From Clostridia bacterium (GTDB lineage: Bacteria > Bacillota > Clostridia > Christensenellales > Pumilibacteraceae): a DNA stretch of 64,000 nt. The DNA lies in the NCBI GenBank assembly GCA_022793815.1, contig JAAWDP010000003.1, forward strand, positions 1 through 64,000, in the 5' to 3' direction. Numbering within the stretch: position 1 is the stretch's first letter; every line of letters begins with the position of its first letter. Shown here one piece after another: positions 1-64,000 of this stretch. Under the pieces are notes generated by a model, which made no database searches, was not told the origin of the DNA, and saw only the letters and a program-made list of their open reading frames with translations. The position numbers were made by a program, and so were the translations under genes.

Positions 1-1
1 C

Positions 2-544
2 GGAAAATTCTATTGCTATAACCACTACATACGGCGCGAGGATATAGAACAAGTGGTGCTTAACGATATACGCGCAAAGGCAAAGCTAATCTTGGACGAT
101 GAGCAAAAGGCACGAGCGGACTTCTTGAAATACAAAGAACAAATCTCGGCAAAGCTATATAACGAGGATAAGAAATCCCTTGCGCAAAAGACGAAACGGT
201 TTAACGAGCTTGAACGGCTGACGCAATCGGTTTACGAGGACAAAGTGTTAGGCAAGATACCCGAAGATATTTGTTTGAAACTTCTTGCCAAGTACAACGA
301 AGAACAAACCGCATTAAAAATCGAAATTGAAGAACTTGAAAACGCGCTGTCCGTCGTAAGCAAGAACGAAGCCGACGTGGATGAATTTATCCGCAGACTC
401 AAACGCTATACCGACGTACCCGAACTTACACGGGAATTGTGCCTTGAACTCATAGAATATATAACAATAGGCGCAAGCCCCGACGACAAAACGGGCGCAA
501 GAGAAATCCACATCTACTACAAACTTTTGGGCAAAGAAACTTAA
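2..544 (+). CDS. Large serine recombinase, C-terminal part (cut by window start)
   Basis: The frame is open from base 2, so the gene enters from the left edge; the GTG at 53 is internal. What remains is the C-terminal part of a large serine (resolvase-type) site-specific recombinase: the end of the zinc ribbon (FYCYNHYIRREDIE) followed by a long charged coiled coil at about residues 25-115 and a DUF4368-like tail (ELIEYITIG). In this family the catalytic serine lies in the first 150 residues, which are outside the window, so activity cannot be judged. Such enzymes excise or integrate Tn4451-like transposons and conjugative elements. It is followed after 40 bases by a second, broken recombinase end. 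I am confident of the family, not of the element it served. Confidence 0.8.
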   Translation, partial: GKFYCYNHYIRREDIEQVVLNDIRAKAKLILDDEQKARADFLKYKEQISAKLYNEDKKSLAQKTKRFNELERLTQSVYEDKVLGKIPEDICLKLLAKYNEEQTALKIEIEELENALSVVSKNEADVDEFIRRLKRYTDVPELTRELCLELIEYITIGASPDDKTGAREIHIYYKLLGKET

Positions 545-552
545 CCAAATAA

Positions 553-1269
553 CTACATTGTCCATTTGCGCATATTAGTAAAGCGTTTTGCGGCAAGTGC
601 GACACGGCTATGATTGCCGACGGCGGCACGAGCAAGACGGGCAAAACGCACCAATACTATGCTTGCAAGAAAAAGAAAAAAGGCGAGTGCAAAAAGCACC
701 GCGAGGAAAAAGTCAGGCTGGAATTTTACGTTACCCAAATGGTACGCGACTTTTTAAGCGACAAGGAAAACGTCCAAATCGCCGTGCGCGACACGCTCAA
801 ATATTACGACAATCGAACGGGCGCGGACAATATAAAGAGCCTTGAAACACGCATAGCGAAAGCGCGCAAGGACATTGAGGAAATGACAACGGCGTTTATC
901 GAGGCGAAAAGCGCATTGTTGCGAGAAAGCATAGAAAAGCGAATGACCGACTACGAAAAACTGATAAAAGATTTAGAGAGCCAAAAAACGCAGTTAGAGT
1001 ACGAGCGCGGTTTACAAGTAAGCGAAAGCGACTTGCTTGACTACATAGCCGAGTTATTGAAAGGCGACCCCGCCGACAAAGACTACCAAAAGCAACTGAT
1101 TGACAACCTTGTTTATAAGGTGTTTATAGACGACGACAATATTATACCGATATTGACGATAGGCAACGGCAAGGAAATACAAAACGTGCGGCTGTCGGAA
1201 GTGAAAGAGGTTTTGGAAAAACTTTACGGCAAAAGTGTTCAAACGCAATTACCACCCGCCCGCCAATAG
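553..1269 (+). pseudogene. Truncated serine recombinase remnant (zinc ribbon plus coiled coil)
   Basis: The frame is open from 553, just after a TAA at 550-552. It reads straight into a recombinase zinc beta ribbon (FCGKC at about 586-600, then a YYAC-type second half) and a long coiled coil rich in K and E. There is no catalytic domain upstream and no RBS before the first ATG at 610, so this is a 5'-deleted recombinase gene and not an intact 219-residue protein. It resembles the preceding recombinase end in domain but not in sequence, so two different recombinase genes were probably brought together by deletion. A terminator follows directly. It could be translated as a stray fragment, but I would not expect function. 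Confidence 0.75.
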
Positions 1270-1299
1270 CCCCGAGAGTGACCCTTTCGGGGGTTTTTT
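1270..1299 (+). terminator. Rho-independent terminator after the recombinase remnant
   Basis: The arms CCCCGA (1270-1275) and TCGGGG (1287-1292) form a stem followed by a run of T to 1299. It lies one base after the stop codon of the recombinase remnant. Confidence 0.75.
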
Positions 1300-1423
1300 A
1301 TTGGACAAAAGAATTTATTTGTGCTAATATTTTTTCAAGATTGCGGTAAATTATTTGCGCCAAATCAACCCATGGAATTATTCTTAGGCAAACATCTTAA
1401 AAATACGTTTTAGGTTTACTGTT

Positions 1424-1451
1424 TAAAAAAAATCCGCCGTAAAAGCGGATT
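1424..1451 (-). terminator. Terminator of the rpmH-jag operon
   Basis: On the minus strand AATCCGC (1451-1445) pairs with GCGGATT (1437-1431) and is followed by at least seven T. It lies just after the last gene of the operon. The 130 bases to its left, up to the recombinase terminator, hold no gene; the only feature I see there is CGTTTTAGGTTT at 1406-1417, which recurs inverted at 6433-6444. Confidence 0.8.
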
Positions 1452-1461
1452 GTCGGTATAT

Positions 1462-1776
1462 TTATTTGCGTTCGAATATCACGAACTCGCAGTCGATGTC
1501 GCAGTTCATGGCTTTCAGATAAGCCGAATTGTCGATTTTGACGAGTTTATTCAGTTTTTCGAACAGGGCGTCGTAACACGGATGCATGGACGGCACAATA
1601 AGCGTTCCGTTTTCGAATATCATCATAAGGCGCACGGTGTCGTCAACGAAAGTCAAATCCGACACCTGCACGATGAGTTTAAGCAATTTCTCCGTGTCGT
1701 AGACGCCGTTTGAGGTATGAATCATTCCGTTTTTGACCCAAATTCTGTCGCCTGCCGACACCACCGTAGTTTCCAT
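1462..1776 (-). CDS. Hypothetical protein, 104 aa, end of the rpmH operon
   Basis: I do not recognise this family. The product is a small soluble protein of 104 residues without signal peptide or membrane segment; the sequence alternates hydrophobic and charged residues as in a compact alpha/beta fold and has three cysteines. The start ATG at 1776 has a good RBS (AAAGGAG) eight bases upstream. It follows the DUF2726 gene by 31 bases and is followed by a clear terminator, so it is the last gene of the long operon from rpmH. Being cotranscribed with translation and membrane-insertion genes says little about its role. Confidence 0.6.
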   Translation of the reverse strand: METTVVSAGDRIWVKNGMIHTSNGVYDTEKLLKLIVQVSDLTFVDDTVRLMMIFENGTLIVPSMHPCYDALFEKLNKLVKIDNSAYLKAMNCDIDCEFVIFERK

Positions 1777-1807
1777 ATCTTATTCTCCTTTGGTATCTTA
1801 CCGCCGC

Positions 1808-2374
1808 TCATCTTTTGAGTATCTCGGAAAGCACCGTCTTTTTGACAAGAGCGTAGTCTTTTGTCTGCTGCGGCGTGAACGTCACAAGCGGCAGCTTTGC
1901 TTTGCGGCAAATTTCGTTTACCTTCGCGTCGCGCTGTTTTCTGTCCGCCCTATTGTGCGAAGAATCGTTCAGCTCCACAAGCAGCAGCGGCGCATAAGTG
2001 ACTTTATCCACGAACACATAATCGACTATCCTGAACAGTTCGTTTCTGTACGTCGTTTCCGTTCGCTTGTCTATGACGCTTGCCAACACACACTGCGGCA
2101 GCACTTCGTAACGGTTGGGGGCAATTCGTCTGAGCGTCTGTAAAAATTCGCACTCCGCCGCCGTAACAAGACTTTTTTTTCGTACATATTTCGCGGTTGT
2201 GTATTCTTCGCGTCTGACTGCGCCGTATAAAACGAGTATGCCGCCCAAAACCGCAAGAGCGATACCGACATACCTGCCTGCGTCGGTGAAATGCACCGCA
2301 AACGCTATGCCGACTCCGAGAAATATTATTCCCGCGGCGGCGGCACCCAGCCGCTGTGCGTTACCGTTTTTCAC
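1808..2374 (-). CDS. Membrane-anchored DUF2726 (nuclease-fold) protein
   Basis: The 188-residue product has two hydrophobic helices at about residues 10-28 and 34-51 that would place it in the membrane, then a cytoplasmic domain matching the DUF2726 pattern: an acidic LVELNDSSH core, a DAKVNEICRKAKLPL segment and a C-terminal helix. DUF2726 is regarded as a restriction-endonuclease-like fold of unknown substrate; the E-L-N-D stretch with the following K and D residues fits its putative active site. The start is GTG at 2374 with no strong RBS, 9 bases after the jag stop, which suggests coupling to jag translation. No function is known for such fusions of two membrane helices with DUF2726. Confidence 0.65.
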   Translation of the reverse strand: MKNGNAQRLGAAAAGIIFLGVGIAFAVHFTDAGRYVGIALAVLGGILVLYGAVRREEYTTAKYVRKKSLVTAAECEFLQTLRRIAPNRYEVLPQCVLASVIDKRTETTYRNELFRIVDYVFVDKVTYAPLLLVELNDSSHNRADRKQRDAKVNEICRKAKLPLVTFTPQQTKDYALVKKTVLSEILKR

Positions 2375-2383
2375 GAAACCCGA

Positions 2384-3316
2384 TTATTCGGCTTTTGCGC
2401 CGCGCGGTCCGTTCTCGCGCTTGCAATAGATGACTATACGGCGATTGGGTTCTTTGCCTTCGCTCTTGGTCACTACTTTATCGTTATCGGAAAGAGCGGC
2501 GTGAATGATTTTCCGCGTTGCGCTGTTCATGGGTTCCATGCACACTTTTCTGCCCTGCTTCACGCATTTGTTCGCCATTTTTTCCGCAGTTCTTATCACC
2601 GATTCTATTTGCTTGAAACGGTAGCCGTTGGAATCGAGAGAAAGCTTGACGTACTTGCCTTCGCCCTTATTGGCGACAAGCCCTGCAAGGTATTCGAGCG
2701 AGTCGAGAGTTTCTCCGCGGTAGCCTATTACGGCACTGTCGTCCGTACAGAGGTCCACATCCAAATCAAAACCGTGCCCTTCGTATTTTATCTCGGTTTG
2801 CACGCCCATTTTGGCAAGCGTCTGCTTTATGAATCCGATGACCGAATCGATTGATTCGGAAGGGATTTCGTTGGGCGCATCGGACTTTTTCGGCGGTTCT
2901 ATTTTCAGGCGGATATCTTCTTTTGCTTCCGTCTGCGGCTGCTTGGTACGAGGCTGCTGAGCGGGCGCGGGCTTCGGTTTTTCAGCAGGCGCTTGCGCAA
3001 GGTTCTCTTTCCTCTCCTGCTGTTTTGCGTCCTCGGATTTAAAGTCACGCTTATCCTGCTCGGGGGATTTTTTTTCGAAATCCGAACGGTTGAACCTTTC
3101 GAACTTCTTATCGTTTGCCTTGTCGTATTTCGCGCGGCTTTTCTCGCGCTCTCGTTTGACTTCGTCGGTAAGCGACATTATGATTTTGGCTTTGCCGAAA
3201 AATCCGCCCGCTTCCAATACCTGCACGTCGACTTCGTCTATGGTGGCGGACAGTCTGTCGAGTCCTTCCTTTACGGCGTCCTCTATTTTTTTTGCCGTTA
3301 TTTCTACGCTCTCCAT
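2384..3316 (-). CDS. jag: RNA-binding protein KhpB/Jag
   Basis: The 310-residue protein shows the three Jag parts in order. There is an N-terminal jag_N domain (about 1-52), a long charged low-complexity linker rich in K, E, P and Q (about 55-155), then a KH domain with the IGYRGE loop (about 160-235) and an R3H domain with RKIIH (about 255-305). In other Firmicutes Jag/KhpB binds RNA, partners with KhpA and affects cell division and elongation. Its place directly after yidC, one base from the yidC stop, is the conserved Firmicute arrangement. The linker is longer than usual. Identification is secure; the RNA targets here are unknown. Confidence 0.95.
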   Translation of the reverse strand: MESVEITAKKIEDAVKEGLDRLSATIDEVDVQVLEAGGFFGKAKIIMSLTDEVKREREKSRAKYDKANDKKFERFNRSDFEKKSPEQDKRDFKSEDAKQQERKENLAQAPAEKPKPAPAQQPRTKQPQTEAKEDIRLKIEPPKKSDAPNEIPSESIDSVIGFIKQTLAKMGVQTEIKYEGHGFDLDVDLCTDDSAVIGYRGETLDSLEYLAGLVANKGEGKYVKLSLDSNGYRFKQIESVIRTAEKMANKCVKQGRKVCMEPMNSATRKIIHAALSDNDKVVTKSEGKEPNRRIVIYCKRENGPRGAKAE

Positions 3317-3317
3317 A

Positions 3318-4520
3318 TTACTTGTCCTTCTTATTATTTTTCACAAGGTCGTTGGGGTCGGGTCTGCCGTACTTTATTATTGTCGTCTGTACGGCTTTAT
3401 CCGCCTTTCTGTCTTTAAGCGCAAATATTCCCGTCGTGAGCAAGTTGAGCAGTACCGTCATACCCGAGTTGAGAACGATGTAGAGCGTGAATGCGGTGGT
3501 ATAACTGACCGAGAAGAAAATCATCATGAGCGGGAAAAGCACCATCATGAACTTCATACTGCCCGCACCGGCTGCCTCCTGTCCTGCCTTTTTCTGCTGA
3601 CGCATGGTGATGAACTGCGATAAAAACGACAGTCCTGCGGCAAGTATGGGCAGTACCAAAATACCGTTTGTTTTGTTGCTTTCGTGCGTGCGGAGTCTTG
3701 CGGTTACGGAGTCGTAATACGAACCCGAAACAAGTCCCTCGAACGACGCCTTATCTTCGAGTTTCAAAGACTTCAATTTTTCCAGTTCCTCTTTCTCGGC
3801 GGAAAATCCGAGCTTCGCAAGCTTACCGCTGTTTTTGCCCCAGTTGCCGACGGCGCTCATAAAGCCGCTGTGTTCCAAAATCGGCTTTTTCCACGGCACG
3901 TCCGGCGACCAGATATTTTTAATCCAAAGGAAGCTTTGTCGGTTGCTTTCGCCGCTGTTGCTGTAATATTCGTATACGGCGTCCTGCCCCGCTTTTTCGG
4001 CTTCGGCTTTTATGCCTGCCTTGCCGTCGTCGTCGAGATTGTCATAATCCACGCCGTCTATTACGACGGTGTAAGCCGAGTCGTAAACATCTACCCATTC
4101 AAGGTACTGACGCATTATCATGTACTGGCTTATATTGTTCAGACCCGAAAACAGCCAAAAGAATATGACCATTGTCACGATTGCCGGCAGACATGCGGAC
4201 ATGTAGCTGTAACCCTCGCGCTTGTTCAACTGCATTTGCTTTTGCTGAAATTCCTGCGTGTTTGCGCCGCAGGCTTTTTTCAGCTTGTCCATTTCGGGTT
4301 TCAATCGTTCGGTTATCTTCTGGTTTTTGCGCATCTTATACCGCTGATACAAGTCGAGCGGATATAAGATAAGTTTCAAAAGCACCGTAAATAACACGAT
4401 ACGCCAACCGTAATCTTTGACGAACGAGAAAAGATTGAGAATAAGCCATTCCCAAACGCCGCCGGGCATATTTTCGACAACAGGTTGGGCTATCGCGGTC
4501 AAGCCCGTTAAAAAAGCCAT
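3318..4520 (-). CDS. yidC: YidC/Oxa1-family membrane protein insertase
   Basis: This 400-residue polytopic protein inserts and folds membrane proteins with or without SecYEG. It has the conserved YGWR in the first core membrane helix (the Arg that forms the hydrophilic groove), the positively charged cytoplasmic hairpin (about 60-115), and the last three helices near residues 285-375. Between the second and third core helices there is an extra region of about 150 mostly hydrophilic residues (about 145-280), larger than the usual Gram-positive loop. There is no lipoprotein signal at the N terminus, unlike SpoIIIJ of Bacillus. It overlaps yidD by 13 bases, so the two are translationally coupled. 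Confidence 0.93.
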   Translation of the reverse strand: MAFLTGLTAIAQPVVENMPGGVWEWLILNLFSFVKDYGWRIVLFTVLLKLILYPLDLYQRYKMRKNQKITERLKPEMDKLKKACGANTQEFQQKQMQLNKREGYSYMSACLPAIVTMVIFFWLFSGLNNISQYMIMRQYLEWVDVYDSAYTVVIDGVDYDNLDDDGKAGIKAEAEKAGQDAVYEYYSNSGESNRQSFLWIKNIWSPDVPWKKPILEHSGFMSAVGNWGKNSGKLAKLGFSAEKEELEKLKSLKLEDKASFEGLVSGSYYDSVTARLRTHESNKTNGILVLPILAAGLSFLSQFITMRQQKKAGQEAAGAGSMKFMMVLFPLMMIFFSVSYTTAFTLYIVLNSGMTVLLNLLTTGIFALKDRKADKAVQTTIIKYGRPDPNDLVKNNKKDK

Positions 4521-4786
4521 TTCATATCTCCTTTTGGATTATCGGGTACAGGGTCGAATCCGCCCTCGTTCCAAGGCACGCATCTGAATATCCGTTTTGC
4601 TCCTATCGCTATACCCTTGACGACTCCGAAACGCTCGATTGCCGTAAGCATGTACGTGGAACAACTGGGATGATAGATGCACACGTTAGGCAACAGCGGC
4701 GAAATGCATTTCTTGTAGAAAAGCACGAGCCCTTTGAAAAACCACCTGAACGTAATGATTTCTACTATCGGATTTCTCTTTCGCAC
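4508..4786 (-). CDS. yidD: Membrane protein insertion efficiency factor YidD
   Basis: The 92-residue protein carries the YidD signature: YKKCISPLLP, then YHPSCSTYML, then a basic helix ending in FRCVPWNEGGFDPVP. It is thought to sit at the inner face of the membrane and help YidC. The gene starts one base after the rnpA stop and overlaps yidC by 13 bases, matching the rpmH-rnpA-yidD-yidC order seen widely in bacteria. An N-terminal extension of about ten residues is slightly longer than in most relatives. Confidence 0.95.
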   Translation of the reverse strand: MRKRNPIVEIITFRWFFKGLVLFYKKCISPLLPNVCIYHPSCSTYMLTAIERFGVVKGIAIGAKRIFRCVPWNEGGFDPVPDNPKGDMKWLF

Positions 4787-5119
4787 TTAAAGCAATCCTG
4801 CCTTTGAGAGTAGTTTTTCCATTGTTTCTTCGAGTTGGGAATAAGTCATTTCGCTTGCACCGTTCTTTACGGAAAACACCGCTTGGACGCCGCCTTTGAC
4901 TTTGTCCCTGCGCTCTTGTATCACGGCGCGCATACGACGTTTGACTTTGTTGCGCACGGTTGCTTTGCCGACCTTGTTCGGAACGCTGAACCCGAATTTC
5001 ACGCTTTTGCCGCCGCGGACGAAAATCAAAGAAACGACTCCGCTTTTTACGGCGTTGCCTTTGCGGTAAACGTAGTTGAACGAACCGTGTTTCGTAAGCC
5101 TGTATCTTTTGGCAAGCAA
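4787..5119 (-). CDS. rnpA: Ribonuclease P protein component
   Basis: RnpA binds the RNase P RNA and helps in 5' maturation of tRNA. The sequence has the usual RYRLTK start, the VPNKVGKATVRNKVKRRMRA helix that contacts RNA, and the normal length. I choose a TTG start at 5119 because AGGGAG lies nine bases upstream and because relatives start a few residues before RYRLTK. A frame-consistent TTG at 5158 would add 13 residues, but its only RBS candidate (AAGGAG) is about 14 bases away. It lies between rpmH and yidD, as expected. Confidence 0.93.
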   Translation of the reverse strand: MLAKRYRLTKHGSFNYVYRKGNAVKSGVVSLIFVRGGKSVKFGFSVPNKVGKATVRNKVKRRMRAVIQERRDKVKGGVQAVFSVKNGASEMTYSQLEETMEKLLSKAGLL

Positions 5120-5202
5120 ATTCGAAAACTCCCTTTTGAATAAAAAGTCATCTCGCAAAATATGCCCGATGACTCCTTATCCACTTCGATTATTGAAAGA
5201 TT

Positions 5203-5355
5203 TTAGTGAGAGCCGAGGGGCTTGACCGCCACGTTCTTTCTGCCCTTTCTTCTTCTTCTCGAAAGCACGTTGCGACCCGACTTGCTTGCCATACGCTGGC
5301 GGAAGCCGTGCACTTTGAGTCTGGTTCTCTTCTTGGGTTGATAAGTTCTCTTCAT
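5203..5355 (-). CDS. rpmH: 50S ribosomal protein L34
   Basis: The 50-codon frame begins [10 protein letters not shown] and continues with the very basic L34 core (VHGFRQRM, then [13 protein letters not shown]). L34 is normally 44-46 residues; here a short GSH tail is added. The RBS GAAAGGA lies upstream and the gene is the first of the operon, after a strong sigma-A promoter at 5401-5429. In most Firmicutes dnaA is transcribed divergently next to rpmH; here a tRNA thiolase gene takes that place, so the origin has been moved or rearranged. Confidence 0.97.
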
Positions 5356-5400
5356 GATTGTCTGTCCTTTCTTACAAAATTTCTAAAATAGCACCTGTAT

Positions 5401-5429
5401 ATTATAAATGAATTTCTTTTTTTAGTCAA
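5401..5429 (-). promoter_or_regulatory. Sigma-A promoter of the rpmH operon
   Basis: On the minus strand TTGACT (5429-5424) and TATAAT (5406-5401) are 17 bases apart, about 45 bases before the rpmH start codon. Confidence 0.85.
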
Positions 5430-5477
5430 CTATATTTGACTTGTTGGATTTATCTTTTTTCGGCTGCGCCGCTTTGC

Positions 5478-5506
5478 TTGCGTTTTTTGCCGCAATGGGA
5501 TATACT
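5478..5506 (+). promoter_or_regulatory. Probable promoter of the tRNA thiolase gene
   Basis: TTGCGT (5478-5483) and TATACT (5501-5506) with a 17-base spacer lie 23 bases before the chosen start codon; the -35 is weak. Confidence 0.5.
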
Positions 5507-5528
5507 TATTTTACGGAGGGCGTGTACG

Positions 5529-6284
5529 GTGTCAATGCAAAAAATACTCAGTTCCATGCGCAGGGCTGTCGAACAGTTCGATATGATTTGCGACGGCGAC
5601 AAAGTGACGGTCGGTTTGTCGGGCGGCAAAGATTCGCTTGTACTTCTTGCCGCGCTTGCCGCGTTCCGCAAGTTTTCGCCGAAAAAATTTACGCTTGCGG
5701 CAGTAACCGTGGATATGGGACTGGGCGCGGACTTTTCGCCGCTCAAAGATTTCTGCTCGGGACTCGACGTCGAACACCGACTTATAGAAACTCAAATCGG
5801 CGAAATAATTTTCGATATACGCAAAGAAAAAAGTCCCTGTTCGCTGTGCAGCAAGATGCGCCGCGGCGCGCTGAACACGGCAATAATCGAAAGCGGCGGC
5901 GGAGTGCTTGCCTTGGGGCACCATGCCGACGACGTTGCGGAAACATTTTTCCTTTCGCTTCTGTACGAAGGGCGTCTGTCCACGTTCGCGCCGAAAAGTT
6001 ATATGAGCCGCTCGGGCATAACGCTTATCAGACCGCTGATACTGACCGAAGAAAAAGATATAATCCCCGTTGCGAAAGATTTGCCTGTGGTACACAATCC
6101 GTGTCCGTGCAACCGCGTAACCAAACGCGAATATATGAAGGACCTTATAAAAAAGCTCAACCGCGACATTCCCGCGGCGAAAGACAGCATACTTACCGCC
6201 CTATTCCACCCCGAACGCAACAATTTGTGGGACAAAGCGCAAGAGGTTTTCAGCCGCGAAAAAGGCGGCGGAAACGACGAATAA
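5529..6284 (+). CDS. TtcA/TilS-type tRNA-modifying ATP pyrophosphatase
   Basis: The 251-residue protein is an N-type ATP pyrophosphatase with the PP-loop SGGKDS near residue 29. It has a pair of cysteines CSLCSKMRR in the middle and a second pair CPCN near the end, the pattern of the TtcA group, which thiolates cytidine 32 of tRNA using a [4Fe-4S] cluster bound by such cysteines. The ALGHHADD motif supports nucleotide and tRNA handling. I choose GTG at 5529 because GGAGGG lies eight bases upstream; the ATG at 5535 is the next choice. The gene stands alone, divergent from rpmH and upstream of tRNA-Val. The exact base modified cannot be told from sequence alone. Confidence 0.82.
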   Translation: MSMQKILSSMRRAVEQFDMICDGDKVTVGLSGGKDSLVLLAALAAFRKFSPKKFTLAAVTVDMGLGADFSPLKDFCSGLDVEHRLIETQIGEIIFDIRKEKSPCSLCSKMRRGALNTAIIESGGGVLALGHHADDVAETFFLSLLYEGRLSTFAPKSYMSRSGITLIRPLILTEEKDIIPVAKDLPVVHNPCPCNRVTKREYMKDLIKKLNRDIPAAKDSILTALFHPERNNLWDKAQEVFSREKGGGNDE

Positions 6285-6313
6285 AAGAAAATTTACGGGC
6301 GGCGGTCAAACGC

Positions 6314-6342
6314 TTGACATTGCACGGTATTTATAATAAAAT
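6314..6342 (+). promoter_or_regulatory. Promoter of tRNA-Val
   Basis: TTGACA (6314-6319) and TAAAAT (6337-6342) are 17 bases apart; the mature tRNA begins 11 bases after the -10 box. Confidence 0.75.
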
Positions 6343-6352
6343 ATACCCACTG

Positions 6353-6428
6353 TGGGCAATTAACTCAGCGGGAGAGTGTCACCTTGACATGGTGGAAGTC
6401 ACAGGTTCGAATCCTGTATTGCCCACCA
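6353..6428 (+). tRNA. tRNA-Val (anticodon GAC)
   Basis: The 76-base gene folds as a normal cloverleaf. The acceptor arms TGGGCAA and TTGCCCA pair fully, the D arm has the usual AGCGGGAGAG, the anticodon loop is TTGACAT with GAC at its centre, and the T arm has GGTTCGAATCC. The CCA end is encoded. It sits at the left edge of the AT-rich restriction-modification segment, a common position for acquired DNA. Confidence 0.96.
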
Positions 6429-6433
6429 ACTGA

Positions 6434-6478
6434 AACCTAAAACGAACCACTAATTAAGTGTTCGGGTTGGGTTTTTTT
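6434..6478 (+). terminator. Terminator downstream of tRNA-Val
   Basis: CGAA plus CACT (6443-6451, one C bulged) pairs with AGTG plus TTCG (6457-6464), extended by AACC/GGTT outside, and a seven-T run follows at 6472-6478. Its left part (6434-6446) is also one arm of a 13-bp inverted repeat with 9399-9411. Confidence 0.6.
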
Positions 6479-6534
6479 CTTTTGCCGTTTTTAGTTTTCG
6501 GCGGTGGTATCACGTTTATTCGGTTTTGTTTCGT

Positions 6535-6585
6535 TGTGGCGGGTGCTTGTCCGCGCCGCTATGCGGCGCGGAAGCACCCGCCACA
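6535..6585. repeat. Long GC-rich palindrome (REP-like hairpin)
   Basis: Arms 6535-6548 and 6572-6585 pair perfectly over 14 bases, then a 2-base bulge on the left, then 6551-6559 with 6563-6571 over 9 bases, leaving a 3-base loop. No T run follows on either strand, so it is not a standard terminator. It is almost all G and C inside an otherwise AT-rich interval between tRNA-Val and the HTH gene. A REP/BIME-type unit or the remains of a small mobile palindrome are the likeliest explanations. I saw no second copy in this window. Confidence 0.75.
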
Positions 6586-6628
6586 GTGCCATCTATCGAC
6601 ATTATACGCAAACGTGACGCATAGTCCG

Positions 6629-6657
6629 TTGTGAAAAAAGTCACTTTTTCTTATAAT
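6629..6657 (+). promoter_or_regulatory. Promoter and candidate operator of the HTH-nuclease pair
   Basis: TTGTGA (6629-6634) and TATAAT (6652-6657) are 17 bases apart. The inverted repeat GTGA (6631-6634)/TCAC (6641-6644) overlaps the -35 and spacer, and a wider GTGAC (6614-6618)/GTCAC (6640-6644) pair brackets it; this is where a C-protein would bind. Transcription would start near 6664, so the ATG at 6656 cannot be used and the start at 6683 is correct. Confidence 0.6.
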
Positions 6658-6682
6658 GTATTCAAGAAAGGTGGTACTACTT

Positions 6683-6904
6683 ATGGATATTAAAATTACT
6701 GTTGGTAAAAGAGTAAAAGAACTACGCTATAAACTTGGCATAAGTCAAGAAGAGCTAGCTTATAATGCTCAGCTAGATAGAACATATATAACAAGTGTTG
6801 AACGTGGTAAACGAAATATTTCTATTGTTAATGTCGAAAAAATAGCACAAGCATTGCAAGTTAGTCTTGCGGAATTTTTTTCATTTTCCGAGGAGAATAA
6901 ATAA
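6683..6904 (+). CDS. XRE-family HTH regulator, controller (C) protein-like
   Basis: The 73-residue protein is nearly all one helix-turn-helix domain: LRYKLGISQEELA, then the recognition helix region YITSVERGKRNIS, then the scaffold VEKIAQALQVSLAEFF. Size, family and position just before a nuclease gene are those of restriction-modification controller proteins, which bind their own promoter as dimers and delay nuclease expression until the DNA is methylated. ATG 6683 has AAAGGTGG eight bases upstream. Its stop overlaps the nuclease start by one base (TAATG), so the two are coupled. An ordinary small XRE repressor with the same autoregulatory role is the main alternative. Confidence 0.82.
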   Translation: MDIKITVGKRVKELRYKLGISQEELAYNAQLDRTYITSVERGKRNISIVNVEKIAQALQVSLAEFFSFSEENK

Positions 6905-7896
6905 TGTCATTGATTGCAAAAGATGAAAGGCATCAAGCTCAAATTAATGCTGGCACATTGGGAAGAAACAAAGGACACAAATTTGAAAATTTATTATCAT
7001 GCGCTATAAATAATTACAGTTTTGAAGAAATAGTGCCGCAACGAAATGTATTCCATCTTTTTTGTGGAAATCCTGCTCATCTACTTTTACAATATATTGC
7101 CAATGATATAAATGAAACTATTGTTTCTGCTAAAGCATGGTGGTTAGGTGCATTGGCAACTTCCGGGGTTGGAGACAAACTATTAGACGAGAATGGAAAT
7201 CCAATAACAAAATCCAAGTCTGATATCTTAATAGAACTTGTACTCAAATCAAATGTAAAAAAATTGGTTGGTATCTCTGTAAAAACCTGCGATAAGAAAA
7301 CGCCTACTAATGACCAAATGTATTTTACTACAGCTAGAGCATTTTGCAACTTACTTGAAACAAACGGTATTCACGTAAGTGATGAAGCCATAAAGGGGTT
7401 GTCTCAGTTTTGTGGCGATATTGGGTATAGACCTAAAGATATATTAGATGAATCTTTATTAAAATTGCGTATATCAGATCCAAATAGATTTTACTGGGAA
7501 GAATTATCACTTACTGCACAAAATGATTGGAAAACTATTATTACGAATCATCAAGATGCAATAACTCGCCTTTTGTTTCAAAAAGCATATAGAAACGACC
7601 CCTATGCACCGGATTATCTAATACACCAAACGGTAAAATATGAAAATTTTGATTGTTGTAAAGTAGCATTGTTCTCTATGGATGAGGTGATATCATACTC
7701 AAAGCAATATAGTGGTTATGTATTATCTACATATAAAATAAAAAAGGGGACATATAAACATGATAACGCAATCCACTCTGCCCCAAGATTTGGATACATT
7801 CAATTCCAAAGAGGTGGACAGAAACAACATCCAACACAGCTACAATTTAATCTAAAAGCAGGCTATTTTAATCATCTTCCAATAGCAGCTGATTAA
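6904..7896 (+). CDS. Probable Type II restriction endonuclease
   Basis: The 330-residue protein has no recognised specificity, but it lies between a C-like HTH gene and an m5C methyltransferase, the standard place of the nuclease. Features that fit a PD-(D/E)XK fold are an early KGHKFENL helix (E28), then SDILIEL (D107) and, 18 residues later, GISVKT (K127). The usual acidic residue before the lysine is replaced by serine, as in some divergent members, so the assignment of catalytic residues is tentative. There is no signal peptide or membrane segment. Its last 29 bases overlap the end of the convergent methyltransferase gene. Base composition is clearly AT-richer than the flanks. Confidence 0.72.
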   Translation: MSLIAKDERHQAQINAGTLGRNKGHKFENLLSCAINNYSFEEIVPQRNVFHLFCGNPAHLLLQYIANDINETIVSAKAWWLGALATSGVGDKLLDENGNPITKSKSDILIELVLKSNVKKLVGISVKTCDKKTPTNDQMYFTTARAFCNLLETNGIHVSDEAIKGLSQFCGDIGYRPKDILDESLLKLRISDPNRFYWEELSLTAQNDWKTIITNHQDAITRLLFQKAYRNDPYAPDYLIHQTVKYENFDCCKVALFSMDEVISYSKQYSGYVLSTYKIKKGTYKHDNAIHSAPRFGYIQFQRGGQKQHPTQLQFNLKAGYFNHLPIAAD

Positions 7897-9322
7897 AAAT
7901 TTCTTCTGCTAATTTTTTTGCAAAGAGTGGTGGAACCGCATTGCCAATTGCTTTTCGTATGTTTCCCCAATTGCCTTTGAATATAAATTCATCTGGGAAT
8001 GATTGAACTCGCGCTGCTTCACGGATTGTTAAAGCTCTCGTTGCAGTAGGATGTACATTGCGACATCCAGATATCATACTAAAATTAGTGGAAATTGTTG
8101 AGCACGGCTCATCCCACATTATTCTTTTATAAGTAGTATTAAACCCACTGGGGGGACGCAGTGAGGGGTCTTTGTTTTCGTGTGCACTACAGCCCTCTGG
8201 AACATTTTTTAGCCACTTAATGACATGCTCGGGGTGGACAACGCTCCAATGTAAAGGGTCGGACGATGATTCTCCAGACTCAAGATATGGTAAGTCATGT
8301 GTTGCGTCTCTAAATGTTAATGCTTGCTTGTAATTAGATTTAATGGAAGTTTGATTATGCTGACCAATGTAATGTGTAGGATGAGGGAATACAAAATTAC
8401 CTTGATTAATATCGTTTCGCACTCCTACTAAAATAATACGTTCACGAGATTGTGGCACACCATATTCATAGGTATTTATTTCTTTTTTTGTTATGGTATA
8501 GCCTTCCTTTTGAAAAGCTGAAAGAATATTTTCAATAAACAGCGTACCATCGGGTGTTTTCATTGAAGTTAATAGTCGTACATTTTCCATAACAAACACT
8601 TTGGGACGAAGGATTGATACAATATGGACATAGTATTTATATAGCTGATTTCTTATATCATTAGGGTCTCGTTTCCCTGCTAAGCTAAAACCTTGGCAAG
8701 GCGGACCTCCAATTATGACATCAATTGAACCATACTCTTCTTTCCACTTCTTTAAATCTTCATCTTTAATCAAACAAATATTCTTTTCTAATAGTTTACT
8801 GTTTGGAAAATTATCTGCATATATAGCATTTACGGATGGTTCGATTTCAACATGCCCTATAAGATTATATCCTTTTGCCGCAAACCCTAATGACATACCT
8901 CCACAGCCAGAAAATAAAGCTAATGTTTTGGGGGCATTTAACGCTACTGGATTTTGTGCGGATTGATAGATGTTTGAAAGAGTTTTAACATAGTCAGTTT
9001 TGCCAATATCTCTTCTATTTTGCAACCGCGATACATAATCTTTAGCTGTATGAATAGGTGCAGGTGTCCCTTTCTTAGAAACAGTAGAAATTGCAATGCG
9101 CTTTTTTCTTACATCAAAAGTATTACTTTCAATAAGGTTAATTGATTTCTGTAGTGCTGAAAATAGAACGGAAATATCTTCCGAAGATGGTATTGTTTTT
9201 CCTAGCTCCCAATTAGAAATAGTCGCAGGAGAATACCCCGACATTTTCGACAGTTTAATTTGGCTTATTTTGTATTGTTGTCGCAGCTTTTTAATCTCAC
9301 TATAATTCATGATTTTTCCCAT
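7868..9322 (-). CDS. HTH-fused DNA (cytosine-5) methyltransferase
   Basis: An N-terminal XRE helix-turn-helix domain (about 5-62: QIKLSKMSGYSPATISNWELGK) is followed by a linker and a complete C5-cytosine methyltransferase. The motifs run in order: I LFSGCGG near 136-142, IV GGPPCQGFS with catalytic Cys209, VI ENV near 246-248, VIII QSRER, and X GNAVPP near the end. It would protect host DNA from the neighbouring nuclease; the short target-recognition region does not reveal the sequence. HTH-fused m5C enzymes are known to repress their own promoter, so this one likely autoregulates. Starts at 9322 or 9310 (ATG with GGGA upstream) are both possible. A -35/-10 pair at 9375-9380 and 9352-9357 drives it. 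Confidence 0.93.
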   Translation of the reverse strand: MGKIMNYSEIKKLRQQYKISQIKLSKMSGYSPATISNWELGKTIPSSEDISVLFSALQKSINLIESNTFDVRKKRIAISTVSKKGTPAPIHTAKDYVSRLQNRRDIGKTDYVKTLSNIYQSAQNPVALNAPKTLALFSGCGGMSLGFAAKGYNLIGHVEIEPSVNAIYADNFPNSKLLEKNICLIKDEDLKKWKEEYGSIDVIIGGPPCQGFSLAGKRDPNDIRNQLYKYYVHIVSILRPKVFVMENVRLLTSMKTPDGTLFIENILSAFQKEGYTITKKEINTYEYGVPQSRERIILVGVRNDINQGNFVFPHPTHYIGQHNQTSIKSNYKQALTFRDATHDLPYLESGESSSDPLHWSVVHPEHVIKWLKNVPEGCSAHENKDPSLRPPSGFNTTYKRIMWDEPCSTISTNFSMISGCRNVHPTATRALTIREAARVQSFPDEFIFKGNWGNIRKAIGNAVPPLFAKKLAEEIFNQLLLEDD

Positions 9323-9351
9323 AAAACATTGCGTAAAAATGACTTATTTTA

Positions 9352-9380
9352 ATTATATCAGAAATTATAGATGTATGCAA
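9352..9380 (-). promoter_or_regulatory. Promoter of the methyltransferase gene
   Basis: On the minus strand TTGCAT (9380-9375) and TATAAT (9357-9352) are 17 bases apart. ATTATA occurs twice here, at 9352-9357 and 9364-9369, a possible binding site for the enzyme's own HTH domain. Confidence 0.75.
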
Positions 9381-9476
9381 GTTTTATATATGAAGAAATT
9401 CGTTTTAGGTTGTTTTTGCTCCACCACCACCGAAAGCGCAAATCGAACAGCTCGGTTTGGGCTTTTTTGTTTTAGG

Positions 9477-9539
9477 TTATTGCCGAGAGCAAGCAGAAAA
9501 GCCCGTTACGCCGTAACGGGCTTTTTGTTTCGGCAATAA
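9477..9539 (+). terminator. Nested palindromic terminator between methyltransferase and ankyrin genes
   Basis: The inner stem AGCCCGTTAC (9500-9509)/GTAACGGGCT (9513-9522) is followed by a T run; an outer 10-bp stem TTATTGCCGA (9477-9486)/TCGGCAATAA (9530-9539) encloses it. No plus-strand gene lies just upstream, so it probably belonged to a gene lost or displaced when the restriction-modification cassette arrived. The rest of 9323-9660 holds the methyltransferase promoter, a copy of the 13-bp repeat (9399-9411), a GCTCCACCACC stretch like a tRNA 3' end (9418-9428), and the ankyrin promoter. Confidence 0.8.
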
Positions 9540-9591
9540 ATTATAAAATATGCATTGCCGGATAACAACAGCCGCCCTACTGCCGAAAATC

Positions 9592-9620
9592 TTGACAAAC
9601 ATACCTGCAAGTTATATAAT
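9592..9620 (+). promoter_or_regulatory. Promoter of the ankyrin operon
   Basis: TTGACA (9592-9597) and TATAAT (9615-9620) with a 17-base spacer, a near-consensus sigma-A promoter 40 bases before the start codon. Confidence 0.88.
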
Positions 9621-9660
9621 ATGACGGTATAAAAGTTTGCCGAAAACGGCGGAGGTAAAG

Positions 9661-10635
9661 ATGGAACAGCTTTTGCTTAAAGCATGTCAGAACGGACAAA
9701 AGGGAGTTGTAATCGCCTTTTTGAAAAAAGAAGGGATAAACGTGGACGCAGTGGACGGCATGGGTCTTTCGCCGTTGCATTACGCATGCCGAAAAGGCTT
9801 TAAGGACATAGTCAAACTTCTTTTGGACAAGGGCGCGAACATAAACGCGCTTTCCAATACGTCCGTGTCGCCGCTGCACTGTGCAGCCGCGTCCGGCAAC
9901 AAAGAAGTAATCAAGCTCGCCGTAGACGGCGGCGCGGACACTTCGGCAACGGACAAAGACGGCAAGAATCCGCTTATGTACGCAATCGAGGCGAAAAAAG
10001 CCGACGCCGCAAAATATCTGATAGAACTCGGCGCGGACGCTGCGGCGGCGGACAATTCTGGACGCACCGCGCTTGACTACGCAAACGCATACGGACTTGT
10101 CCAGCTTATAGGATTGATTTCGACTGACGGTGCGGGAACTACCGACGCTTACGGCAACACACCGCTGCACCAAGCCTGCCACAACGGACAGAGCGAAGTT
10201 GTCAAGGCAATGCTTGCAAGCGGCAAGTGCGACATAAACGCGCGTAACGACGCTATGTACACCCCTCTGTGCATAGCGTCGGACGAGGACAATCTTTTAA
10301 TAGCGGAATTACTGCTCGACGCAGGCGCAGACGCAAACATAAGCGGCGAGCAAGGCAATATGCCGCTGCATTTCGCCGCAGACAACGGCAACGAGCGCCT
10401 TGTCAAAAAGCTTATGGCGTGCGGCGCGAAACTCGACGAACGAAACGAGGACGGCAGAACCGCACTCATAATCGCGGCTTGCGGCGGATACAATTATATA
10501 GTCGGCGCGCTTATCGACGGCGGCGCGGACGTAACGAAAGCCGACCTCGACGGACACACGGCACTTTATTATGCAACGGAAGCAGGATTCAACGACATCG
10601 TCGAAAAGCTTATTATCGCCGGCGCGGAAAACTGA
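9661..10635 (+). CDS. Ankyrin-repeat protein, about nine repeats
   Basis: The 324-residue protein consists almost wholly of ankyrin repeats of 31-34 residues, with TPLH-type starts (SPLHYAC, SPLHCAA, NPLMYAI, TALDYAN, TPLHQAC, TPLCIAS, MPLHFAA, TALIIAA, TALYYAT) and GAD/GAN turns. There is no signal peptide or membrane helix, so it is predicted to be cytoplasmic and to act by protein-protein binding. GGAGG stands seven bases before ATG 9661; a TTG at 9637 would place the RBS inside the gene and is rejected. It is the first of two ankyrin genes under one near-consensus promoter. The partner is not evident from the neighbourhood. Confidence 0.92.
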   Translation: MEQLLLKACQNGQKGVVIAFLKKEGINVDAVDGMGLSPLHYACRKGFKDIVKLLLDKGANINALSNTSVSPLHCAAASGNKEVIKLAVDGGADTSATDKDGKNPLMYAIEAKKADAAKYLIELGADAAAADNSGRTALDYANAYGLVQLIGLISTDGAGTTDAYGNTPLHQACHNGQSEVVKAMLASGKCDINARNDAMYTPLCIASDEDNLLIAELLLDAGADANISGEQGNMPLHFAADNGNERLVKKLMACGAKLDERNEDGRTALIIAACGGYNYIVGALIDGGADVTKADLDGHTALYYATEAGFNDIVEKLIIAGAEN

Positions 10636-10653
10636 TAAGTTCGGGAGTCGAAA

Positions 10654-12705
10654 ATGGACATCAAGCAATTCACTGAAAAATTATCCAAATCGAGCGCATG
10701 TTCAAACGGCAAATATGTGCCCTGGTGGAACAATTGGGAAAACGACTATATGTGCCGTTACAACGTTTTATCCGCCGAGGAGATTGCCGAAGCCGAAACG
10801 CTGACGGCAGCCGCAACCGACGAGGAACTCACCTCCCCTGTCTATGCGAGCAAATATTCGCTGTTTCACCTGCTTGTGTGGTGTAATCTATACAATGCCG
10901 TCAAATCCGCAATCGAACGCAAAATCGACGTCGATTTAACCGACGGCGGCGGAAAAGGCATAACGCCGCTTATGCTCGCATGCCACCGCACCAACCGGGA
11001 AATGGTTAAACTTCTTCTCAACGCGGGCGCGGACAAAAACCGCACGGACGCTTCCGGCAGAACATGCTGGCATTTCATAGCCGGCGCAAGAACGGGACTT
11101 ACGGGCGACATGCATTGCAAATCTTCGAGCCGCGACCAGCTTTTGGAAATAGCCGATTTGCTCGGCGACAACGTAAACGCCGCAGACACGGACGGCATAA
11201 CTCCGCTCGCCTTCATCGTAACGAATATCGACAACGAAGTATCGAGCCGCCTCTTCGACAAACTAATCGCCAAAGGCGCAAAGACGGACTATAAAGACCA
11301 AAAGGGCAATTCCCTGCTCATGCTTGCAATCAAGAACAATCATAACACGGTCGCGCTCCGCCTCGCGCACGACAAGTCGCTTGTCAACATCGCAAACGCT
11401 GCCGGCGAAACACCGCTTGAAAAAGCCGAGGATTTCAGAAAAACCGCGGTTTGCATGGCGCTAAAAGAAAACGGCGCAAAAGGTGACAGCCGGTATGCGC
11501 GCCTTTCCGTTTCCGAACTCGCACAAGCCGCGTCAAACGCATTTGCTTTCTTCAACGAAAACGACCCCGTTGCACCTGCGCTGTACCTCGCGCAAAAACT
11601 TATAAACACCATAGACCCGGACGACGACGACGAAGTGAGAAACATTGCGGATATACTGCCCGCCGCACTCGGTCACGACGAAAACGGTTCGGTGCTCGAT
11701 ATGATTAAAAAGGCAGGCATAAGCCTTACCGAAAAGTTCAGCAGCCGCGGAGTATGGTGTCTGCGCGACAAATGCTTTTCCTGGCGCGCGGGACTGGGCG
11801 CAATAAAAAAACTGATTTCTATGGGCATAGATATAAATTCCGCAATAGTGGACGGGATAACGCCCGTCCATATCATAGCCGACCAATACTCGGACAGTTT
11901 CAAAGACGAACGGTACGGCTATTTCGAGGATGCGGCAAGAATGTTCAGCGCCGAATCGGCGACGGCGCTCGATAACCAAGGCGTTTCCGCCATGCATGCG
12001 GCGGCAAGCTCGGGACATGCGGGAATGCTGAAAGCCATGGCGGAAATCGGCGCGGACATAAACGTCACGCAGGACGCGCCGGCAAAGGCAGGAAATACAC
12101 CGCTGCATTCGGCATGCAGGAGATGCAATACAGATGCGGTCAAAATGCTTATAGAACTAGGCGCGGACGAAACGATGAAAAACGTAGACGGGCTGACCCC
12201 CGCCCACATCATAGCGGATAAAAACGACTGTTGTGTAAACAATTCGAACCGCGAAATTACGGACCGTTACAGACTGGAAATACTCAAAACACTTAAAACG
12301 CTCGACGAGCCGAGAAACGACGGCATGACTCCGCTGATGCTCATACAGTACGATTATTTGAGTTTCATGACCAAAGCGCTTACCGTACTTTTGGAAGCCG
12401 GAGCCGACGTCAACCGCAAGGACTCCTACGGCAGAACAGCGCTTATAATAGCGGCTGACAAGCATTGCTATAAGGACGCAATAAAAGAACTTATACGAGC
12501 AGGCGCAGACCTCAACATTGCGGACATAAAAGGCAAAACCGCTCTGCATTATGCCCTGCAATACGGCTCGCAGGACGTCGCGCGGTATCTCATTAAAAAA
12601 GGCGCGGACTATAACCGCGCGGACAACAACGGCATGACGCCGGCAAGCATTGCCGCGGAAAAAGGCTATGACAGCGTACTCGAAATTATGACCGACATAA
12701 AATAA
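10654..12705 (+). CDS. Large ankyrin-repeat protein, 683 aa
   Basis: The gene follows the first ankyrin gene by 18 bases with GGGAG before ATG 10654, so they form one operon. Residues 1-80 are a unique N-terminal region with several Trp (PWWNNWEND). Ankyrin repeats fill about 95-270 and 395-680. Between them is a non-repeat stretch (about 275-390) that probably forms a separate helical unit. Some repeats carry long insertions, giving more irregular spacing than in the first protein. No signal peptide is present. Function is unknown; the pair may bind each other or a common target. It ends in a weak hairpin (12713-12742). Confidence 0.9.
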   Translation: MDIKQFTEKLSKSSACSNGKYVPWWNNWENDYMCRYNVLSAEEIAEAETLTAAATDEELTSPVYASKYSLFHLLVWCNLYNAVKSAIERKIDVDLTDGGGKGITPLMLACHRTNREMVKLLLNAGADKNRTDASGRTCWHFIAGARTGLTGDMHCKSSSRDQLLEIADLLGDNVNAADTDGITPLAFIVTNIDNEVSSRLFDKLIAKGAKTDYKDQKGNSLLMLAIKNNHNTVALRLAHDKSLVNIANAAGETPLEKAEDFRKTAVCMALKENGAKGDSRYARLSVSELAQAASNAFAFFNENDPVAPALYLAQKLINTIDPDDDDEVRNIADILPAALGHDENGSVLDMIKKAGISLTEKFSSRGVWCLRDKCFSWRAGLGAIKKLISMGIDINSAIVDGITPVHIIADQYSDSFKDERYGYFEDAARMFSAESATALDNQGVSAMHAAASSGHAGMLKAMAEIGADINVTQDAPAKAGNTPLHSACRRCNTDAVKMLIELGADETMKNVDGLTPAHIIADKNDCCVNNSNREITDRYRLEILKTLKTLDEPRNDGMTPLMLIQYDYLSFMTKALTVLLEAGADVNRKDSYGRTALIIAADKHCYKDAIKELIRAGADLNIADIKGKTALHYALQYGSQDVARYLIKKGADYNRADNNGMTPASIAAEKGYDSVLEIMTDIK

Positions 12706-12710
12706 CAACA

Positions 12711-12905
12711 TTAAAGCGCGTCCGCAAGTACGGGCGCACTTTGAATACCGCAACTATTTTCGGGATTTAACAGAAAATCGTTACCAGCCGAAAGAAAGCG
12801 CGCGGAAATTTTCGTGGTATTTATCAATTTGACAAGCGATATCAATCCGATGCTTTTGCCGTTTTTTATTCGGTAATAAGTCGACAAAGCGATAGGCGGA
12901 AGCAA
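12711..12905 (-). pseudogene. HTH regulator remnant, C-terminal part (minus strand)
   Basis: The open frame reads like the second half of a small XRE-type helix-turn-helix protein: STYYRIKNGKSIGLISLVKL (recognition helix and scaffold helix), then a short tail. The first helices of the domain are missing, because at about 12885 the sequence changes into the opposite-strand HTH remnant. There is no RBS or proper start. I regard it as a broken gene; family assignment is by eye only. Confidence 0.35.
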
Positions 12906-13089
12906 GGGCCGTTTTATAAAATGGAAAAACTCCTCTCCTTCTGCCGATAAATTGATTGCTATTGCAAAGTATTTTGATGTTTCTGTTGACTATTTGCTTT
13001 GCCTTACGGACTCCCCCGTTCCCGTAAACAGGCTAATCGAAGAATTGGAAAGTCACGGAATAGACATAAACCGAAAAAACGAATCTTGA
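12880..13089 (+). pseudogene. XRE-family HTH regulator remnant, C-terminal part (plus strand)
   Basis: The frame opens after a stop at 12877-12879. It reads GGSKGRFIKWKNSSPSADKL, then IAIAKYFDVSVDYLL, the second half of a typical phage-type XRE repressor, followed by a natural tail and stop at 13087-13089. The first 20-25 residues and any start codon are missing. A good terminator follows. It faces the other HTH remnant, with the two homologies meeting near 12885, which suggests a deletion or inversion between two regulator genes. Confidence 0.6.
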
Positions 13090-13094
13090 CAATA

Positions 13095-13118
13095 AAGGAC
13101 GGACAGCCGTCCTTTTTT
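13095..13118 (+). terminator. Terminator after the XRE remnant
   Basis: AAGGACGG (13095-13102) pairs with CCGTCCTT (13107-13114), followed by a T run to 13118. The following 120 bases up to the lipoprotein gene contain a CCAACAA/TTGTTGG inverted repeat (13157-13184) but no convincing promoter. Confidence 0.85.
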
Positions 13119-13237
13119 CGTACAGAAAAAATTTTTCGGCTTTTTTCAAAATCCGCCAACAAAACCGCCGACTCGATTGTTGGTATAGGTGAAAAGGGCA
13201 AAGCCCTTGAAAATTACACCGACAGGAGGATTTAAAG

Positions 13238-14167
13238 GTGAAAAAATTATTTTATGTAGTTATGATTCTGGCATTGGCGGCAACTACCGTGCTTGTGGGC
13301 TGCAATACGCCGACGAATTCGGCGTTATCGAGCGCGACAGACGTATACGGAATGGGCGCGGTATCTACGGTCAGACTTTTGGGGAGCAATATGTCGGCAA
13401 GCGCGCTCGGCACTTTCGCAAGCGTTAAAGCCGCGACTTCGGACAATAGCGCCGCGCAAAGCGACCCCGTTAAGGAACAGGCGGAGAAGTTTAACGAATA
13501 CTTCACGGCTCTCGACAGTTTTCTCGGCGACGACATAGTTTCCACGACCACGCGCGAAAACACCGACACGGCTATCCCCTACGAAACCGAAATGACCGTC
13601 AAAGGCAAAGACTTCAACGGCAACGACGTAAAGTATGTCATGTATTACACCGAAACGCTTGTCAAAGAAGAAACCGAAGACGGCGAAAGAGAGAAAGAGT
13701 ACACGCTGGAAGGCATAATGAAAGTTGACGGTGCGGATTACTTCCTTACGGGCGAAAGGTCGTTTGAAACCGAGGACGACGAAACCGAGAACGAAATAAA
13801 AATCCGTGCTTACGCGGACAAGAACGACCTCTCCTCTTACATCGAAATGGAACAGGAACACAGCGTCGAAGCGGACGAAACCGAAAAGGAATATTCTTAC
13901 GGGATTTACGTGAACGGCGAGCTTACCGAAGAAACGTCTGTCAAATTCGAAACCGAACGAAACAAGGATAGAGAAAAGACCGAATACGAGCTGGAATTTA
14001 TCAGCGGCGAAGCAAAAGGCAAATACAAAGTCAAAAAAGAAACGGGAAAAGACGTAATGAAAGTGGAATACGAAATAGACAAAGATAAGGGGGAATTTTC
14101 GATAACACCGCATGAAGGCGGAAAATATCTGTATACATTCTCTGACGGAAGCTCGTTCACTCTCTAA
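13238..14167 (+). CDS. Lipoprotein of unknown function, acidic
   Basis: The 309-residue product begins with a lipoprotein signal: MKKL, a hydrophobic stretch, and the lipobox LVGC with Cys22 as the lipidated residue. The mature part is highly charged and Glu-rich, with beta-strand-like alternation (residues about 110-300) and no motif I can name. Repeating pieces of the type K-x-E-x-E-T-E-D suggest a beta-rich, low-complexity fold. AGGAGG lies eight bases before GTG-free ATG 13238. It sits alone between HTH debris and the LRR operon, with a terminator shared with the convergent LRR gene. Likely exposed on the outer face of the membrane. Confidence 0.75.
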   Translation: MKKLFYVVMILALAATTVLVGCNTPTNSALSSATDVYGMGAVSTVRLLGSNMSASALGTFASVKAATSDNSAAQSDPVKEQAEKFNEYFTALDSFLGDDIVSTTTRENTDTAIPYETEMTVKGKDFNGNDVKYVMYYTETLVKEETEDGEREKEYTLEGIMKVDGADYFLTGERSFETEDDETENEIKIRAYADKNDLSSYIEMEQEHSVEADETEKEYSYGIYVNGELTEETSVKFETERNKDREKTEYELEFISGEAKGKYKVKKETGKDVMKVEYEIDKDKGEFSITPHEGGKYLYTFSDGSSFTL

Positions 14168-14190
14168 ACGCCGAAAAAAACAGCATACAA

Positions 14191-14219
14191 AAAAGGACAG
14201 GCTGCCCTGTCCTTTTATT
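14191..14219. terminator. Bidirectional terminator
   Basis: AAAAGGACAGG (14191-14201) pairs with CCTGTCCTTTT (14206-14216). T runs exist on both strands, so it serves the plus-strand lipoprotein gene and the minus-strand LRR gene, which converge here. Confidence 0.85.
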
Positions 14220-14230
14220 TTATATACGCG

Positions 14231-16987
14231 TTATTCGGCTTGTTCGGGCGCGGCTTGCCAGCATGCGTAAAGTACGGCGCCGTTGGGGGCTTGCGCGACG
14301 TCTGCCGCCGTATAGACGACATCGCCGCCCTCCGACGTTGCCCAGCCGAGAAAAACATAACCGTTTCTGACGGGGGCTTTTATTCCGCCGAGCGCCTGCG
14401 AATTGACTATCGAGGTTTCCGTTTTGACGAAGGAAACGACATAGCCGTTATCTTCGGAAAGCGTACAGCCCCAAATTTCGGGACGGTAAGACGAATTGAA
14501 ACGGTTGTTCCACCCGTCGGGTCTTTTTTCGGGCGCGGCATATATCGTAAGGTCGGGACAGCCGTAAAATGCGTGACTGCCTATTGTTTCCAGCGATTCG
14601 CCGAGCGCAACCGCAGTAAGCGACTTGCAGTTTCTGAATGCGTACCTGCCTATTTCCTTTACGTTTTCGGGAATAACCACTTCGGTAAGCGTTTCACAGC
14701 CGAAGAAGGCAAAGTCGCCGATTTTCTCCACGCTGTCGCCGATTTCTATTTCTTTGAGCGCGGCGGCTTTGTAAAATGCATAATTGCCGATTTCGGTAAC
14801 TCCCGAAGAAAGCGTTACCGATTCGAGCAGATTGCAGTTTGCGAAAGCGTAGTTGCTTATCTGCTTTACGCCGCTTCCGACTATGACTTTTTTCACGCCG
14901 AATTCTTCGCCCTCGGTATTTTTGAAATAGCACTTATCGAAAGCGTGCGCGCCTATGGACTCGACGTTATCGGGTATTTTCACGGTTTCCAAGCCCACAC
15001 AGCCCTGAAAAGCTCTGTCACCTATGGTTTTGACTCCCTTGCCTATTTCCAAAGATATAGCCGTGGTGCAACCGTAAAATGCGTAATCGTCTATTTCGGT
15101 GACGCTGTCGGGAATGATTATCAAAGCCATTCCGCATTCATAGAAAGCCGAGCGTCCTATTTTCGTAATGCCCTTCGGAATATCCGCAAACATAAGCGAC
15201 CAGGTGCGGTAGAATGCGTAATCTCCGATAAAGCGCACGCTTTGCGGAATGTTTATTTCACGCAACATGTTACAGCTGTAAAATGCGGAGCGACCTATTA
15301 TTTCCAACGATTCGGGCATTGTCGCATACTGCAGCTTTTTACACTGATAGAAAGAGTAGTCGCTTATACCGACCGTACCGTCGGTTACCACTACGTCGGT
15401 GATTTCCTTGTTCTTACAGCCGACCAGCCACTTATCCACGTACACCAAATCGGTTGCGGCGTTTTTCCAATAGCCGCTGTTATTGAAAGCGTAAGTGCCT
15501 ACTTTCGTGACGCTGTCGGGAATGGATACGCCCGATTCGAGCACGGAACAACCCGAAAACGCATAAGAATCTATAACTTCCAGTCCGCTGTTCAATACTA
15601 CCGTTCTGAGGCTTGTGCAGCCCGAGAACGCATATTCGCCCACTCTTTTGACGCTGCTGCCCGTCTGCACCTGCATGAGCGCGGTACAGCCGGAGAAAGC
15701 GCGGTTTCCTACGTATTTGACGGTGTCGGGAATTCTTGCCACCGTAACGGATTTACAGCCCGAAAACGAATAGTCCGCTATACCCTCTACGCCTTGGCGG
15801 AAATCGATTTCCGTTATTTCGTCGGACGCGGTGCCGACAATCCACTTATCCGCATAAACCACGCCCTGCGAGTCGTTGTAAAGTTTGGTATTGAGAAATG
15901 CCCAGCGCCCTATCTCTTTAACTCCGCCGCCGATATGCACGTCGTCGAGCGCGACGGCATTCCAGAATGCGGCTGTGCCTATCGTTTCCACGCTGTCGGT
16001 CATGTTTACGCTTTTAAGCACGGACGGCGCTTTTTCCGTGGTGGCAAACGCATACTCGCCTATTTCGCGCACACTGCCTCCCAGCGTAACGCTTTCGAGA
16101 AAGGAACAGTGATTGAACGCGTAAGCGCCGATACTTTCCACTCCGCTGCCCGTATCCAGCGACGTAATTCCGCTGTTGTAGAATGCATAGGGACCGATGT
16201 TTTTCACGCTGTCGGGAATTTTTATGCTCTTTAAAGCGACCGTATCGGAAAACGCTCGTTCGCCTATATAACTTATATTTTCGCTGAGTTTTATCGTTTC
16301 CGCCGAGCGGCAGTAAGCGAATGCGAAATTTCCTATTTCGGTTACGCTGTCGGGAACGCTTATTTCTTTAAGCGAACGGCAGCTTTGAAATGCGTAGTTA
16401 CCGATTTTTTCGACGCTCGAAGGAATGGTGACGCTTGTCAGATAGGAACAGTTGTAGAACGCGCGGTCGCCGATTTCGGTGACGTTGTTTCCGATAACTA
16501 TGCTTTCCAGTCTGCCGCTGTTGGAAAACGCCGACGCGCCTATTCTCGTGACGGGTTTTCCGCGGTAGATATCTTCCACCACTATGTCTTTCGACGCCGT
16601 ACCGATACGCGAAACTTCGTACTCGGTTCCGTTGTTTATGAGTTTATACACCATGCCCGACTCGTACTCTTTGGTGAACGTGATGGGCTCGGACCATTTG
16701 GAATCTTTGAAATCGTCGCTGCTGCTTACCGCTTTGACGCGCAGAGTGTATTCGCCCTGTTCGAGCGACGACACCGAATACGAATTGGTGCGCACCGTAT
16801 TTTCCTTGCCGTTTATTTCCACGACATAGCGGCGCGTATTTGCGCATTCGTCCCACGACACGATGTACGTATCCATATCCAGCGATACGTTGGCAGGCGT
16901 ATCGAGCAAGGGAGCGCCGCATGCGCTCGCTGCGACACAGGCACAGGCGAGCGCGAGTATTATCATAATAAAACGTAACTTTTTCAC
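14231..16987 (-). CDS. BspA-type leucine-rich-repeat (LRR_5) lipoprotein, 918 aa
   Basis: The start MKKLRFIMI leads into a lipoprotein signal with lipobox ASAC near residue 23. Residues 30-110 form a fibronectin-III-like domain. From about 130 to 835 come some 28 LRR_5 (TpLRR/BspA) repeats of 23 residues with the pattern AF-x-x-C-x-x-L-x-x-(V/I)-x-I-P-x-S-V-x-x-I-G. The C-terminal 65 residues form one Listeria-Bacteroides (Flg_new) repeat with the FLGW and ACW signatures. Such proteins are surface-anchored adhesins or ligand binders. It is the last gene of the MoxR-VWA operon, 18 bases after the VWA gene with a GGAGG-type RBS, which is an unusual partner set. Confidence 0.92.
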   Translation of the reverse strand: MKKLRFIMIILALACACVAASACGAPLLDTPANVSLDMDTYIVSWDECANTRRYVVEINGKENTVRTNSYSVSSLEQGEYTLRVKAVSSSDDFKDSKWSEPITFTKEYESGMVYKLINNGTEYEVSRIGTASKDIVVEDIYRGKPVTRIGASAFSNSGRLESIVIGNNVTEIGDRAFYNCSYLTSVTIPSSVEKIGNYAFQSCRSLKEISVPDSVTEIGNFAFAYCRSAETIKLSENISYIGERAFSDTVALKSIKIPDSVKNIGPYAFYNSGITSLDTGSGVESIGAYAFNHCSFLESVTLGGSVREIGEYAFATTEKAPSVLKSVNMTDSVETIGTAAFWNAVALDDVHIGGGVKEIGRWAFLNTKLYNDSQGVVYADKWIVGTASDEITEIDFRQGVEGIADYSFSGCKSVTVARIPDTVKYVGNRAFSGCTALMQVQTGSSVKRVGEYAFSGCTSLRTVVLNSGLEVIDSYAFSGCSVLESGVSIPDSVTKVGTYAFNNSGYWKNAATDLVYVDKWLVGCKNKEITDVVVTDGTVGISDYSFYQCKKLQYATMPESLEIIGRSAFYSCNMLREINIPQSVRFIGDYAFYRTWSLMFADIPKGITKIGRSAFYECGMALIIIPDSVTEIDDYAFYGCTTAISLEIGKGVKTIGDRAFQGCVGLETVKIPDNVESIGAHAFDKCYFKNTEGEEFGVKKVIVGSGVKQISNYAFANCNLLESVTLSSGVTEIGNYAFYKAAALKEIEIGDSVEKIGDFAFFGCETLTEVVIPENVKEIGRYAFRNCKSLTAVALGESLETIGSHAFYGCPDLTIYAAPEKRPDGWNNRFNSSYRPEIWGCTLSEDNGYVVSFVKTETSIVNSQALGGIKAPVRNGYVFLGWATSEGGDVVYTAADVAQAPNGAVLYACWQAAPEQAE

Positions 16988-17005
16988 AAACGACCTCCTT
17001 GCCCG

Positions 17006-19771
17006 TTACTTCGTTTTGCCGAGTTCTTTCTTTGCTTTAATGTCGCGTATGATTTCGTGCGGCCACTTGAATTTGAACTTGCGCGCGGCAATGTCGAGCA
17101 GGAACAACACTATTATCATTATGAGGAACACGAGGCGCGGGTCTGCGCGGCGGTGCAAAGTTTTGACTACCGTTTCGAAAACTTCCCACGGCTCGTCGGG
17201 CGAAACGAACTCGCCCTTGCCGTTCACTGCAAGCGTTTTCATAAATTCGATGCCGCCGCGCTCGTCCACGAACGCATTATATTCTTTGGAATACGAAAAA
17301 CTCTTGTATGTTACGAAAGACGTAATACTTCCGTCGGCATGCGTTTTCGTCAAAGTAATTTCGTAGATACCCGGCGTAAGATTGTCGAAAGTGTAGCGGC
17401 TGTAATTGTCGGTTGCGGCAAACGTAGCCGACTGAAGCTCGCTGCCGTTCGGCGCGGTTATTTTAACGCTTACCGTTTCGCTCTCTTTCAGCGACGTATA
17501 AATGCTCAACTGGGTTTTATAGTTATCCTCGGTCACTTTGGCGTCTATATCGCGATAGCGTATATCCTGTGTCGGCATGAGCGTGGTTACTATATTGTTT
17601 ATCAATTTTATACCCACGTCATCACCGATAAAGTCGCGCGACCATTCGCCTTCGAGGTCGCACATGAAACTTCCGACCATGCCTTTGCCGTATTTCCAGT
17701 GCGCGTATACGGGCGTGTATTCGCTTCTCAGCGTCACCGTCGCGCCGTCCTTGGCTTTGGTTCCGTAGAAACCGCCGAGCTCGGGAATTACCGCGCCGAT
17801 AAGGTCGCCCGTTATGATTCCGGGGGTGGAATTTTCGACGAGCGGACGGAAAGGTTCCGGGTTATAGTCCTTTATTTCGGGTATGTTCAAATCGTTTCTC
17901 ATGGTTGCCGCAAGACCCGAAGCCGTGCTTTGGTAATAGTTGCTTCCGGCGGCGCTGCCGCCTGCCATGTCCACTGCGGCTTGCATATCCTCGACTTTGG
18001 ACGAGCCGTTATCGACGGATACTATGGAAAGAGTTATTCCGCTGCGGAAATTGTTTTCTATGACCGCGCCGTACTCCAAAAGGCTGTCGCCGGGGTCGCC
18101 GTCGGTCACGAGAATTATATGACGTTTCTGCACGTTGGTGAGGGCGCGCAGCTGAGTACCAGCCAGTCTCAACGCTCCCGAAAAGACCGTACCGTCGCTG
18201 CCGAGGTTCAGATTTTCGTCCTCGCTGCCGATTCTGTCTATCGCGGCGCGGATACGTCTGCTCTGCGGCGCGGGCGTGGGTTCTATCACCGTATCGGCTT
18301 CCTGCGCAAATGCCATGACTCCGCAGTAGTCCCTTTCGGTCAGCACTCCGAGACAGGACATCGCGCCCTCTTTGGCAAGCTGCAAGCGCGTCTTATCCGA
18401 ACCCGTGCCGTTGCTGTCCATACTGCCCGAATGGTCTATTACTATGACGACGCCGAGCGGAGGCGTATAGTCTATCGCCTGTACGGGGAGCATATCCTGA
18501 TACAAAGTTCCCAGCATATCCTTTCGGTCGTAGACGTTGGCGTTGCCGAAATCGTCGTTGCCGCCCACGGTCAAAAGACCGCCGCCGATTTCGTTGACAT
18601 AGGTGTTAAGCGCGGCGTCCAGTCCCGACACCGTTTGCATATCGGCGTTGGATATATTGAGCAGTATAACCTGGTCGTAATTTCTAAGTTCGTCGACGGT
18701 GGACGGCACCGCAGCGCTGTCGCGTATACACACGGTTTCGATTTCGAATCCGCCCTGCTCGCCGTCTTTTTTGGCAAGTATGTCTTTGAGCATATCCGAC
18801 TCTCTTTCCCTATTTTCGATTATAAGCACTTTATCGAACACATTGAGAAAGAAATAGGAACAGTATTCGTTGTTTTCGGTCAAGTCGTCCGCCGCGCTTA
18901 AAACCTTAATGCGCAGCTTATGCAAGCCCGCGCCCGTGAACGTATGAGCGAACGCGACGGGCTGTACGCCTATTTTCATATCGACTTCCACGCTTTCGCC
19001 GACTATGTCGTTATCGTAAAGCGTAACTATTACGCTGCCCTCGAACGAGCTTTGAAGATTAGCGGTTATCGTGACCTCGCTGCCTTCCGTTACGTTGTAA
19101 TCGGGGGTTTCGACTCCGACCAGCTGCACTTCGTTTTCGTGAACGGACGGGGGGAAACAGACGGTATCGACCTTAATGCCTTCCGCGGCTATCGAGCGTA
19201 TCACGTTCTCGGCGCTGCCGTCGGTTTCTATGCCGTCGGAAACGAGAACGATTTTCGCGGTTGCGGGCGTTTCGAAAAGCGTGCGCGCGTAATTGAGCGC
19301 GCCTGCGATGTCGGTTGCAGATTCGTCGAATGTCTTATTGGCGCGCGCGGCGTTCATAGCCGATACATACGTATCGTAAACCTTGTCGGTATCGTTTGTG
19401 AGCGGAGCGGCGTAAATCTGATTGTAGCCGAAAGCCACGACGCCCATTTTGAAATCCGAGCCGCTTTCTTCGAGAACGGAACGGATAAAATCGTCCTTTC
19501 TGTCCTCGCTGTCCGCGCCGCTGTGCGATGCGTCCACGACAAGCAACACTTCGTTCTGATTGTTGGGCACGTCATATTCGAAAGCCAGCCCTGCAAGCAC
19601 GCTGACAGCAAGCACGCAGATAATGGAATGAAGCACAACCGAAGTCACGCGGTTTCTGTTTCTGCGGTATTTTTTGGCAATGCGGAAATACGGGAACAGC
19701 GTTATAAACAGCGCCGGTATTATGAGCAGCAACAACCAAGGATTGGTAAATGTAAATTTGAAATCAGTCAC
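17006..19771 (-). CDS. Membrane protein with two VWA domains and a GATase-like core
   Basis: The 921-residue protein starts with two membrane helices (about 10-30 and 45-63). A first VWA domain follows with the metal-ion site DASHS (about 80-84), then a beta-sandwich, a glutamine-amidotransferase-like region, and a second VWA domain with DHSGS near residue 447. A last membrane helix lies at about 885-905 (FLIMIIVLFLLDIA) with a basic tail. Both metal sites keep the D-x-S-x-S triad, so each could bind Mg and a ligand. This composition is known from VWA proteins found next to MoxR and DUF58. It is 12 bases after the BatA-like gene and 18 before the LRR gene. Confidence 0.85.
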   Translation of the reverse strand: MTDFKFTFTNPWLLLLIIPALFITLFPYFRIAKKYRRNRNRVTSVVLHSIICVLAVSVLAGLAFEYDVPNNQNEVLLVVDASHSGADSEDRKDDFIRSVLEESGSDFKMGVVAFGYNQIYAAPLTNDTDKVYDTYVSAMNAARANKTFDESATDIAGALNYARTLFETPATAKIVLVSDGIETDGSAENVIRSIAAEGIKVDTVCFPPSVHENEVQLVGVETPDYNVTEGSEVTITANLQSSFEGSVIVTLYDNDIVGESVEVDMKIGVQPVAFAHTFTGAGLHKLRIKVLSAADDLTENNEYCSYFFLNVFDKVLIIENRERESDMLKDILAKKDGEQGGFEIETVCIRDSAAVPSTVDELRNYDQVILLNISNADMQTVSGLDAALNTYVNEIGGGLLTVGGNDDFGNANVYDRKDMLGTLYQDMLPVQAIDYTPPLGVVIVIDHSGSMDSNGTGSDKTRLQLAKEGAMSCLGVLTERDYCGVMAFAQEADTVIEPTPAPQSRRIRAAIDRIGSEDENLNLGSDGTVFSGALRLAGTQLRALTNVQKRHIILVTDGDPGDSLLEYGAVIENNFRSGITLSIVSVDNGSSKVEDMQAAVDMAGGSAAGSNYYQSTASGLAATMRNDLNIPEIKDYNPEPFRPLVENSTPGIITGDLIGAVIPELGGFYGTKAKDGATVTLRSEYTPVYAHWKYGKGMVGSFMCDLEGEWSRDFIGDDVGIKLINNIVTTLMPTQDIRYRDIDAKVTEDNYKTQLSIYTSLKESETVSVKITAPNGSELQSATFAATDNYSRYTFDNLTPGIYEITLTKTHADGSITSFVTYKSFSYSKEYNAFVDERGGIEFMKTLAVNGKGEFVSPDEPWEVFETVVKTLHRRADPRLVFLIMIIVLFLLDIAARKFKFKWPHEIIRDIKAKKELGKTK

Positions 19772-19783
19772 CTCGCACCTCCC

Positions 19784-21712
19784 TTAAAACTGCTCGCGGG
19801 CTTGCAAAACCCATTCCGCCACTATCAGGGCAACCAATGCCACGGCAAACCATATCATCAAATCGGTGTCGAGCAATCCGTCGTTTTTCTCCGCATAAGG
19901 GGCTTCAAGTACGTGCTCGACGCGGCAGATGTTGCTCTGCTCGGCAGGGATTCTCACATATATATAATCGGTCACGGTTTCGTCGGATATAAGCGTCTGC
20001 GAAAGCGTATAAGTTCCGGGTTGGGAGAACTCCAATTTTGCGGGGAATTCGTCCAAATCCTCGCGCACGCCCGGTCCTGCCACCGTGAGCACGGGTCCGC
20101 GCGCATTGACGTTTATCTCCTCGCCGACCGCAAACACGTTTTTGCCGACCGTTGCGGGAAGATAGTATTCGAACAGATTGTAAACCAAAAGCGGAAACTC
20201 GGGCGCGACGGAAAGCGTGGACATTCCGAGACGGAACGTAAACACCGCCGTTTTAGCCGTTTCCTCGTTGCGCACCAAAAATACGGGGTCGCCCGCAAAG
20301 TGCAGAAGCACTTCGTAGCCGTCGTAAGACTGCAGCTGCGTATACTCGTTCAGCTCTATGCCGTCGAGTTTGAGCACTTGCGTAATGGGACTGGGAAGAC
20401 CCGGTTCCAAAGTCGCTTCGCGCTGCACGGTTTCGCCGAGAACTATGTCAGAGCCCTGCGGCGCTTTGTCGGGGTTGACGAGAATACTGACGCCGTCCGT
20501 GGGAAGCACTTCCGGCATGGTGTGTTCGAAAATATACAGGTCGTATCCTTCGGTAGCGGGCTGTCCGTTGTCCACCACTTTGAACTCGAAATCCCAGCGC
20601 TTTTCGTAATTCTTGCGCAAAGTCATTATCGCGCCGTAGAAAAAGAGGTTGGCGTCGGTGCTGTAATACTGGACGCGCATTTTCTGTTTCTTGCCGCCGT
20701 ACAGGTCAAACGAGTTGTCGCCGGGGATACAGTCGTCTACGTCCTCTATAACCACATGAGCGGAAGTATAGGAATACACGACGGCAAATTCGTTGTCGTC
20801 GCCGCCCAATCCTTCCAGATTTTTCGTATCGAACACCACGGTCTGAACCGCATCTCCGACACATTCGACTTCTTCGTACAAGTGAAGCGTCTGCCCCGTG
20901 CCGGGATAAGAAATGCCGTCCTGCTCGTTTATCTCGCTGTCGTTTATATCGTTCACGGCAAGCGCGACGCGCAGTCTGATATCCTTGCCGTATGACGCTA
21001 CCTTGACCGTAAACGTATATGCGCCGTCTACCACGGATTCCGTTACGTCGAGAACGGCGGCATTCCACTCACCCTCCTCGCCTACATCCACCACGGTTAC
21101 GCCGCTTGCGTCGGTATACCGCGTGCCCGTATAGAGCACGACTTCCGCGCTCGGATTTTCCGCCAGCACCGCTTCCGCCAGTTCCATTGCCTTATCGGTA
21201 TTGCTGCCGCCATTGGCGCATTTAAGCCCGTCCAAAGCAGTATTAAGCTCTCCCGTGCTTTCCGACCCTATGCGCTGAACCAAAAACCTCGGCGCGGAAT
21301 CCGCTATTATAACACTGACTGTACCGCCGCCGCGGAGCACATTGTTTGCCGTTTCTCTGACCTCGTCCACAGCGCGGTCGAAACGGGTATCCGCTCCCTT
21401 GCTTGCCTGCATGCTTGCGGACGAATCTATTATCAATATCTTTTCGGTATTCTCAGGCAGAGAGTTTGCCGCTATTATCGGCTGAGCAAGCATAAAAGCG
21501 CAGGCGGTCAGAATAAGCATCTGGCAGATAAACAGTATCAAATTGCGCAGGCGGCTTATCGGCAGACGTTTTTTGCGGTATCTCAAAGACAGTTTCCATA
21601 CATGGGTACTGGAAACCACTTTCTGCTGATAGTTGGGCTTCAACAGATAAATGAGCAGCAAAACCGCCAGCGATATTAAGCCTAAGAACCCGAGGGGCGT
21701 TATCCATTTCAT
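19784..21712 (-). CDS. BatA-like membrane protein with VWA domain
   Basis: The 642-residue protein starts with the aerotolerance-regulator (BatA) N-terminal region: one helix at about 8-25, the HVWKLSLRYRKKR segment, and a second helix at about 58-80. A VWA domain follows with the metal site DSSAS near residue 96, then a long extracellular beta-rich region and a last helix at about 615-635. It overlaps the DUF58 gene by four bases (ATGA). With MoxR, DUF58 and the next VWA protein it makes up a set thought to be chaperone-like machinery assembling envelope proteins or complexes. Confidence 0.85.
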   Translation of the reverse strand: MKWITPLGFLGLISLAVLLLIYLLKPNYQQKVVSSTHVWKLSLRYRKKRLPISRLRNLILFICQMLILTACAFMLAQPIIAANSLPENTEKILIIDSSASMQASKGADTRFDRAVDEVRETANNVLRGGGTVSVIIADSAPRFLVQRIGSESTGELNTALDGLKCANGGSNTDKAMELAEAVLAENPSAEVVLYTGTRYTDASGVTVVDVGEEGEWNAAVLDVTESVVDGAYTFTVKVASYGKDIRLRVALAVNDINDSEINEQDGISYPGTGQTLHLYEEVECVGDAVQTVVFDTKNLEGLGGDDNEFAVVYSYTSAHVVIEDVDDCIPGDNSFDLYGGKKQKMRVQYYSTDANLFFYGAIMTLRKNYEKRWDFEFKVVDNGQPATEGYDLYIFEHTMPEVLPTDGVSILVNPDKAPQGSDIVLGETVQREATLEPGLPSPITQVLKLDGIELNEYTQLQSYDGYEVLLHFAGDPVFLVRNEETAKTAVFTFRLGMSTLSVAPEFPLLVYNLFEYYLPATVGKNVFAVGEEINVNARGPVLTVAGPGVREDLDEFPAKLEFSQPGTYTLSQTLISDETVTDYIYVRIPAEQSNICRVEHVLEAPYAEKNDGLLDTDLMIWFAVALVALIVAEWVLQAREQF

Positions 21713-22608
21713 CCCGAGATACCTACCTTGAACAGTTCGCCGAAAAGCACCTTCTCGATTGCATGGTCGCTTCTGACGGAAATAAAGTCCGATTCACGGG
21801 ACGCACAAAAAGTTCTGAGTTCGGCTATCATGTCTTTCAACGCTTCTTCGTAAGCAAGCTGCATACTGCGCGTTATTCTGAGTCGCATATTTCTCGCGTC
21901 GGTCAAATCCGCCGACTCCGAGTCGATTAAATTTATTCTTCCGCTGTATGCGGGGTCGGCTTCCTCGGGGGTGAGAACCTGCACCAAAAGCACCTGCTTT
22001 TTCATGTAGCGCAGATAGTCCACGGCTTTTCTCCAATCGCTTTCCGTAAAGAAATCGGATATCACGACCGCAAGACCGTCGCCTTTGCCGACGTCCATAC
22101 AATTTGTCACCGATTCTCCGAGGTCGGTTTCGCCGTCGAACGCGATGTTTTCCAGCTCGCTTATCGCTTTGAAAAACGAAGTTTTACCGACAATAGTGCC
22201 GAACGGGTCGTCGCACGCCGCTCCTTTCAAAAGCTTAAAGGAAACCTTGTCCATGTTGTGCACAGACAAAAAACCGAGCGCGGCTGCCACCGCCACCGCA
22301 TAAGCGGCTTTTTTCGGATTATCCTTACCCATGGACGCCGAGCAGTCGAGAAATATTCTCGTGTGCATCTGACGCTCGTCGGTAAAGAGTTTCAAATAAT
22401 ATTTTTCGAAACGGCTGTACAGATTCCAGTCGATACGCCGTATGTCGTCGCCGAGCATATACTCGCGGTAATCGGCAAATTCCACCGTTTGTCCGTAGGT
22501 ACTTACAAGGTGCTTGCCGCCGAAAAATCCAGATAAATCCGTCCGAAGATTCAGAGCAAGCGTCTCCAACCGACTGAAAAAATCATCGTTTAAGAGAGAA
22601 AACTTCAT
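21709..22608 (-). CDS. DUF58 domain protein
   Basis: The 299-residue cytoplasmic protein has the DUF58 signature YMLGDDIRRIDWNLYSR (about 52-68) followed by a VWA-like fold with DCSAS near residue 90. DUF58 proteins regularly accompany MoxR ATPases and VWA proteins and are presumed adaptors. It starts exactly at the last base of the MoxR stop codon and overlaps the next gene by four bases, so the three are tightly coupled. Confidence 0.93.
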   Translation of the reverse strand: MKFSLLNDDFFSRLETLALNLRTDLSGFFGGKHLVSTYGQTVEFADYREYMLGDDIRRIDWNLYSRFEKYYLKLFTDERQMHTRIFLDCSASMGKDNPKKAAYAVAVAAALGFLSVHNMDKVSFKLLKGAACDDPFGTIVGKTSFFKAISELENIAFDGETDLGESVTNCMDVGKGDGLAVVISDFFTESDWRKAVDYLRYMKKQVLLVQVLTPEEADPAYSGRINLIDSESADLTDARNMRLRITRSMQLAYEEALKDMIAELRTFCASRESDFISVRSDHAIEKVLFGELFKVGISG

Positions 22609-23747
22609 TATTTTCTCCCGAAGAGTTTACGCTTCTTTTTGCCCTCGTCGACTTCGGACTCCTCTTTCGCTTCCGCGGCGGGCGCCTCCTCGTGCGCAAT
22701 GGTTTCGGCTGCGGTATCCGCGGACTTGTCTTTTTTCTCTTTGACCGTCTTATCGTATACGGGCTTGGCTTTGCCGAGTTCGTCGATTATCATTTTTATG
22801 ATGTCGTCTGCGCTCACACGTTCGGCAATCGCCTCGAAATTCAATTTCATGCGGTGACGAAGCACGGGATATGCAAGTTCGTTCACATCGCCGTAAGATA
22901 CGTTGAAGCGACCGTTTAACAGCGCTTTCACTTTCGCCGCGGAAATCAATGCCTGTCCCGCACGGGGGCTGGCGCCGAGACGCACGTACTTTTTGGCGGT
23001 TTCGCTGGCGCACTCGCTGTCGGGGTGAGTAGCCGAGCACAGAGTCATCGCATATCTCATGACGTCGGTTGCGACGGGAATCTGATTGGCGGTGGCGCGC
23101 ATGTTAAGCAAGTCCTCTCCGTTGCACGCCGCGTCCGCGACTTCCGCCATGGTCTTTTGAGTCATGTCGACAATCTGCATGAGTTCGTCGAGCGACGGGT
23201 TTTTGACTATTATCTTGAACATAAAACGGTCCATCTGCGCTTCGGGAAGCGGATAGGTACCGTCCTGCTCTATCGGGTTCTGCGTGGCAAGCACGAAGAA
23301 CGGCTCGTTGAGTTTTCTCGAAACGCCCATGACGGTAACGGTGTGTTCCTGCATGGCTTCGAGCAGCGCGGACTGTGTTTTCGGCGTCGCACGGTTGATT
23401 TCGTCGGCAAGTATTATGTTGCTGAAAATAGGTCCCGGCTGGAAATCGAAATTCGAGTTGCCCTTATCGTCCTTTACGATTATGTTGGTACCCGTTACAT
23501 CCGCAGGCATAAGGTCGGGAGTGAACTGAATACGCGAAAAAGGAAGATTGAATACACGCCCGAGGGAACGCACAAGACGTGTTTTCCCGACGCCGGGCAC
23601 ACCTTCGAGCAATACGTTGCCTCCCGCTATCATTGCGATTATCGCACCTTCGACTACTTCTTTCTGTCCGATAACGTCGCGTTCGACCTGCTCGAAAATA
23701 TTTTTGCATTGCTCGCTGAATTTTACTACGTCTTTTTCTTCTACCAT
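22608..23747 (-). CDS. MoxR-family AAA+ ATPase
   Basis: The 379-residue ATPase has Walker A GVPGVGKT (about 54-61), Walker B ILADEIN, sensor 1 ATQNP and the lid domain, all typical of the MoxR/RavA branch. It has an extra acidic and basic C-terminal tail of about 60 residues (ends KKKRKLFGRK) that most family members lack. MoxR proteins are chaperone-like remodellers which act with VWA-domain substrates, and three such proteins follow immediately. The start ATG at 23747 has GAAAGGAAG upstream. Confidence 0.94.
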   Translation of the reverse strand: MVEEKDVVKFSEQCKNIFEQVERDVIGQKEVVEGAIIAMIAGGNVLLEGVPGVGKTRLVRSLGRVFNLPFSRIQFTPDLMPADVTGTNIIVKDDKGNSNFDFQPGPIFSNIILADEINRATPKTQSALLEAMQEHTVTVMGVSRKLNEPFFVLATQNPIEQDGTYPLPEAQMDRFMFKIIVKNPSLDELMQIVDMTQKTMAEVADAACNGEDLLNMRATANQIPVATDVMRYAMTLCSATHPDSECASETAKKYVRLGASPRAGQALISAAKVKALLNGRFNVSYGDVNELAYPVLRHRMKLNFEAIAERVSADDIIKMIIDELGKAKPVYDKTVKEKKDKSADTAAETIAHEEAPAAEAKEESEVDEGKKKRKLFGRK

Positions 23748-23796
23748 GGTTTTGTGTCTTCCTTTCTCGAATTGTTTATTTATTATTTGCTTTTTG

Positions 23797-24864
23797 TTAT
23801 TCTATTATTTTGAAATAGTCTTCGATTATCTGACGCATTTCGTCGGTAAGGTTGCCGTCTTCGGCAAGACGTTTGAGCATTTCTTCGTAATACTTATCCC
23901 AGTCTTCCTTATAGTACGTGTTGCCGTCTTTGATGTAGTTGCCTTCTTCGTATTGACCGCCCGCACTCGAACCGGGTTGTTGGTCCTCGTTGTTGTCGCC
24001 GGACGAATCGCCTTCCTGCGGCTGGTCTTCGGCTTCGTCGCCGTCGCCCTCGCCGCTTCCGTCATCGTCGTCTTCCGCAGGCTCGACACGCGCAAAATGC
24101 GCATACAAAGTCATATCTTCGCGGATGTTTTTATCCTGTCTGGCGGGATTTTCGCTGTCCGAGGCAGGCTCTCCGTCCTCGTAAAACCAGCCGAGGAACG
24201 TCCAGCCGTCTTCGGCTACCGCCATGACGGGTTCGGCGTCCTTGCCCTCTTCGACAACCTGCATGGGGTCGCCGTATTCTATCATGCCGCCGAGTCCTAC
24301 AATCTCGTTCTGCTCGTCGAACGTTTCGTAATTCACTTCGTAAAATTTATCGGGAAGTATCGGGTCCACAACTTCGTGTCCGGGAGGCACTACTCCTTTT
24401 GCGCTGAGCTCGGTCACGGTGGTCATGCCGATACCGAATACCGCAAGCACGGCAACCGCCACTACCGACGCGACGGATACGCAGAATTTAATCTGTTTGG
24501 AAGTAACCGCTCCGAGTTTTGCGGTTGCGTCCTCTCTCTGGCGCATGGCAATGTACGATGTGCTGTTTTTAAGCTCGTTCATCGTTATCATGCGCTCTTC
24601 CAGTCCGAGAGCGTCGATACGTTCGGCTATCTGCTTCGTCGTGGGACGGAACACAAAGAAATACAATGCCGTCGCCGTAACTGCGGCAACGCCAAGACCC
24701 GCGCATATCGCAAGCCAAAAGCCGTTGAACACCGTAAACCAAGTTACAAAAGCAATGACGAAATTCACCGCGAATCCCGCGATAAACCCGTAAACAGCCG
24801 ATTTGAGTATACCCTCCCATATAAGGCGGATGTGGTATTTTCTGAATAAACCGTTCATGTCCAT
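23797..24864 (-). CDS. Membrane protein with a Flg_new-type repeat, first gene of the MoxR operon
   Basis: I choose ATG 24864 because GGAGGT lies seven bases upstream; a longer frame from 24945 would start before the promoter's -10 box. The 355-residue protein has two membrane helices near residues 20-60, a cytoplasmic stretch, and a third helix at about 130-152. An external part carries a Listeria-Bacteroides-like repeat (WTFLGWFYEDG, then LYAHF), then a very acidic Asp/Glu/Gly linker and a C-terminal helix. Families with this topology precede MoxR in some Clostridia. The repeat type also occurs in the LRR proteins of this window, linking it to the cell surface. No enzymatic motif is visible. 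Confidence 0.7.
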   Translation of the reverse strand: MDMNGLFRKYHIRLIWEGILKSAVYGFIAGFAVNFVIAFVTWFTVFNGFWLAICAGLGVAAVTATALYFFVFRPTTKQIAERIDALGLEERMITMNELKNSTSYIAMRQREDATAKLGAVTSKQIKFCVSVASVVAVAVLAVFGIGMTTVTELSAKGVVPPGHEVVDPILPDKFYEVNYETFDEQNEIVGLGGMIEYGDPMQVVEEGKDAEPVMAVAEDGWTFLGWFYEDGEPASDSENPARQDKNIREDMTLYAHFARVEPAEDDDDGSGEGDGDEAEDQPQEGDSSGDNNEDQQPGSSAGGQYEEGNYIKDGNTYYKEDWDKYYEEMLKRLAEDGNLTDEMRQIIEDYFKIIE

Positions 24865-24913
24865 GTCTGTTACCTCCAAGCGGATTATGCATACTTTTAC
24901 GTATACGTTTATT

Positions 24914-24942
24914 ATTATACAGCAAAATAGTATAAAAGTCAA
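24914..24942 (-). promoter_or_regulatory. Promoter of the MoxR-VWA-LRR operon
   Basis: On the minus strand TTGACT (24942-24937) and TATAAT (24919-24914) are 17 bases apart, giving a leader of about 45 bases. No other promoter is visible in the following genes, which are close or overlapping, so all six genes to 14231 are likely one transcript. Confidence 0.85.
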
Positions 24943-25020
24943 CACTATTAATATATCCCGATATCTAAAAACGGGTTATATTTCCGATTATTTTCGGATA
25001 AATGCCACAATTTGTATATC

Positions 25021-25097
25021 TTATGCATTTTGCGACGGTTTTTCCACTCTTATTTAGGATTTGCAAAATGCATAAAATCTTTCGTTTATGCATTTTG
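25021..25097. repeat. TTATGCATTTTG repeats upstream of the MoxR operon
   Basis: The arms TTATGCATTTTGC (25021-25033) and GCAAAATGCATAA (25063-25075) are a perfect 13-bp inverted repeat. A third copy, TTATGCATTTTG, lies at 25086-25097. They stand about 80-155 bases upstream of the -35 box of the MoxR operon. A related TTATGCATAA-N-TTTTGCATAA stretch occurs at 34324-34345 upstream of the giant LRR gene. They look like regulator binding sites. Confidence 0.6.
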
Positions 25098-25110
25098 ATT
25101 TCATCACGGT

Positions 25111-25141
25111 AAAACAAAAGGGCGCCTTTTCGGCGCCCTTT
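25111..25141 (-). terminator. Terminator of the giant LRR gene
   Basis: AAAGGGCGCC (25117-25126) pairs with GGCGCCCTTT (25132-25141); read on the minus strand, TTTTGTTTT follows. Confidence 0.85.
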
Positions 25142-25165
25142 CGCGTATTATTGTATTACTTTCTT

Positions 25166-28100
25166 TTATGCGGCAGGCGTGTAATCGTAAGTTACGACAG
25201 CATTGCAACTTGCATTCCACTTGGACCAGCTGGAGTCATTGCACCAATTCGAGGCGACATAATCCTCCGATGCCGCGATATTGATTTTTTGATTTGCCGT
25301 CCAACCGTAGAATGCGCCGTTTCCGACATAGTATACCGTACTCGGAATAAATATCTCGGTTAAAGACGTACACCCGTTGAAATCGCCGCCTCCTATCGTT
25401 TTGAGCGTACTCGGAATATTTATGCTCGAAAGCGATGAACAGCCTTTGAATGCATATCCGTAACTTTTCGAAGGGTCACCGAGGTTTTGAAGTCCTTCGG
25501 GCAGCTTAACCGTCGTCAAAGATTTACAATTATAAAACATAGCTTCGCCGAGATTACTGAGCACCGCTTTGATTTCCGCCGATTGCAATGCGCTTTCACT
25601 GAACAGATACGTACCGACCGTCAAAACAGACTCGGGAATGACTATGGATTGAATAGCCGACTTGCTAAACGCGCGGTTGCCTATCGTTTCCAATCCTTCG
25701 GGAAGAATCACGCTTTGAGTCTGCGCCTCGCTGAATGCATAAGCACCTATTCTCTTCAATCCGCTTTGGAAAATTATTTTGCTTGCAGCGGAACCTGCAA
25801 ACGCATAGTCCCCGACAGCAGTAACCGTATTCGCTATTGTGACTTCGCCCGTTTTACCGGCAGGGAACGCAATCAAAGTTGTTTTATCCAAATTGTATAT
25901 CACTCCGTTCTCAACCGCATACATAGCATTCTCGCCCGTAAGCGTATAGGAAGTAAGAGACGTACATCCGGAGAATGCCTGCGCTCCGATACTTATCACG
26001 GAATCGGGAATAATTACGGTTTCAAGCACATTACATTTAGAGAACGCCTCTCCGCCTATCGATACGACGCCGTCATCCATTTCCACGGTTTCAAGCGCAC
26101 CGCAGCTCGAGAATGCCTTATACTCTACACTCGTAACGCCGCCCGGAATCAGTATACTCGTAAGTCCGGTGTTTTCGAACGCGCTTTCTCCGATTTTGAT
26201 TAAACCGAGAGGCAATTCTATCGAAGTCAGTTTTTTACATCCTTGGAATGTGCTATCCCCGATAATTTGAAGTCCGGTCGGAAGTACGACTTTCGTCAAC
26301 TCCGCACAATTTCCGAATATACCGCTCGAATAATATCCGCTTATCATCTCAAGCTTTGTTACGCCTTCGGGGATAACGATTTCGGTAATGCCCGTTCCGT
26401 AGAAAGCGTCGGTATCGATTACAGTAACGGTAGAAGGTATATTGACCGTTTTAAGATTTGCGAGCCCGTTGAACGCATTTGCGGAAATCGTCGTCAATCC
26501 CTCGGGCAATGTCACGGATGCCAGCTCGCGGCAATATTTGAATGCATATTCGGGGAGGACTTTCAAACTTTCGGTTTTAAATTCAACCGACGTAAGTTTT
26601 TCGCACCCTTCGAACACGTTTTTGCCGATAGTTTCAAGCATGCTGCCGTCTTCAAAAGTCAACGAAGTTAAGTCATAGCAATTCGCGAAAGCATACTCGC
26701 CTATCGTCGTGACATTTGCCGGAATTTCGATACTTGTAATATGACACGACCAGAATGCGTACTTACCTATATATTCGAGCGTGCTCGGCAACGTTATCTC
26801 TTTGAAAGTAGTCGAATTGGAGAATGGAGCATTGGAACTTTGCGAAGCATCCGCAATAGTGGTTATGCCTTCGGAAAGAACGACTTTTGTAAGCGCACTT
26901 GCCCCGTAAAGCAGCTTATTCGGTATAGTGCCAAGCGAACCGGGAACCGTCACCGTTTGCACGCCGCTGCCGTTGATGATATTACTGCCGGCATTCGTTA
27001 CCCCCTCGGGTATTACAAGCGACGTAAGTTCTTTGCAATTTTCAAACGCAGAACTTCCTATGCTTCTAAGCGAGGACGGAAGAGTGACGCTACTTATTTT
27101 GCAACCCCTAAATGCACTGTTTCCTATGGCTGTCACCGCATTACCCAATGTAAGGCTCTGCAATAATTCGCATCCCTCGAAAGCAGAGTTACCGACGGAC
27201 GTTAAGCCTGCGGGAAGTTCCACAGCCGTAAGCAACTTGCAATATGAGAACATGCTTTGAGAAATGGTTTGTATATCGCTGTTTTCTCCGAAATCCACCG
27301 AAGTAAGACCGGACGCAGTAAATATATTGTTTCCGAACACAATATTTTTCGAATTGTCTTCGAAAGCAAGCGTTTTAAGCGTTTTGACCATGTTGAAAGC
27401 ATTTGCGTCTAATTTAACGACACGCGAGGGTATTGCGACCGATGTCAGAGCGGTACCGTAAAATGCGGACTCGCCTATAGTAAGGTCGGCAGCCACGCTT
27501 TCCTGTGCGGAAGGAGTAAAGGCTACGGACGCAAGCGATGCACAGCTCTTGAACGCATCTTTGCCGATGCTTGTCACGGAAGCCGGAATCGTAATGCCGC
27601 TGAGCGCCGTGCTTGCAAACGCGCCTTCGCCTATCGTTTTCAATCCGTTCGGAAGAACAACAGACGTCAAACTTGTATTTCCCTTAAAGGCATTTACACC
27701 TATCGAAGTCACGGTGGAAGGAATCTCATAAGACGTTTCGGTTTTGCCGGAAGGATAGAGTATCAGTTCGGTTTTCGAAAGTGCGGAGTCCGCATTGTAA
27801 TTGAACACAACTCCGTTGTCGGAAATCACAAGCGCACCGTCGGTATTTTCTATAACGTAGTTGGTTACCGCATTGCAGCCCGAGAATATTGCGGCAAGAT
27901 TTGCGATTTTGCCGGAAACGGTTATCTCTTCGAGAAGCGAACAGCCGTTAAATGCGTTTTTGCCTATCGAGTTGACGCTCAACGGAATAGAAACCGAAGT
28001 GATTTTGGCATATTGGAAAGCATATTCGCCTATCTTATCGAGGCGGCTGACCGCAACGGACTGAGTTTCGCCGTCTGCGGTGGGCTGTGCGGAAGTAATT

Positions 28101-31100
28101 TCCGTTTCAAACGTAACCGACGTTATCTTGGCATTTGACGAACTCGACGCCGCAAACGCATATTTACCTATGCTCACGGTGCGGGACGGAAGCGAAATGC
28201 TTGTAATGCCGCTGCCGACAAATACGCCCGTACTGCTCGATGCTTCGTCGGTGCCTATCGAAAGCCCCTCGCTGCCGCCGGATTCGAACGTGACTGCGGT
28301 AACATTTGCGCACTTGTTAAACGCCCTGTCCGCAATAGAAGTTACGGTATTGGGAATTATTATGGGATTTTCGGAATTGCTGCTCTTGGCGACCGGGCAC
28401 AGAACAAGCGTTGCAAAGTTCCCTGCCGCATCCGTTTGATACAGTATGCCGTCTTTCGATTTGAACGTTCTTTCTCCTGCGTATACGGTATCGTCCGTTT
28501 CGATGTTTATATCCGCAAGAGCGGTGCAATTATCGAATACGAGATTGGCTATTTCTCCGAGACGAGCCGGAAGAGTTATGGAAGTAAGTTTGCTGTTCTT
28601 TTCCTCTCCTGCACCGTTACTCGACGGGAAGAAGGCTTTCATACCTATCGACAGAGGCATGTTTCCGCCCTTCTCGAACGTGACCGTAGTAAGATTTTGC
28701 GCGTAGGCAAAAGCATATTTCGGAAGTTTTTCCAAACGCGTCGGAATATTTATTATGCTTGTAAGAGCGCTGCAACCGTAGAATATACTGCCCTGCTCGT
28801 TCGTGCCTTCGGAAATGGTAAGTTTATCCGCACCCGCGGTTTCGAAAACCGCCGTGACAAGAGAAGTACTGTTGGAGAAAGCGCCTTGCCCGATAGCCGT
28901 AACGGTTTTGGGAATGGTAACGCTTGTAAGTTTGCTGCCATAGAAAGCATTGGCTTTTATCTCGGTAACACTCGAAGGAATATCGATGGTTTCAATACCG
29001 CTACTGCCGAAAGTATACGAATCTATAACGGTAATGCTTTCGGACAAACTTACCGACTGCAATGCGGAACAACTATTGAAAGCGTTGTCGGCTATGGTTG
29101 TCACGCTGCTCGGAACGGTTACGCTCGTAAGTCCGCTTCTTTGGAAAGCGCACACACCGATACGCGTCATGCCCGTAAGGTCTATCGACGTAAACTTAGA
29201 ACAATAGTTGAAAGCATAATCGGGAACTTCCGTAAACCGTTTTCCGAAATTTTCCACCGTAGTAAGGGAGGAAAGCGAATTGAACAAGCCGGTAGAACCG
29301 GTAGGATATTTTCCTTTTTCAAACGCCTTTGTTCCCTCTTTGACCGCAAAAGTAACCGTATGCACCTTGCTGCAAGACGAAAGCCATCCCGCTTTTATTT
29401 CCGTAACGGTGGACGGAACGGTAATAGTCGTGAGATTGGAGCAAGAAGAGAACATATAACCGGACATATTTTTAAGTCCTTCGGGCAAGGTAACCGAAGT
29501 CATAGCCGAACAAGAAGCGAAAACATTGTCACCCACTTCGAGCATGTTGGGCTTACCGCTTTCATCGGTTCCCGTAATATCCTCGAACGTCACGGTTGCA
29601 AGCTGCGAGCAATATGCAAATGCATACGAACCGACAGACGTAAGAGTGCTCGGCAAAGACAGCGCGGTAATTTTTTTCAAATACGCAAACGCTTTACTGC
29701 CGATTGAGGTTACGCCTTCGTTAATCGTCACTTTCGAAATCGCGCTCTCGGAGCCATACGAAGGACCGCTGAATGCGTTGCTGCCTATTGTTTTTACGGA
29801 TGAAGGAACATTTACTTCTTTAAGAGATATACACTCGTTAAAAGCATCGTCACCTATCGAAACGACGCCCGTTGGAATGGGAGCGGCTTCGAGAGCCGTA
29901 CATTTTTTAAACATGCCAACGGGGATGTTTTTAAGACGCGCAGGCAATGTAACCCTTTCGAGAAGATTGCAGCCCTGGAAAACACCCGTCCCGTAAGAGC
30001 CGTATTTATCTTTTACCGCATCGGCTATTACAAGTTCTTTACTGCCGGGCTCGAAAGTCAGCTGTTTAAGCGAGGTACAGTTTGCAAAAGCCTCCTCCTT
30101 TATTTCGGTCACATTTTCACCTATCGTAAACGAAGTTATGCCCGTCCTGCCCTTGAACACGCCTGCGCCTATCGTAGTGACGGAAGCAGGCAGCGTATAA
30201 TTACCGCCGTTCTTCGGATAGAACAGTATTTCCGTAACTTCTTTATCGAACAGTACGCCGTCTATACTTTTGAAGTTCGGATTCTTGGAATCCACTTCGA
30301 CTGCCATCAGGTTATCGCAGCTGTTAATCAACGAAGCCGGAACTTCGGAAATCGTCGAAGAAAGCGTAATTCTGGTAAGAGTTTTACAGTTTTTAAATAC
30401 ATTCGTGCCGAATTTTACCGTCGTCGAGTTTTCGGAAAAAGCCACGAATCGAAGCATAGAGCACTCTTCAAACGCATTATTACCGACCTCGGTCAAGCTT
30501 GCGGGGAAAGTAAACGAAGTAAGCGCACCGCAATTGGAGAATGCGTAATTGCCGATTTTCGTTATTTTGCTTCCGTTTTCGAATTCCACCGTCCTCAGTC
30601 CGTAACATTTCCAGAAAGCGTAATTTCCGACTTCGAGGTTGCTTATAGCACCGCCCTTAAACGTAACTTTCGTAAGTCTCGAACATTCGCCGAAAGCATA
30701 CTCGTCAATGCCGGTCACAAAATTCGGAATTACAATCTCGGTTATTCGCGAACAGCCGCGGAACGCGTTCGTCCCTATCGTGGTTATTCCGTTCGGAATC
30801 GTCACTTTACCCTCTCTGCCGGTCGGGCAATATACGAGAGTAGAACCTTCGACAAGCATGCCGTCCGCCGAAGAAAGCGCGCCGCCCTTTTCTATATTCA
30901 TTTCGGAAATAGCGCCGCAAAGGAAGAACATGTTTGTGTCAAACGCACTCAAACGAGCCGGAAGCGTTATGTATTTCAGTTCGCGGCAATACATAAATGC
31001 ACTGTTCGAAAGCTCCAACGGCTTCACGGTTTCACCGACCGCCGCAGGAAGGAACGTAACCCTCGTAAGATTTTCGCAATCGTAAAATGCATTTCTCTCG

Positions 31101-34075
31101 ATATAAGTTACGGTTGAAGGGATAACCACTTCCGAAATACGCGATTCTTTGAATACGTTTACCACGATATTGGTTACGCCGTAAGGCACGGTAACGCTGC
31201 CTGTCTTGGTTTTGGGTACGAATATGAGGTTAGCCTCGCCCTCGACTTCGTTGTTGTGAACAATCATGCCGTCTTCCGACCAATAAGCGACGTCGTTGTT
31301 TCCTTCGACATGGTAAATATTAACTTCCGCAAGACGCGTACAGCCGCTGAAAGCCGTAGTTGTTTCGATAATTTCCACGGTGTCGGGAATGTTTATCTTG
31401 ACAAGCGAGAAGCAGCTGCCGAAAGCATAAGACTCGACAACGGTTACCGGTTTATCATTGTAGGTAACGGGAACCGTAACTTCGGAAAATCCGTCTATTT
31501 CATAGCCTTTCGTCACGGCATAACCTGCGCCGCCCGGCAATTCGGTAAACGAGAATACTCTTGCCCAGTGCGCGTAAACCGTGCGGTCCTCGGTATAATC
31601 CCAGCCGCTCTGGGACAGGCAGTTGCCTTTTTCGTCGGTCAGGCGCGCGCCGTCGGAACCCGCAGCCGTAAACCAGCCGAGGAATGCCGTTGACGTATCG
31701 TCGGGCACGGGAACATCGAGAGTGTACTGCTGAGAGTATTTGACGTCCTTACCCGTCTTGTCGCTGCTGCCGCCGTCGAAATCGTAAGTGACTCTGAACG
31801 TCGCCGGCGTCCAATATGCATACAGCGTCATATTCGCCGCACTTGTAAATACCGTGTCTTCGAATTTGCTGCTGTTGCCGCTCGGCGCATTGTACCAGCC
31901 CGAGAGCTCGAAGCCCGCTCTCTGCGAAGAAGGAAGCTCGATACTGTCGCCCACGGCAAGGAAAAGACTGTTGGGGTCCGCGCCGCTGCCCATACGGGAA
32001 TCAAAGGCTATCTCGTAAGCAAATACGTCCACGGAAACCCAATCGGAATAGCCGTTTGCGCCCATGCTGCGGACGCTGACGGTATTAACTCCCGCTTTGG
32101 TAAACTTTATTTCCGCGCTCGTGTTACCGCTTTCCACGGTGCCGATTATAACATTGTTTAATTTTATCTGATAGTTGGTCGCGCCGAGAACGCCGCGCCA
32201 ATTGATTTTGCCGTCCTCATAGGAGAGCGCACCGCTCATGGAATTGTATCTGACGCTTACGTCGTCGCTCCAAAGCGAATCTGCCGCGCCGTTAGCCTGC
32301 ACGTTTATCACGTAGTCTTTTTCCTGCGACCACGTAATACCTGCTTTGTTAAGATCGTAGCTCTCTCCCGTTACGGTGAAAGTTTTGCCGTCCACCGACA
32401 GCGTATAACCCGTCGCGCCGTTCACTTCGTTCCAGGAAACGACACTGCCGTTTACGACGATATTGCCGGGGGTAGCCAAACTCTTCTTATTATAAGAAAC
32501 CGTCTTAACTGTTTCGGGCGAGTTGTAGCCCTTGCTTACGGGTTTGACGGATATTTGGATTTTGCCGTCCTTATTTTCGCATTCTTTGACGCAATAAGAG
32601 GTTTTGTTCCCGTTATTCACGGCAATGTGACTGTGGTCGGCATTTCCGCAGTCGACGGTTACTAGGTAATTAGTCGCATTGGGAACAGAACTCCAATGCA
32701 CGGTCTGCGTTGCCTCGTCGACGTAGATTTCGTCTATTTCCGCGAGCTTGCGTTCATACGAATACAGACCGGACTCGGACGACGCATAACCGTCTGCCAC
32801 CGCCGTAACGGTAAATTCGATACCGCCCTCTTTCATTGCGCAATTCGAGAAATTGTAAGACGTGTTCTTTCCGAGCAATACGCTTTCGTGGCTGTGTTCG
32901 GCATCGCCGCATTTCACGGTTATGTAATATGCGTCGGCATTCGCCACCGCATTGAACAACAGCACCGAAGGTTCGACTACTTCGAAACGGGAAACTTTAT
33001 TCAAAACCTTATGCTTGTAATATACGGTCGCCGTCGCGGAGTTTGCGGATACGGAGGAAACCGCCGTTACTTTTACGGTGTATTCGCCCGCCGCCTGCTC
33101 GGCAAACGCGAAGTCTGCGCTTGTTCCGCTGATACGCGCGCCGCCGATTTTCTTGCCGCTGCCGTCAAGCACTTCCCAATCGTAACCGGTCGCGCCCGCA
33201 ATTCCGTCCCATGTTATTTTATTATCGCCGACCGTGATAATCGGAGCAGGAAGCTTGCCCGTCGACGATGTGCTCTGCCATAAAGCATAGAGCGTGGAGT
33301 TTTCCTTGAACTCGGTGTCCTTCGTAACGAGAGCGAAAAGCTTGTCGGCGCTTTCGCCTATCCACCAGCCTTTGAATTCGTAGCCTTCGCGCACAGGAGC
33401 GGGAGCGTCGTACAGCTTACCGCCTATGGTCTGCATATTCGGATAAGCGACATCCGCACCGTTCGCGTCGAATTTGATTTCGAACTCGGATTGACCGGGA
33501 GTCACTTTGCCCCATTGCGCGTAAAGCGTAATATCGGACGTTACGGGAGTAATGTCGAAAACATACGGCGCCGAATAGCTCGTATCCGTATACCAGCCTA
33601 TAAATCTGTGTCCCGCAAGAGTGGGGTCGGCAGGGCGCGAAATTGCTTTGCCGTTTGTCACCGTTGCCGCCGCGACGCTACTGCCGCTTCCCGTATCGAA
33701 TGTTACGGTGTACTGCGTATTTCTGCGGAAAATCATTTCGGAGTTCTTATATGTCAAAGTCAGCACTTCGTTGTTCGCTATCGTAGCGGTCGCAGTGCCG
33801 TCTTCCTCTTTCGCAAACGTGAACGACAGTTTCGTTCCGTCTACCGTATATGTACCGAACTTGGCTCCGTCGCCGAGAATCAAAGAGAATTTATTGCCGT
33901 CGCTCAGCGTGACAATATAATCTCCCGCGTCGGTGTAGTAATAATACGTACCTGTTTCGGGTCCTTCGGGTATAGGTTTAACCTTTTCCTCGCCGCACGC
34001 AAACAGCGTGGTCGCGAGCATTAACGCAAATATCACAAGAAATGCGTATAAAGCCTTACCTGTCTTCTTTTTCAT
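25166..34075 (-). CDS. Giant BspA-type LRR_5 surface lipoprotein, 2,969 aa
   Basis: An N-terminal lipoprotein signal has the lipobox LFAC (Cys27) followed by GEEK. Next come a small beta domain (about 40-115) and two Flg_new repeats (FIGWY/LYAQW and FKGWW/LYALW). About four fibronectin-III-like domains follow (to about 700), then two further Flg_new repeats (LSGWY/LYAYW and FLGWF/VYAHW). From about 860 to the end there are roughly 80-90 LRR_5 repeats with the AF-x-x-C/S-x-L-x-x-V-x-(I/L)-P pattern. Several are interrupted by longer beta inserts with the type 'GVLFDKEVTEILFYP' seen in BspA proteins. There is no LPXTG, dockerin or S-layer domain, so the lipid is the only visible anchor. Likely an adhesin or ligand-binding protein. 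Confidence 0.93.
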   Translation of the reverse strand: MKKKTGKALYAFLVIFALMLATTLFACGEEKVKPIPEGPETGTYYYYTDAGDYIVTLSDGNKFSLILGDGAKFGTYTVDGTKLSFTFAKEEDGTATATIANNEVLTLTYKNSEMIFRRNTQYTVTFDTGSGSSVAAATVTNGKAISRPADPTLAGHRFIGWYTDTSYSAPYVFDITPVTSDITLYAQWGKVTPGQSEFEIKFDANGADVAYPNMQTIGGKLYDAPAPVREGYEFKGWWIGESADKLFALVTKDTEFKENSTLYALWQSTSSTGKLPAPIITVGDNKITWDGIAGATGYDWEVLDGSGKKIGGARISGTSADFAFAEQAAGEYTVKVTAVSSVSANSATATVYYKHKVLNKVSRFEVVEPSVLLFNAVANADAYYITVKCGDAEHSHESVLLGKNTSYNFSNCAMKEGGIEFTVTAVADGYASSESGLYSYERKLAEIDEIYVDEATQTVHWSSVPNATNYLVTVDCGNADHSHIAVNNGNKTSYCVKECENKDGKIQISVKPVSKGYNSPETVKTVSYNKKSLATPGNIVVNGSVVSWNEVNGATGYTLSVDGKTFTVTGESYDLNKAGITWSQEKDYVINVQANGAADSLWSDDVSVRYNSMSGALSYEDGKINWRGVLGATNYQIKLNNVIIGTVESGNTSAEIKFTKAGVNTVSVRSMGANGYSDWVSVDVFAYEIAFDSRMGSGADPNSLFLAVGDSIELPSSQRAGFELSGWYNAPSGNSSKFEDTVFTSAANMTLYAYWTPATFRVTYDFDGGSSDKTGKDVKYSQQYTLDVPVPDDTSTAFLGWFTAAGSDGARLTDEKGNCLSQSGWDYTEDRTVYAHWARVFSFTELPGGAGYAVTKGYEIDGFSEVTVPVTYNDKPVTVVESYAFGSCFSLVKINIPDTVEIIETTTAFSGCTRLAEVNIYHVEGNNDVAYWSEDGMIVHNNEVEGEANLIFVPKTKTGSVTVPYGVTNIVVNVFKESRISEVVIPSTVTYIERNAFYDCENLTRVTFLPAAVGETVKPLELSNSAFMYCRELKYITLPARLSAFDTNMFFLCGAISEMNIEKGGALSSADGMLVEGSTLVYCPTGREGKVTIPNGITTIGTNAFRGCSRITEIVIPNFVTGIDEYAFGECSRLTKVTFKGGAISNLEVGNYAFWKCYGLRTVEFENGSKITKIGNYAFSNCGALTSFTFPASLTEVGNNAFEECSMLRFVAFSENSTTVKFGTNVFKNCKTLTRITLSSTISEVPASLINSCDNLMAVEVDSKNPNFKSIDGVLFDKEVTEILFYPKNGGNYTLPASVTTIGAGVFKGRTGITSFTIGENVTEIKEEAFANCTSLKQLTFEPGSKELVIADAVKDKYGSYGTGVFQGCNLLERVTLPARLKNIPVGMFKKCTALEAAPIPTGVVSIGDDAFNECISLKEVNVPSSVKTIGSNAFSGPSYGSESAISKVTINEGVTSIGSKAFAYLKKITALSLPSTLTSVGSYAFAYCSQLATVTFEDITGTDESGKPNMLEVGDNVFASCSAMTSVTLPEGLKNMSGYMFSSCSNLTTITVPSTVTEIKAGWLSSCSKVHTVTFAVKEGTKAFEKGKYPTGSTGLFNSLSSLTTVENFGKRFTEVPDYAFNYCSKFTSIDLTGMTRIGVCAFQRSGLTSVTVPSSVTTIADNAFNSCSALQSVSLSESITVIDSYTFGSSGIETIDIPSSVTEIKANAFYGSKLTSVTIPKTVTAIGQGAFSNSTSLVTAVFETAGADKLTISEGTNEQGSIFYGCSALTSIINIPTRLEKLPKYAFAYAQNLTTVTFEKGGNMPLSIGMKAFFPSSNGAGEEKNSKLTSITLPARLGEIANLVFDNCTALADINIETDDTVYAGERTFKSKDGILYQTDAAGNFATLVLCPVAKSSNSENPIIIPNTVTSIADRAFNKCANVTAVTFESGGSEGLSIGTDEASSSTGVFVGSGITSISLPSRTVSIGKYAFAASSSSNAKITSVTFETEITSAQPTADGETQSVAVSRLDKIGEYAFQYAKITSVSIPLSVNSIGKNAFNGCSLLEEITVSGKIANLAAIFSGCNAVTNYVIENTDGALVISDNGVVFNYNADSALSKTELILYPSGKTETSYEIPSTVTSIGVNAFKGNTSLTSVVLPNGLKTIGEGAFASTALSGITIPASVTSIGKDAFKSCASLASVAFTPSAQESVAADLTIGESAFYGTALTSVAIPSRVVKLDANAFNMVKTLKTLAFEDNSKNIVFGNNIFTASGLTSVDFGENSDIQTISQSMFSYCKLLTAVELPAGLTSVGNSAFEGCELLQSLTLGNAVTAIGNSAFRGCKISSVTLPSSLRSIGSSAFENCKELTSLVIPEGVTNAGSNIINGSGVQTVTVPGSLGTIPNKLLYGASALTKVVLSEGITTIADASQSSNAPFSNSTTFKEITLPSTLEYIGKYAFWSCHITSIEIPANVTTIGEYAFANCYDLTSLTFEDGSMLETIGKNVFEGCEKLTSVEFKTESLKVLPEYAFKYCRELASVTLPEGLTTISANAFNGLANLKTVNIPSTVTVIDTDAFYGTGITEIVIPEGVTKLEMISGYYSSGIFGNCAELTKVVLPTGLQIIGDSTFQGCKKLTSIELPLGLIKIGESAFENTGLTSILIPGGVTSVEYKAFSSCGALETVEMDDGVVSIGGEAFSKCNVLETVIIPDSVISIGAQAFSGCTSLTSYTLTGENAMYAVENGVIYNLDKTTLIAFPAGKTGEVTIANTVTAVGDYAFAGSAASKIIFQSGLKRIGAYAFSEAQTQSVILPEGLETIGNRAFSKSAIQSIVIPESVLTVGTYLFSESALQSAEIKAVLSNLGEAMFYNCKSLTTVKLPEGLQNLGDPSKSYGYAFKGCSSLSSINIPSTLKTIGGGDFNGCTSLTEIFIPSTVYYVGNGAFYGWTANQKINIAASEDYVASNWCNDSSWSKWNASCNAVVTYDYTPAA

Positions 34076-34153
34076 AGCCGTCTCCTTTCTCTACTCTGCC
34101 TATGCCTTGCTTCATAACTTTCTATGGGTAATTATATCGGCATATATTGTAAG

Positions 34154-34189
34154 AAAAAAGGCATCATCACAAAAACGCAAGACGCCTTT
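34154..34189 (-). promoter_or_regulatory. Terminator-like hairpin in the leader of the giant LRR gene
   Basis: On the minus strand AAAGGC (34189-34184) pairs with GCCTTT (34163-34158) and is followed by T to 34154, with further pairing inside. It lies between the promoter (start near 34211) and ATG 34075, so it could end transcription early. It is an attenuator candidate; no competing structure was worked out. Confidence 0.45.
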
Positions 34190-34217
34190 GTCTTTCCTTA
34201 TCCCGATATTTTACGGT

Positions 34218-34247
34218 ATTATACCAGCAAATGAATCCGTTTGTCAA
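34218..34247 (-). promoter_or_regulatory. Promoter of the giant LRR gene
   Basis: On the minus strand TTGACA (34247-34242) and TATAAT (34223-34218) are 18 bases apart, giving a leader of about 135 bases. About 80 bases upstream lies TTATGCATAAGTTTTGCATAA (34324-34344 region). The rest of 34250-34435 is AT-rich without a gene. Confidence 0.85.
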
Positions 34248-34434
34248 GCATTTATATACGAATTATACATATAAATTCGGTTTTTCGCATGTTTACACAA
34301 TATTTATGTGCGTTTGGGTGTTTTATGCATAAGTTTTGCATAAAAAAGATTTGTCGACCTTTTGTCTTTCTTCTTTATTCATAAATGCGCATAGTTTTGT
34401 CTTTCGGGAAACTTCGCCGGCAAAAACTGCGGCG

Positions 34435-34470
34435 AAAAAAAGGACAAACCGAAGCGGTCTGTCCTTTTTG
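34435..34470 (-). terminator. Terminator of the rubrerythrin gene
   Basis: AGGACAAACCG (34441-34451) pairs with CGGTCTGTCCT (34455-34465) apart from one mismatch; on the minus strand a T run follows. Confidence 0.8.
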
Positions 34471-34489
34471 TTTTACTGCGTTTTTGTTT

Positions 34490-35023
34490 TTACTTTCCGA
34501 AATATCTTTTCAAAAGACCTTCGAAAGCCGCGCCGTGACGCGCTTCGTCTTTTGCCATTTCATGAACTGTGTCATGTACGGCATCGTAACCGAGCTTCTT
34601 TGCACGGGACGCTATATCCAATTTAGCCTTGCAAGCACCGCCTTCCGCAGCCACTCTCGCTTCGAGGTTGGCTTTCGTGGACGGGGAAACAACTTCGCCC
34701 AAAAGTTCGCAGAATTTAGCGGCATGTTCCGCCTCTTCGAATGCGATTCTTTTATACGCCTCGGCAACCTCGGGATAGCCCTCGCGGTCTGCCGCGCGCG
34801 ACATCGCAAGATACATTCCGACTTCGGTGCATTCGCCGTTGAAATGGTCTTTCAGTCCCTGCAAAACTTCCTTATCTTCGACCTTGCCGTCGCCCACGCC
34901 GTGAACACATGCCCAGGCAAGCGCCTCGCCCGCTTTAACAGCCTCGAATTTAGTCGCTCCGCACTGGGGGCATTTATCAACACCGTCTTCGACTATGCAA
35001 CCGCATACCAAACATCTTTTCAT
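34490..35023 (-). CDS. Reverse rubrerythrin (N-terminal rubredoxin, diiron peroxidase)
   Basis: The 177-residue protein starts with a rubredoxin-like Fe(Cys)4 site (CLVCG at about 3-7, CPQCG at about 18-22). A four-helix diiron domain follows, with glutamates in [19 protein letters not shown] and [11 protein letters not shown]. This 'reverse' order, with rubredoxin first, is typical of Clostridia, where the enzyme reduces hydrogen peroxide with electrons from NAD(P)H via rubredoxin reductase. ATG 35023 has AAGGAG upstream; the upstream frame start at 35068 is in the leader. It has its own promoter and a 5'-end hairpin, and it is divergent from a Cys-rich small protein. Confidence 0.93.
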
Positions 35024-35054
35024 TGATTTTTTCTCCTTATAAACATTGTTATTC

Positions 35055-35077
35055 GGGGACAAAAACACCTTGTCCCC
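35055..35077 (-). promoter_or_regulatory. Hairpin at the 5' end of the rubrerythrin mRNA
   Basis: GGGGACAA (35055-35062) and TTGTCCCC (35070-35077) form a perfect 8-bp stem with a 7-base loop. The predicted transcription start is near 35079, so the hairpin would be the first element of the mRNA. It may protect the transcript from decay. Confidence 0.6.
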
Positions 35078-35085
35078 ATGTTTAA

Positions 35086-35114
35086 AGTATACTATAAAAA
35101 AGGGAAAAAGTCAA
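35086..35114 (-). promoter_or_regulatory. Promoter of rubrerythrin
   Basis: On the minus strand TTGACT (35114-35109) and TATACT (35091-35086) are 17 bases apart. The -35 box lies four bases from the inverted repeat at 35118-35145. Confidence 0.8.
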
Positions 35115-35117
35115 TCG

Positions 35118-35145
35118 TTCAATCGATAAAAATTTTTCGATTGAA
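35118..35145. promoter_or_regulatory. Inverted repeat between divergent promoters (candidate operator)
   Basis: TTCAATCG (35118-35125) and CGATTGAA (35138-35145) form a perfect 8-bp inverted repeat around a 12-base A/T centre. Its right arm covers the -35 box of the Cys-rich gene (35141-35146), and its left arm is next to the -35 box of rubrerythrin. One repressor dimer here could control both genes. Confidence 0.65.
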
Positions 35146-35170
35146 CACACCTGCGACAGCGGCATATAAT
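35141..35170 (+). promoter_or_regulatory. Promoter of the Cys-rich protein gene
   Basis: TTGAAC (35141-35146) and TATAAT (35165-35170) are 18 bases apart, about 50 bases before the start codon. Confidence 0.75.
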
Positions 35171-35222
35171 GAAACCAAGAGGGATTTTTTATGTCCCTAC
35201 TTTTTTAACGGAGGATAAAAAC

Positions 35223-35462
35223 ATGTGTGATTGTAATTGCCGTTACTCGGCAAATGTGAGCGAGGATACTTCTTTCGGAGGCTGTGACTGCGACTGCTCT
35301 TATTCGCAGGACTGCAACCGCCCCGAACAGTGCGGCTGCCATAACGAAAATTCCGCTTGCGGCTGCGGCTGCCGCTGTCACGACAACTGCGGTTGCAGAC
35401 GCAACAAATGCTGCCGCTGCGGTTTTTGCGGCTGCCTGCGCGGTATGTTCGGCTGTCGCTGA
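35223..35462 (+). CDS. Cys-rich small protein, metallothionein-like (21 Cys in 79 aa)
   Basis: ATG 35223 has GGAGG nine bases upstream. The 79-residue product has 21 cysteines, mostly in CxC and CC arrangements (CDCNC, CDCDC, CGCGCRC, CCRCGFCGC), three histidines and many Arg/Asn/Asp. This density and spacing recall metallothioneins and would bind several soft metal ions; the family cannot be named with certainty. There is no signal peptide. It is divergent from rubrerythrin across one shared inverted repeat, which points to metal or peroxide control. Alternatives are a Cys-rich spore-coat-type protein or an Fe-S storage peptide. Confidence 0.7.
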   Translation: MCDCNCRYSANVSEDTSFGGCDCDCSYSQDCNRPEQCGCHNENSACGCGCRCHDNCGCRRNKCCRCGFCGCLRGMFGCR

Positions 35463-35489
35463 TAAATTCCCACCCCGAACGCACCTTTG

Positions 35490-35540
35490 AAATAAAAGAA
35501 ACCTCCGTAAGAGCCGCGGCCCTTGCGGAGGTCTTTGATT
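35490..35540. terminator. Bidirectional terminator between the Cys-rich gene and the lipoprotein operon
   Basis: ACCTCCGTAAG (35501-35511) pairs with CTTGCGGAGGT (35522-35532) with one mismatch. The T run is better on the minus strand, so it mainly ends the GH3-lipoprotein operon and also faces the Cys-rich gene. Confidence 0.75.
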
Positions 35541-35563
35541 TGTAAAACCGTATTATCCGTCCG

Positions 35564-38434
35564 TCAAGCGGCGACGGATGCTATCGGTTTGTACGGAGAA
35601 GCAATTGCATTATTCGCCGCCTCTATCGCAACGGCGCGGTATGCCTCGTTCACCACGGGCGGAGCAAACGTGCAGGTGTAAAGCGATTTGCCCGTAAGCG
35701 TTCCGACAAGCGTAAGACCTATAAGGTATCTGCCGTAGGAATAGCTCATGTGGTAACCGTCGCGGGTTATAGTGTCGCCTATGAACGACGAACGGGCGTT
35801 CTGGACCGCCGTACCGCTGGGAATAACGAATTCCAGCGTGTCACGCGATTCCACAACCTGCTTGACGGTGTCGGAATTGGCTTGATACATCTTGTTTTGG
35901 TCGGCGTCGTAATATTTTTGGAACGCTTCCAATCTGTCCTTATTACTCACGTCTTGCTGATATGACCAGGTAAGGTGGAAACCGAATCTCGCTTTACAGC
36001 CCTCGGGGAGTTTGCCGCGCACGTAGGAAATGAGTTCGTCCAGCCTGCCGTAGGTATCGGGTCTGCCCGTGGCGTCGCTCTGTTGCTGGAACAGTACGAA
36101 ATCCCAATCCTCGCTTGCTATCGCGTCGCCCATCTTATAGTTGTCTTTCGCTCCGTTTACAAGATTTTCGACCTTGTTTCCGTTTGTGTAAGTGAAATAT
36201 TTATACACGGCGGCATTGTTTTTGGCGTTGTCTGCATGCATGTCTATCGTGCACGCGCTGAGTTTTATGTTGCCTATGACAACGTCTATTCCCATTCCCG
36301 ACGCTATTTCGAAAACATACTCCATCAAGTCTTCCGAATAACTGTTGCCTATCGAAAGAATTTTAAGCACTCCGTCCTTTTTCCAAGCATTGTCTATGAT
36401 GGATTTCTGTGCCGTTTCCGACGTGCGCACTACAACGGTAAGTCCGTTCGGCGCAGCGAACGAAGCGGTGTTTTCTCCGAGAGAGTAATTTTGAGAATTC
36501 AATACGGGCAGCACCAAAGTGTTTGCCGAAGTCGACTTCATCATATAGTCGCAGTGCTTGCAGAGCAATGCCGCCTCGCCCTCTTTTGTCGCGGTAGGTG
36601 CTTTCGTAACAAACCAAGCCATGTCATGAACATTGCCGACGGTCTTGTTTTCGACATGCGCCGCGGTGCTCACTTCTATATAGTCGATACTCGAAGCAAA
36701 TCCGACGGTCGCGTCCTCGTTTGTTTCGTCGTGCTGCATTTCGCACACAACGTCGTTGTCGCCCTCTTTAAGCGAGACGGATGCCGTAAACGTGACCCAG
36801 TCGTGTCCTTTTAAAATCAATGCGGTCGTCTTGCCTGCGTCTTTACTAACCGTGACGTCGTCGGCAAACACGCTTTCTCCGCCGACAGTGACCTTCCACA
36901 GCTTGTTCAGTTCGATGCTCGCCGCGCTCATAACGGGTTTTGCTATACATAATGTCAAAGTCGCCTTTGCCGCCTTGTCGGCCTTCAGTTTGAACTCCAC
37001 CTTATCTCCCGTTTTATAATCGTAAGGGGTTGCCGAGCCCGTCTGATGCGCGGGATTTTTGACGGCGTCGCCGGGATTCAGATATGCCGCGCCGCTTGCT
37101 CTGGCAACATACGCGCCGATGTACGCCACGTCGTTTTTACAGTCCAAACTCGGATAATCCGCCAAAGTTACTTTTCCGTATTCGCTTTCGTAACGGTAGG
37201 TATTAATTTTGCCGAGTGCGGGAATTACCGCGTTTTCAAAAGTAAATGTCTCGGAATCATACTCGTAAGTGTATGTGCCGACGCCGTTTTCCGTTTGGGT
37301 CGCTTCCTTTATCGGCGTACAGGAAGTATAATTTTCGGGTGCGAGTTTGGGCAGTTTGTGCATGGGCGCAACCGCGTTGCATACCGAGCATTTCTTACCC
37401 AGCCAGCCCACCTCTCCGACGGTGGGAGCAACCGCCACTTCCCATTCGCCCGCGTCCGCCGCCACGGTGTGCGAAAATTTTTCCGTTTTATCCGTAAGCA
37501 CCGCGTCCGCCGTGAGTTCTATGTAATCTATGGGACCTGCGTTTGCCGTACCCTTTATCAAAAACTCTATGTCGTTGTCGCCCTTATTCAGTTTGACGTT
37601 CATAACTATGTCTTTCCACTGGAATTCGGAATACGTTATGACGTCTGCATTCGAGTCGCGGTATTCGTCGCCGTTTATCATATCCGCGCCGTACTGGTAC
37701 ATGTTGGATGTGAAATAGCGCTGTTCGCCGTTTACGAACATATCGTACATTGCCGTAAATCTTTTGACCTTGGCTCTCCATCGAGTCTTTTTGGATTCGT
37801 AAGCCGTTCTGTTGCTTACCCTTATCTTGAGCTTCGCCACGGTGTCCTTATCGCTGTTTACCGTCCAGCCGACCCCGTATCTGCCTGCCGCGCCGTCCAC
37901 GGTATTGCCGCCGACACCCGTCTTTCTCACATTGAGAAGATAGCCGCCGCTTGCCTCCGCAGACGGGCTGATATAACTGCAATTGTACTGTTCCGTTGAG
38001 TCTGCTATGATATGTCCCTCTTCCGACTCGAAACGGTAGGTTTTGAGATTGCTTTCGGCGTTTGAAACATTGATACCCGTCACGAAAGCCGTCTTGTCTT
38101 CGTATGTGACCTCGACGAACTTATTTTCTTCGTCGAGCGCGCCCAACTCGGCAACCTTATACTCGGAATCGCTCAGCTCTTTCGATTCGCCGTTATCGTA
38201 CTTTGCCGTAACTTTCATTCCCGACGGGTCGAACGACTCGCCGATTTCGTAAATCATTTTATCCGGATTTTTCGTAATCTCTATTTCCGTGAGCACTTTC
38301 TGCTCGGGCACAGGCGGATTCGGTTCCGGTCCCGGCTCGGGTCCGGGTCCCGGCTTTTCGGCGCCGCATGCCGCAATGCAGCAAAGCGTCAAAGCCATAA
38401 AGATACAAAGCAATATTCTTGCAAATTTCTTCAT
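35564..38434 (-). CDS. Lipoprotein with Ig-like, CBM-like and DUF4886 (SGNH) domains
   Basis: The 956-residue protein has a lipobox IAAC (Cys23) and a Pro/Gly/Glu linker. A bacterial Ig-like domain follows (about 45-120, with the FDPSGMKVTAKY pattern), then two CBM6/35-like beta-sandwiches (starting YRFESEEG and YRYESEYG), each followed by a small CxxC module. At the C terminus (about 690-930) is a DUF4886 domain with GNSYSED as the nucleophile block, the WDFVLFQQQSD block and a late DGYHMS, a GDSL/SGNH-type hydrolase layout. A carbohydrate esterase acting with the GH3 enzyme of the same operon is a fair inference. It is the last gene of that operon. Confidence 0.8.
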   Translation of the reverse strand: MKKFARILLCIFMALTLCCIAACGAEKPGPGPEPGPEPNPPVPEQKVLTEIEITKNPDKMIYEIGESFDPSGMKVTAKYDNGESKELSDSEYKVAELGALDEENKFVEVTYEDKTAFVTGINVSNAESNLKTYRFESEEGHIIADSTEQYNCSYISPSAEASGGYLLNVRKTGVGGNTVDGAAGRYGVGWTVNSDKDTVAKLKIRVSNRTAYESKKTRWRAKVKRFTAMYDMFVNGEQRYFTSNMYQYGADMINGDEYRDSNADVITYSEFQWKDIVMNVKLNKGDNDIEFLIKGTANAGPIDYIELTADAVLTDKTEKFSHTVAADAGEWEVAVAPTVGEVGWLGKKCSVCNAVAPMHKLPKLAPENYTSCTPIKEATQTENGVGTYTYEYDSETFTFENAVIPALGKINTYRYESEYGKVTLADYPSLDCKNDVAYIGAYVARASGAAYLNPGDAVKNPAHQTGSATPYDYKTGDKVEFKLKADKAAKATLTLCIAKPVMSAASIELNKLWKVTVGGESVFADDVTVSKDAGKTTALILKGHDWVTFTASVSLKEGDNDVVCEMQHDETNEDATVGFASSIDYIEVSTAAHVENKTVGNVHDMAWFVTKAPTATKEGEAALLCKHCDYMMKSTSANTLVLPVLNSQNYSLGENTASFAAPNGLTVVVRTSETAQKSIIDNAWKKDGVLKILSIGNSYSEDLMEYVFEIASGMGIDVVIGNIKLSACTIDMHADNAKNNAAVYKYFTYTNGNKVENLVNGAKDNYKMGDAIASEDWDFVLFQQQSDATGRPDTYGRLDELISYVRGKLPEGCKARFGFHLTWSYQQDVSNKDRLEAFQKYYDADQNKMYQANSDTVKQVVESRDTLEFVIPSGTAVQNARSSFIGDTITRDGYHMSYSYGRYLIGLTLVGTLTGKSLYTCTFAPPVVNEAYRAVAIEAANNAIASPYKPIASVAA

Positions 38435-38452
38435 TTTCGTTCTCCTTATCTC

Positions 38453-40576
38453 TTACGGTTCGGGCTCGGGCGAAGGCTGCTCGGGCTCGGTCGGCGCTTC
38501 CTTTTCCAAATAGTTTATCACTATCGCGCCGCCCTGTACGGGACGATAGGTGTATTCGCCCCAAACCGAACCGTCGGGCATAGTTACCTGTCTGTAATCG
38601 GAATTTTGTTTGCTTATAACGGGAATCTCTATTGTCTTGACGTTTTTGGTTTTCAGCGTCATACCGCAATTCACGCAATTTGCGTCATGCGCCGAACCCG
38701 TTATTTCGTTCGTTTCGGGATTGTCGATATGCCCGGGAACTTTTGTCAGAGTCCAGCCTCTCACATGTGCGACGGTCTTTTCCGTCTTGTCCATAAGTAT
38801 CGCGGTGCTGTCGATTTCGATACAGTCGAAATTGCTTTTGAAGCCGACGGTTTCGTCCTCTTCGTCTTCGTTATGCTGCATTTCGCATACGATTTCGTTG
38901 TCGCCCGATTTCAGCGGCACATTGACTTCGAGAGTTACCCAATCGCAATATGCGGGAGCGGTTTTGGAATTGTTCGCGCTGCCTACGGCAATCATGACGT
39001 CGTCCGCAAAAGCATTTACACCGTTCACTTTGACAAGCCACACTTTGTTTATCTCTATTTCCGCTTTTCCCGAAATGACGGGTTTGGCTACCCGAAGCGC
39101 AAGGTTTGCGGTTACGGCTTTATCGGAGGAAAGCGTATAAGCTATCCTATTGCCAGCCACCCCCATATTGCCGAGGTAGATTTGTCCGCTTGCTTCGGAA
39201 ACGTCGCGCCCGAGTTTCGTGCCGCCCGTTCCGACGTCTGCGCCCGTGCTTACCACGTTGTCGGCGCAGTTGACGTTTTTACCGTCTTCGGTTTTGCCCG
39301 TGACGTGTCCGTCCTCGCCTTCGAGGCGGTAGACATTATGTTTGCCCTTAGCTGGAATAACCGTGTTTTTCAATTCAAACGTCTGACCGTCGAACGAAAA
39401 AGTGTAAGTTCCCAAACCGTCCTCGGTCTCGGTCGCCTCTTTGGTCGCCGTTACCGATTCGTACTTATCGGTTTCGATGAGCGCGGGGATTTTTTCCATA
39501 GCAACGACCTTGTTGCAGACAGCGCAGAGTTTGCCTATCCAGCCCACGTCGTAACGGGAAGGATTCCGAACTATCTCCCACTGTTCGGAGGCATCGTCGG
39601 AAACGGCGTGTTTCGTCGGCTGCGTCTTATCGGTAAGCACGGCGTCCGCGGACACGAGCTCCATATAATCTATCGCGCCTGCGTCCTTGCCTTTGCTGCT
39701 GACGTTGAACCAAATTTCGTTGTCGCCTTTTTTAAGGTCTATGTTGAACTCCACCGTGCGGAACTGATACTGCGAATAAATCTGAATCGAGTTGGAACCA
39801 GTGCCGTAAGCGGTCATCACGGTGTTTTCCTCGAACTTCTCGCCGTTGATGAATATACCCCACATTTCGCTGAGGTTCTTTTTGTAAGCGCGCCAGTTGT
39901 TGTCGGGGTTGTACGCGCCGACGTACTTCGTATCCGTCTTTGTGCGCAGACTGCTTCTTATTCTGAACCTTACCGTGGTGACTTTGTCGCTGTGGACAAC
40001 CCACTTCGGTCCGACGTGAGTAGCGGGATTGTCGGGGTCGGTACCGCCCTTTATGTGGTCGCCGCCCTTATCGTTGTTGCGCACGTCGAGAACATAGCCC
40101 TGACTCGTACCTGCCGCGGGACGTATATAGGAACAGTTGAAAGCGGTGTTTCCTTTGAGTATCTGTGCCTCTTCTGCTTCGAAACGGTAGACCGTGCCCG
40201 TTATTTCGGGGTCCTCGACAAGCACTCCGTCGAAGTGGGTCATCTTGTTTTTATAAATGACCGTGATTTCCTGATTGGGCGTTCTTTCCAACGGACCGCT
40301 CGGGTCTATCTCGTAATCCGTGACGACCTCGGTCGAATAGTCGGAATAGACAGCCGTCACTTCCATCCCCGTCGGGTCGAAAGTTTCGCCCGTGTAATAT
40401 TCCATTTTATCGGGGTATCGGGTGACTTCGATTTTTTCGATTACATTCTCCGGCAAAGGCTTGGGACCCGGATTAGGGGCGTCGGGTGTTTTGCCGCCGC
40501 ATGCCGCAAACGCGCAAATGCTCAATACCATAACCGAGGCAAACAGCATGCCCAGCAGTTTTTTGAATTTCGCCAT
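38453..40576 (-). CDS. Lipoprotein with Ig-like and CBM-like domains, paralogue of the next gene
   Basis: The 707-residue protein has a lipobox FAAC (Cys26) followed by a Pro-rich linker. An Ig-like domain comes next (FDPTGMEVTAVY), then two CBM6/35-like domains (YRFEAEEA and YRLEGEDG), each followed by a CxxC module (CAVCN, CVNCG). It ends in an acidic Pro/Glu tail with no hydrolase domain. The domain order and many residues match the 956-residue lipoprotein 18 bases downstream, so they arose by duplication and one kept or gained the DUF4886 domain. Probably binds glycans at the cell surface for the GH3 enzyme. Confidence 0.78.
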   Translation of the reverse strand: MAKFKKLLGMLFASVMVLSICAFAACGGKTPDAPNPGPKPLPENVIEKIEVTRYPDKMEYYTGETFDPTGMEVTAVYSDYSTEVVTDYEIDPSGPLERTPNQEITVIYKNKMTHFDGVLVEDPEITGTVYRFEAEEAQILKGNTAFNCSYIRPAAGTSQGYVLDVRNNDKGGDHIKGGTDPDNPATHVGPKWVVHSDKVTTVRFRIRSSLRTKTDTKYVGAYNPDNNWRAYKKNLSEMWGIFINGEKFEENTVMTAYGTGSNSIQIYSQYQFRTVEFNIDLKKGDNEIWFNVSSKGKDAGAIDYMELVSADAVLTDKTQPTKHAVSDDASEQWEIVRNPSRYDVGWIGKLCAVCNKVVAMEKIPALIETDKYESVTATKEATETEDGLGTYTFSFDGQTFELKNTVIPAKGKHNVYRLEGEDGHVTGKTEDGKNVNCADNVVSTGADVGTGGTKLGRDVSEASGQIYLGNMGVAGNRIAYTLSSDKAVTANLALRVAKPVISGKAEIEINKVWLVKVNGVNAFADDVMIAVGSANNSKTAPAYCDWVTLEVNVPLKSGDNEIVCEMQHNEDEEDETVGFKSNFDCIEIDSTAILMDKTEKTVAHVRGWTLTKVPGHIDNPETNEITGSAHDANCVNCGMTLKTKNVKTIEIPVISKQNSDYRQVTMPDGSVWGEYTYRPVQGGAIVINYLEKEAPTEPEQPSPEPEP

Positions 40577-40624
40577 ACTTTTATCTCCTTTTCTTTGATG
40601 CGCGCGGTGTTGCCGCCGCGAAAT

Positions 40625-43600
40625 TTACATTGCTTCTTCGCTTATCTGCCGCTTCTTATTCAGATACACCGCCGCTATTTCATAGGCAAGAAACAGCGCG
40701 CTGAGTACCGCCAGCACGGTTATTACGATTTTGCCGACTTCGAGAGCCGTGACCCACGCGGGTGTTATTTTGATGAAAATAGTGCTTGCGCTGACACCGT
40801 TCATTACGTTTGAATGAACTACGGTATACAGAACGTGGTGCGCGGATTCACGCATTGCCCACGCCATTTCCGAATAATACTTTTCGTATTTTTCGAATAC
40901 GCCCGTCACCTGCCCGTCGGGCAAATCGTTGCCGTTGAGCACACCGACGGGATAGAACATATACGATTGTTTATAGTCGGAAACCGCTATACCCGTCATT
41001 CCGAATTCCCCGTGAAGCACGCTCTTGCAGAAGCCCTGCGCTCCCGACCAAGTTGCTCCGAGCGCATTATAGCCCGTCATGACGCCTTCCACGCCGCCGA
41101 CCTCGATTGCTATTTGGAATGCTTTGAGGTAAACTTCGCGCATGGTCTGCTCGTTGAACCAAGTATTTATACCGTGACGATTGGTTTCCTGGTCGTTGAG
41201 CACACAGTGTTTGAGATAGATGTAAAGTCCTTTTTCGCTCATGCCCTCGCTCATAGCGGCAATGCTCATGCCCGAAAGAAAAGGGTCTTCGCTGTAATAC
41301 TCGAAATTGCGTCCGTTGTAAGCCGCGCGGTATAGGTTGCCGCCCGGTCCGTAAAGACCGTTATAACCCACCCACAAAGCGTCCTCGCCCCATTGCTCGC
41401 CGAGACGTTTCTGCAAATCGTGATTGAAGGTGGACGCCACCGTCGCATTGCAGGGATAAGTATTGCTTTGGTTGCCCGTGATTCTCGGGTCGTTTTTATC
41501 CGCGAGCATATACTCCTGACCGCGCGTATTCGTCTGCCAGTTTTTCACGCCGCCGCTGCCGTTATGGTCCAGCGTTTCGGGCTTGCCCAAACGGTTGAGT
41601 CCTACGGTGGTTCTGAAACCGTTGCTTAAAAGCGCAACCGTTTCTTTAAAAGTCAGCTGATCCAAAAACTCGTCCCACAGCGGGTCGTCGTAAGGAATCC
41701 ACTCGTCGGTAGGCTCTCCGTTTTCGTCGGAGAAAACGCGCAAATCGATAAGCAGCAGTCCGTTGTCCTGCCCGTATTTCGGGTACTCTTTTATTTCGGT
41801 ATCCCTTTCGAGCGCGCTGCCCTGAGAAATGTTGTACATCTCGTTCATCTTAGCCGTGCGTGCAAGCGATACGCCCTTTGTCGGAAGCGTTCCCGCCCAG
41901 TCGCTGCGCGTCGTATATTTGAAGTCGGCGGCGTTTGCTCCGTCGGGTTCGAACAAAAGGATGTCCGCGTCGTCGAAACGGTTGACTATCGGGGTGCCGT
42001 TTGCGGACTTGGAATAAGCCGTCGTATTAAGCGACTTTTCATTATAGGACTTGACGAGATTTTTGTCGCCGAGAGTAGTGCTGCCGCGCGCCGAAAGTTT
42101 GGATTCCGCCACGTTTTTGGCTTTGAGAATATTGTTTGCCGCATCGTGCGCGTCGCGGGCCGCGGTAAAATAATAATCGCCTGCGTCCACTATGTACGTA
42201 CGTGCTTTGTATGCGTCGTAAGAGGCAAACTCGCGCCGGTTTACTTCGACGCTCACGGTTTCGCTTGCGCCCGCATCGAGCACTTGCGTTTTTGCGTAGC
42301 CTACAAGTTCGACCGAGGCTTTTTCTATTTTATTTTCAATGTCGTAGTCCGTGTACGGTTTTTGCAGATAGAACTGCACCGCTTCTTTACCCGCCTTGCT
42401 TCCCGTGTTAGTAACTTTCACGCTGAGCGTGTAAACGTCCTTGACGGGTCCCGTGACCTTGAAATCGGAATAAGCGAAATCGGTATAGGAAAGTCCGTAG
42501 CCGAACGGATATTCCACCGCTCCGTAATAATCGAACGCGCCCGCATTGCCTCGCCCCGTGACCGAGTCTTCATAGCGCGTTTCGGTATAGCGGTAGCCCA
42601 TGTAGATGCCTTCCTGATAGACCACATAGTTTTTTCTTATCGCATCGCCGCTTCCGCCCGAATAAGTAAAGTTTCCGAAGTTGACCATCGCGGGATTTGC
42701 CGAGTGGTCTTTCCAAAAGGTCGCGGAAAGTTTGCCCGACGGATTTACCTTTCCGGCAAGAATGTTTCCTATCGCTCTCGTTCCGCCTATCGAGCGGTTG
42801 CCCGCTATGCCGTATGTACCGCCGCCTCCGAGCGAGCCCGTCCACAAAAGAGCGTCTACGCCGAGCGCAGGGTCGTCGAGTCCGCAGACTTGGTAAGCGC
42901 TGTTCATTATGACAACGATTTTGCCGAACGTGCCCTTCTCTTTCTCCGCTTTGAGGTTTTTGAGAACATCGAGTTCGGTTGGCGAAAGCGCAAGATAGTC
43001 GCCGTCCGTCATATCGTTTTTATCGCCGGTATTTATATCGAGGTCCGCGCCCTCTCCGCCCATACGCGCAATCACGAAAACCGCGGCATCCGCTTTTGCG
43101 GTCTTGGCGTTTGTCGTTATCTGAGACCAGCTTGCGTCGCCTATCGACCAATATTTAGCCGTGCCCGAGCCTGTGCCCTGACGCGCATAGTTTTTGTTGG
43201 CTTTATACCAATCGTAAAGTTCGTCGTTGACTTTGAGTCCCGCGGATTTAAGACCCTCCCGCATCAAATCGTTGCCGGGTTTGGTCTTGTCGTTTCCGCC
43301 GCTGCCCGTACCCGTAAGCGCGGGATATACGCTGCTTGCGCCGAACAGGCTGACGCTTGCCCCGTCTTTGAGAGGCAGAGCATTTTCGTTTTTGAGAAGC
43401 ACCGAGCCTTCCGCCACTATTTCCTCGGATATTTTATCGCTGTTTTCTATGACGGAGTCGAGGCTTTCGTTTACGCTTTTATAATATGTATAATCCTTTT
43501 CTTCGCCGTCGTCCTCTTTATCTATGCGTTGCTGAGTCTGTATTCCGAAGAAACTGTTGATTGCAATACTGTTTTCCGTAAGAATGCCTCCGCCCACAAA

Positions 43601-43687
43601 AACAAGCGCCGTAAGCACGACGAATACATAACACAAAATCTTTGACAAAAGCAGCATTGCGCTGTTGCTAAGCGGTAACTTTTTCAT
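40625..43687 (-). CDS. Membrane-bound, circularly permuted GH3 glycoside hydrolase
   Basis: The 1,020-residue protein has a membrane helix near each end (about 13-33 and 985-1007). The GH3 domains are in reversed order. The C-type alpha/beta sandwich comes first (EGSVLLKNENALPL near 92-105), then the fibronectin-III-like domain (about 390-490), and last the catalytic TIM-barrel, with the KHCVLND block and the nucleophile region GIAVSDY. This permuted order is known from Ruminococcus and Butyrivibrio beta-glucosidases. The two helices would hold it on the membrane with the catalytic part outside. Substrate is uncertain (beta-glucoside or related). It overlaps the upstream membrane-protein gene by 20 bases. 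Confidence 0.88.
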   Translation of the reverse strand: MKKLPLSNSAMLLLSKILCYVFVVLTALVFVGGGILTENSIAINSFFGIQTQQRIDKEDDGEEKDYTYYKSVNESLDSVIENSDKISEEIVAEGSVLLKNENALPLKDGASVSLFGASSVYPALTGTGSGGNDKTKPGNDLMREGLKSAGLKVNDELYDWYKANKNYARQGTGSGTAKYWSIGDASWSQITTNAKTAKADAAVFVIARMGGEGADLDINTGDKNDMTDGDYLALSPTELDVLKNLKAEKEKGTFGKIVVIMNSAYQVCGLDDPALGVDALLWTGSLGGGGTYGIAGNRSIGGTRAIGNILAGKVNPSGKLSATFWKDHSANPAMVNFGNFTYSGGSGDAIRKNYVVYQEGIYMGYRYTETRYEDSVTGRGNAGAFDYYGAVEYPFGYGLSYTDFAYSDFKVTGPVKDVYTLSVKVTNTGSKAGKEAVQFYLQKPYTDYDIENKIEKASVELVGYAKTQVLDAGASETVSVEVNRREFASYDAYKARTYIVDAGDYYFTAARDAHDAANNILKAKNVAESKLSARGSTTLGDKNLVKSYNEKSLNTTAYSKSANGTPIVNRFDDADILLFEPDGANAADFKYTTRSDWAGTLPTKGVSLARTAKMNEMYNISQGSALERDTEIKEYPKYGQDNGLLLIDLRVFSDENGEPTDEWIPYDDPLWDEFLDQLTFKETVALLSNGFRTTVGLNRLGKPETLDHNGSGGVKNWQTNTRGQEYMLADKNDPRITGNQSNTYPCNATVASTFNHDLQKRLGEQWGEDALWVGYNGLYGPGGNLYRAAYNGRNFEYYSEDPFLSGMSIAAMSEGMSEKGLYIYLKHCVLNDQETNRHGINTWFNEQTMREVYLKAFQIAIEVGGVEGVMTGYNALGATWSGAQGFCKSVLHGEFGMTGIAVSDYKQSYMFYPVGVLNGNDLPDGQVTGVFEKYEKYYSEMAWAMRESAHHVLYTVVHSNVMNGVSASTIFIKITPAWVTALEVGKIVITVLAVLSALFLAYEIAAVYLNKKRQISEEAM

Positions 43688-44150
43688 CTGTTTTCTCCTT
43701 CCATTTCTTATCCGATTTGTTTACGCACATGAATATACCTACCGAGGAAAGTACCCATACCGCAAGATAAGCCACCACGGTAAACGCATACCCGAATTCC
43801 ATTATTTCGAACGCTTTGAAAAACTGTTCTACGCTCGTCACCTCGAAAAAAACCGCCGACAAATACACGTAGCTGGATTGATTAAACAGCATAAACGCCG
43901 TCAGCGTGCACAAAAACAATGCCGCCGCCGCATATCGCTCGGTTACTTTGAACGCCGACATAACGCCGAACGCCGCCACCCCGAGCAAAGATACAAGCAG
44001 CACGCTCACCTCGAAATTGAGGTTGATGTGCTCGCTCAGGCTGAACGTAACCGAGTAAATTATTACCGCAACGAACAGCAATGCCGCACCCGCCAGCGAA
44101 ACAAAAAAGCCTGCGCTTTTGGATTTGAAAAAATCTTTGATTTTTTCCAT
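43668..44150 (-). CDS. Four-helix membrane protein, first gene of the GH3 operon
   Basis: The 160-residue protein has four predicted membrane helices (about 13-33, 45-63, 72-90, 118-138) and short charged ends; I do not recognise the family. ATG 44150 has AAGGAG upstream, and the gene's end overlaps the GH3 start by 20 bases, so the two are coupled. It is the first gene after the promoter with the poly-G spacer. It may assist or anchor the GH3 enzyme, but nothing in the sequence shows this. Confidence 0.7.
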   Translation of the reverse strand: MEKIKDFFKSKSAGFFVSLAGAALLFVAVIIYSVTFSLSEHINLNFEVSVLLVSLLGVAAFGVMSAFKVTERYAAAALFLCTLTAFMLFNQSSYVYLSAVFFEVTSVEQFFKAFEIMEFGYAFTVVAYLAVWVLSSVGIFMCVNKSDKKWKEKTDEKVTA

Positions 44151-44240
44151 CTATTCATTTTCTCCTTACAGTATTTACTTAGTCAGGGGGACAACTTTCA
44201 CCGAAAAAGCGCATATTATTCCCATAAATAAGATACCTCT

Positions 44241-44267
44241 ATTATACACCCCCCCCCGAAAAGTCAA
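44241..44267 (-). promoter_or_regulatory. Promoter of the GH3 operon with a G9 tract in the spacer (candidate phase-variable)
   Basis: On the minus strand TTGACT (44267-44262) and TATAAT (44246-44241) are separated by 15 bases, nine of which are a run of G (44257-44249). Fifteen is two short of the ideal 17. Gain or loss of G by slippage would change the spacing and hence promoter strength, as known for porA of Neisseria. The leader is about 85 bases to ATG 44150. Confidence 0.7.
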
Positions 44268-44327
44268 TTGCAAAAACATTTCATTTTATTGCGTTTTTTA
44301 CAATATTTATTTTTTGCCGTTATATGA

Positions 44328-44355
44328 GAAAAACCGACGGATAAATCCGTCGGTT
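44328..44355 (-). terminator. Terminator of the ABC-F gene
   Basis: AACCGACGGAT (44332-44342) pairs with ATCCGTCGGTT (44345-44355); on the minus strand a T run follows. Confidence 0.85.
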
Positions 44356-44377
44356 TCGGTGGGTTCGTGTTGTTTTT

Positions 44378-45955
44378 TCAGTCGGTGAGTTCGAGGTATT
44401 CGTCGTATGTGGTTTCCTTATCGAACACCTTTGTCCCGTCAATCTCTATTATTCGGTTGGCAACCGTCTGAATGATTTCTTCGTCGTGCGTAACGAACAG
44501 CATATTCCCTTTGAAATTCGTCATGCCCTTATTTAGCGCGGTTATGCTTTCCAAATCGAGGTGGTTGGTCGGCTCGTCGAATATGAGGAAGTTTGCCTGC
44601 GAAAGCATCATTTTAGCCAGCATACAGCGCACCTTTTCTCCGCCCGAAAGCACATTGGCTTTTTTGAGCGCTTCCTGTCCCGAAAACAGCATTCTGCCCA
44701 ACCAGCCGCGCAAATACTCTTCGTAATGTTCTTTGGAATACTGACTGAGCCACTCGACCAAAGACAGTTCGCAACCGTCGAAAAAGTTATCGTAATTTTG
44801 CGGCATATATGCCGGAATAACGGTTTTACCCCACTTGACCGTGCCTGCGTCGGGCTGCTGCAATCCCATTATACAATCGAACATTACCGACAGCGTATGG
44901 CTGTTCGAGCAGATAAAACCTATCTTTTCGTCGTGTTTGAGTTTGAAAGACACATTTTCGAAAAGTCCTTTCTTGGTAAGTCCTTCTACTTCGAGAATCT
45001 CGTTGCCTATTTCGCGCTCGTACTTGAAATCGATAAACGGATAGCGGCGAGAGGACGGCTGAATGTCCTCCAACTTGATTTTTTCCAGTTCGCGCTTGCG
45101 GCTTGTCGCTTGTTTGGACTTGGACGCATTTGCCGAAAATCGGGCAATGAAATCCTGCAATTCCTTCGCGCGCGCTTCGAGTTTCTTATTTTGCTCCTTG
45201 CTCTGACGCAGCGCAAGCTGACTGGTTTCGTACCAAAAATCGTAATTGCCGACATAGATGCGGATTTGTCTGAAATCCACGTCGCAAATATGGGTGCAAA
45301 CTCTGTTGAGGAAGTGACGGTTATGCGACACTATGATTATGGTGGTGTCGTCCAAAGTCATGAGGTAGTCTTCCAGCCACTTCACGCTTTTCGCGTCGAG
45401 GTTATTGGTGGGCTCGTCCAGCACCAGTATATCGGGTCTGCCGAACAGCGCCTGCGCCAAAAGCACTTTGACCTTTATCTTCGGGTCTATCGTGCCCATG
45501 ACCTCATAGAAAAGCGCGGAATCGACTTTCAGGCTGTTAAGCAGCGTTTCCGCGTCCGACTCGGCTTCATAGCCGTTCATGTCAGCAAACTCGCCCTCAA
45601 GCTCCGCCGCCTTTACTCCGTCCTCGTCAGTAAAGTCGGGTTTTGCGTAAAGTCTTTCGCGCTCGGCTTTGACTTCCATAAGACGCTTGTGTCCCCACAT
45701 AACCGTGTCCAGCACGGTGCAGGAGTCGTAAGCGTTCTGGTTTTGGGCAAGCACGCTCATGCGCTCGTTCTTATCGACGGATATTTCGCCCTTGTTCGGT
45801 TCCATTTCACCCGACAAAAGTTTCAGAAAAGTGGACTTACCCGCGCCGTTTGCGCCGATAACGCCGTAGCAGTTGCCTTTGGTGAATTTGAGGTTTACGT
45901 TGTCGAACAGCACGCGGCTGCCGAACTGCAAACTGACATTGTTACACTGTATCAT
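44378..45955 (-). CDS. ABC-F family ATPase (YkpA/YbiT-like)
   Basis: The 525-residue soluble protein has two ABC domains. The first has Walker A GANGAGKST (about 34-42) and LDEPTNNLD; the second has signature LSGGEK and FDEPTNHLD. They are joined by a basic linker near 240-310, and there are no membrane helices. ABC-F proteins act on the ribosome as translation factors or antibiotic-protection factors; the length and linker fit the YkpA/YbiT housekeeping group. The first domain's signature region (MGTIDPKIKVKVLLAQ) lacks the usual SGG, as in that group. The second Walker A is also poor (CSNSHTLS in place of GxxGxGKS), which would weaken ATP binding at one site. It is alone between terminators. 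Confidence 0.88.
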   Translation of the reverse strand: MIQCNNVSLQFGSRVLFDNVNLKFTKGNCYGVIGANGAGKSTFLKLLSGEMEPNKGEISVDKNERMSVLAQNQNAYDSCTVLDTVMWGHKRLMEVKAERERLYAKPDFTDEDGVKAAELEGEFADMNGYEAESDAETLLNSLKVDSALFYEVMGTIDPKIKVKVLLAQALFGRPDILVLDEPTNNLDAKSVKWLEDYLMTLDDTTIIIVSHNRHFLNRVCTHICDVDFRQIRIYVGNYDFWYETSQLALRQSKEQNKKLEARAKELQDFIARFSANASKSKQATSRKRELEKIKLEDIQPSSRRYPFIDFKYEREIGNEILEVEGLTKKGLFENVSFKLKHDEKIGFICSNSHTLSVMFDCIMGLQQPDAGTVKWGKTVIPAYMPQNYDNFFDGCELSLVEWLSQYSKEHYEEYLRGWLGRMLFSGQEALKKANVLSGGEKVRCMLAKMMLSQANFLIFDEPTNHLDLESITALNKGMTNFKGNMLFVTHDEEIIQTVANRIIEIDGTKVFDKETTYDEYLELTD

Positions 45956-45989
45956 ATCATGCTCCTTGTTACCTTTTGAAAAACAGCGG

Positions 45990-46028
45990 AAAAAACAAAA
46001 AGAGCGGACGGATTATTCAACCCGTCCG
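45990..46028 (-). terminator. Terminator of the rpsF-ssb-rpsR operon
   Basis: On the minus strand CGGACGG (46028-46022) pairs with CCGTCCG (46011-46005), and a T-rich stretch follows (46000-45990). Confidence 0.8.
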
Positions 46029-46044
46029 TGCTTGTTTGTTTGCA

Positions 46045-46320
46045 TTACTCGGCTTTGAAAGGCAAAAGCGCCATCATGCGAGCGCGCTTCACCGCGGTCG
46101 CAAGCGCACGCTGGTGCTCGGCACATACGCCGGTCGTGCGACGGGGCATTATTTTACCCTTCTCGGTGATGTATCTTTTAAGCTTGGAAACGTCCTTATA
46201 GTCGATTTCCGTTGCCTTTTCGACACAGAAAGCGCAAACCTTTTTCTTGGGTTGACGTCTTACTTTCTTGCTCTTGTCGTCCGCTTCTACGACAGGCTTT
46301 ACGGGTTTTTTATTCTCCAT
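46045..46320 (-). CDS. rpsR: 30S ribosomal protein S18
   Basis: The 91-residue protein has a basic N terminus, the CAFC pair, and the conserved [16 protein letters not shown] block with the C-terminal [11 protein letters not shown] helix. The CAFC...CAEH pattern is the zinc-binding (C+) form of S18. It is last in rpsF-ssb-rpsR, the standard order, 29 bases after ssb. Confidence 0.97.
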
Positions 46321-46349
46321 TTTAATTCAATACTCCTTTAAAAATTCGC

Positions 46350-46775
46350 TTAAAACGGCAAATCTTCGTTTTCGACGGGCGTCAGTTCGGACACCTGTTT
46401 CTTTGCGCGAGGAGCAGCCGCTTGCTGCACTCTGGGCGCACCTGCGTCCGCATCGTCGCTGCGCGCGGAAAGGAATTCTATGTCCTCCGCAACAACGTCG
46501 ACGGCAGTACGCTTGTTGCCGTCCTTGTCCTCATAATTGCGAATCTGAACATTGCCGACCACGCAGACCTTACGTCCTTTCGCAAGGTATTTCGCGCAGT
46601 TCTCGCCGAGTCCGCGCCAAGCCGTAATATTGAAAAAATCGGTTTCGCGCTCGCCGTTCGCATTCGTGAAATTGCGGTTCACGGCGATACCGAATTTGCA
46701 AACGGATACGCCGCTGGGAAGCTGGCTGAGTTCCGGGTCTCTCGTCAGATTACCTATGAGAGTTATCTTATTCAT
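46350..46775 (-). CDS. ssb: Single-stranded DNA-binding protein
   Basis: The 141-residue protein begins MNKITLIGNLTRDPEL (the OB-fold of SSB), has the NGERETDFFNITAW and AKYLAKGRKV segments, a short flexible linker with Ala/Pro, and the acidic DLPF tip that recruits partner proteins. It lies between rpsF and rpsR, 29 and 40 bases from its neighbours. Confidence 0.96.
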   Translation of the reverse strand: MNKITLIGNLTRDPELSQLPSGVSVCKFGIAVNRNFTNANGERETDFFNITAWRGLGENCAKYLAKGRKVCVVGNVQIRNYEDKDGNKRTAVDVVAEDIEFLSARSDDADAGAPRVQQAAAPRAKKQVSELTPVENEDLPF

Positions 46776-46815
46776 ATTTCGTTCTCCTATCGAAATTCGA
46801 GTACGCTGCCGCGAC

Positions 46816-47097
46816 TCAGAATGCTTTTGTAGTCATGTAACGGTATACCGAATCGGAAATGCCCATCTGACGTTCGACTTCTTTGGGAACGTCGGGATTT
46901 GCGGTATACGTCATGAGTACGTAAAAGCCTTCGTTTTTGAAATTTATCGGATAAGCGAAACGCTTGACGCCCCACTTATCGACTTTCTCGACTTCGCCGC
47001 CGCTTTTCTTGACGATATCCGCAAACTTTTCGGTCTGTGCGTTTATCTCTTCTTCGCCGAGCGATGCATTGAGAATGTAAAGAACTTCGTACTTCAC
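46816..47097 (-). CDS. rpsF: 30S ribosomal protein S6
   Basis: The 93-residue protein starts with GTG (KYEVLYILNASL) and has the FAYPINFKNEGFYVLM segment typical of S6. AGGAGG stands upstream. It is first in the operon with ssb and rpsR. The leader of about 75 bases could hold the S6:S18 autoregulatory structure known in bacteria, but I could not confirm it. Confidence 0.96.
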   Translation of the reverse strand: MKYEVLYILNASLGEEEINAQTEKFADIVKKSGGEVEKVDKWGVKRFAYPINFKNEGFYVLMTYTANPDVPKEVERQMGISDSVYRYMTTKAF

Positions 47098-47181
47098 TTT
47101 TTCTGCCTCCTTTTGGTTTATTAGCCCTTTCTGCTACGAAAGAGCAAGGAATTAAACCCCGACTTTCGTCAAGGCTTGTTT

Positions 47182-47210
47182 ATTATAACACAACCCTTTT
47201 GTTTTTGCAA
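47182..47210 (-). promoter_or_regulatory. Promoter of rpsF-ssb-rpsR
   Basis: On the minus strand TTGCAA (47210-47205) and TATAAT (47187-47182) are 17 bases apart. A CCCTT/AAGGG hairpin from the end of the upstream gene overlaps it. Confidence 0.75.
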
Positions 47211-47225
47211 GGGTTTTTGCATGAA

Positions 47226-48002
47226 TTACGGGATTTTTGTTTGCGGTGTACTTTGATTTTCGGACGAATCGGATTTTTCGTTTTCTTGCGGCAAAGATAC
47301 TTCTTCCGCCGTTTCATTTGTTTCGCCGTCTTGTATAACGGTGGACTGCTCTTCGTAAGAGGCGGCAACCTTATCGAGTTCTTTGTTGAGTCCTGCCGCA
47401 GCGCCCTCGGCTTCCACGTGCGGCGACAGCATAAGCTCGTCGTAGCGCGCACCCCAGTTGGTGTCGGGCTCTTTGCCGAGCGCGATGCCGTTGAGAATAA
47501 AAGCGACTTTGCGCATGTTGCGGGAAGTGATAAAGTTTTTCTGCTCTCCGTCCACCGCATAATACATGGTTTCGCCCTTTACGGTAATATCGTATTTACC
47601 GTTTTGATTTACGACCAACTGAGCCTCTATGCCCTCGCAATAAATCGTGAGCCGACGCATAAGCGTAAGCGGCAGATGAAGACAGTCCGTCTTTTCGCGC
47701 AGTATCAGATTGTTTCCGTCTATTATAACGGCATACGGACGTTTCATCAGCTTTATTCCGCCGGCTATCTGCATGCCGCAGTTTGCCGCATAAGCCGCGG
47801 TTGCCACTATGAGAATCGAGCCGAGCGGAACGTCTCCGTCAATCATAAACCATACGCCGACCCCTACGAGCGCGGCGGCTATGAGCGACATGACCACTCC
47901 TGTTATTATCTTGTTTCTGCCTGCTTTGACGCCGAGCGGATTGCGGTACATCAGAGTGCTTTCGTCAACCGTTGCAGGCTCCGAGCGAAATATCTTTTCC
48001 AT
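47226..48002 (-). CDS. Membrane protein of unknown function
   Basis: The 258-residue protein has two membrane helices near residues 32-53 and 60-80, then a PH-like beta domain (about 88-170: YAVIIDGNNLILR...), and a long acidic Glu/Ser/Gln tail. It resembles small bacterial proteins with membrane PH (YdbT-type) domains, though I cannot name the family. It lies 10 bases after the histidine-kinase gene, so it may belong to that signalling operon. Confidence 0.6.
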   Translation of the reverse strand: MEKIFRSEPATVDESTLMYRNPLGVKAGRNKIITGVVMSLIAAALVGVGVWFMIDGDVPLGSILIVATAAYAANCGMQIAGGIKLMKRPYAVIIDGNNLILREKTDCLHLPLTLMRRLTIYCEGIEAQLVVNQNGKYDITVKGETMYYAVDGEQKNFITSRNMRKVAFILNGIALGKEPDTNWGARYDELMLSPHVEAEGAAAGLNKELDKVAASYEEQSTVIQDGETNETAEEVSLPQENEKSDSSENQSTPQTKIP

Positions 48003-48012
48003 AAAATTTCTC

Positions 48013-49284
48013 CTAATAAAGCTGAATAGTGAACGTGCTGCCCATGTCGGGAACGCTTGTCACGTCTATTTTGCCGCCCATCATTTCGACGATGGACTTT
48101 GTTATAGTAAGTCCAAGTCCGCTTGACCCTGCGGCGCGGCTGCGCGCTTTGTCACAGCGGTAAAACCGTTCGAAAATATGCGGAAGGTGTTCGGGCGCGA
48201 TACCTATGCCGTTGTCTTTGACTCTTATAAGCGCGCCGTCTTCGTTGCGTTTGCAAGCCACGGTTATTTTGCCGCCGTCCGGCGTATACTTGATTGCGTT
48301 GTCTATCAGCGCGCGCACGGACTCTATAAGCATATTCTTGTCGGTTTCCACCCAAATTTCGCCGCTGCCGTCGAACTCTATTTCTTTTTTCAGTCCCGCT
48401 ACGCGGTATTGCTGAACAACATCGCCTATCTGCTCGCACATATCGAAACGGGTTTTATTCATCGTGAAGTTGCCTATCTTGGCAAGCAGCAGAAGCTGTT
48501 CGACTATGCGTTTCATATTCTCCGCCTCGCTCAACAGAGTGTCTATACTCTCTTCGAGCAGCGCGGGGTCGGATTTGCCCCAGCGTTTGAGCATATTGGC
48601 ATAGCCCTGTATGACGGAAATCGGCGTTTTGAGTTCGTGACTGGCGTCGGAAATGAAATTCGACTGGCGTTCGAACGTGTTTTCGAGTTCTTCCAGCATT
48701 TCGTTTATCTGCTGCGTAAGCTCTGTAAGTTCGTCCTGCGAGTCCACGGGGTCCAATCGCGTGGAAAGATTGTTGCCGTCAACCTTGTCTATACTGTCTA
48801 TCATACGTCTGAGCGGCGTCATCATATAACGGCTGGCTATGTTGCCGAGCGCGGCTCCGAGCACGATAAACACGATTACGAGCACTACGCTGGTTATCTT
48901 CATTCGGAACAGGAAAGAGTCGACGTCCTCCATGTTCGGAGAAGTAAGCTGATTGTGTACGCTGACTATTATGAATATGACGTAAGCGGTTATCAGCACG
49001 CCGAACACGGCTGTGAATATGACCGTGGTCTTGGTGGTTATGGAAAGCTTTACTTTGCCCGATACCCATTTGAACAGCAGCACGAACGGCGTTATCGGGA
49101 AAAAGATTATCATGAGCGCCGTGACCCACGGTTTGCGCTTTTTCTTTTCCTCTTTCCTTTCGCTTTTGATTTCCTTTATGGTTGCCGCCGCGTCCTCTTT
49201 GTTTTCCGCGCTTTCCTCCAAAACTTTCGCCGTGATTTCGGCTTCGGTCGGTTCGGGGACAACCGGACTGTTTTTTTCTTTCAT
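48013..49284 (-). CDS. Sensor histidine kinase (HAMP-HisKA-HATPase)
   Basis: The 423-residue kinase has an acidic and basic cytoplasmic N-terminal region of about 55 residues, a membrane helix pair (about 55-75 and 85-110), a short external loop, another helix (about 130-153) and HAMP. HisKA follows with the phospho-acceptor block SDASHELKTPIS, then N, G1 and G2 boxes (NAIKYTPDGG, DNGIGI, GLGLTI). It overlaps the response-regulator stop by one base. The external loop is short (about 20 residues), so it may sense membrane state and not a bound ligand. The target of the pair is not visible. Confidence 0.93.
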   Translation of the reverse strand: MKEKNSPVVPEPTEAEITAKVLEESAENKEDAAATIKEIKSERKEEKKKRKPWVTALMIIFFPITPFVLLFKWVSGKVKLSITTKTTVIFTAVFGVLITAYVIFIIVSVHNQLTSPNMEDVDSFLFRMKITSVVLVIVFIVLGAALGNIASRYMMTPLRRMIDSIDKVDGNNLSTRLDPVDSQDELTELTQQINEMLEELENTFERQSNFISDASHELKTPISVIQGYANMLKRWGKSDPALLEESIDTLLSEAENMKRIVEQLLLLAKIGNFTMNKTRFDMCEQIGDVVQQYRVAGLKKEIEFDGSGEIWVETDKNMLIESVRALIDNAIKYTPDGGKITVACKRNEDGALIRVKDNGIGIAPEHLPHIFERFYRCDKARSRAAGSSGLGLTITKSIVEMMGGKIDVTSVPDMGSTFTIQLY

Positions 49285-49958
49285 CAGTCTTTATCTCTTA
49301 TGACATAGCCCGCGCCGCGCACGGTCTGAATAAGTTCGACATTGTACACGTCGTCTATTTTACTCCGCAGATAACGGATATAAACGTCGACGACGTTGGT
49401 GTTGCCGTAAAACTCGAACCCCCATACCGCGTCGAGAGCCTGTTCGCGCGATACGACTATGTTGCGGTTGCGGGCAAGATAAGTGAGAAGGTCGAACTCG
49501 CGCTTGGTGAGCTCTATCGGATGCGAATCGTAAACGACGGACACGGAACCGCAGTCGATGACCAGCTTTCCTATCGATATCATTTCACCCGCCGCCGACG
49601 TCTTTCTGAGGTTTGCGCGGATTCTCGCAAGCAGTTCTTCTATCGCAAACGGTTTGGTCATATAGTCGTTTGCGCCGACGTCGAGTCCCGACACCTTGTC
49701 CATCACCTGGTCGCGCGCGGTCAAAATTATGACAGGCGTGGATTTGACTTGGCGCAGTCTGCGCAAAACTTCGATACCGTTAAGCGACGGCAGCATGACG
49801 TCGAGCACGATAAGACCGTAGTCGTGTTCGAGCGCGTCGGCAAGCGCTTCGCGCCCGTCGGCTTTAATCTCGGTTTCATAACCTTCGTGCGTAAGTTCGA
49901 GCGACACGAAACGGGATATTTTGGGGTCGTCCTCGACTATCAAAATTTTATTGTTCAT
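49284..49958 (-). CDS. OmpR/PhoB-family response regulator
   Basis: The 224-residue protein has a receiver domain (ILIVEDD, phospho-acceptor in VLDVMLP near residue 52, TARDQ, K in YMTKPFA) and a C-terminal winged helix (about 130-222: ELTKREFDLLTYLAR, then VVDVYIRYLRSKI, TVRGAGYVI). It precedes the histidine kinase with a one-base overlap and is the first gene of the two-component operon. Confidence 0.95.
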   Translation of the reverse strand: MNNKILIVEDDPKISRFVSLELTHEGYETEIKADGREALADALEHDYGLIVLDVMLPSLNGIEVLRRLRQVKSTPVIILTARDQVMDKVSGLDVGANDYMTKPFAIEELLARIRANLRKTSAAGEMISIGKLVIDCGSVSVVYDSHPIELTKREFDLLTYLARNRNIVVSREQALDAVWGFEFYGNTNVVDVYIRYLRSKIDDVYNVELIQTVRGAGYVIRDKD

Positions 49959-50010
49959 CTTTTCTCCTACGGCTTTTCAAGCCTTGTAATGTTTCCGACC
50001 GAATCGGGTC

Positions 50011-51432
50011 TTATTCCCCTGCGATTACCTCTATGCGCATTGTATCGGTGTTACCCGAAATGCCCACGGGAACTCCGCCAGTAAGTACGACCAAATCGCC
50101 TTTGCGGACTATGCCCGTGGAAAGCGCGCACTGTATCGAGTGACGGAACAAGTCGTCGGAATTGCTTTGGTGGACGGACATGGTCGGGGTTACGCCCCAG
50201 TTCATAGCAAGCTGGTTGTATGCCTTCGTGCTTGTCGTGGGGGCTATTATCGGCGCTGCCGGACGGAAACGCGAAACCTTACGCGCCGTGTAACCCGACT
50301 GCGACACGGTTATTATCGCTTTCGCACCGAGGTCGAACGCCGCCGCACATGTGGAATGCGACACCGCGTCGGTTATGGAACGGATGTCCGCGTCGAGCGA
50401 AGCGAAACGCTTTTTGAAGTTTATGGTCTTTTCCGTGGTTTCCGCTATCTTAGCCATTGTCTTGACCGCTTCGACGGGATATTTGCCCGCCGCCGTTTCG
50501 CCCGAAAGCATGGTGGCGGAAGTACCGTCGTAAATTGCGTTTGCCACGTCGGAAATCTCGGCACGGGTCGGACGGGGATTGGATATCATGGATTCCAGCA
50601 TTTGCGTCGCCGTGATGACTTTTTTGCCCGCATGATAACAAGTCTTTATCATTTCTTTTTGGATTGCGGGAAGCTCCTCGAACGGGATTTCCACGCCCAT
50701 GTCGCCTCGCGCCACCATAGCGCCGTCGCACTCGGCAAGAATGGATTCGAAATTTTCCACTCCCGCGCGGTTTTCTATCTTCGCGATTAACTGGACGTCG
50801 CCCGCATTTTTGGTTGCAAGCAGCTGTTTGACTTTTCTCACGTCGTCGACGCTTCTCACGAAAGACAGTGCGAAATAATCGACATCCTGTTCGAGCGCGA
50901 ACAGAATATCTTTTTTATCGACGTCGGAAATATACGGCATATCTATTGTAGTGCGCGGAAGATTTATGCTTTTACGGTTGGTAAGCTCGCCTCCATTGAC
51001 CACTTTGCAGCGCACCTCGCAGTCCGTAACCTCGGTTGCGGTAAGTTCGATAACGCCGTCGTTTATAAGAATGGGGTCGCCGACTTTGACATATTCGGGC
51101 AGGTCCTCGAACGTCACGGAAACGATTTTTCCGTTGCCTTCCACTTCCTTGGTCGTCAAAGTGAACTCCGCGCCGACGGCAAGCTCTATGCGTCCGCCTT
51201 CAAACGTGCGCACGCGGATTTCCGGTCCTTTCGTATCCGCCATTATGGCTACGGGCGTGGAAAGTTCCTCCCTCGCGCGTTTTACCATTTCTATTCTCGC
51301 GGCATGCTCGTCGTGCGTGCCGTGAGACATATTGAGTCTTGCCACGTTCATGCCCGCTTTGATAAGCTTCTTTATTGTCGCGTAGTTGTCGGTTGCGGGT
51401 CCGAGCGTACAAACTATTTTGGTTCTTCTCAT
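50011..51432 (-). CDS. pyk: Pyruvate kinase
   Basis: Converts phosphoenolpyruvate and ADP to pyruvate and ATP. The 473-residue protein starts MRRTKIVCTLGPAT, with the MSHG loop, TKGPEIR, the active-site block ARGDMGVEIP and TATQMLESM, and a C-terminal allosteric-type domain. It has no extra PEP-utilising domain at the C terminus, unlike the Bacillus enzyme. It is 33 bases after metA with AAGGAG before the ATG and may share its promoter. Confidence 0.96.
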   Translation of the reverse strand: MRRTKIVCTLGPATDNYATIKKLIKAGMNVARLNMSHGTHDEHAARIEMVKRAREELSTPVAIMADTKGPEIRVRTFEGGRIELAVGAEFTLTTKEVEGNGKIVSVTFEDLPEYVKVGDPILINDGVIELTATEVTDCEVRCKVVNGGELTNRKSINLPRTTIDMPYISDVDKKDILFALEQDVDYFALSFVRSVDDVRKVKQLLATKNAGDVQLIAKIENRAGVENFESILAECDGAMVARGDMGVEIPFEELPAIQKEMIKTCYHAGKKVITATQMLESMISNPRPTRAEISDVANAIYDGTSATMLSGETAAGKYPVEAVKTMAKIAETTEKTINFKKRFASLDADIRSITDAVSHSTCAAAFDLGAKAIITVSQSGYTARKVSRFRPAAPIIAPTTSTKAYNQLAMNWGVTPTMSVHQSNSDDLFRHSIQCALSTGIVRKGDLVVLTGGVPVGISGNTDTMRIEVIAGE

Positions 51433-51465
51433 TTATAATACTCCTTGAAAAAGTGTAAATTCGTT

Positions 51466-52377
51466 TTATCGCAATTCCTTCAAATCGTAAGGCGTAATCT
51501 GGTAGACGCAGTAATTCAGCCAGTTGGAAATCAGCAGCGATTCGTGCGCGCGCCAGCTCATGAACGGTTTGCCGTTGCGGTAGTAATGTTTGGGACGTTT
51601 GGTTTTCAGTCCGCGTCCGCGGTCGCGCCTGTATTCGTCGTCGAGCGTGTTTACGTCGTACTCGCCGTGGCCGAATACGAACACGTGGCGCAAGTCCTTG
51701 CTGGCGACAAGGTAGAGCCCCGCCTCGTCGGAATCCGCAAGCACCGTCAAAGCGTCTGTCTTTTCCACGTCCTCGCGTCTGACGAAAGTATAACGCGAGT
51801 GAGGCGCATGAAACACGTCGTTGAATCCGCGCACGAGCGGATTGGTTCTGTCGTAAACATTATGCTCGAATACGCCGAACATCTTTTCTTCGAGCGGGTA
51901 TTTTTTTATGCCGTAAAGTCCGTACATTGCCGCCTGGGCAGCCCAGCATATATACATGGAAGAATACACGTTGCTCTGAGCCCAAGTCATAATACGGTTA
52001 AGTTCGTCCCAGTAAGCCACCGACGTAAACTCCATTTTTTCCACCGGCGCACCCGTTATAATCAGTCCGTCGAACTTCAAATGCCGAGCAACCGCCTCGT
52101 CGAAAGTCATATAAAAGGATTTGAGATATTCTTCGTCAGTATGCTTTGATTCATAGGTGGCGGTGCGGATAAGCACTATTTCCGCTTGCAGAGGCGTATT
52201 GCCTATGAGCCTGAGCAGTTGGGTTTCTGTGGCGGTCTTATCCGGCATAAGATTGAGAATGGCTATTTTAAGCGGACGGATTTCTTGCGAAAGCGCGCGT
52301 TCTTTCGTCATAAAGAAGATGTTTTCGCGCTCCAAAAACTTCGCCGCAGGCAAATCCGCATCAATTTTTACCGGCAT
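51466..52377 (-). CDS. metA: Homoserine O-acyltransferase MetA, probably acetyl-specific
   Basis: First step of methionine synthesis. I choose ATG 52377 (MPVKIDADLP) because GAGGAGGG is four to five bases upstream and because the family starts with MP(I/V); the longer frame to 52404 is rejected. Conserved parts are ENIFFMT, EIRPLKIAILNLMP, the catalytic Cys in YICWAAQAA, and GHGEYD. The specificity residue after GAPV is Glu (GAPVEKMEF); in characterised MetA enzymes Glu here gives acetyl-CoA use and Gly succinyl-CoA. A promoter lies at 52410-52439; the leader is short, with no room for a SAM riboswitch. Confidence 0.94.
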   Translation of the reverse strand: MPVKIDADLPAAKFLERENIFFMTKERALSQEIRPLKIAILNLMPDKTATETQLLRLIGNTPLQAEIVLIRTATYESKHTDEEYLKSFYMTFDEAVARHLKFDGLIITGAPVEKMEFTSVAYWDELNRIMTWAQSNVYSSMYICWAAQAAMYGLYGIKKYPLEEKMFGVFEHNVYDRTNPLVRGFNDVFHAPHSRYTFVRREDVEKTDALTVLADSDEAGLYLVASKDLRHVFVFGHGEYDVNTLDDEYRRDRGRGLKTKRPKHYYRNGKPFMSWRAHESLLISNWLNYCVYQITPYDLKELR

Positions 52378-52409
52378 GAATCCCTCCTCGAATAACTTTC
52401 TCATTGCAT

Positions 52410-52439
52410 ATAATACAATAAATCCGTCGGAAAAGTCAA
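52410..52439 (-). promoter_or_regulatory. Promoter of metA
   Basis: On the minus strand TTGACT (52439-52434) and TATTAT (52415-52410) are 18 bases apart; the leader is only about 25 bases. On the plus strand a TATAAT at 52521-52526 probably serves the gene at 52574. Confidence 0.7.
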
Positions 52440-52573
52440 ATAATTGGGCATATTAAGAAAGTTAAAGAAATTTTTTCGAAAATCGGCTTGATTTTTATAG
52501 CGTTTTTACGCGAATTTTGTTATAATATACAAGTAAAAAATACAGTTTCTGTTTTCAGGAGGAAACACACGGC

Positions 52574-53173
52574 ATGAACGCAAAGCAGTTGAAGTTTTTG
52601 AAACAATTCTCCTCTCTTTCGAGAGTGGATACGGTAACGGACGAAAAAGCGCTGTTTGCAAACATCAAAGAATTTTTGGAGCTTGATTACGCGCTTGCTT
52701 TGGACGTTTGGGAATTTCTTACAATAGACAAAGAGGGAACTTTGGCGGACGACCCCGACGTCGCCGCGGTTTTCGCGGATAAGCTGTATGCGATGTTTCT
52801 CAAAAAGAACGCGCAGCGCACCGTCAAAGCCGTTACCGAACTGCCGTCCGTAAGACGCGCTGTGTTTCAATACTCCCCCTCCGCCGCAAAAGGCGACTTC
52901 TTCGACATAGCGGTCGATTTCGCCGTAGCGAACAAGACACAGATTTGCGACGAAATTTTCAAATGCGTATCCAAAAACGACGCGACCGGCACTACATTCG
53001 GCGCATACATGAAGACCCTTGTCGAACGCATGTTTATAGAAATACTCAAAAAGAGCGCGGACAAGAAAATCGTTATGAACAAAAAGATGCAGGCATTGCT
53101 GCTGTCGCACATTGCCAAAATCAAAACGGAAGAAAAAGCGCTTTTACAGCAACGTCTCAGAGAAATAAGCTGA
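52574..53173 (+). CDS. Hypothetical helical protein, 199 aa
   Basis: I do not recognise this family. The product is soluble, nearly all alpha-helical by eye and charged, with repeated hydrophobic heptad-like segments and a C-terminal coiled-coil-like stretch (KIKTEEKALLQQRLREIS). CAGGAGG precedes ATG 52574, and TATAAT at 52521-52526 marks its promoter. It is the only plus-strand gene in the last 28 kb, divergent from metA, and ends in its own terminator (53207-53241). Confidence 0.7.
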   Translation: MNAKQLKFLKQFSSLSRVDTVTDEKALFANIKEFLELDYALALDVWEFLTIDKEGTLADDPDVAAVFADKLYAMFLKKNAQRTVKAVTELPSVRRAVFQYSPSAAKGDFFDIAVDFAVANKTQICDEIFKCVSKNDATGTTFGAYMKTLVERMFIEILKKSADKKIVMNKKMQALLLSHIAKIKTEEKALLQQRLREIS

Positions 53174-53206
53174 AATCTCCCCGTTTGCGAATATGTACAT
53201 TTGCTC

Positions 53207-53241
53207 AACCGTCCGATTTTGACCGAATCGGACGGTTTTTT
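53207..53241 (+). terminator. Terminator of the 199-aa protein gene
   Basis: AACCGTCCGATT (53207-53218) pairs with AATCGGACGGTT (53226-53237) perfectly and a T run follows. Confidence 0.9.
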
Positions 53242-53316
53242 CGTTTCGCCGAGCGGTCATTTCATATATATGCGCACACGTACATGCATTTTTTATGCGC
53301 TGCCCCCTTTTTGCGC

Positions 53317-53343
53317 AAAAAAAACGCAGACCGAAAGTCCGCG
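53317..53343 (-). terminator. Terminator of the ferredoxin gene
   Basis: On the minus strand CGCGGAC (53343-53337) pairs with GTCTGCG (53331-53325), followed by eight T. Confidence 0.75.
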
Positions 53344-53370
53344 CCTTTTTGTTTGCCTTCATCTGTTCGA

Positions 53371-53541
53371 TTACTCTTCCGAGATAGCGCCAACGGGGCA
53401 CTGTGCGGCACATGCTCCGCAGTCGATGCACTCGTCGGGGTTAATCCGGTAATGGTCGTCGCCCTGACTGATTGCATTTACAGGGCATTGCGATTCGCAG
53501 GAACCGCAGCTGATGCATTCGTCGCTGATTTTATGAGCCAT
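53371..53541 (-). CDS. 2[4Fe-4S] ferredoxin, clostridial type
   Basis: The 56-residue protein has two CxxCxxCxxxCP motifs (CISCGSCESQCP and CIDCGACAAQCP) and nothing else, as in clostridial ferredoxins that carry low-potential electrons. I choose ATG 53541 because GGAG lies 11 bases upstream; the GTG at 53553 overlaps that RBS. It has its own promoter and terminator. Confidence 0.96.
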   Translation of the reverse strand: MAHKISDECISCGSCESQCPVNAISQGDDHYRINPDECIDCGACAAQCPVGAISEE

Positions 53542-53602
53542 TTTCAAAGCCACTCCTTTAATTTAATATTGTTGTTTTTCGGTATATTATACCTATATGC
53601 CG

Positions 53603-53632
53603 ATTATAACACATATATCATCGGTTTGTAAA
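53603..53632 (-). promoter_or_regulatory. Promoter of the ferredoxin gene
   Basis: On the minus strand TTTACA (53632-53627) and TATAAT (53608-53603) are 18 bases apart; a second TATAAT-like box follows nearer the gene. Confidence 0.65.
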
Positions 53633-53636
53633 GTTT

Positions 53637-54515
53637 TTAATCGAGTAATTCTTTCAATTCGTCGTCGATTTTTTCCGCGTCGGGTTCTTCCGCCGCCGCA
53701 GGCGCGCCTTTTTTCTGTATCTTGTCCGCGCTCACATCGTCGAATTCGACGTTCTCTCCGTTTTCGAACTTGACCCGAACCGTTTCTTTCAACTGATTGA
53801 CCGAAACAGCCACACCCTCTCTGCCGTCCGAAAGTTTGACCGTCGAACCGAGTTTCGGCATTTTTTTATTGACCTGGGCGTAATAGTCGTTTTCGTAGCC
53901 CAGACAGCACATCAGCCGTCCGCACAGTCCGCTTATCTTTCCCGGATTAAGCGACAGATTCTGATTTTTCGCCATTTTGATTGTAACATGCGCAAAATCG
54001 GAAATATAGTCGCTGCAACAGCACGCTCTGCCGCACGGCGCTACGCCGCCTTTCATTCGGCACTCGTCGCGCGCACCTACCTGACGTAACTCTATGCGCA
54101 GTCTGAACATACTTGCAAGGTCTCTTACAAGCTCGCGGAAATCCACTCTCGCGTCGGCGGTGAAAAAGACGATGAGTTTGAGTCCGTCCAACGTAAACTC
54201 CACGTCGATGACTTTCATTTTGAGCCCGCTTGCCTCTACCTTTTCGCGTACCTGAATCAAAGCGGCGCGGCGTTTCGAGAGATTCTCTTCGGCTTTTCTC
54301 AAATCTTCGTCCGTAGCAAAACGCACAATGGGTTTGAGCGGCTGCACCACTTTGCTTTCGTCCACACAAGTGCGGCCCATGACTATTTTAGCCAGCTCCG
54401 TACCCCTTGACGTTTCGGTAATCACTTTTGCGCCGACGGGATAATCCACCCCGTCCTCCGCCGCAAAATAGTACACTTTCGGGGATTTGTCGAATTTGAC
54501 TCCTATTACTTCCAT
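53637..54515 (-). CDS. yaaT: PSP1-domain protein YaaT (RicT-like)
   Basis: The 292-residue protein has the PSP1 core (GTELAKIV..., FTADARVDFRELVRDLA) and the cysteine pattern CRMKGGVAPCGRACCC and CGRLMCCL, which in Bacillus RicT helps bind [4Fe-4S] clusters in the RicAFT complex that promotes RNase Y activity and development. A Lys/Glu/Ala tail of about 30 residues is added. It overlaps holB by ten bases, the conserved holB-yaaT order. RicA and RicF are not in this window. Confidence 0.93.
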   Translation of the reverse strand: MEVIGVKFDKSPKVYYFAAEDGVDYPVGAKVITETSRGTELAKIVMGRTCVDESKVVQPLKPIVRFATDEDLRKAEENLSKRRAALIQVREKVEASGLKMKVIDVEFTLDGLKLIVFFTADARVDFRELVRDLASMFRLRIELRQVGARDECRMKGGVAPCGRACCCSDYISDFAHVTIKMAKNQNLSLNPGKISGLCGRLMCCLGYENDYYAQVNKKMPKLGSTVKLSDGREGVAVSVNQLKETVRVKFENGENVEFDDVSADKIQKKGAPAAAEEPDAEKIDDELKELLD

Positions 54516-55456
54516 TTTGCTCTAACCTCCAAAAACGAGAACAGCATCTCGTCTATTACCGCCGAGACGGAACAATTCAGTTCCAGTCTGCGGCGTGCTC
54601 TGTCCAGCACCTGCGTTTCTTTTACCGCTACGCTCGCGGGAAACCTCTCGGCTACTTTCGCCGCATCGTATGGGATTTCGTCGGCTTTCGCCGCGCCGCA
54701 GGCGACTCGCACTCCGCTCAAAAGTATCAGTTGAATGAAATCTATTATGTCGTCGAGATTGTCGCGGTAATCGTTCAGTTTAAACATGTATTCCGCTGCG
54801 CCGCCGCTACCGTCGAGTTTCAGCACAATATCGAGCGCAATCGAGAAAAGTTTGGTATATACGGGCTGAGCAAGTATTTTCTCCGCCCGTTCGATTCTGC
54901 CGCGGCACGCTTCGAGCGCAAGATACATGCGCTCGTCGTCGGGATAGTATTTCGTAAGTTCTTTCTTCAAGTCCGCAGACGGAAACGGAGAAAGTTCCAC
55001 CTTTCTGCACCTCGATAGCACCGTGGGCAATATTTTGGTTTCGTTCGCCGCTTTTATTACGACAACCGTAACGGCAGGCGGTTCTTCCAATGTTTTGAGC
55101 AATTTGTTCTGGCTTGCCTCGTTCATGGTTTCGCCGCGGTCTATTATATAAAACTTTTTCGTAAGTTCCGTCGGCGTGACGAAAGCGGTTTCCGTAAGAA
55201 AATTCACGTCTTTGACAAGCACTTTTTCGCCGTCTTCGGGAAGATAAATTATGTCCGCAAGCGTGCGGTTGTAAACACCGTTTTCATAACGTGCGCCTAC
55301 GGCAGCGGCAAGAAACATATCGCACAAAATGTCGAGCGACACACTGTCCTCTCCCGTAAGCAAATAGGCGTGGGAAAGTGCATCGGTTTTCACGTCGCGC
55401 ATGAGCGTAGCATAAGCCGTGCTGCTTTTTATAAGTTCCGTATATCTTCTCTCCAA
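54506..55456 (-). CDS. holB: DNA polymerase III delta-prime subunit
   Basis: The 316-residue protein aligns by eye with the clamp-loader delta' subunit: an N-terminal AAA-like domain without Walker A (HAYLLTGEDS), then FYIIDRGETMNEASQNKLLKTLEEPP with the SRC finger (LPTVLSRC). The usual zinc-binding cysteines are missing. It lies between tmk and yaaT, as in Bacillus. The C-terminal half is divergent. Confidence 0.9.
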   Translation of the reverse strand: MERRYTELIKSSTAYATLMRDVKTDALSHAYLLTGEDSVSLDILCDMFLAAAVGARYENGVYNRTLADIIYLPEDGEKVLVKDVNFLTETAFVTPTELTKKFYIIDRGETMNEASQNKLLKTLEEPPAVTVVVIKAANETKILPTVLSRCRKVELSPFPSADLKKELTKYYPDDERMYLALEACRGRIERAEKILAQPVYTKLFSIALDIVLKLDGSGGAAEYMFKLNDYRDNLDDIIDFIQLILLSGVRVACGAAKADEIPYDAAKVAERFPASVAVKETQVLDRARRRLELNCSVSAVIDEMLFSFLEVRAKWK

Positions 55457-55465
55457 AGTTTCACC

Positions 55466-56089
55466 CTATTTCAGCATTCCGCGGCTTTTGAGTTCCGCGT
55501 AAAGTTTTTCATGCGTTTCGTATTTGGTTCCCGACGCATCCACCCGAACGAATCTCTTTTCCTCGTTTGCGACGGCTATGAATCCGTTGTAAACGCGCTC
55601 GTAAAAGTCGCTCTTTTCCCTTTCCATGCGGTCGCCGTCGGAAGCGCCGCCTTTGCGCGAAAACCCGTCTGCGGAATTAACGTCGAGAAACAGAGTCAAA
55701 TCGATTTCCACGCCGCCCATTGCCCAACGGTTAAGCGTCTTTATCATATCGACGTCCAGACCGCGCCCATAGCCTTGATATGCCAAAGTGGAATCGATGT
55801 AACGGTCGCAGACAACCAGCTTGCCCGCATCCAGCGCGCTTTTTATCACCTGATTTGTGTGCTGGCATCGGGACGCCTCGTACAAAAACAGTTCCGTCAG
55901 CGCGTCCATATCCGAATTATCCGCATCCAAAATGACCGCGCGTATCTTTTCGGCGATATCAGTGCCGCCGGGTTCGCGCGTGAAAACGGCATCGACTCCT
56001 TCCTTGCTCAGACGCTCGCGCAGCAATCGGACCTGCGTGGATTTGCCTACGCCGTCGCAGCCTTCGACCGTCACGAATTTACCGTTCAT
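55466..56089 (-). CDS. tmk: Thymidylate kinase
   Basis: Phosphorylates dTMP. The 207-residue protein has P-loop GCDGVGKST (about 9-17), the DRYIDSTLAYQG block and the LID region GASDGDRMER. It overlaps the upstream decarboxylase-like gene by 11 bases and is 9 bases from holB. Confidence 0.96.
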   Translation of the reverse strand: MNGKFVTVEGCDGVGKSTQVRLLRERLSKEGVDAVFTREPGGTDIAEKIRAVILDADNSDMDALTELFLYEASRCQHTNQVIKSALDAGKLVVCDRYIDSTLAYQGYGRGLDVDMIKTLNRWAMGGVEIDLTLFLDVNSADGFSRKGGASDGDRMEREKSDFYERVYNGFIAVANEEKRFVRVDASGTKYETHEKLYAELKSRGMLK

Positions 56090-57107
56090 CTCTTATCCTC
56101 ACAATACATTCGCATAGATTTCTCACATCGTCGGGAGTATCGTCCAATGTAACGATAAACACCGTTCTTTTGTCGTCAAACATTTCAGCCACGTGCCCTT
56201 TCTCTTTGAGCGCGTAGAAAAGCTCTTTTCCGCTCATTCCCAGTTTGTCCGCTTTTACCACCAGGCGCGTGAAATCGCCGTTTCTCACACAGTCTATTTT
56301 TTCGCGGAAAGCGTCGGTCGCCGCTTTCAGTCCGTCATATCCGACGGCGTTTTTCTTTGCGTATTCGACGGCGTTTTCCAACCCCGCAAGCAGAAGATAC
56401 GACGGACTTGTCGTGCCTATCAATGCAAGACAAGCTTCCGCTTTTTCGGCAAGAGTCTTATCGTTGCAACACATGTACGCACTTTGCGTATATGCGTGCA
56501 TGGTCTTATGCGCACTCATGACACACAAATCCGCAACAGAGGAAAAACCGTCTCCGAACAAATCGCGCCGCGCCGCAAAATGCGCTCCGTGCGCACTGTC
56601 GACTATCAGCAATTTGCCTGCCGCATGAACCTCGTCCGCGACCCGTGCGGAAGAAGTAATGCCGTAATAATCTGGGCTTGTTATGACAACGGCTTTCGCT
56701 TGCGGGTATTTCTTCAATGCAAGTTTCATATCGCCGACCCCGACGGCTCGGTACAATCCGTCGTCGTCTTTTCCGGTGTCGAATTCGCAGATGTCAACAC
56801 GCGCCAGTGCCGCGCCCATATCGACGCAGATGTGGCGGTTTTTAGGGGCGATAATATCTCCGCCCGCGCTCATTATTGCCGCCTTCATGCCTGCGGACGA
56901 ACCGCCGACAAGAAAGAAACAATATTTCGAACCGTAGAACTTTGCCGCTTTTTCCTGCGCCTTGTATACGCCGAGCGACGGAAAGACGCCGCCGTCCCCG
57001 CCTATTTCGGTCAAATCGTTTAAATCGAGCGACCCTTTATGCCCGGGCGTGTGCCAGCGCTTAAAACCGCCGTCGGCGTATTTTTTCATGCGGCTGTCGA
57101 TACTCAT
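56079..57107 (-). CDS. Orn/Lys/Arg decarboxylase-like PLP protein (YaaO-like, short)
   Basis: A fold-type I PLP protein of 342 residues with TPGHKGS (about 20-26), the cofactor-binding DSAHGAHF, and the PLP lysine in SAHKTMHAYTQSAYM. It matches the Orn/Lys/Arg decarboxylase family but lacks the C-terminal domain, so it is shorter than the usual 470-490. The neighbouring tmk-holB-yaaT is as in Bacillus, where yaaO has this place. The substrate is unknown. It starts one base after lysS ends. Confidence 0.85.
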   Translation of the reverse strand: MSIDSRMKKYADGGFKRWHTPGHKGSLDLNDLTEIGGDGGVFPSLGVYKAQEKAAKFYGSKYCFFLVGGSSAGMKAAIMSAGGDIIAPKNRHICVDMGAALARVDICEFDTGKDDDGLYRAVGVGDMKLALKKYPQAKAVVITSPDYYGITSSARVADEVHAAGKLLIVDSAHGAHFAARRDLFGDGFSSVADLCVMSAHKTMHAYTQSAYMCCNDKTLAEKAEACLALIGTTSPSYLLLAGLENAVEYAKKNAVGYDGLKAATDAFREKIDCVRNGDFTRLVVKADKLGMSGKELFYALKEKGHVAEMFDDKRTVFIVTLDDTPDDVRNLCECIVRIRDER

Positions 57108-58613
57108 TTATTTTTTCGGTTTCATGGTCGGGAACAGCAGCACATCCCTTATTGACGCGCAGTCGGTAAACAGCATCACCATGCGGTCTATGCCGAGTCC
57201 CAATCCGCCCGTCGGAGGCATTCCGTATTCCAGCGCCGTGACGAAATCGTCGTCCTTTTCCTGGGCGTCCTCGTCGCCTTGGGTTTTGAGTTTCGCCTGT
57301 GCCTCGAACCGCGACTTTTGGTCTATCGGGTCGTTCAGTTCGGAATAGGCGTTACCCATTTCCATACCGTTCATGAACACTTCGAAACGGTACGTCATTT
57401 CGGGATTATCCTTATCCTTTTTCGCAAGCGGACTTATTTCTATCGGATACTCCGTTATGAAAGTGGGCTGCACCAGCTGTTTCTCTACCAGTTGGTCGAA
57501 TGCCGCATACAGTATTCTGCCCACGCTTGTCGCGTTGCCGTCCAGTTCTACGCCTTTCGCCGCCGCCGCTTTCGCCGCGGCTTTGACGTCCATTCCAGTA
57601 AAATCGATACCCGCGAATTTCTTTACGGCGTCTTTCATGGTATAGCGCGCCCACGGCCGGGCAAGATTTATTTCCGTACCCTGATACGTTATCTTTCCGC
57701 CGCAGCCCAATGCGCTGCCCGCCGCCTCGTAAATTTCTTCGGTGAGATTCATCATGTCGTTGTAATCCGCATAAGCCTGATACAGTTCCATCATGGTGAA
57801 CTCGGGGTTATGTTTTACGTCCATGCCCTCGTTACGGAACATTCTGCCGAGTTCGTACACTCTTTCCATTCCGCCGACGATAAGCCTTTTGAGATAGAGC
57901 TCGGGAGCAATACGCATGTACATATCGAGGTTGAGCGTGTTGTGGTGAGTGACGAACGGTCTTGCCGCCGCACCGCCCGCAACCGTATTCAAAATGGGCG
58001 TTTCCACCTCTGTAAAGCCCTTGTCCTCCAAAAGCCGTCTTATCGCGCTGATAAGTGCCGCACGTTTTTTGAACGTAGTCATGACCTCTGGATTGGCAAT
58101 CAAATCGACATAGCGCTGACGGTAGCGCAAATCGTTGTCTTTGAGTCCGTGCCACTTTTCGGGAAGCGGCAGCAGCGATTTACTGAGCATCACGCAGTCG
58201 GTAACCGCGACGGATACTTCGCCTTTATGCGTCGTAAACACTTCACCTTCGACTCCGATTATATCGCCTATGTCGTATTTTTTTATCTCGGCGTATCTGT
58301 CGCCCAGCGTATCGGATTTGAGGTATATCTGAATCTGCCCCGCACTGTCGAGCACGTGCGCAAAAGCCGCCTTGCCCATTATGCGTTTGGATATAAGACG
58401 TCCGGCTATTTTGACTTTTTTGCCCGTGAGTTCTTCCACGTCCGTTTTGATTTCTTCGGATTTGTGCGTGCGCTCGAAACGGGTCTGTTCGTAAGGGTTG
58501 TTGCCCGACGCCGTCATCTCTTCGAGTTTGGACAGCCGCACCGCGCGGATTTCGCTTTCGTCCTGTTCGACCTGCGGTGCCGCCGCAGGCTTGTTATTGT
58601 TGTTATCGGCCAT
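57108..58613 (-). CDS. lysS: Lysyl-tRNA synthetase, class II
   Basis: The 501-residue enzyme has an N-terminal OB-fold (VKIAGRLISKRIMGKAAF), motif 2 (FRNEGMDVKHNPEFTMME) and motif 3 (GLGIDRMVML) of class II synthetases. A ten-residue hydrophilic N-terminal stretch (ADNNNNK) precedes. There is only 47 bases between it and greA and no T-box leader. It heads the operon with the YaaO-like protein, tmk, holB and yaaT. Confidence 0.96.
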   Translation of the reverse strand: MADNNNNKPAAAPQVEQDESEIRAVRLSKLEEMTASGNNPYEQTRFERTHKSEEIKTDVEELTGKKVKIAGRLISKRIMGKAAFAHVLDSAGQIQIYLKSDTLGDRYAEIKKYDIGDIIGVEGEVFTTHKGEVSVAVTDCVMLSKSLLPLPEKWHGLKDNDLRYRQRYVDLIANPEVMTTFKKRAALISAIRRLLEDKGFTEVETPILNTVAGGAAARPFVTHHNTLNLDMYMRIAPELYLKRLIVGGMERVYELGRMFRNEGMDVKHNPEFTMMELYQAYADYNDMMNLTEEIYEAAGSALGCGGKITYQGTEINLARPWARYTMKDAVKKFAGIDFTGMDVKAAAKAAAAKGVELDGNATSVGRILYAAFDQLVEKQLVQPTFITEYPIEISPLAKKDKDNPEMTYRFEVFMNGMEMGNAYSELNDPIDQKSRFEAQAKLKTQGDEDAQEKDDDFVTALEYGMPPTGGLGLGIDRMVMLFTDCASIRDVLLFPTMKPKK

Positions 58614-58660
58614 AAATTATGACTTGACCTCCTCTTGCCGCATTTACGGATTTGTACGCT

Positions 58661-59134
58661 TTACTTTTTGTTGCCTTCGATTTTAACCACTTTAAAGCGG
58701 AATTCGCCTCTTGCGGTTTTAACGAGAGCTTCTTCGTTTTTGCGTTTTCCGAGCAATGCTTTTCCCACGGGCGATTCGTTGCTTATGCGGTTTTCCATGG
58801 GATTGGATTCGTGCGTGCCGACTATTTCATAGCGGGTTTCCTCGCCCGAACGCATGTCCTTTATGACGACTTTGCAGCCGATGTCGACTTTGTCGTCGCC
58901 TGTTTTGCTTATGAGTTTGACATTTGCAAGCTTCGCTTCGATTTCTATAATCTCGGCTTCCATTTTCGCCTGTTCGTCTTTTGCTATGTCGTATTCGGCG
59001 TTCTCGCTCAAATCGCCGAATTCGCGTGCGACTCTAATCTTTTCCGCCATTTCGGCTCTGCCGTGAACTTTGAGATATTCGAGACGCTCTTCAAGTTCCT
59101 TTTTGCCTTCCGCAGTCATGAAAACTTCTGCCAT
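58661..59134 (-). CDS. greA: Transcription elongation factor GreA
   Basis: The 157-residue protein has the N-terminal coiled-coil finger with the acidic tip (GDLSENAEYDIAKDEQ) and the C-terminal FKBP-like domain (ISNESPVGKALLGKR). GreA stimulates RNA cleavage by stalled RNA polymerase. It has its own promoter and probably is cotranscribed with lysS, a common greA-lysS pair in Firmicutes. Confidence 0.96.
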   Translation of the reverse strand: MAEVFMTAEGKKELEERLEYLKVHGRAEMAEKIRVAREFGDLSENAEYDIAKDEQAKMEAEIIEIEAKLANVKLISKTGDDKVDIGCKVVIKDMRSGEETRYEIVGTHESNPMENRISNESPVGKALLGKRKNEEALVKTARGEFRFKVVKIEGNKK

Positions 59135-59202
59135 ATTTTAAAAACCTCTTTGTTTTGAATTTTCGTTATCTGCCTGCGGCATAAACCGCGGACACCGAAT
59201 AA

Positions 59203-59231
59203 AGTATATATTATTTTGCCGTAAATGTCAA
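59203..59231 (-). promoter_or_regulatory. Promoter of greA-lysS
   Basis: On the minus strand TTGACA (59231-59226) and TATACT (59208-59203) are 17 bases apart; the -35 box covers the stop codon of the aminotransferase gene. Confidence 0.8.
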
Positions 59232-60415
59232 CCTCTTAAAAGTCCGCCGACAAACTCTTCTATCCTCGCGCAGGCGTCGGAAAGAGTATGAAGCGAACAG
59301 GCATACGAACAGCGCACGAAATCCCTGCCGCTTTCGCCGAACGCGCTTCCAGGAACAACCGCAACGTGCTTTTGTTTCAACAGTCTTTCCGCAAAAGCGT
59401 CGCCGTCCAGTCCCGTTTTCTTAACGCACGGAAAAGCGTAAAACGCGCCGCGCGGAGTGAAACAGTCCAACCCCATTGAGTTGAATCTCGATACAAGATA
59501 TTTTCTGCGCATATCGTACTGTCCGCGCATATAAGACACGTCGGCATAGTCCTCCGTTTTGCCTTCTTTCAAAGCGTACAGGGCGGCATACTGCGCGAAA
59601 GTGGGCGCGCACATAATTGTGTACTGGTGTATTTTGAGCATTGCCGCGCTTATCTCTTTCGGCGCGGCGACATATCCGAGCCGCCAGCCCGTCATTGCAA
59701 ACGCTTTCGAAAATCCCGAAATGAAAACACAGCGTTCCTTCATTCCGTCCGCCGCGCACACGGAAATGTGCTTTCCGCCGTAAGTCAGTTCGGCATAGAT
59801 TTCATCGGAAATAACGCTCAAATCATACTTCTTTATCACGGCGGTGATTTCGTCCAATGCGGACTTATCCATAACCGCTCCGGTAGGATTGTTCGGATAA
59901 GGAAGTATCAGCACTTTGGTCTTTTCGGTGATTGCTTTTTCCAGGTTCGCCGCCGTAAGCACGAAACCGTCCTCCGCATACGTTGGAACGGGTACCGCCG
60001 CGCCGCCCGCAAGCATAATTCCCGGCACGTAACTTACGTAAGACGGGTCCGGCACAAGCACTTCGTCGCCCGGCGTGACCAAAACCCTGAGCGCCAAGTC
60101 GATTGCCTCGCTTGCCCCTACGGTAACGAACAGCTCGGTATCGGCGCAATAATGCAAATCGAACCGCGACGCGAGGTACTCGGAAATTTCCGCGCGCAGC
60201 TGTTTGAGTCCTCTGTTGGAAGTATAGGACGTATAGCCTTTTTGGATGCTGCGCACCGCCGCATTGCGGACATTCCACGGCGTGACGAAATCGGGCTCGC
60301 CCACGCCCAAAGATATCGCGTCGGGAATTTCCGCCGCAATATCGAAAAACTTTCTTATGCCGCTCGGCTTTATTTCTTTTACCGTCGGATTTATTCTGTC
60401 GCCGGCTCCTTTCAC
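59228..60415 (-). CDS. Class I/II PLP aminotransferase
   Basis: The 395-residue protein is an aspartate-aminotransferase-family enzyme with GVGEPDF, YTSNRG, PNNPTG, SDEIYAEL and the PLP lysine in SGFSKAFAMTGWRLGY, plus the substrate-carboxylate Arg in FVRCSYA. It overlaps the Lrp-type regulator gene upstream by four bases (ATGA), the usual pairing of an Lrp regulator and its target aminotransferase. Whether it acts on aspartate, alanine or aromatic substrates cannot be told. Confidence 0.92.
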   Translation of the reverse strand: MKGAGDRINPTVKEIKPSGIRKFFDIAAEIPDAISLGVGEPDFVTPWNVRNAAVRSIQKGYTSYTSNRGLKQLRAEISEYLASRFDLHYCADTELFVTVGASEAIDLALRVLVTPGDEVLVPDPSYVSYVPGIMLAGGAAVPVPTYAEDGFVLTAANLEKAITEKTKVLILPYPNNPTGAVMDKSALDEITAVIKKYDLSVISDEIYAELTYGGKHISVCAADGMKERCVFISGFSKAFAMTGWRLGYVAAPKEISAAMLKIHQYTIMCAPTFAQYAALYALKEGKTEDYADVSYMRGQYDMRRKYLVSRFNSMGLDCFTPRGAFYAFPCVKKTGLDGDAFAERLLKQKHVAVVPGSAFGESGRDFVRCSYACSLHTLSDACARIEEFVGGLLRG

Positions 60416-60900
60416 GCCTGAACAGCCAGCCTCTTGTTGCCGCTGTCACGGACCGACGCGCCGTCAATCTTATATTTTTTCAATATGAAATGCGTAGCCG
60501 TGGAAAGCACGGATTCGAATCTCGACAGTTTTTCGCTTACGAAAAGCGCGACTTCCCTCAGCGTTTTGCCCTCGATTATTATGCATAAATCGTATGCGCC
60601 CGACATGAGATACAAATCTTTGACTTCCTCGAACTCGCCGATATCGGCGGCTATTTCGTCGAAGCCCTTTTCGCTTTTCGGAGTGACGCGCACTTCGATT
60701 AGCGCCTGAACACAGTCTTTGCCTATCTTCTCGCCGTCCACGACTACGCCGTATTTGAGAATTACGCCGCTCTTTTCCAATTCTTCCACGGCGCCGCGCA
60801 CGACGGCTGCGTCCTCTCCCAAAGCGGCAGCCATATCTTTCGCCGAAAGTCTGCCGTCGCCTGCCAGCATCTGCAATATGTCGGAATGTAATTTTTTCAT
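60412..60900 (-). CDS. Lrp/AsnC-family regulator
   Basis: The 162-residue protein has a winged-helix DNA-binding domain (about 4-52: DGRLSAKDMAAALGED) and a RAM/AsnC ligand-binding domain (about 65-145, GAYDLCIIIEG). Such proteins form octamers and respond to amino acids. It is coupled to the aminotransferase and 12 bases after aconitase, so it probably controls this operon. Confidence 0.93.
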   Translation of the reverse strand: MKKLHSDILQMLAGDGRLSAKDMAAALGEDAAVVRGAVEELEKSGVILKYGVVVDGEKIGKDCVQALIEVRVTPKSEKGFDEIAADIGEFEEVKDLYLMSGAYDLCIIIEGKTLREVALFVSEKLSRFESVLSTATHFILKKYKIDGASVRDSGNKRLAVQA

Positions 60901-60912
60901 AACGTCCTCCGT

Positions 60913-62835
60913 TTATTTACCGTTTTCTGCCGCATTCGCCGCAAGCACGCCGCCCGAAAGCAAGGTTTTTTTAAGCCGCTCTGACAGCGCCAAAACGCAT
61001 TTGAATTTATAACCGCCGCCGACGTTTTCTACAATCACCGTATCGCCGCTCTCTATCTGCCTCCTCGCGTCGGTGATTTTCAGTCTGTCGCCGCTCCCGA
61101 TTTTTTCGTAATCGCTTTCGTTTTCGAACACGAGGGGAAGTATGCCGTTATTGATAAGATTGTCCTTGTGTATCCGAGCAAAGCTCTTGGCTATTACGCC
61201 CTTAATGCCGAGATAAAGCGGTACAAGCGCGGCATGCTCGCGGCTGGAACCCTGACCGTAGTTTGCGCCCGCCACTATGAATCCGCCGCCGTTTTTCTTT
61301 GCTCGCTCGGAAAAATCGGGGTCGACCGGCGCAAGGCAATAGTCCGACAGATACGGTATATTGCTGCGGTACGGCAAAAGTTTTGCATTGGACGGCATAA
61401 TATGGTCCGTCGTTATATTGTCCTCGCACTTGATAAGCACACTGCCTTCCACGTCGTTTTTCATAGCGGTATTTACGGGAAAGGGCTTGATGTTCGGACC
61501 GCGTTCGACCTCTGTGTTTTCGAAATCGTCGGGTCTGAGAATGAGATTATCGTTTACCGCAAACCGCTTGGGCATTTGCTCGATGCTTATTTCCGGCATT
61601 TGCGAGGGGTCGGTCAACACGCCGTAAATTGCGGTGTATGCCGCCGTTTCCGGACTTACGAGATAAACGCTTGCGCTTGCCGTTCCGCTTCTCGCATAAA
61701 AATTGCGGTTGAACGTGCGCACGCTTACGGCGTTTGTTTTCGGCGACTGCCCCATGCCTATACAAGGTCCGCAGGCGCATTCCAGCACTCTCGCTCCCGC
61801 ATCGAGCATATCGGCAAGCGCGCCGTTTCTCGACAGCATTGCCAGCACCTGCCGCGACCCCGGGCTTATCGTAAGCGAGGTTTCGGGATGAACTTTTCTG
61901 CCCTTCAAAATCGCTGCGACTTTCATCATGTCCGAGTATGAAGAATTGGTGCACGAACCTATGCAGACCTGATGCACCTTTATTTTGCCTATTTCGCTTA
62001 CAGGCTTTACGGCGTCGGGCGAATGAGGACATGCGGCAAGAGGCCGCAAAGCGCTCAAATCCACGATGATTTCTTCGTCGTACACCGCATCGCCGTCAGC
62101 GGCAAGCGGTCTGTAATCTTTTTCGCGTCCCTGTGCTTTCAAAAACTCGCGCGTCATTTCGTCGCACGGAAAAATCGAAGTGGTCGCTCCGAGTTCGGCG
62201 CCCATATTCGTAATCGTGGCTCGTTCGGGAACGGTAAGCGTTTTAACTCCCTCACCCGTATATTCCATAACCTTGCCGACTCCGCCCTTGACGGACAGAC
62301 GTCTGAGCACTTCGAGTATTATGTCTTTCGCGGCGGTATTTTTAACCAATCGTCCCTTCAATTCTATTTTCACGACTTTCGGCATTGTCAGATGCAGCGC
62401 GCCGCCGCTCATGGCAACAGCCACGTCGAGTCCGCCCGCGCCGAGCGCGAACATGCCCATTCCGCCGCACGTAGGCGTATGCGAATCCGAGCCCAGCAAC
62501 GTAAGTCCCGGAACGGCAAACCGTTCGAGATGAACCTGATGACATATTCCGTTGCCGGGTTTACTGACGTAAACGCCGTGTTTAAGCGCGACGGTTCTGA
62601 TGTACTCGTGGTCGTCGGCATTTTCGAAACCGCTCTGCAAAGTGTTGTGGTCTATATAAGCGACGCTTCGCATCGTCTTGACTTTATCGCAGCCCAGGGA
62701 CTCGAATTGCAGATACGCCATCGTACCCGTGGAATCCTGCGTAAGCGTCTGGTCTATTTTTATTGCGATTTCCTCACCTGCAACAAGCCTACCCCCGACC
62801 AAATGGGCGGACAGTATTTTTTCGGTCAGATTCAT
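60913..62835 (-). CDS. Aconitate hydratase
   Basis: The 640-residue enzyme converts citrate to isocitrate through aconitate. The [4Fe-4S] ligands are in GSCTNSS and ECACGPC; DSHTPTCGGMG and SSREHAAL are present. The length and the single-chain layout (domains 1-3, linker, swivel domain 4 at about 480-640) match the monomeric mitochondrial-type/AcnA-like group of anaerobes. It follows a small hypothetical gene by 17 bases with AGGAGGG as RBS. Confidence 0.94.
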   Translation of the reverse strand: MNLTEKILSAHLVGGRLVAGEEIAIKIDQTLTQDSTGTMAYLQFESLGCDKVKTMRSVAYIDHNTLQSGFENADDHEYIRTVALKHGVYVSKPGNGICHQVHLERFAVPGLTLLGSDSHTPTCGGMGMFALGAGGLDVAVAMSGGALHLTMPKVVKIELKGRLVKNTAAKDIILEVLRRLSVKGGVGKVMEYTGEGVKTLTVPERATITNMGAELGATTSIFPCDEMTREFLKAQGREKDYRPLAADGDAVYDEEIIVDLSALRPLAACPHSPDAVKPVSEIGKIKVHQVCIGSCTNSSYSDMMKVAAILKGRKVHPETSLTISPGSRQVLAMLSRNGALADMLDAGARVLECACGPCIGMGQSPKTNAVSVRTFNRNFYARSGTASASVYLVSPETAAYTAIYGVLTDPSQMPEISIEQMPKRFAVNDNLILRPDDFENTEVERGPNIKPFPVNTAMKNDVEGSVLIKCEDNITTDHIMPSNAKLLPYRSNIPYLSDYCLAPVDPDFSERAKKNGGGFIVAGANYGQGSSREHAALVPLYLGIKGVIAKSFARIHKDNLINNGILPLVFENESDYEKIGSGDRLKITDARRQIESGDTVIVENVGGGYKFKCVLALSERLKKTLLSGGVLAANAAENGK

Positions 62836-62852
62836 TAAGCCCTCCTTTTACG

Positions 62853-63119
62853 CTAAGTCGTAGCGTTTTCCAGCACGAATTTATCGAAGTCCACGCTTTC
62901 CACGAAATCGCTTGATTTAAACGTGACGATATTAAACGAATGAAAACTGCGCGTATGGTGTTTGAGCAGTACCGGCGTCGGCTGGTCCATTTCGTGACAG
63001 ATTTCTATCAGGTAATTCATAAACTCCCTTTCGTCGTATCTGTCGCCGTTTATATACATATAGTCCGAAATTATTTTATCGCCGACCATGGTTTTTGCCC
63101 AAATTTTAAACACTGACAT
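62853..63119 (-). CDS. Small hypothetical protein, 88 aa
   Basis: I do not recognise it with certainty. The product is soluble, with alpha/beta alternation (DKIISDYMYINGDRYDEREFMNYL...), no signal peptide and one cysteine. AAGGAG precedes ATG 63119. It is the first gene of the aconitase-Lrp-aminotransferase operon and is preceded by a strong leader hairpin. Confidence 0.65.
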   Translation of the reverse strand: MSVFKIWAKTMVGDKIISDYMYINGDRYDEREFMNYLIEICHEMDQPTPVLLKHHTRSFHSFNIVTFKSSDFVESVDFDKFVLENATT

Positions 63120-63135
63120 ATTCTCCTTGTTTGCG

Positions 63136-63176
63136 GAAAGTGTGCCTTTTCGCTCCGCGCGTCAAAGCACACTTTC
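63136..63176 (-). promoter_or_regulatory. Leader hairpin of the aconitase operon
   Basis: GAAAGTGTGC (63136-63145) and GCACACTTTC (63167-63176) pair perfectly, and the stem can extend inward past one bulge. The predicted transcription start is near 63174, so this is the 5' end of the mRNA. Confidence 0.65.
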
Positions 63177-63180
63177 AAAC

Positions 63181-63209
63181 AGTATATAACATTTACGCTT
63201 TTTTTTCAA
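63181..63209 (-). promoter_or_regulatory. Promoter of the aconitase operon
   Basis: On the minus strand TTGAAA (63209-63204) and TATACT (63186-63181) are 17 bases apart. Confidence 0.7.
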
Positions 63210-63220
63210 GCGTTTGAGCG

Positions 63221-64000
63221 CTATTCCACGGATTTGAGAGCCTCAACCATGTCGATTTTCATTATCTTGCGCGTCATAAACAGCGTTGCGAGCATGGAGA
63301 ACGCAAACACGGCGCACAGGCATATAAGCACCACAAGCACGGGAAGATTGACGGGGATTGCGACGTTGAGTCCGCTTACCACCTGAGCCAGCCAATAAAA
63401 CATGCCGTAGCCAAGCGGCAAACCTATCAAGCAGCCTATGATTGTTATTACTATATTTTCCGCTATGATAAGCCGCGCAGTTTCATGCTTGCGGTAACCG
63501 AGCACCATGAGCGTGGCGATTTCGCGCGAGCGTTCCATGACGTTTATGGACGTTATGTTGTATATTACGGTAACGGCAAGCACCGCCGCGCCTATTACGA
63601 TTATCGCAACCGCCAAATCGAGTATTTCGGACATTTTGAGAGCGCGCGCCCGCAATTCGTCTTTGTCCAGCGCCGATTTAATACGGGCGTCGGGTTCGGG
63701 CTTTTCCGCCCCGTCCGCCAATCTCGCATATATTACGCTTGTTACGTTTTCCGCCGATACATCTGTCAGAATGTCCGTTCCGGCATATACGCCCGGCAGA
63801 AGATACTGATACGACACGTCGGAAACCACGACTTCGCACGCGCCGTATCCTACCGCCGTAACCGTCACCGTGTCGCCCTTCTTCACGCCCAAAGAATCGG
63901 CGAGATAGTGCGGCAGAACAAAGGACGAATCGTTCATCCGTATGCGCTCTTTCTTCTTGAAATCACTGTATAAATTGACGTAATCTTCGTCCTGCACGGC
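63221..64000 (-). CDS. ABC transporter permease, FtsX/MacB type (C-terminal part, cut by window end)
   Basis: The frame is open to the right edge; the GTG at 63997 is internal. The 259 visible residues hold an external region, then the FtsX core. A first helix (about 125-147) is followed by the conserved SREIATLMVLGYRKHE loop and two further helices (about 172-200 and 215-240), and the protein ends ALKSVE. Such permeases work with a cytoplasmic ATPase in lipoprotein or peptide export or in antimicrobial-peptide resistance; the ATPase gene would lie outside the window. Confidence 0.9.
   Translation of the reverse strand, partial: AVQDEDYVNLYSDFKKKERIRMNDSSFVLPHYLADSLGVKKGDTVTVTAVGYGACEVVVSDVSYQYLLPGVYAGTDILTDVSAENVTSVIYARLADGAEKPEPDARIKSALDKDELRARALKMSEILDLAVAIIVIGAAVLAVTVIYNITSINVMERSREIATLMVLGYRKHETARLIIAENIVITIIGCLIGLPLGYGMFYWLAQVVSGLNVAIPVNLPVLVVLICLCAVFAFSMLATLFMTRKIMKIDMVEALKSVE

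Follow-up and report, generated by a model that had tools for sequence, protein, structure and literature searches.

A nine-G tract in the spacer of a GH3 operon promoter as a probable phase-variation switch in a Clostridia bacterium

The likely promoter of a GH3 operon in a Clostridia bacterium carries a run of nine G between its −35 and −10 boxes, and this run is probably a slipped-strand phase-variation switch, one of a set of promoters that would be off by default and would serve bet hedging. The window (the whole stretch of 64,000 nucleotides that was analysed) belongs to a genome of 1.71 Mb in 26 contigs (G000). Judged by pattern, its promoter is a member of an order-wide class and not a single case. 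The single mechanism is already known from Neisseria; slippage within the population, the output in transcription and the selective benefit are what we infer here. The bacterium is likely gut-dwelling, going by the initial annotation and by the record names of its relatives.

The window promoter and its operon

On the minus strand from 44267 to 44241 the promoter reads TTGACT-TTTC-GGGGGGGGG-TG-TATAAT. The −35 box TTGACT occupies 44262-44267 (AGTCAA on the plus strand), the G9 tract 44249-44257 (nine C on the plus strand) within a spacer of 15 bp, and the −10 box TATAAT 44241-44246 (ATTATA on the plus strand), so that an exact match to the pattern used below spans 44241-44267 (contig C15 of G000). 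The initial annotation had described TTGACT and TATAAT as lying 15 bases apart with nine G between them, and the sequence bears this out; its arithmetic, by which two more G would bring the spacing to 17 bp, also holds. Runs of G or C with lengths of 3, 4, 5 and 6 occur 804, 113, 23 and 2 times in the window, those of 7 and 8 are absent and a single run has 9; the G9 run exceeds chance. At the tract, a DNA fold gave no stable hairpin, with a model that omits G-quadruplexes. Rfam at the gathering threshold reported a tRNA and nothing else over the whole window.

The ATG of the operon's first gene lies 90 bp past the −10 box. This gene (43668-44150, minus strand) encodes a small protein of 160 aa whose membrane nature was read from its sequence; the ORF has no Pfam match, and a protein search returned 7 entries, one of them 99% identical, that added no context. 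It is followed by a permuted GH3 enzyme (40625-43687, minus strand) in which Pfam places Glyco_hydro_3_C (96-365) and Fn3-like (435-510) ahead of the Glyco_hydro_3 N-terminal domain (742-906), then by a 707-aa protein with a Big_3 domain (38453-40576, minus strand) and a 956-aa protein with Big_3 and DUF4886 domains (35564-38434, minus strand). The operon is thus made up as first described, of a membrane protein, a permuted GH3 enzyme whose C-terminal domain comes first and two further proteins, both with Big_3. The GH3 enzyme is predicted to be a cell-surface enzyme that cuts sugars.

Upstream, on the same minus strand, stands a gene for an ABC ATPase with ABC_tran_Xtn (ABC-F-like by Pfam; 44378-45955). 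A fold of 44300-44385 yielded a 12-pair hairpin with a U run ending its 3′ arm (z −2.79), which we take as a predicted intrinsic terminator at 44330-44357 (minus strand). Because this hairpin is predicted to close the ABC gene, the operon likely needs a promoter of its own. On the minus strand between 44300 and the GH3 start, a scan with spacers of 16-18 bp found no second promoter, and the three weak matches within the operon genes (42069, 38749 and 38283, minus strand) are fewer than the 7.7 expected from shuffles. In the sister species (G001), the counterpart of the ABC gene, assigned by synteny from a DNA match, also precedes a G9 promoter with a spacer of 15. An invertible promoter was considered and set aside, since near-perfect inverted repeats flanking the promoter are absent from 43200-45200. 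That interval holds four inverted pairs of 18-21 nt with 76-83% complementarity, three of which span the promoter with their arms 845-1290 nt apart within the neighbouring genes.

G tracts and GH3 loci in this genome

Throughout G000, runs of 7, 8, 9 and 10 G number 1, 6, 19 and 2, which gives a hump at 9 in place of a decaying tail. Each of the 21 tracts of nine or more G was read individually. Promoter-like boxes (score of at least 9 of 12) flank 11 of them, comprising six exact TTGAC..TATAAT promoters, three with weaker −10 boxes (TATCCT, TACAAT and TAGACT) and two marginal cases (L059 and L065); the other ten include tracts in coding sequence. With six exact promoters of the same type in one genome, the finding is larger than the initial annotation saw. 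Two of the six have a spacer of 17, and three belong to paralogous permuted-GH3 operons (the window, L068 and L076). A G8 tract also stands ahead of a GH3 gene, between TTGACA and TATTAT at a spacer of 15.

The GH3 enzyme of the window, used as a query against its own genome, gave 37 matches that were merged by hand into 28 loci on contigs C6, C7, C8, C9, C11, C13, C15, C17, C19, C20 and C23. Some 28 permuted-GH3 paralogs in 1.71 Mb is an unusually large expansion. Of the 21 tracts with nine or more G, 13 lie no more than 3 kb from a GH3 locus, a neighbourhood that covers 13% of the genome (binomial p 2e-7). GH3 genes stand behind tract promoters in the window and at L068, L076 and L072, and also at L063, where a Big_3 gene comes between.

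A few observations accompany this clustering. A small membrane protein comes ahead of the GH3 gene in the window, at L072 and at L076, and the 160-aa protein of the window is weakly similar (E 4e-4) to the small protein that precedes the GH3 of L076. At L070 (G000:C15:91758-91766) a G9 run falls within a permuted-GH3 ORF, at about residue 344 of 1052, and at L067 (G000:C11:129613-129621) another lies mid-gene in an AraC-type regulator near a GH3.

Tract promoters across the family, order and phylum

The arrangement recurs among relatives and keeps its orientation. The pattern G8-N0-6-TATAAT was found in 35 of the 74 genomes of the family, with 81 distinct tracts (5 in G000), and its reversed control gave 3 matches. 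Of 396 genomes sampled across the order, 57 carry the fuller pattern TTGAC-N0-9-G8-N0-9-TATAAT (24 of 142 genera) and 339 lack it; the reversed control was found in 0 of the 396. A single genome holds up to 11 exact matches (G001). Among 299 genomes of the phylum, the pattern was present in 6, namely G000 and five others, one match each (control, 2 matches); the five positives outside the order come from 298 phylum genomes.

Spacing of the boxes and position of the tract

Ordinary TTGACA..TATAAT promoters without a tract, 93 from G000 and at least 52 from G001, are spaced at 17-18 bp in 130 of the 145 listed (17 bp in 89 and 18 bp in 41). Promoters with exactly five consecutive G, which serve as a control for G-richness over 74 family genomes, are at 17-18 bp in 53 of 61 distinct cases. 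The tract promoters, of which at least 135 occur in genomes of the order and 128 among those listed are distinct, avoid this range. Spacers of 17-18 bp account for 18 of the 128, vs 45 at 16, 19 at 15, 15 at 19 and 9 at 20 bp, and the difference has a Fisher p of 1e-39 against ordinary promoters and 9e-23 against the G5-run promoters, with relatedness handled by collapsing identical strings alone. Promoters with exactly nine G show the same valley, with 35, 2, 2 and 11 at 16, 17, 18 and 19 bp. It is present both within the family of the window (8 of 53 at 17-18 bp) and within other families (10 of 76). Another set, which overlaps with the first and was chosen by a box score of at least 11, has 17 of 64 at 17-18 bp and so a weaker avoidance, under a scoring that breaks ties towards 17. 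Taken together, 60 of the 128 distinct promoters sit at 16 or 19 bp, a single slip from the 17-18 range. Because the assembled alleles avoid 17-18 bp, a default state that is low or off is suggested. For the window promoter, whose spacer is 15 bp where ordinary promoters have 17-18, the earlier proposal of a low or off sequenced state is supported as a prediction.

The tract itself floats between the boxes. It begins 0-9 bases from TTGAC and ends 0-9 bases before TATAAT, with every value populated up to the bound that the pattern sets, and its length ranges from 8 (the lower bound of the pattern) to 15, with G9 in 78 of the 135 listed. Because the tract lies anywhere between the boxes, a protein site in a fixed register is unlikely.

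Matching promoters with different tracts

Several pairs of matching promoters differ in the length of the tract, and three of these pairs agree in both boxes and in every remaining base of the spacer. L287 and L288, from the species G335 and G278 with a matching start of the downstream gene, have G8 and G9; L285 and L286, two copies within G162 that are 95.5% identical over 625 bp, have G11 and G12; and L289 and L290, from G002 and G095 with 88% identity over 2.9 kb, have G9 and G5. The G5 allele of L290 (G095:C2) has a spacer of 12 and has probably lost its function, which may be where such a switch ends up. In the pair L291 and L292, G9 against G8 is joined by a difference in one neighbouring base. 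In the assembly G089, two contigs overlap at one promoter, where the 27 bases flanking the tract on either side agree but one contig has G8 and the other G10; sequencing stutter, or a pair of repeats, might account for this. Other cases speak against variation: G9 is shared by each of four paralogous promoters in G171, by two near-matching promoters of G420 that differ in one base beside the tract, and by two viral contigs from separate records. In G001, the tract promoters L101, L102, L104 and L106 are near-identical and several stand at contig ends, as if cassettes had been copied between loci. Tracts near the contig ends of this genome were discounted as length polymorphism; identical promoter copies at several ends explain them equally well.

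Mismatch repair

A mutator background, caused by loss of mismatch repair, was considered as the origin of the tracts and is not supported, judged on MutS alone. The genome of the window has a full-length mutS1, and 55 of 61 genomes are above the cut-off for this gene. Among 24 genomes, most of them from clades rich in tracts, MutS is above the cut-off in 23; G055, with one tract promoter, lacks it. With MutS present, any slippage would have to occur without a mutator background, which counts against the switch.

Genes behind the tract promoters

Eighty-nine tract sites have a box score of at least 9; dropping the 18 with a score below 10 left 71, of which 20 have no ORF within 300 bp according to a simple ORF picker. 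Several of these 20 are at contig ends, and the window is among them, its 160-aa gene having been missed by the picker. The 51 first ORFs within 300 bp begin a median of 46 bp past the −10 box and include LRR_5 (6), Flg_new (6), ABC_tran (5), GH3_C (4), LytTR (4) and Response_reg (4), with others besides. Among second genes, GHKL kinases are foremost (4 of 29). A crude hydropathy scan found at least one hydrophobic segment in 42 of the 51 first ORFs.

Runs of seven to nine G also end the genes of LytTR-type response regulators at L062, L065, L077, L268 and L274, close to where a kinase-like gene begins. The Pfam basis at these junctions is the kinase of L065 together with the shortened regulator of L062. 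A change of one base in such a run would alter the tail of the regulator and its overlap with the next start, which would make it a possible translational switch.

Proposed mechanism and alternatives

The initial annotation had likened the promoter to the phase-variable promoter of porA, and this likeness is supported as an inference by the oriented enrichment, the floating tract and the avoidance of 17-18 bp relative to ordinary and G5-run promoters. Replication slippage would add or drop a G, and the spacer would thereby enter or leave the 17-18-bp range. The 15-bp allele in the window would be low or off, and a G11 allele would reach a spacer of 17. Nearly half of the sequenced alleles, those at 16 or 19 bp, would be one slip from ON, with the proviso that a 16-bp spacer need not mean off (compare porA with 10G, just 2-fold lower). 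Repeated over the genome and the order, often ahead of surface, transport and two-component genes, the design would let a minority of cells switch on any one locus at random. We lean, by a modest degree, towards a broader form of this proposal, a lottery throughout an order of uncultured gut Clostridia in which surface glycosidases, adhesin-like lipoproteins, transporters and two-component systems would sit behind off-by-one G-tract promoters with rare cells ON for each locus, and in which, in this genome, the tracts would gather around some 28 permuted-GH3 loci and the runs at LytTR junctions would form a second, translational tier.

In an alternative that we regard as unlikely, a regulator, such as a MerR-like activator that twists the spacer or a LytTR protein, would bind the G run as a fixed operator or structural element, and the length of the run would be no switch. 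Spacers of 19-20 and 15-16 bp would suit a promoter that needs distortion of the DNA, and LytTR two-component genes are among the cargo. Yet the tract varies in its distance from both boxes and lacks dyad symmetry, its lengths range from 8 to 15, and the DNA fold offers no stable hairpin, G-quadruplexes being outside the model. A MerR-type operator would be a dyad at a fixed register within a 19-20-bp spacer, whereas the spacers here are mainly 15-16 bp. The tracts might instead be mutational by-products, held near nine by a neutral equilibrium of slippage and located in spacers without selected function. Such an origin would fit the presence of G9 runs in coding sequence and the genome-wide hump at nine, but it would favour neither orientation (the reversed control is empty in all 396 genomes), would not avoid 17-18 bp and would not bring 13 of the 21 G9+ tracts into the 13% of the genome that lies within 3 kb of a GH3 locus; we hold it to be very unlikely.

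A technical explanation has also to be weighed, in which short-read assembly miscounts the tract, a true G10 being called G9, and the off-by-one spacing is an artefact of promoters that really stand at 17. The genomes for which contig numbers are given are multi-contig drafts and G9 far outnumbers every other length (78 of 135 listed), both of which such a miscount would accommodate. If every tract were called one G short, the true spacing would shift from 16 to 17, but equally from 19 to 20 and from 15 to 16; one such shift does not produce peaks on both sides of 17-18. Miscounting would also leave the oriented enrichment and the floating position untouched, and we judge it improbable. Slipped-strand switching is our preferred reading.

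Relation to known systems

In Neisseria meningitidis porA, in the portion of the report cited here, 11G gives high levels of the surface protein, 10G gives 2-fold and 9G 13-fold lower levels, with alleles named by tract and not by spacer length (PMC3639595). As in porA, a poly-G run lies between the −10 and −35 boxes, and promoter strength is expected to depend on how long it is. The porA switch, in a Gram-negative bacterium, has been demonstrated by experiment, whereas the one proposed here is read from sequence. Relative to porA, the present case has up to 11 exact matches per genome, extends over an order, places the tract anywhere in the spacer and has alleles that are mostly off the optimum.

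The switches of the Campylobacter phasome are mostly in-gene frame switches. In that phasome, as the cited part of the source describes it, many hypermutable simple-sequence repeats per genome switch expression (PMC6321876); here, in contrast, an oriented class lies in promoter spacers and MutS is present. For the sortase-dependent pili of Bifidobacterium breve UCC2003, the cited part of the report describes G-tract slippage that was shown by maximum-depth sequencing and shifted in mice, and it mentions other G-tracts within promoter spacers (PMC9187656). This system is alike in being a gut Gram-positive commensal with G-tract slippage. It differs in that, as far as the cited part goes, the pilus tracts are inside genes and switch the reading frame, with promoter-spacer tracts mentioned in passing, and in belonging to another phylum. 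Among the papers listed by searches of the open PMC literature there was no precedent in Clostridia-like bacteria for a promoter class that spans many loci and a whole order and is mostly in the off state, the nearest being, within the part cited, the spacer mention in the Bifidobacterium paper (PMC9187656). If the proposal is true, assemblies and isolates of these bacteria under-report the functions that they can express, and counts of G in metagenomic reads could reveal ON and OFF states directly. The tract promoters are also a natural library of spacer-length variants for studies of promoter spacing.

Viral contigs

The promoter pattern was also present in 11 viral contigs (L159-L169). These were considered as a source of near-identical sequences with differing tracts, and they yielded no test of slippage. 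For one contig, the best 80 of 151 relatives, itself aside, share no more than 62% identity in the protein that was compared, and among them the pattern is in the contig itself alone; for a second, the sole relatives are two identical contigs with the same G9. In L160 and L162 the pattern lies beyond the 3′ end of, and on the same strand as, a tail-sheath-like gene whose function was read by eye.
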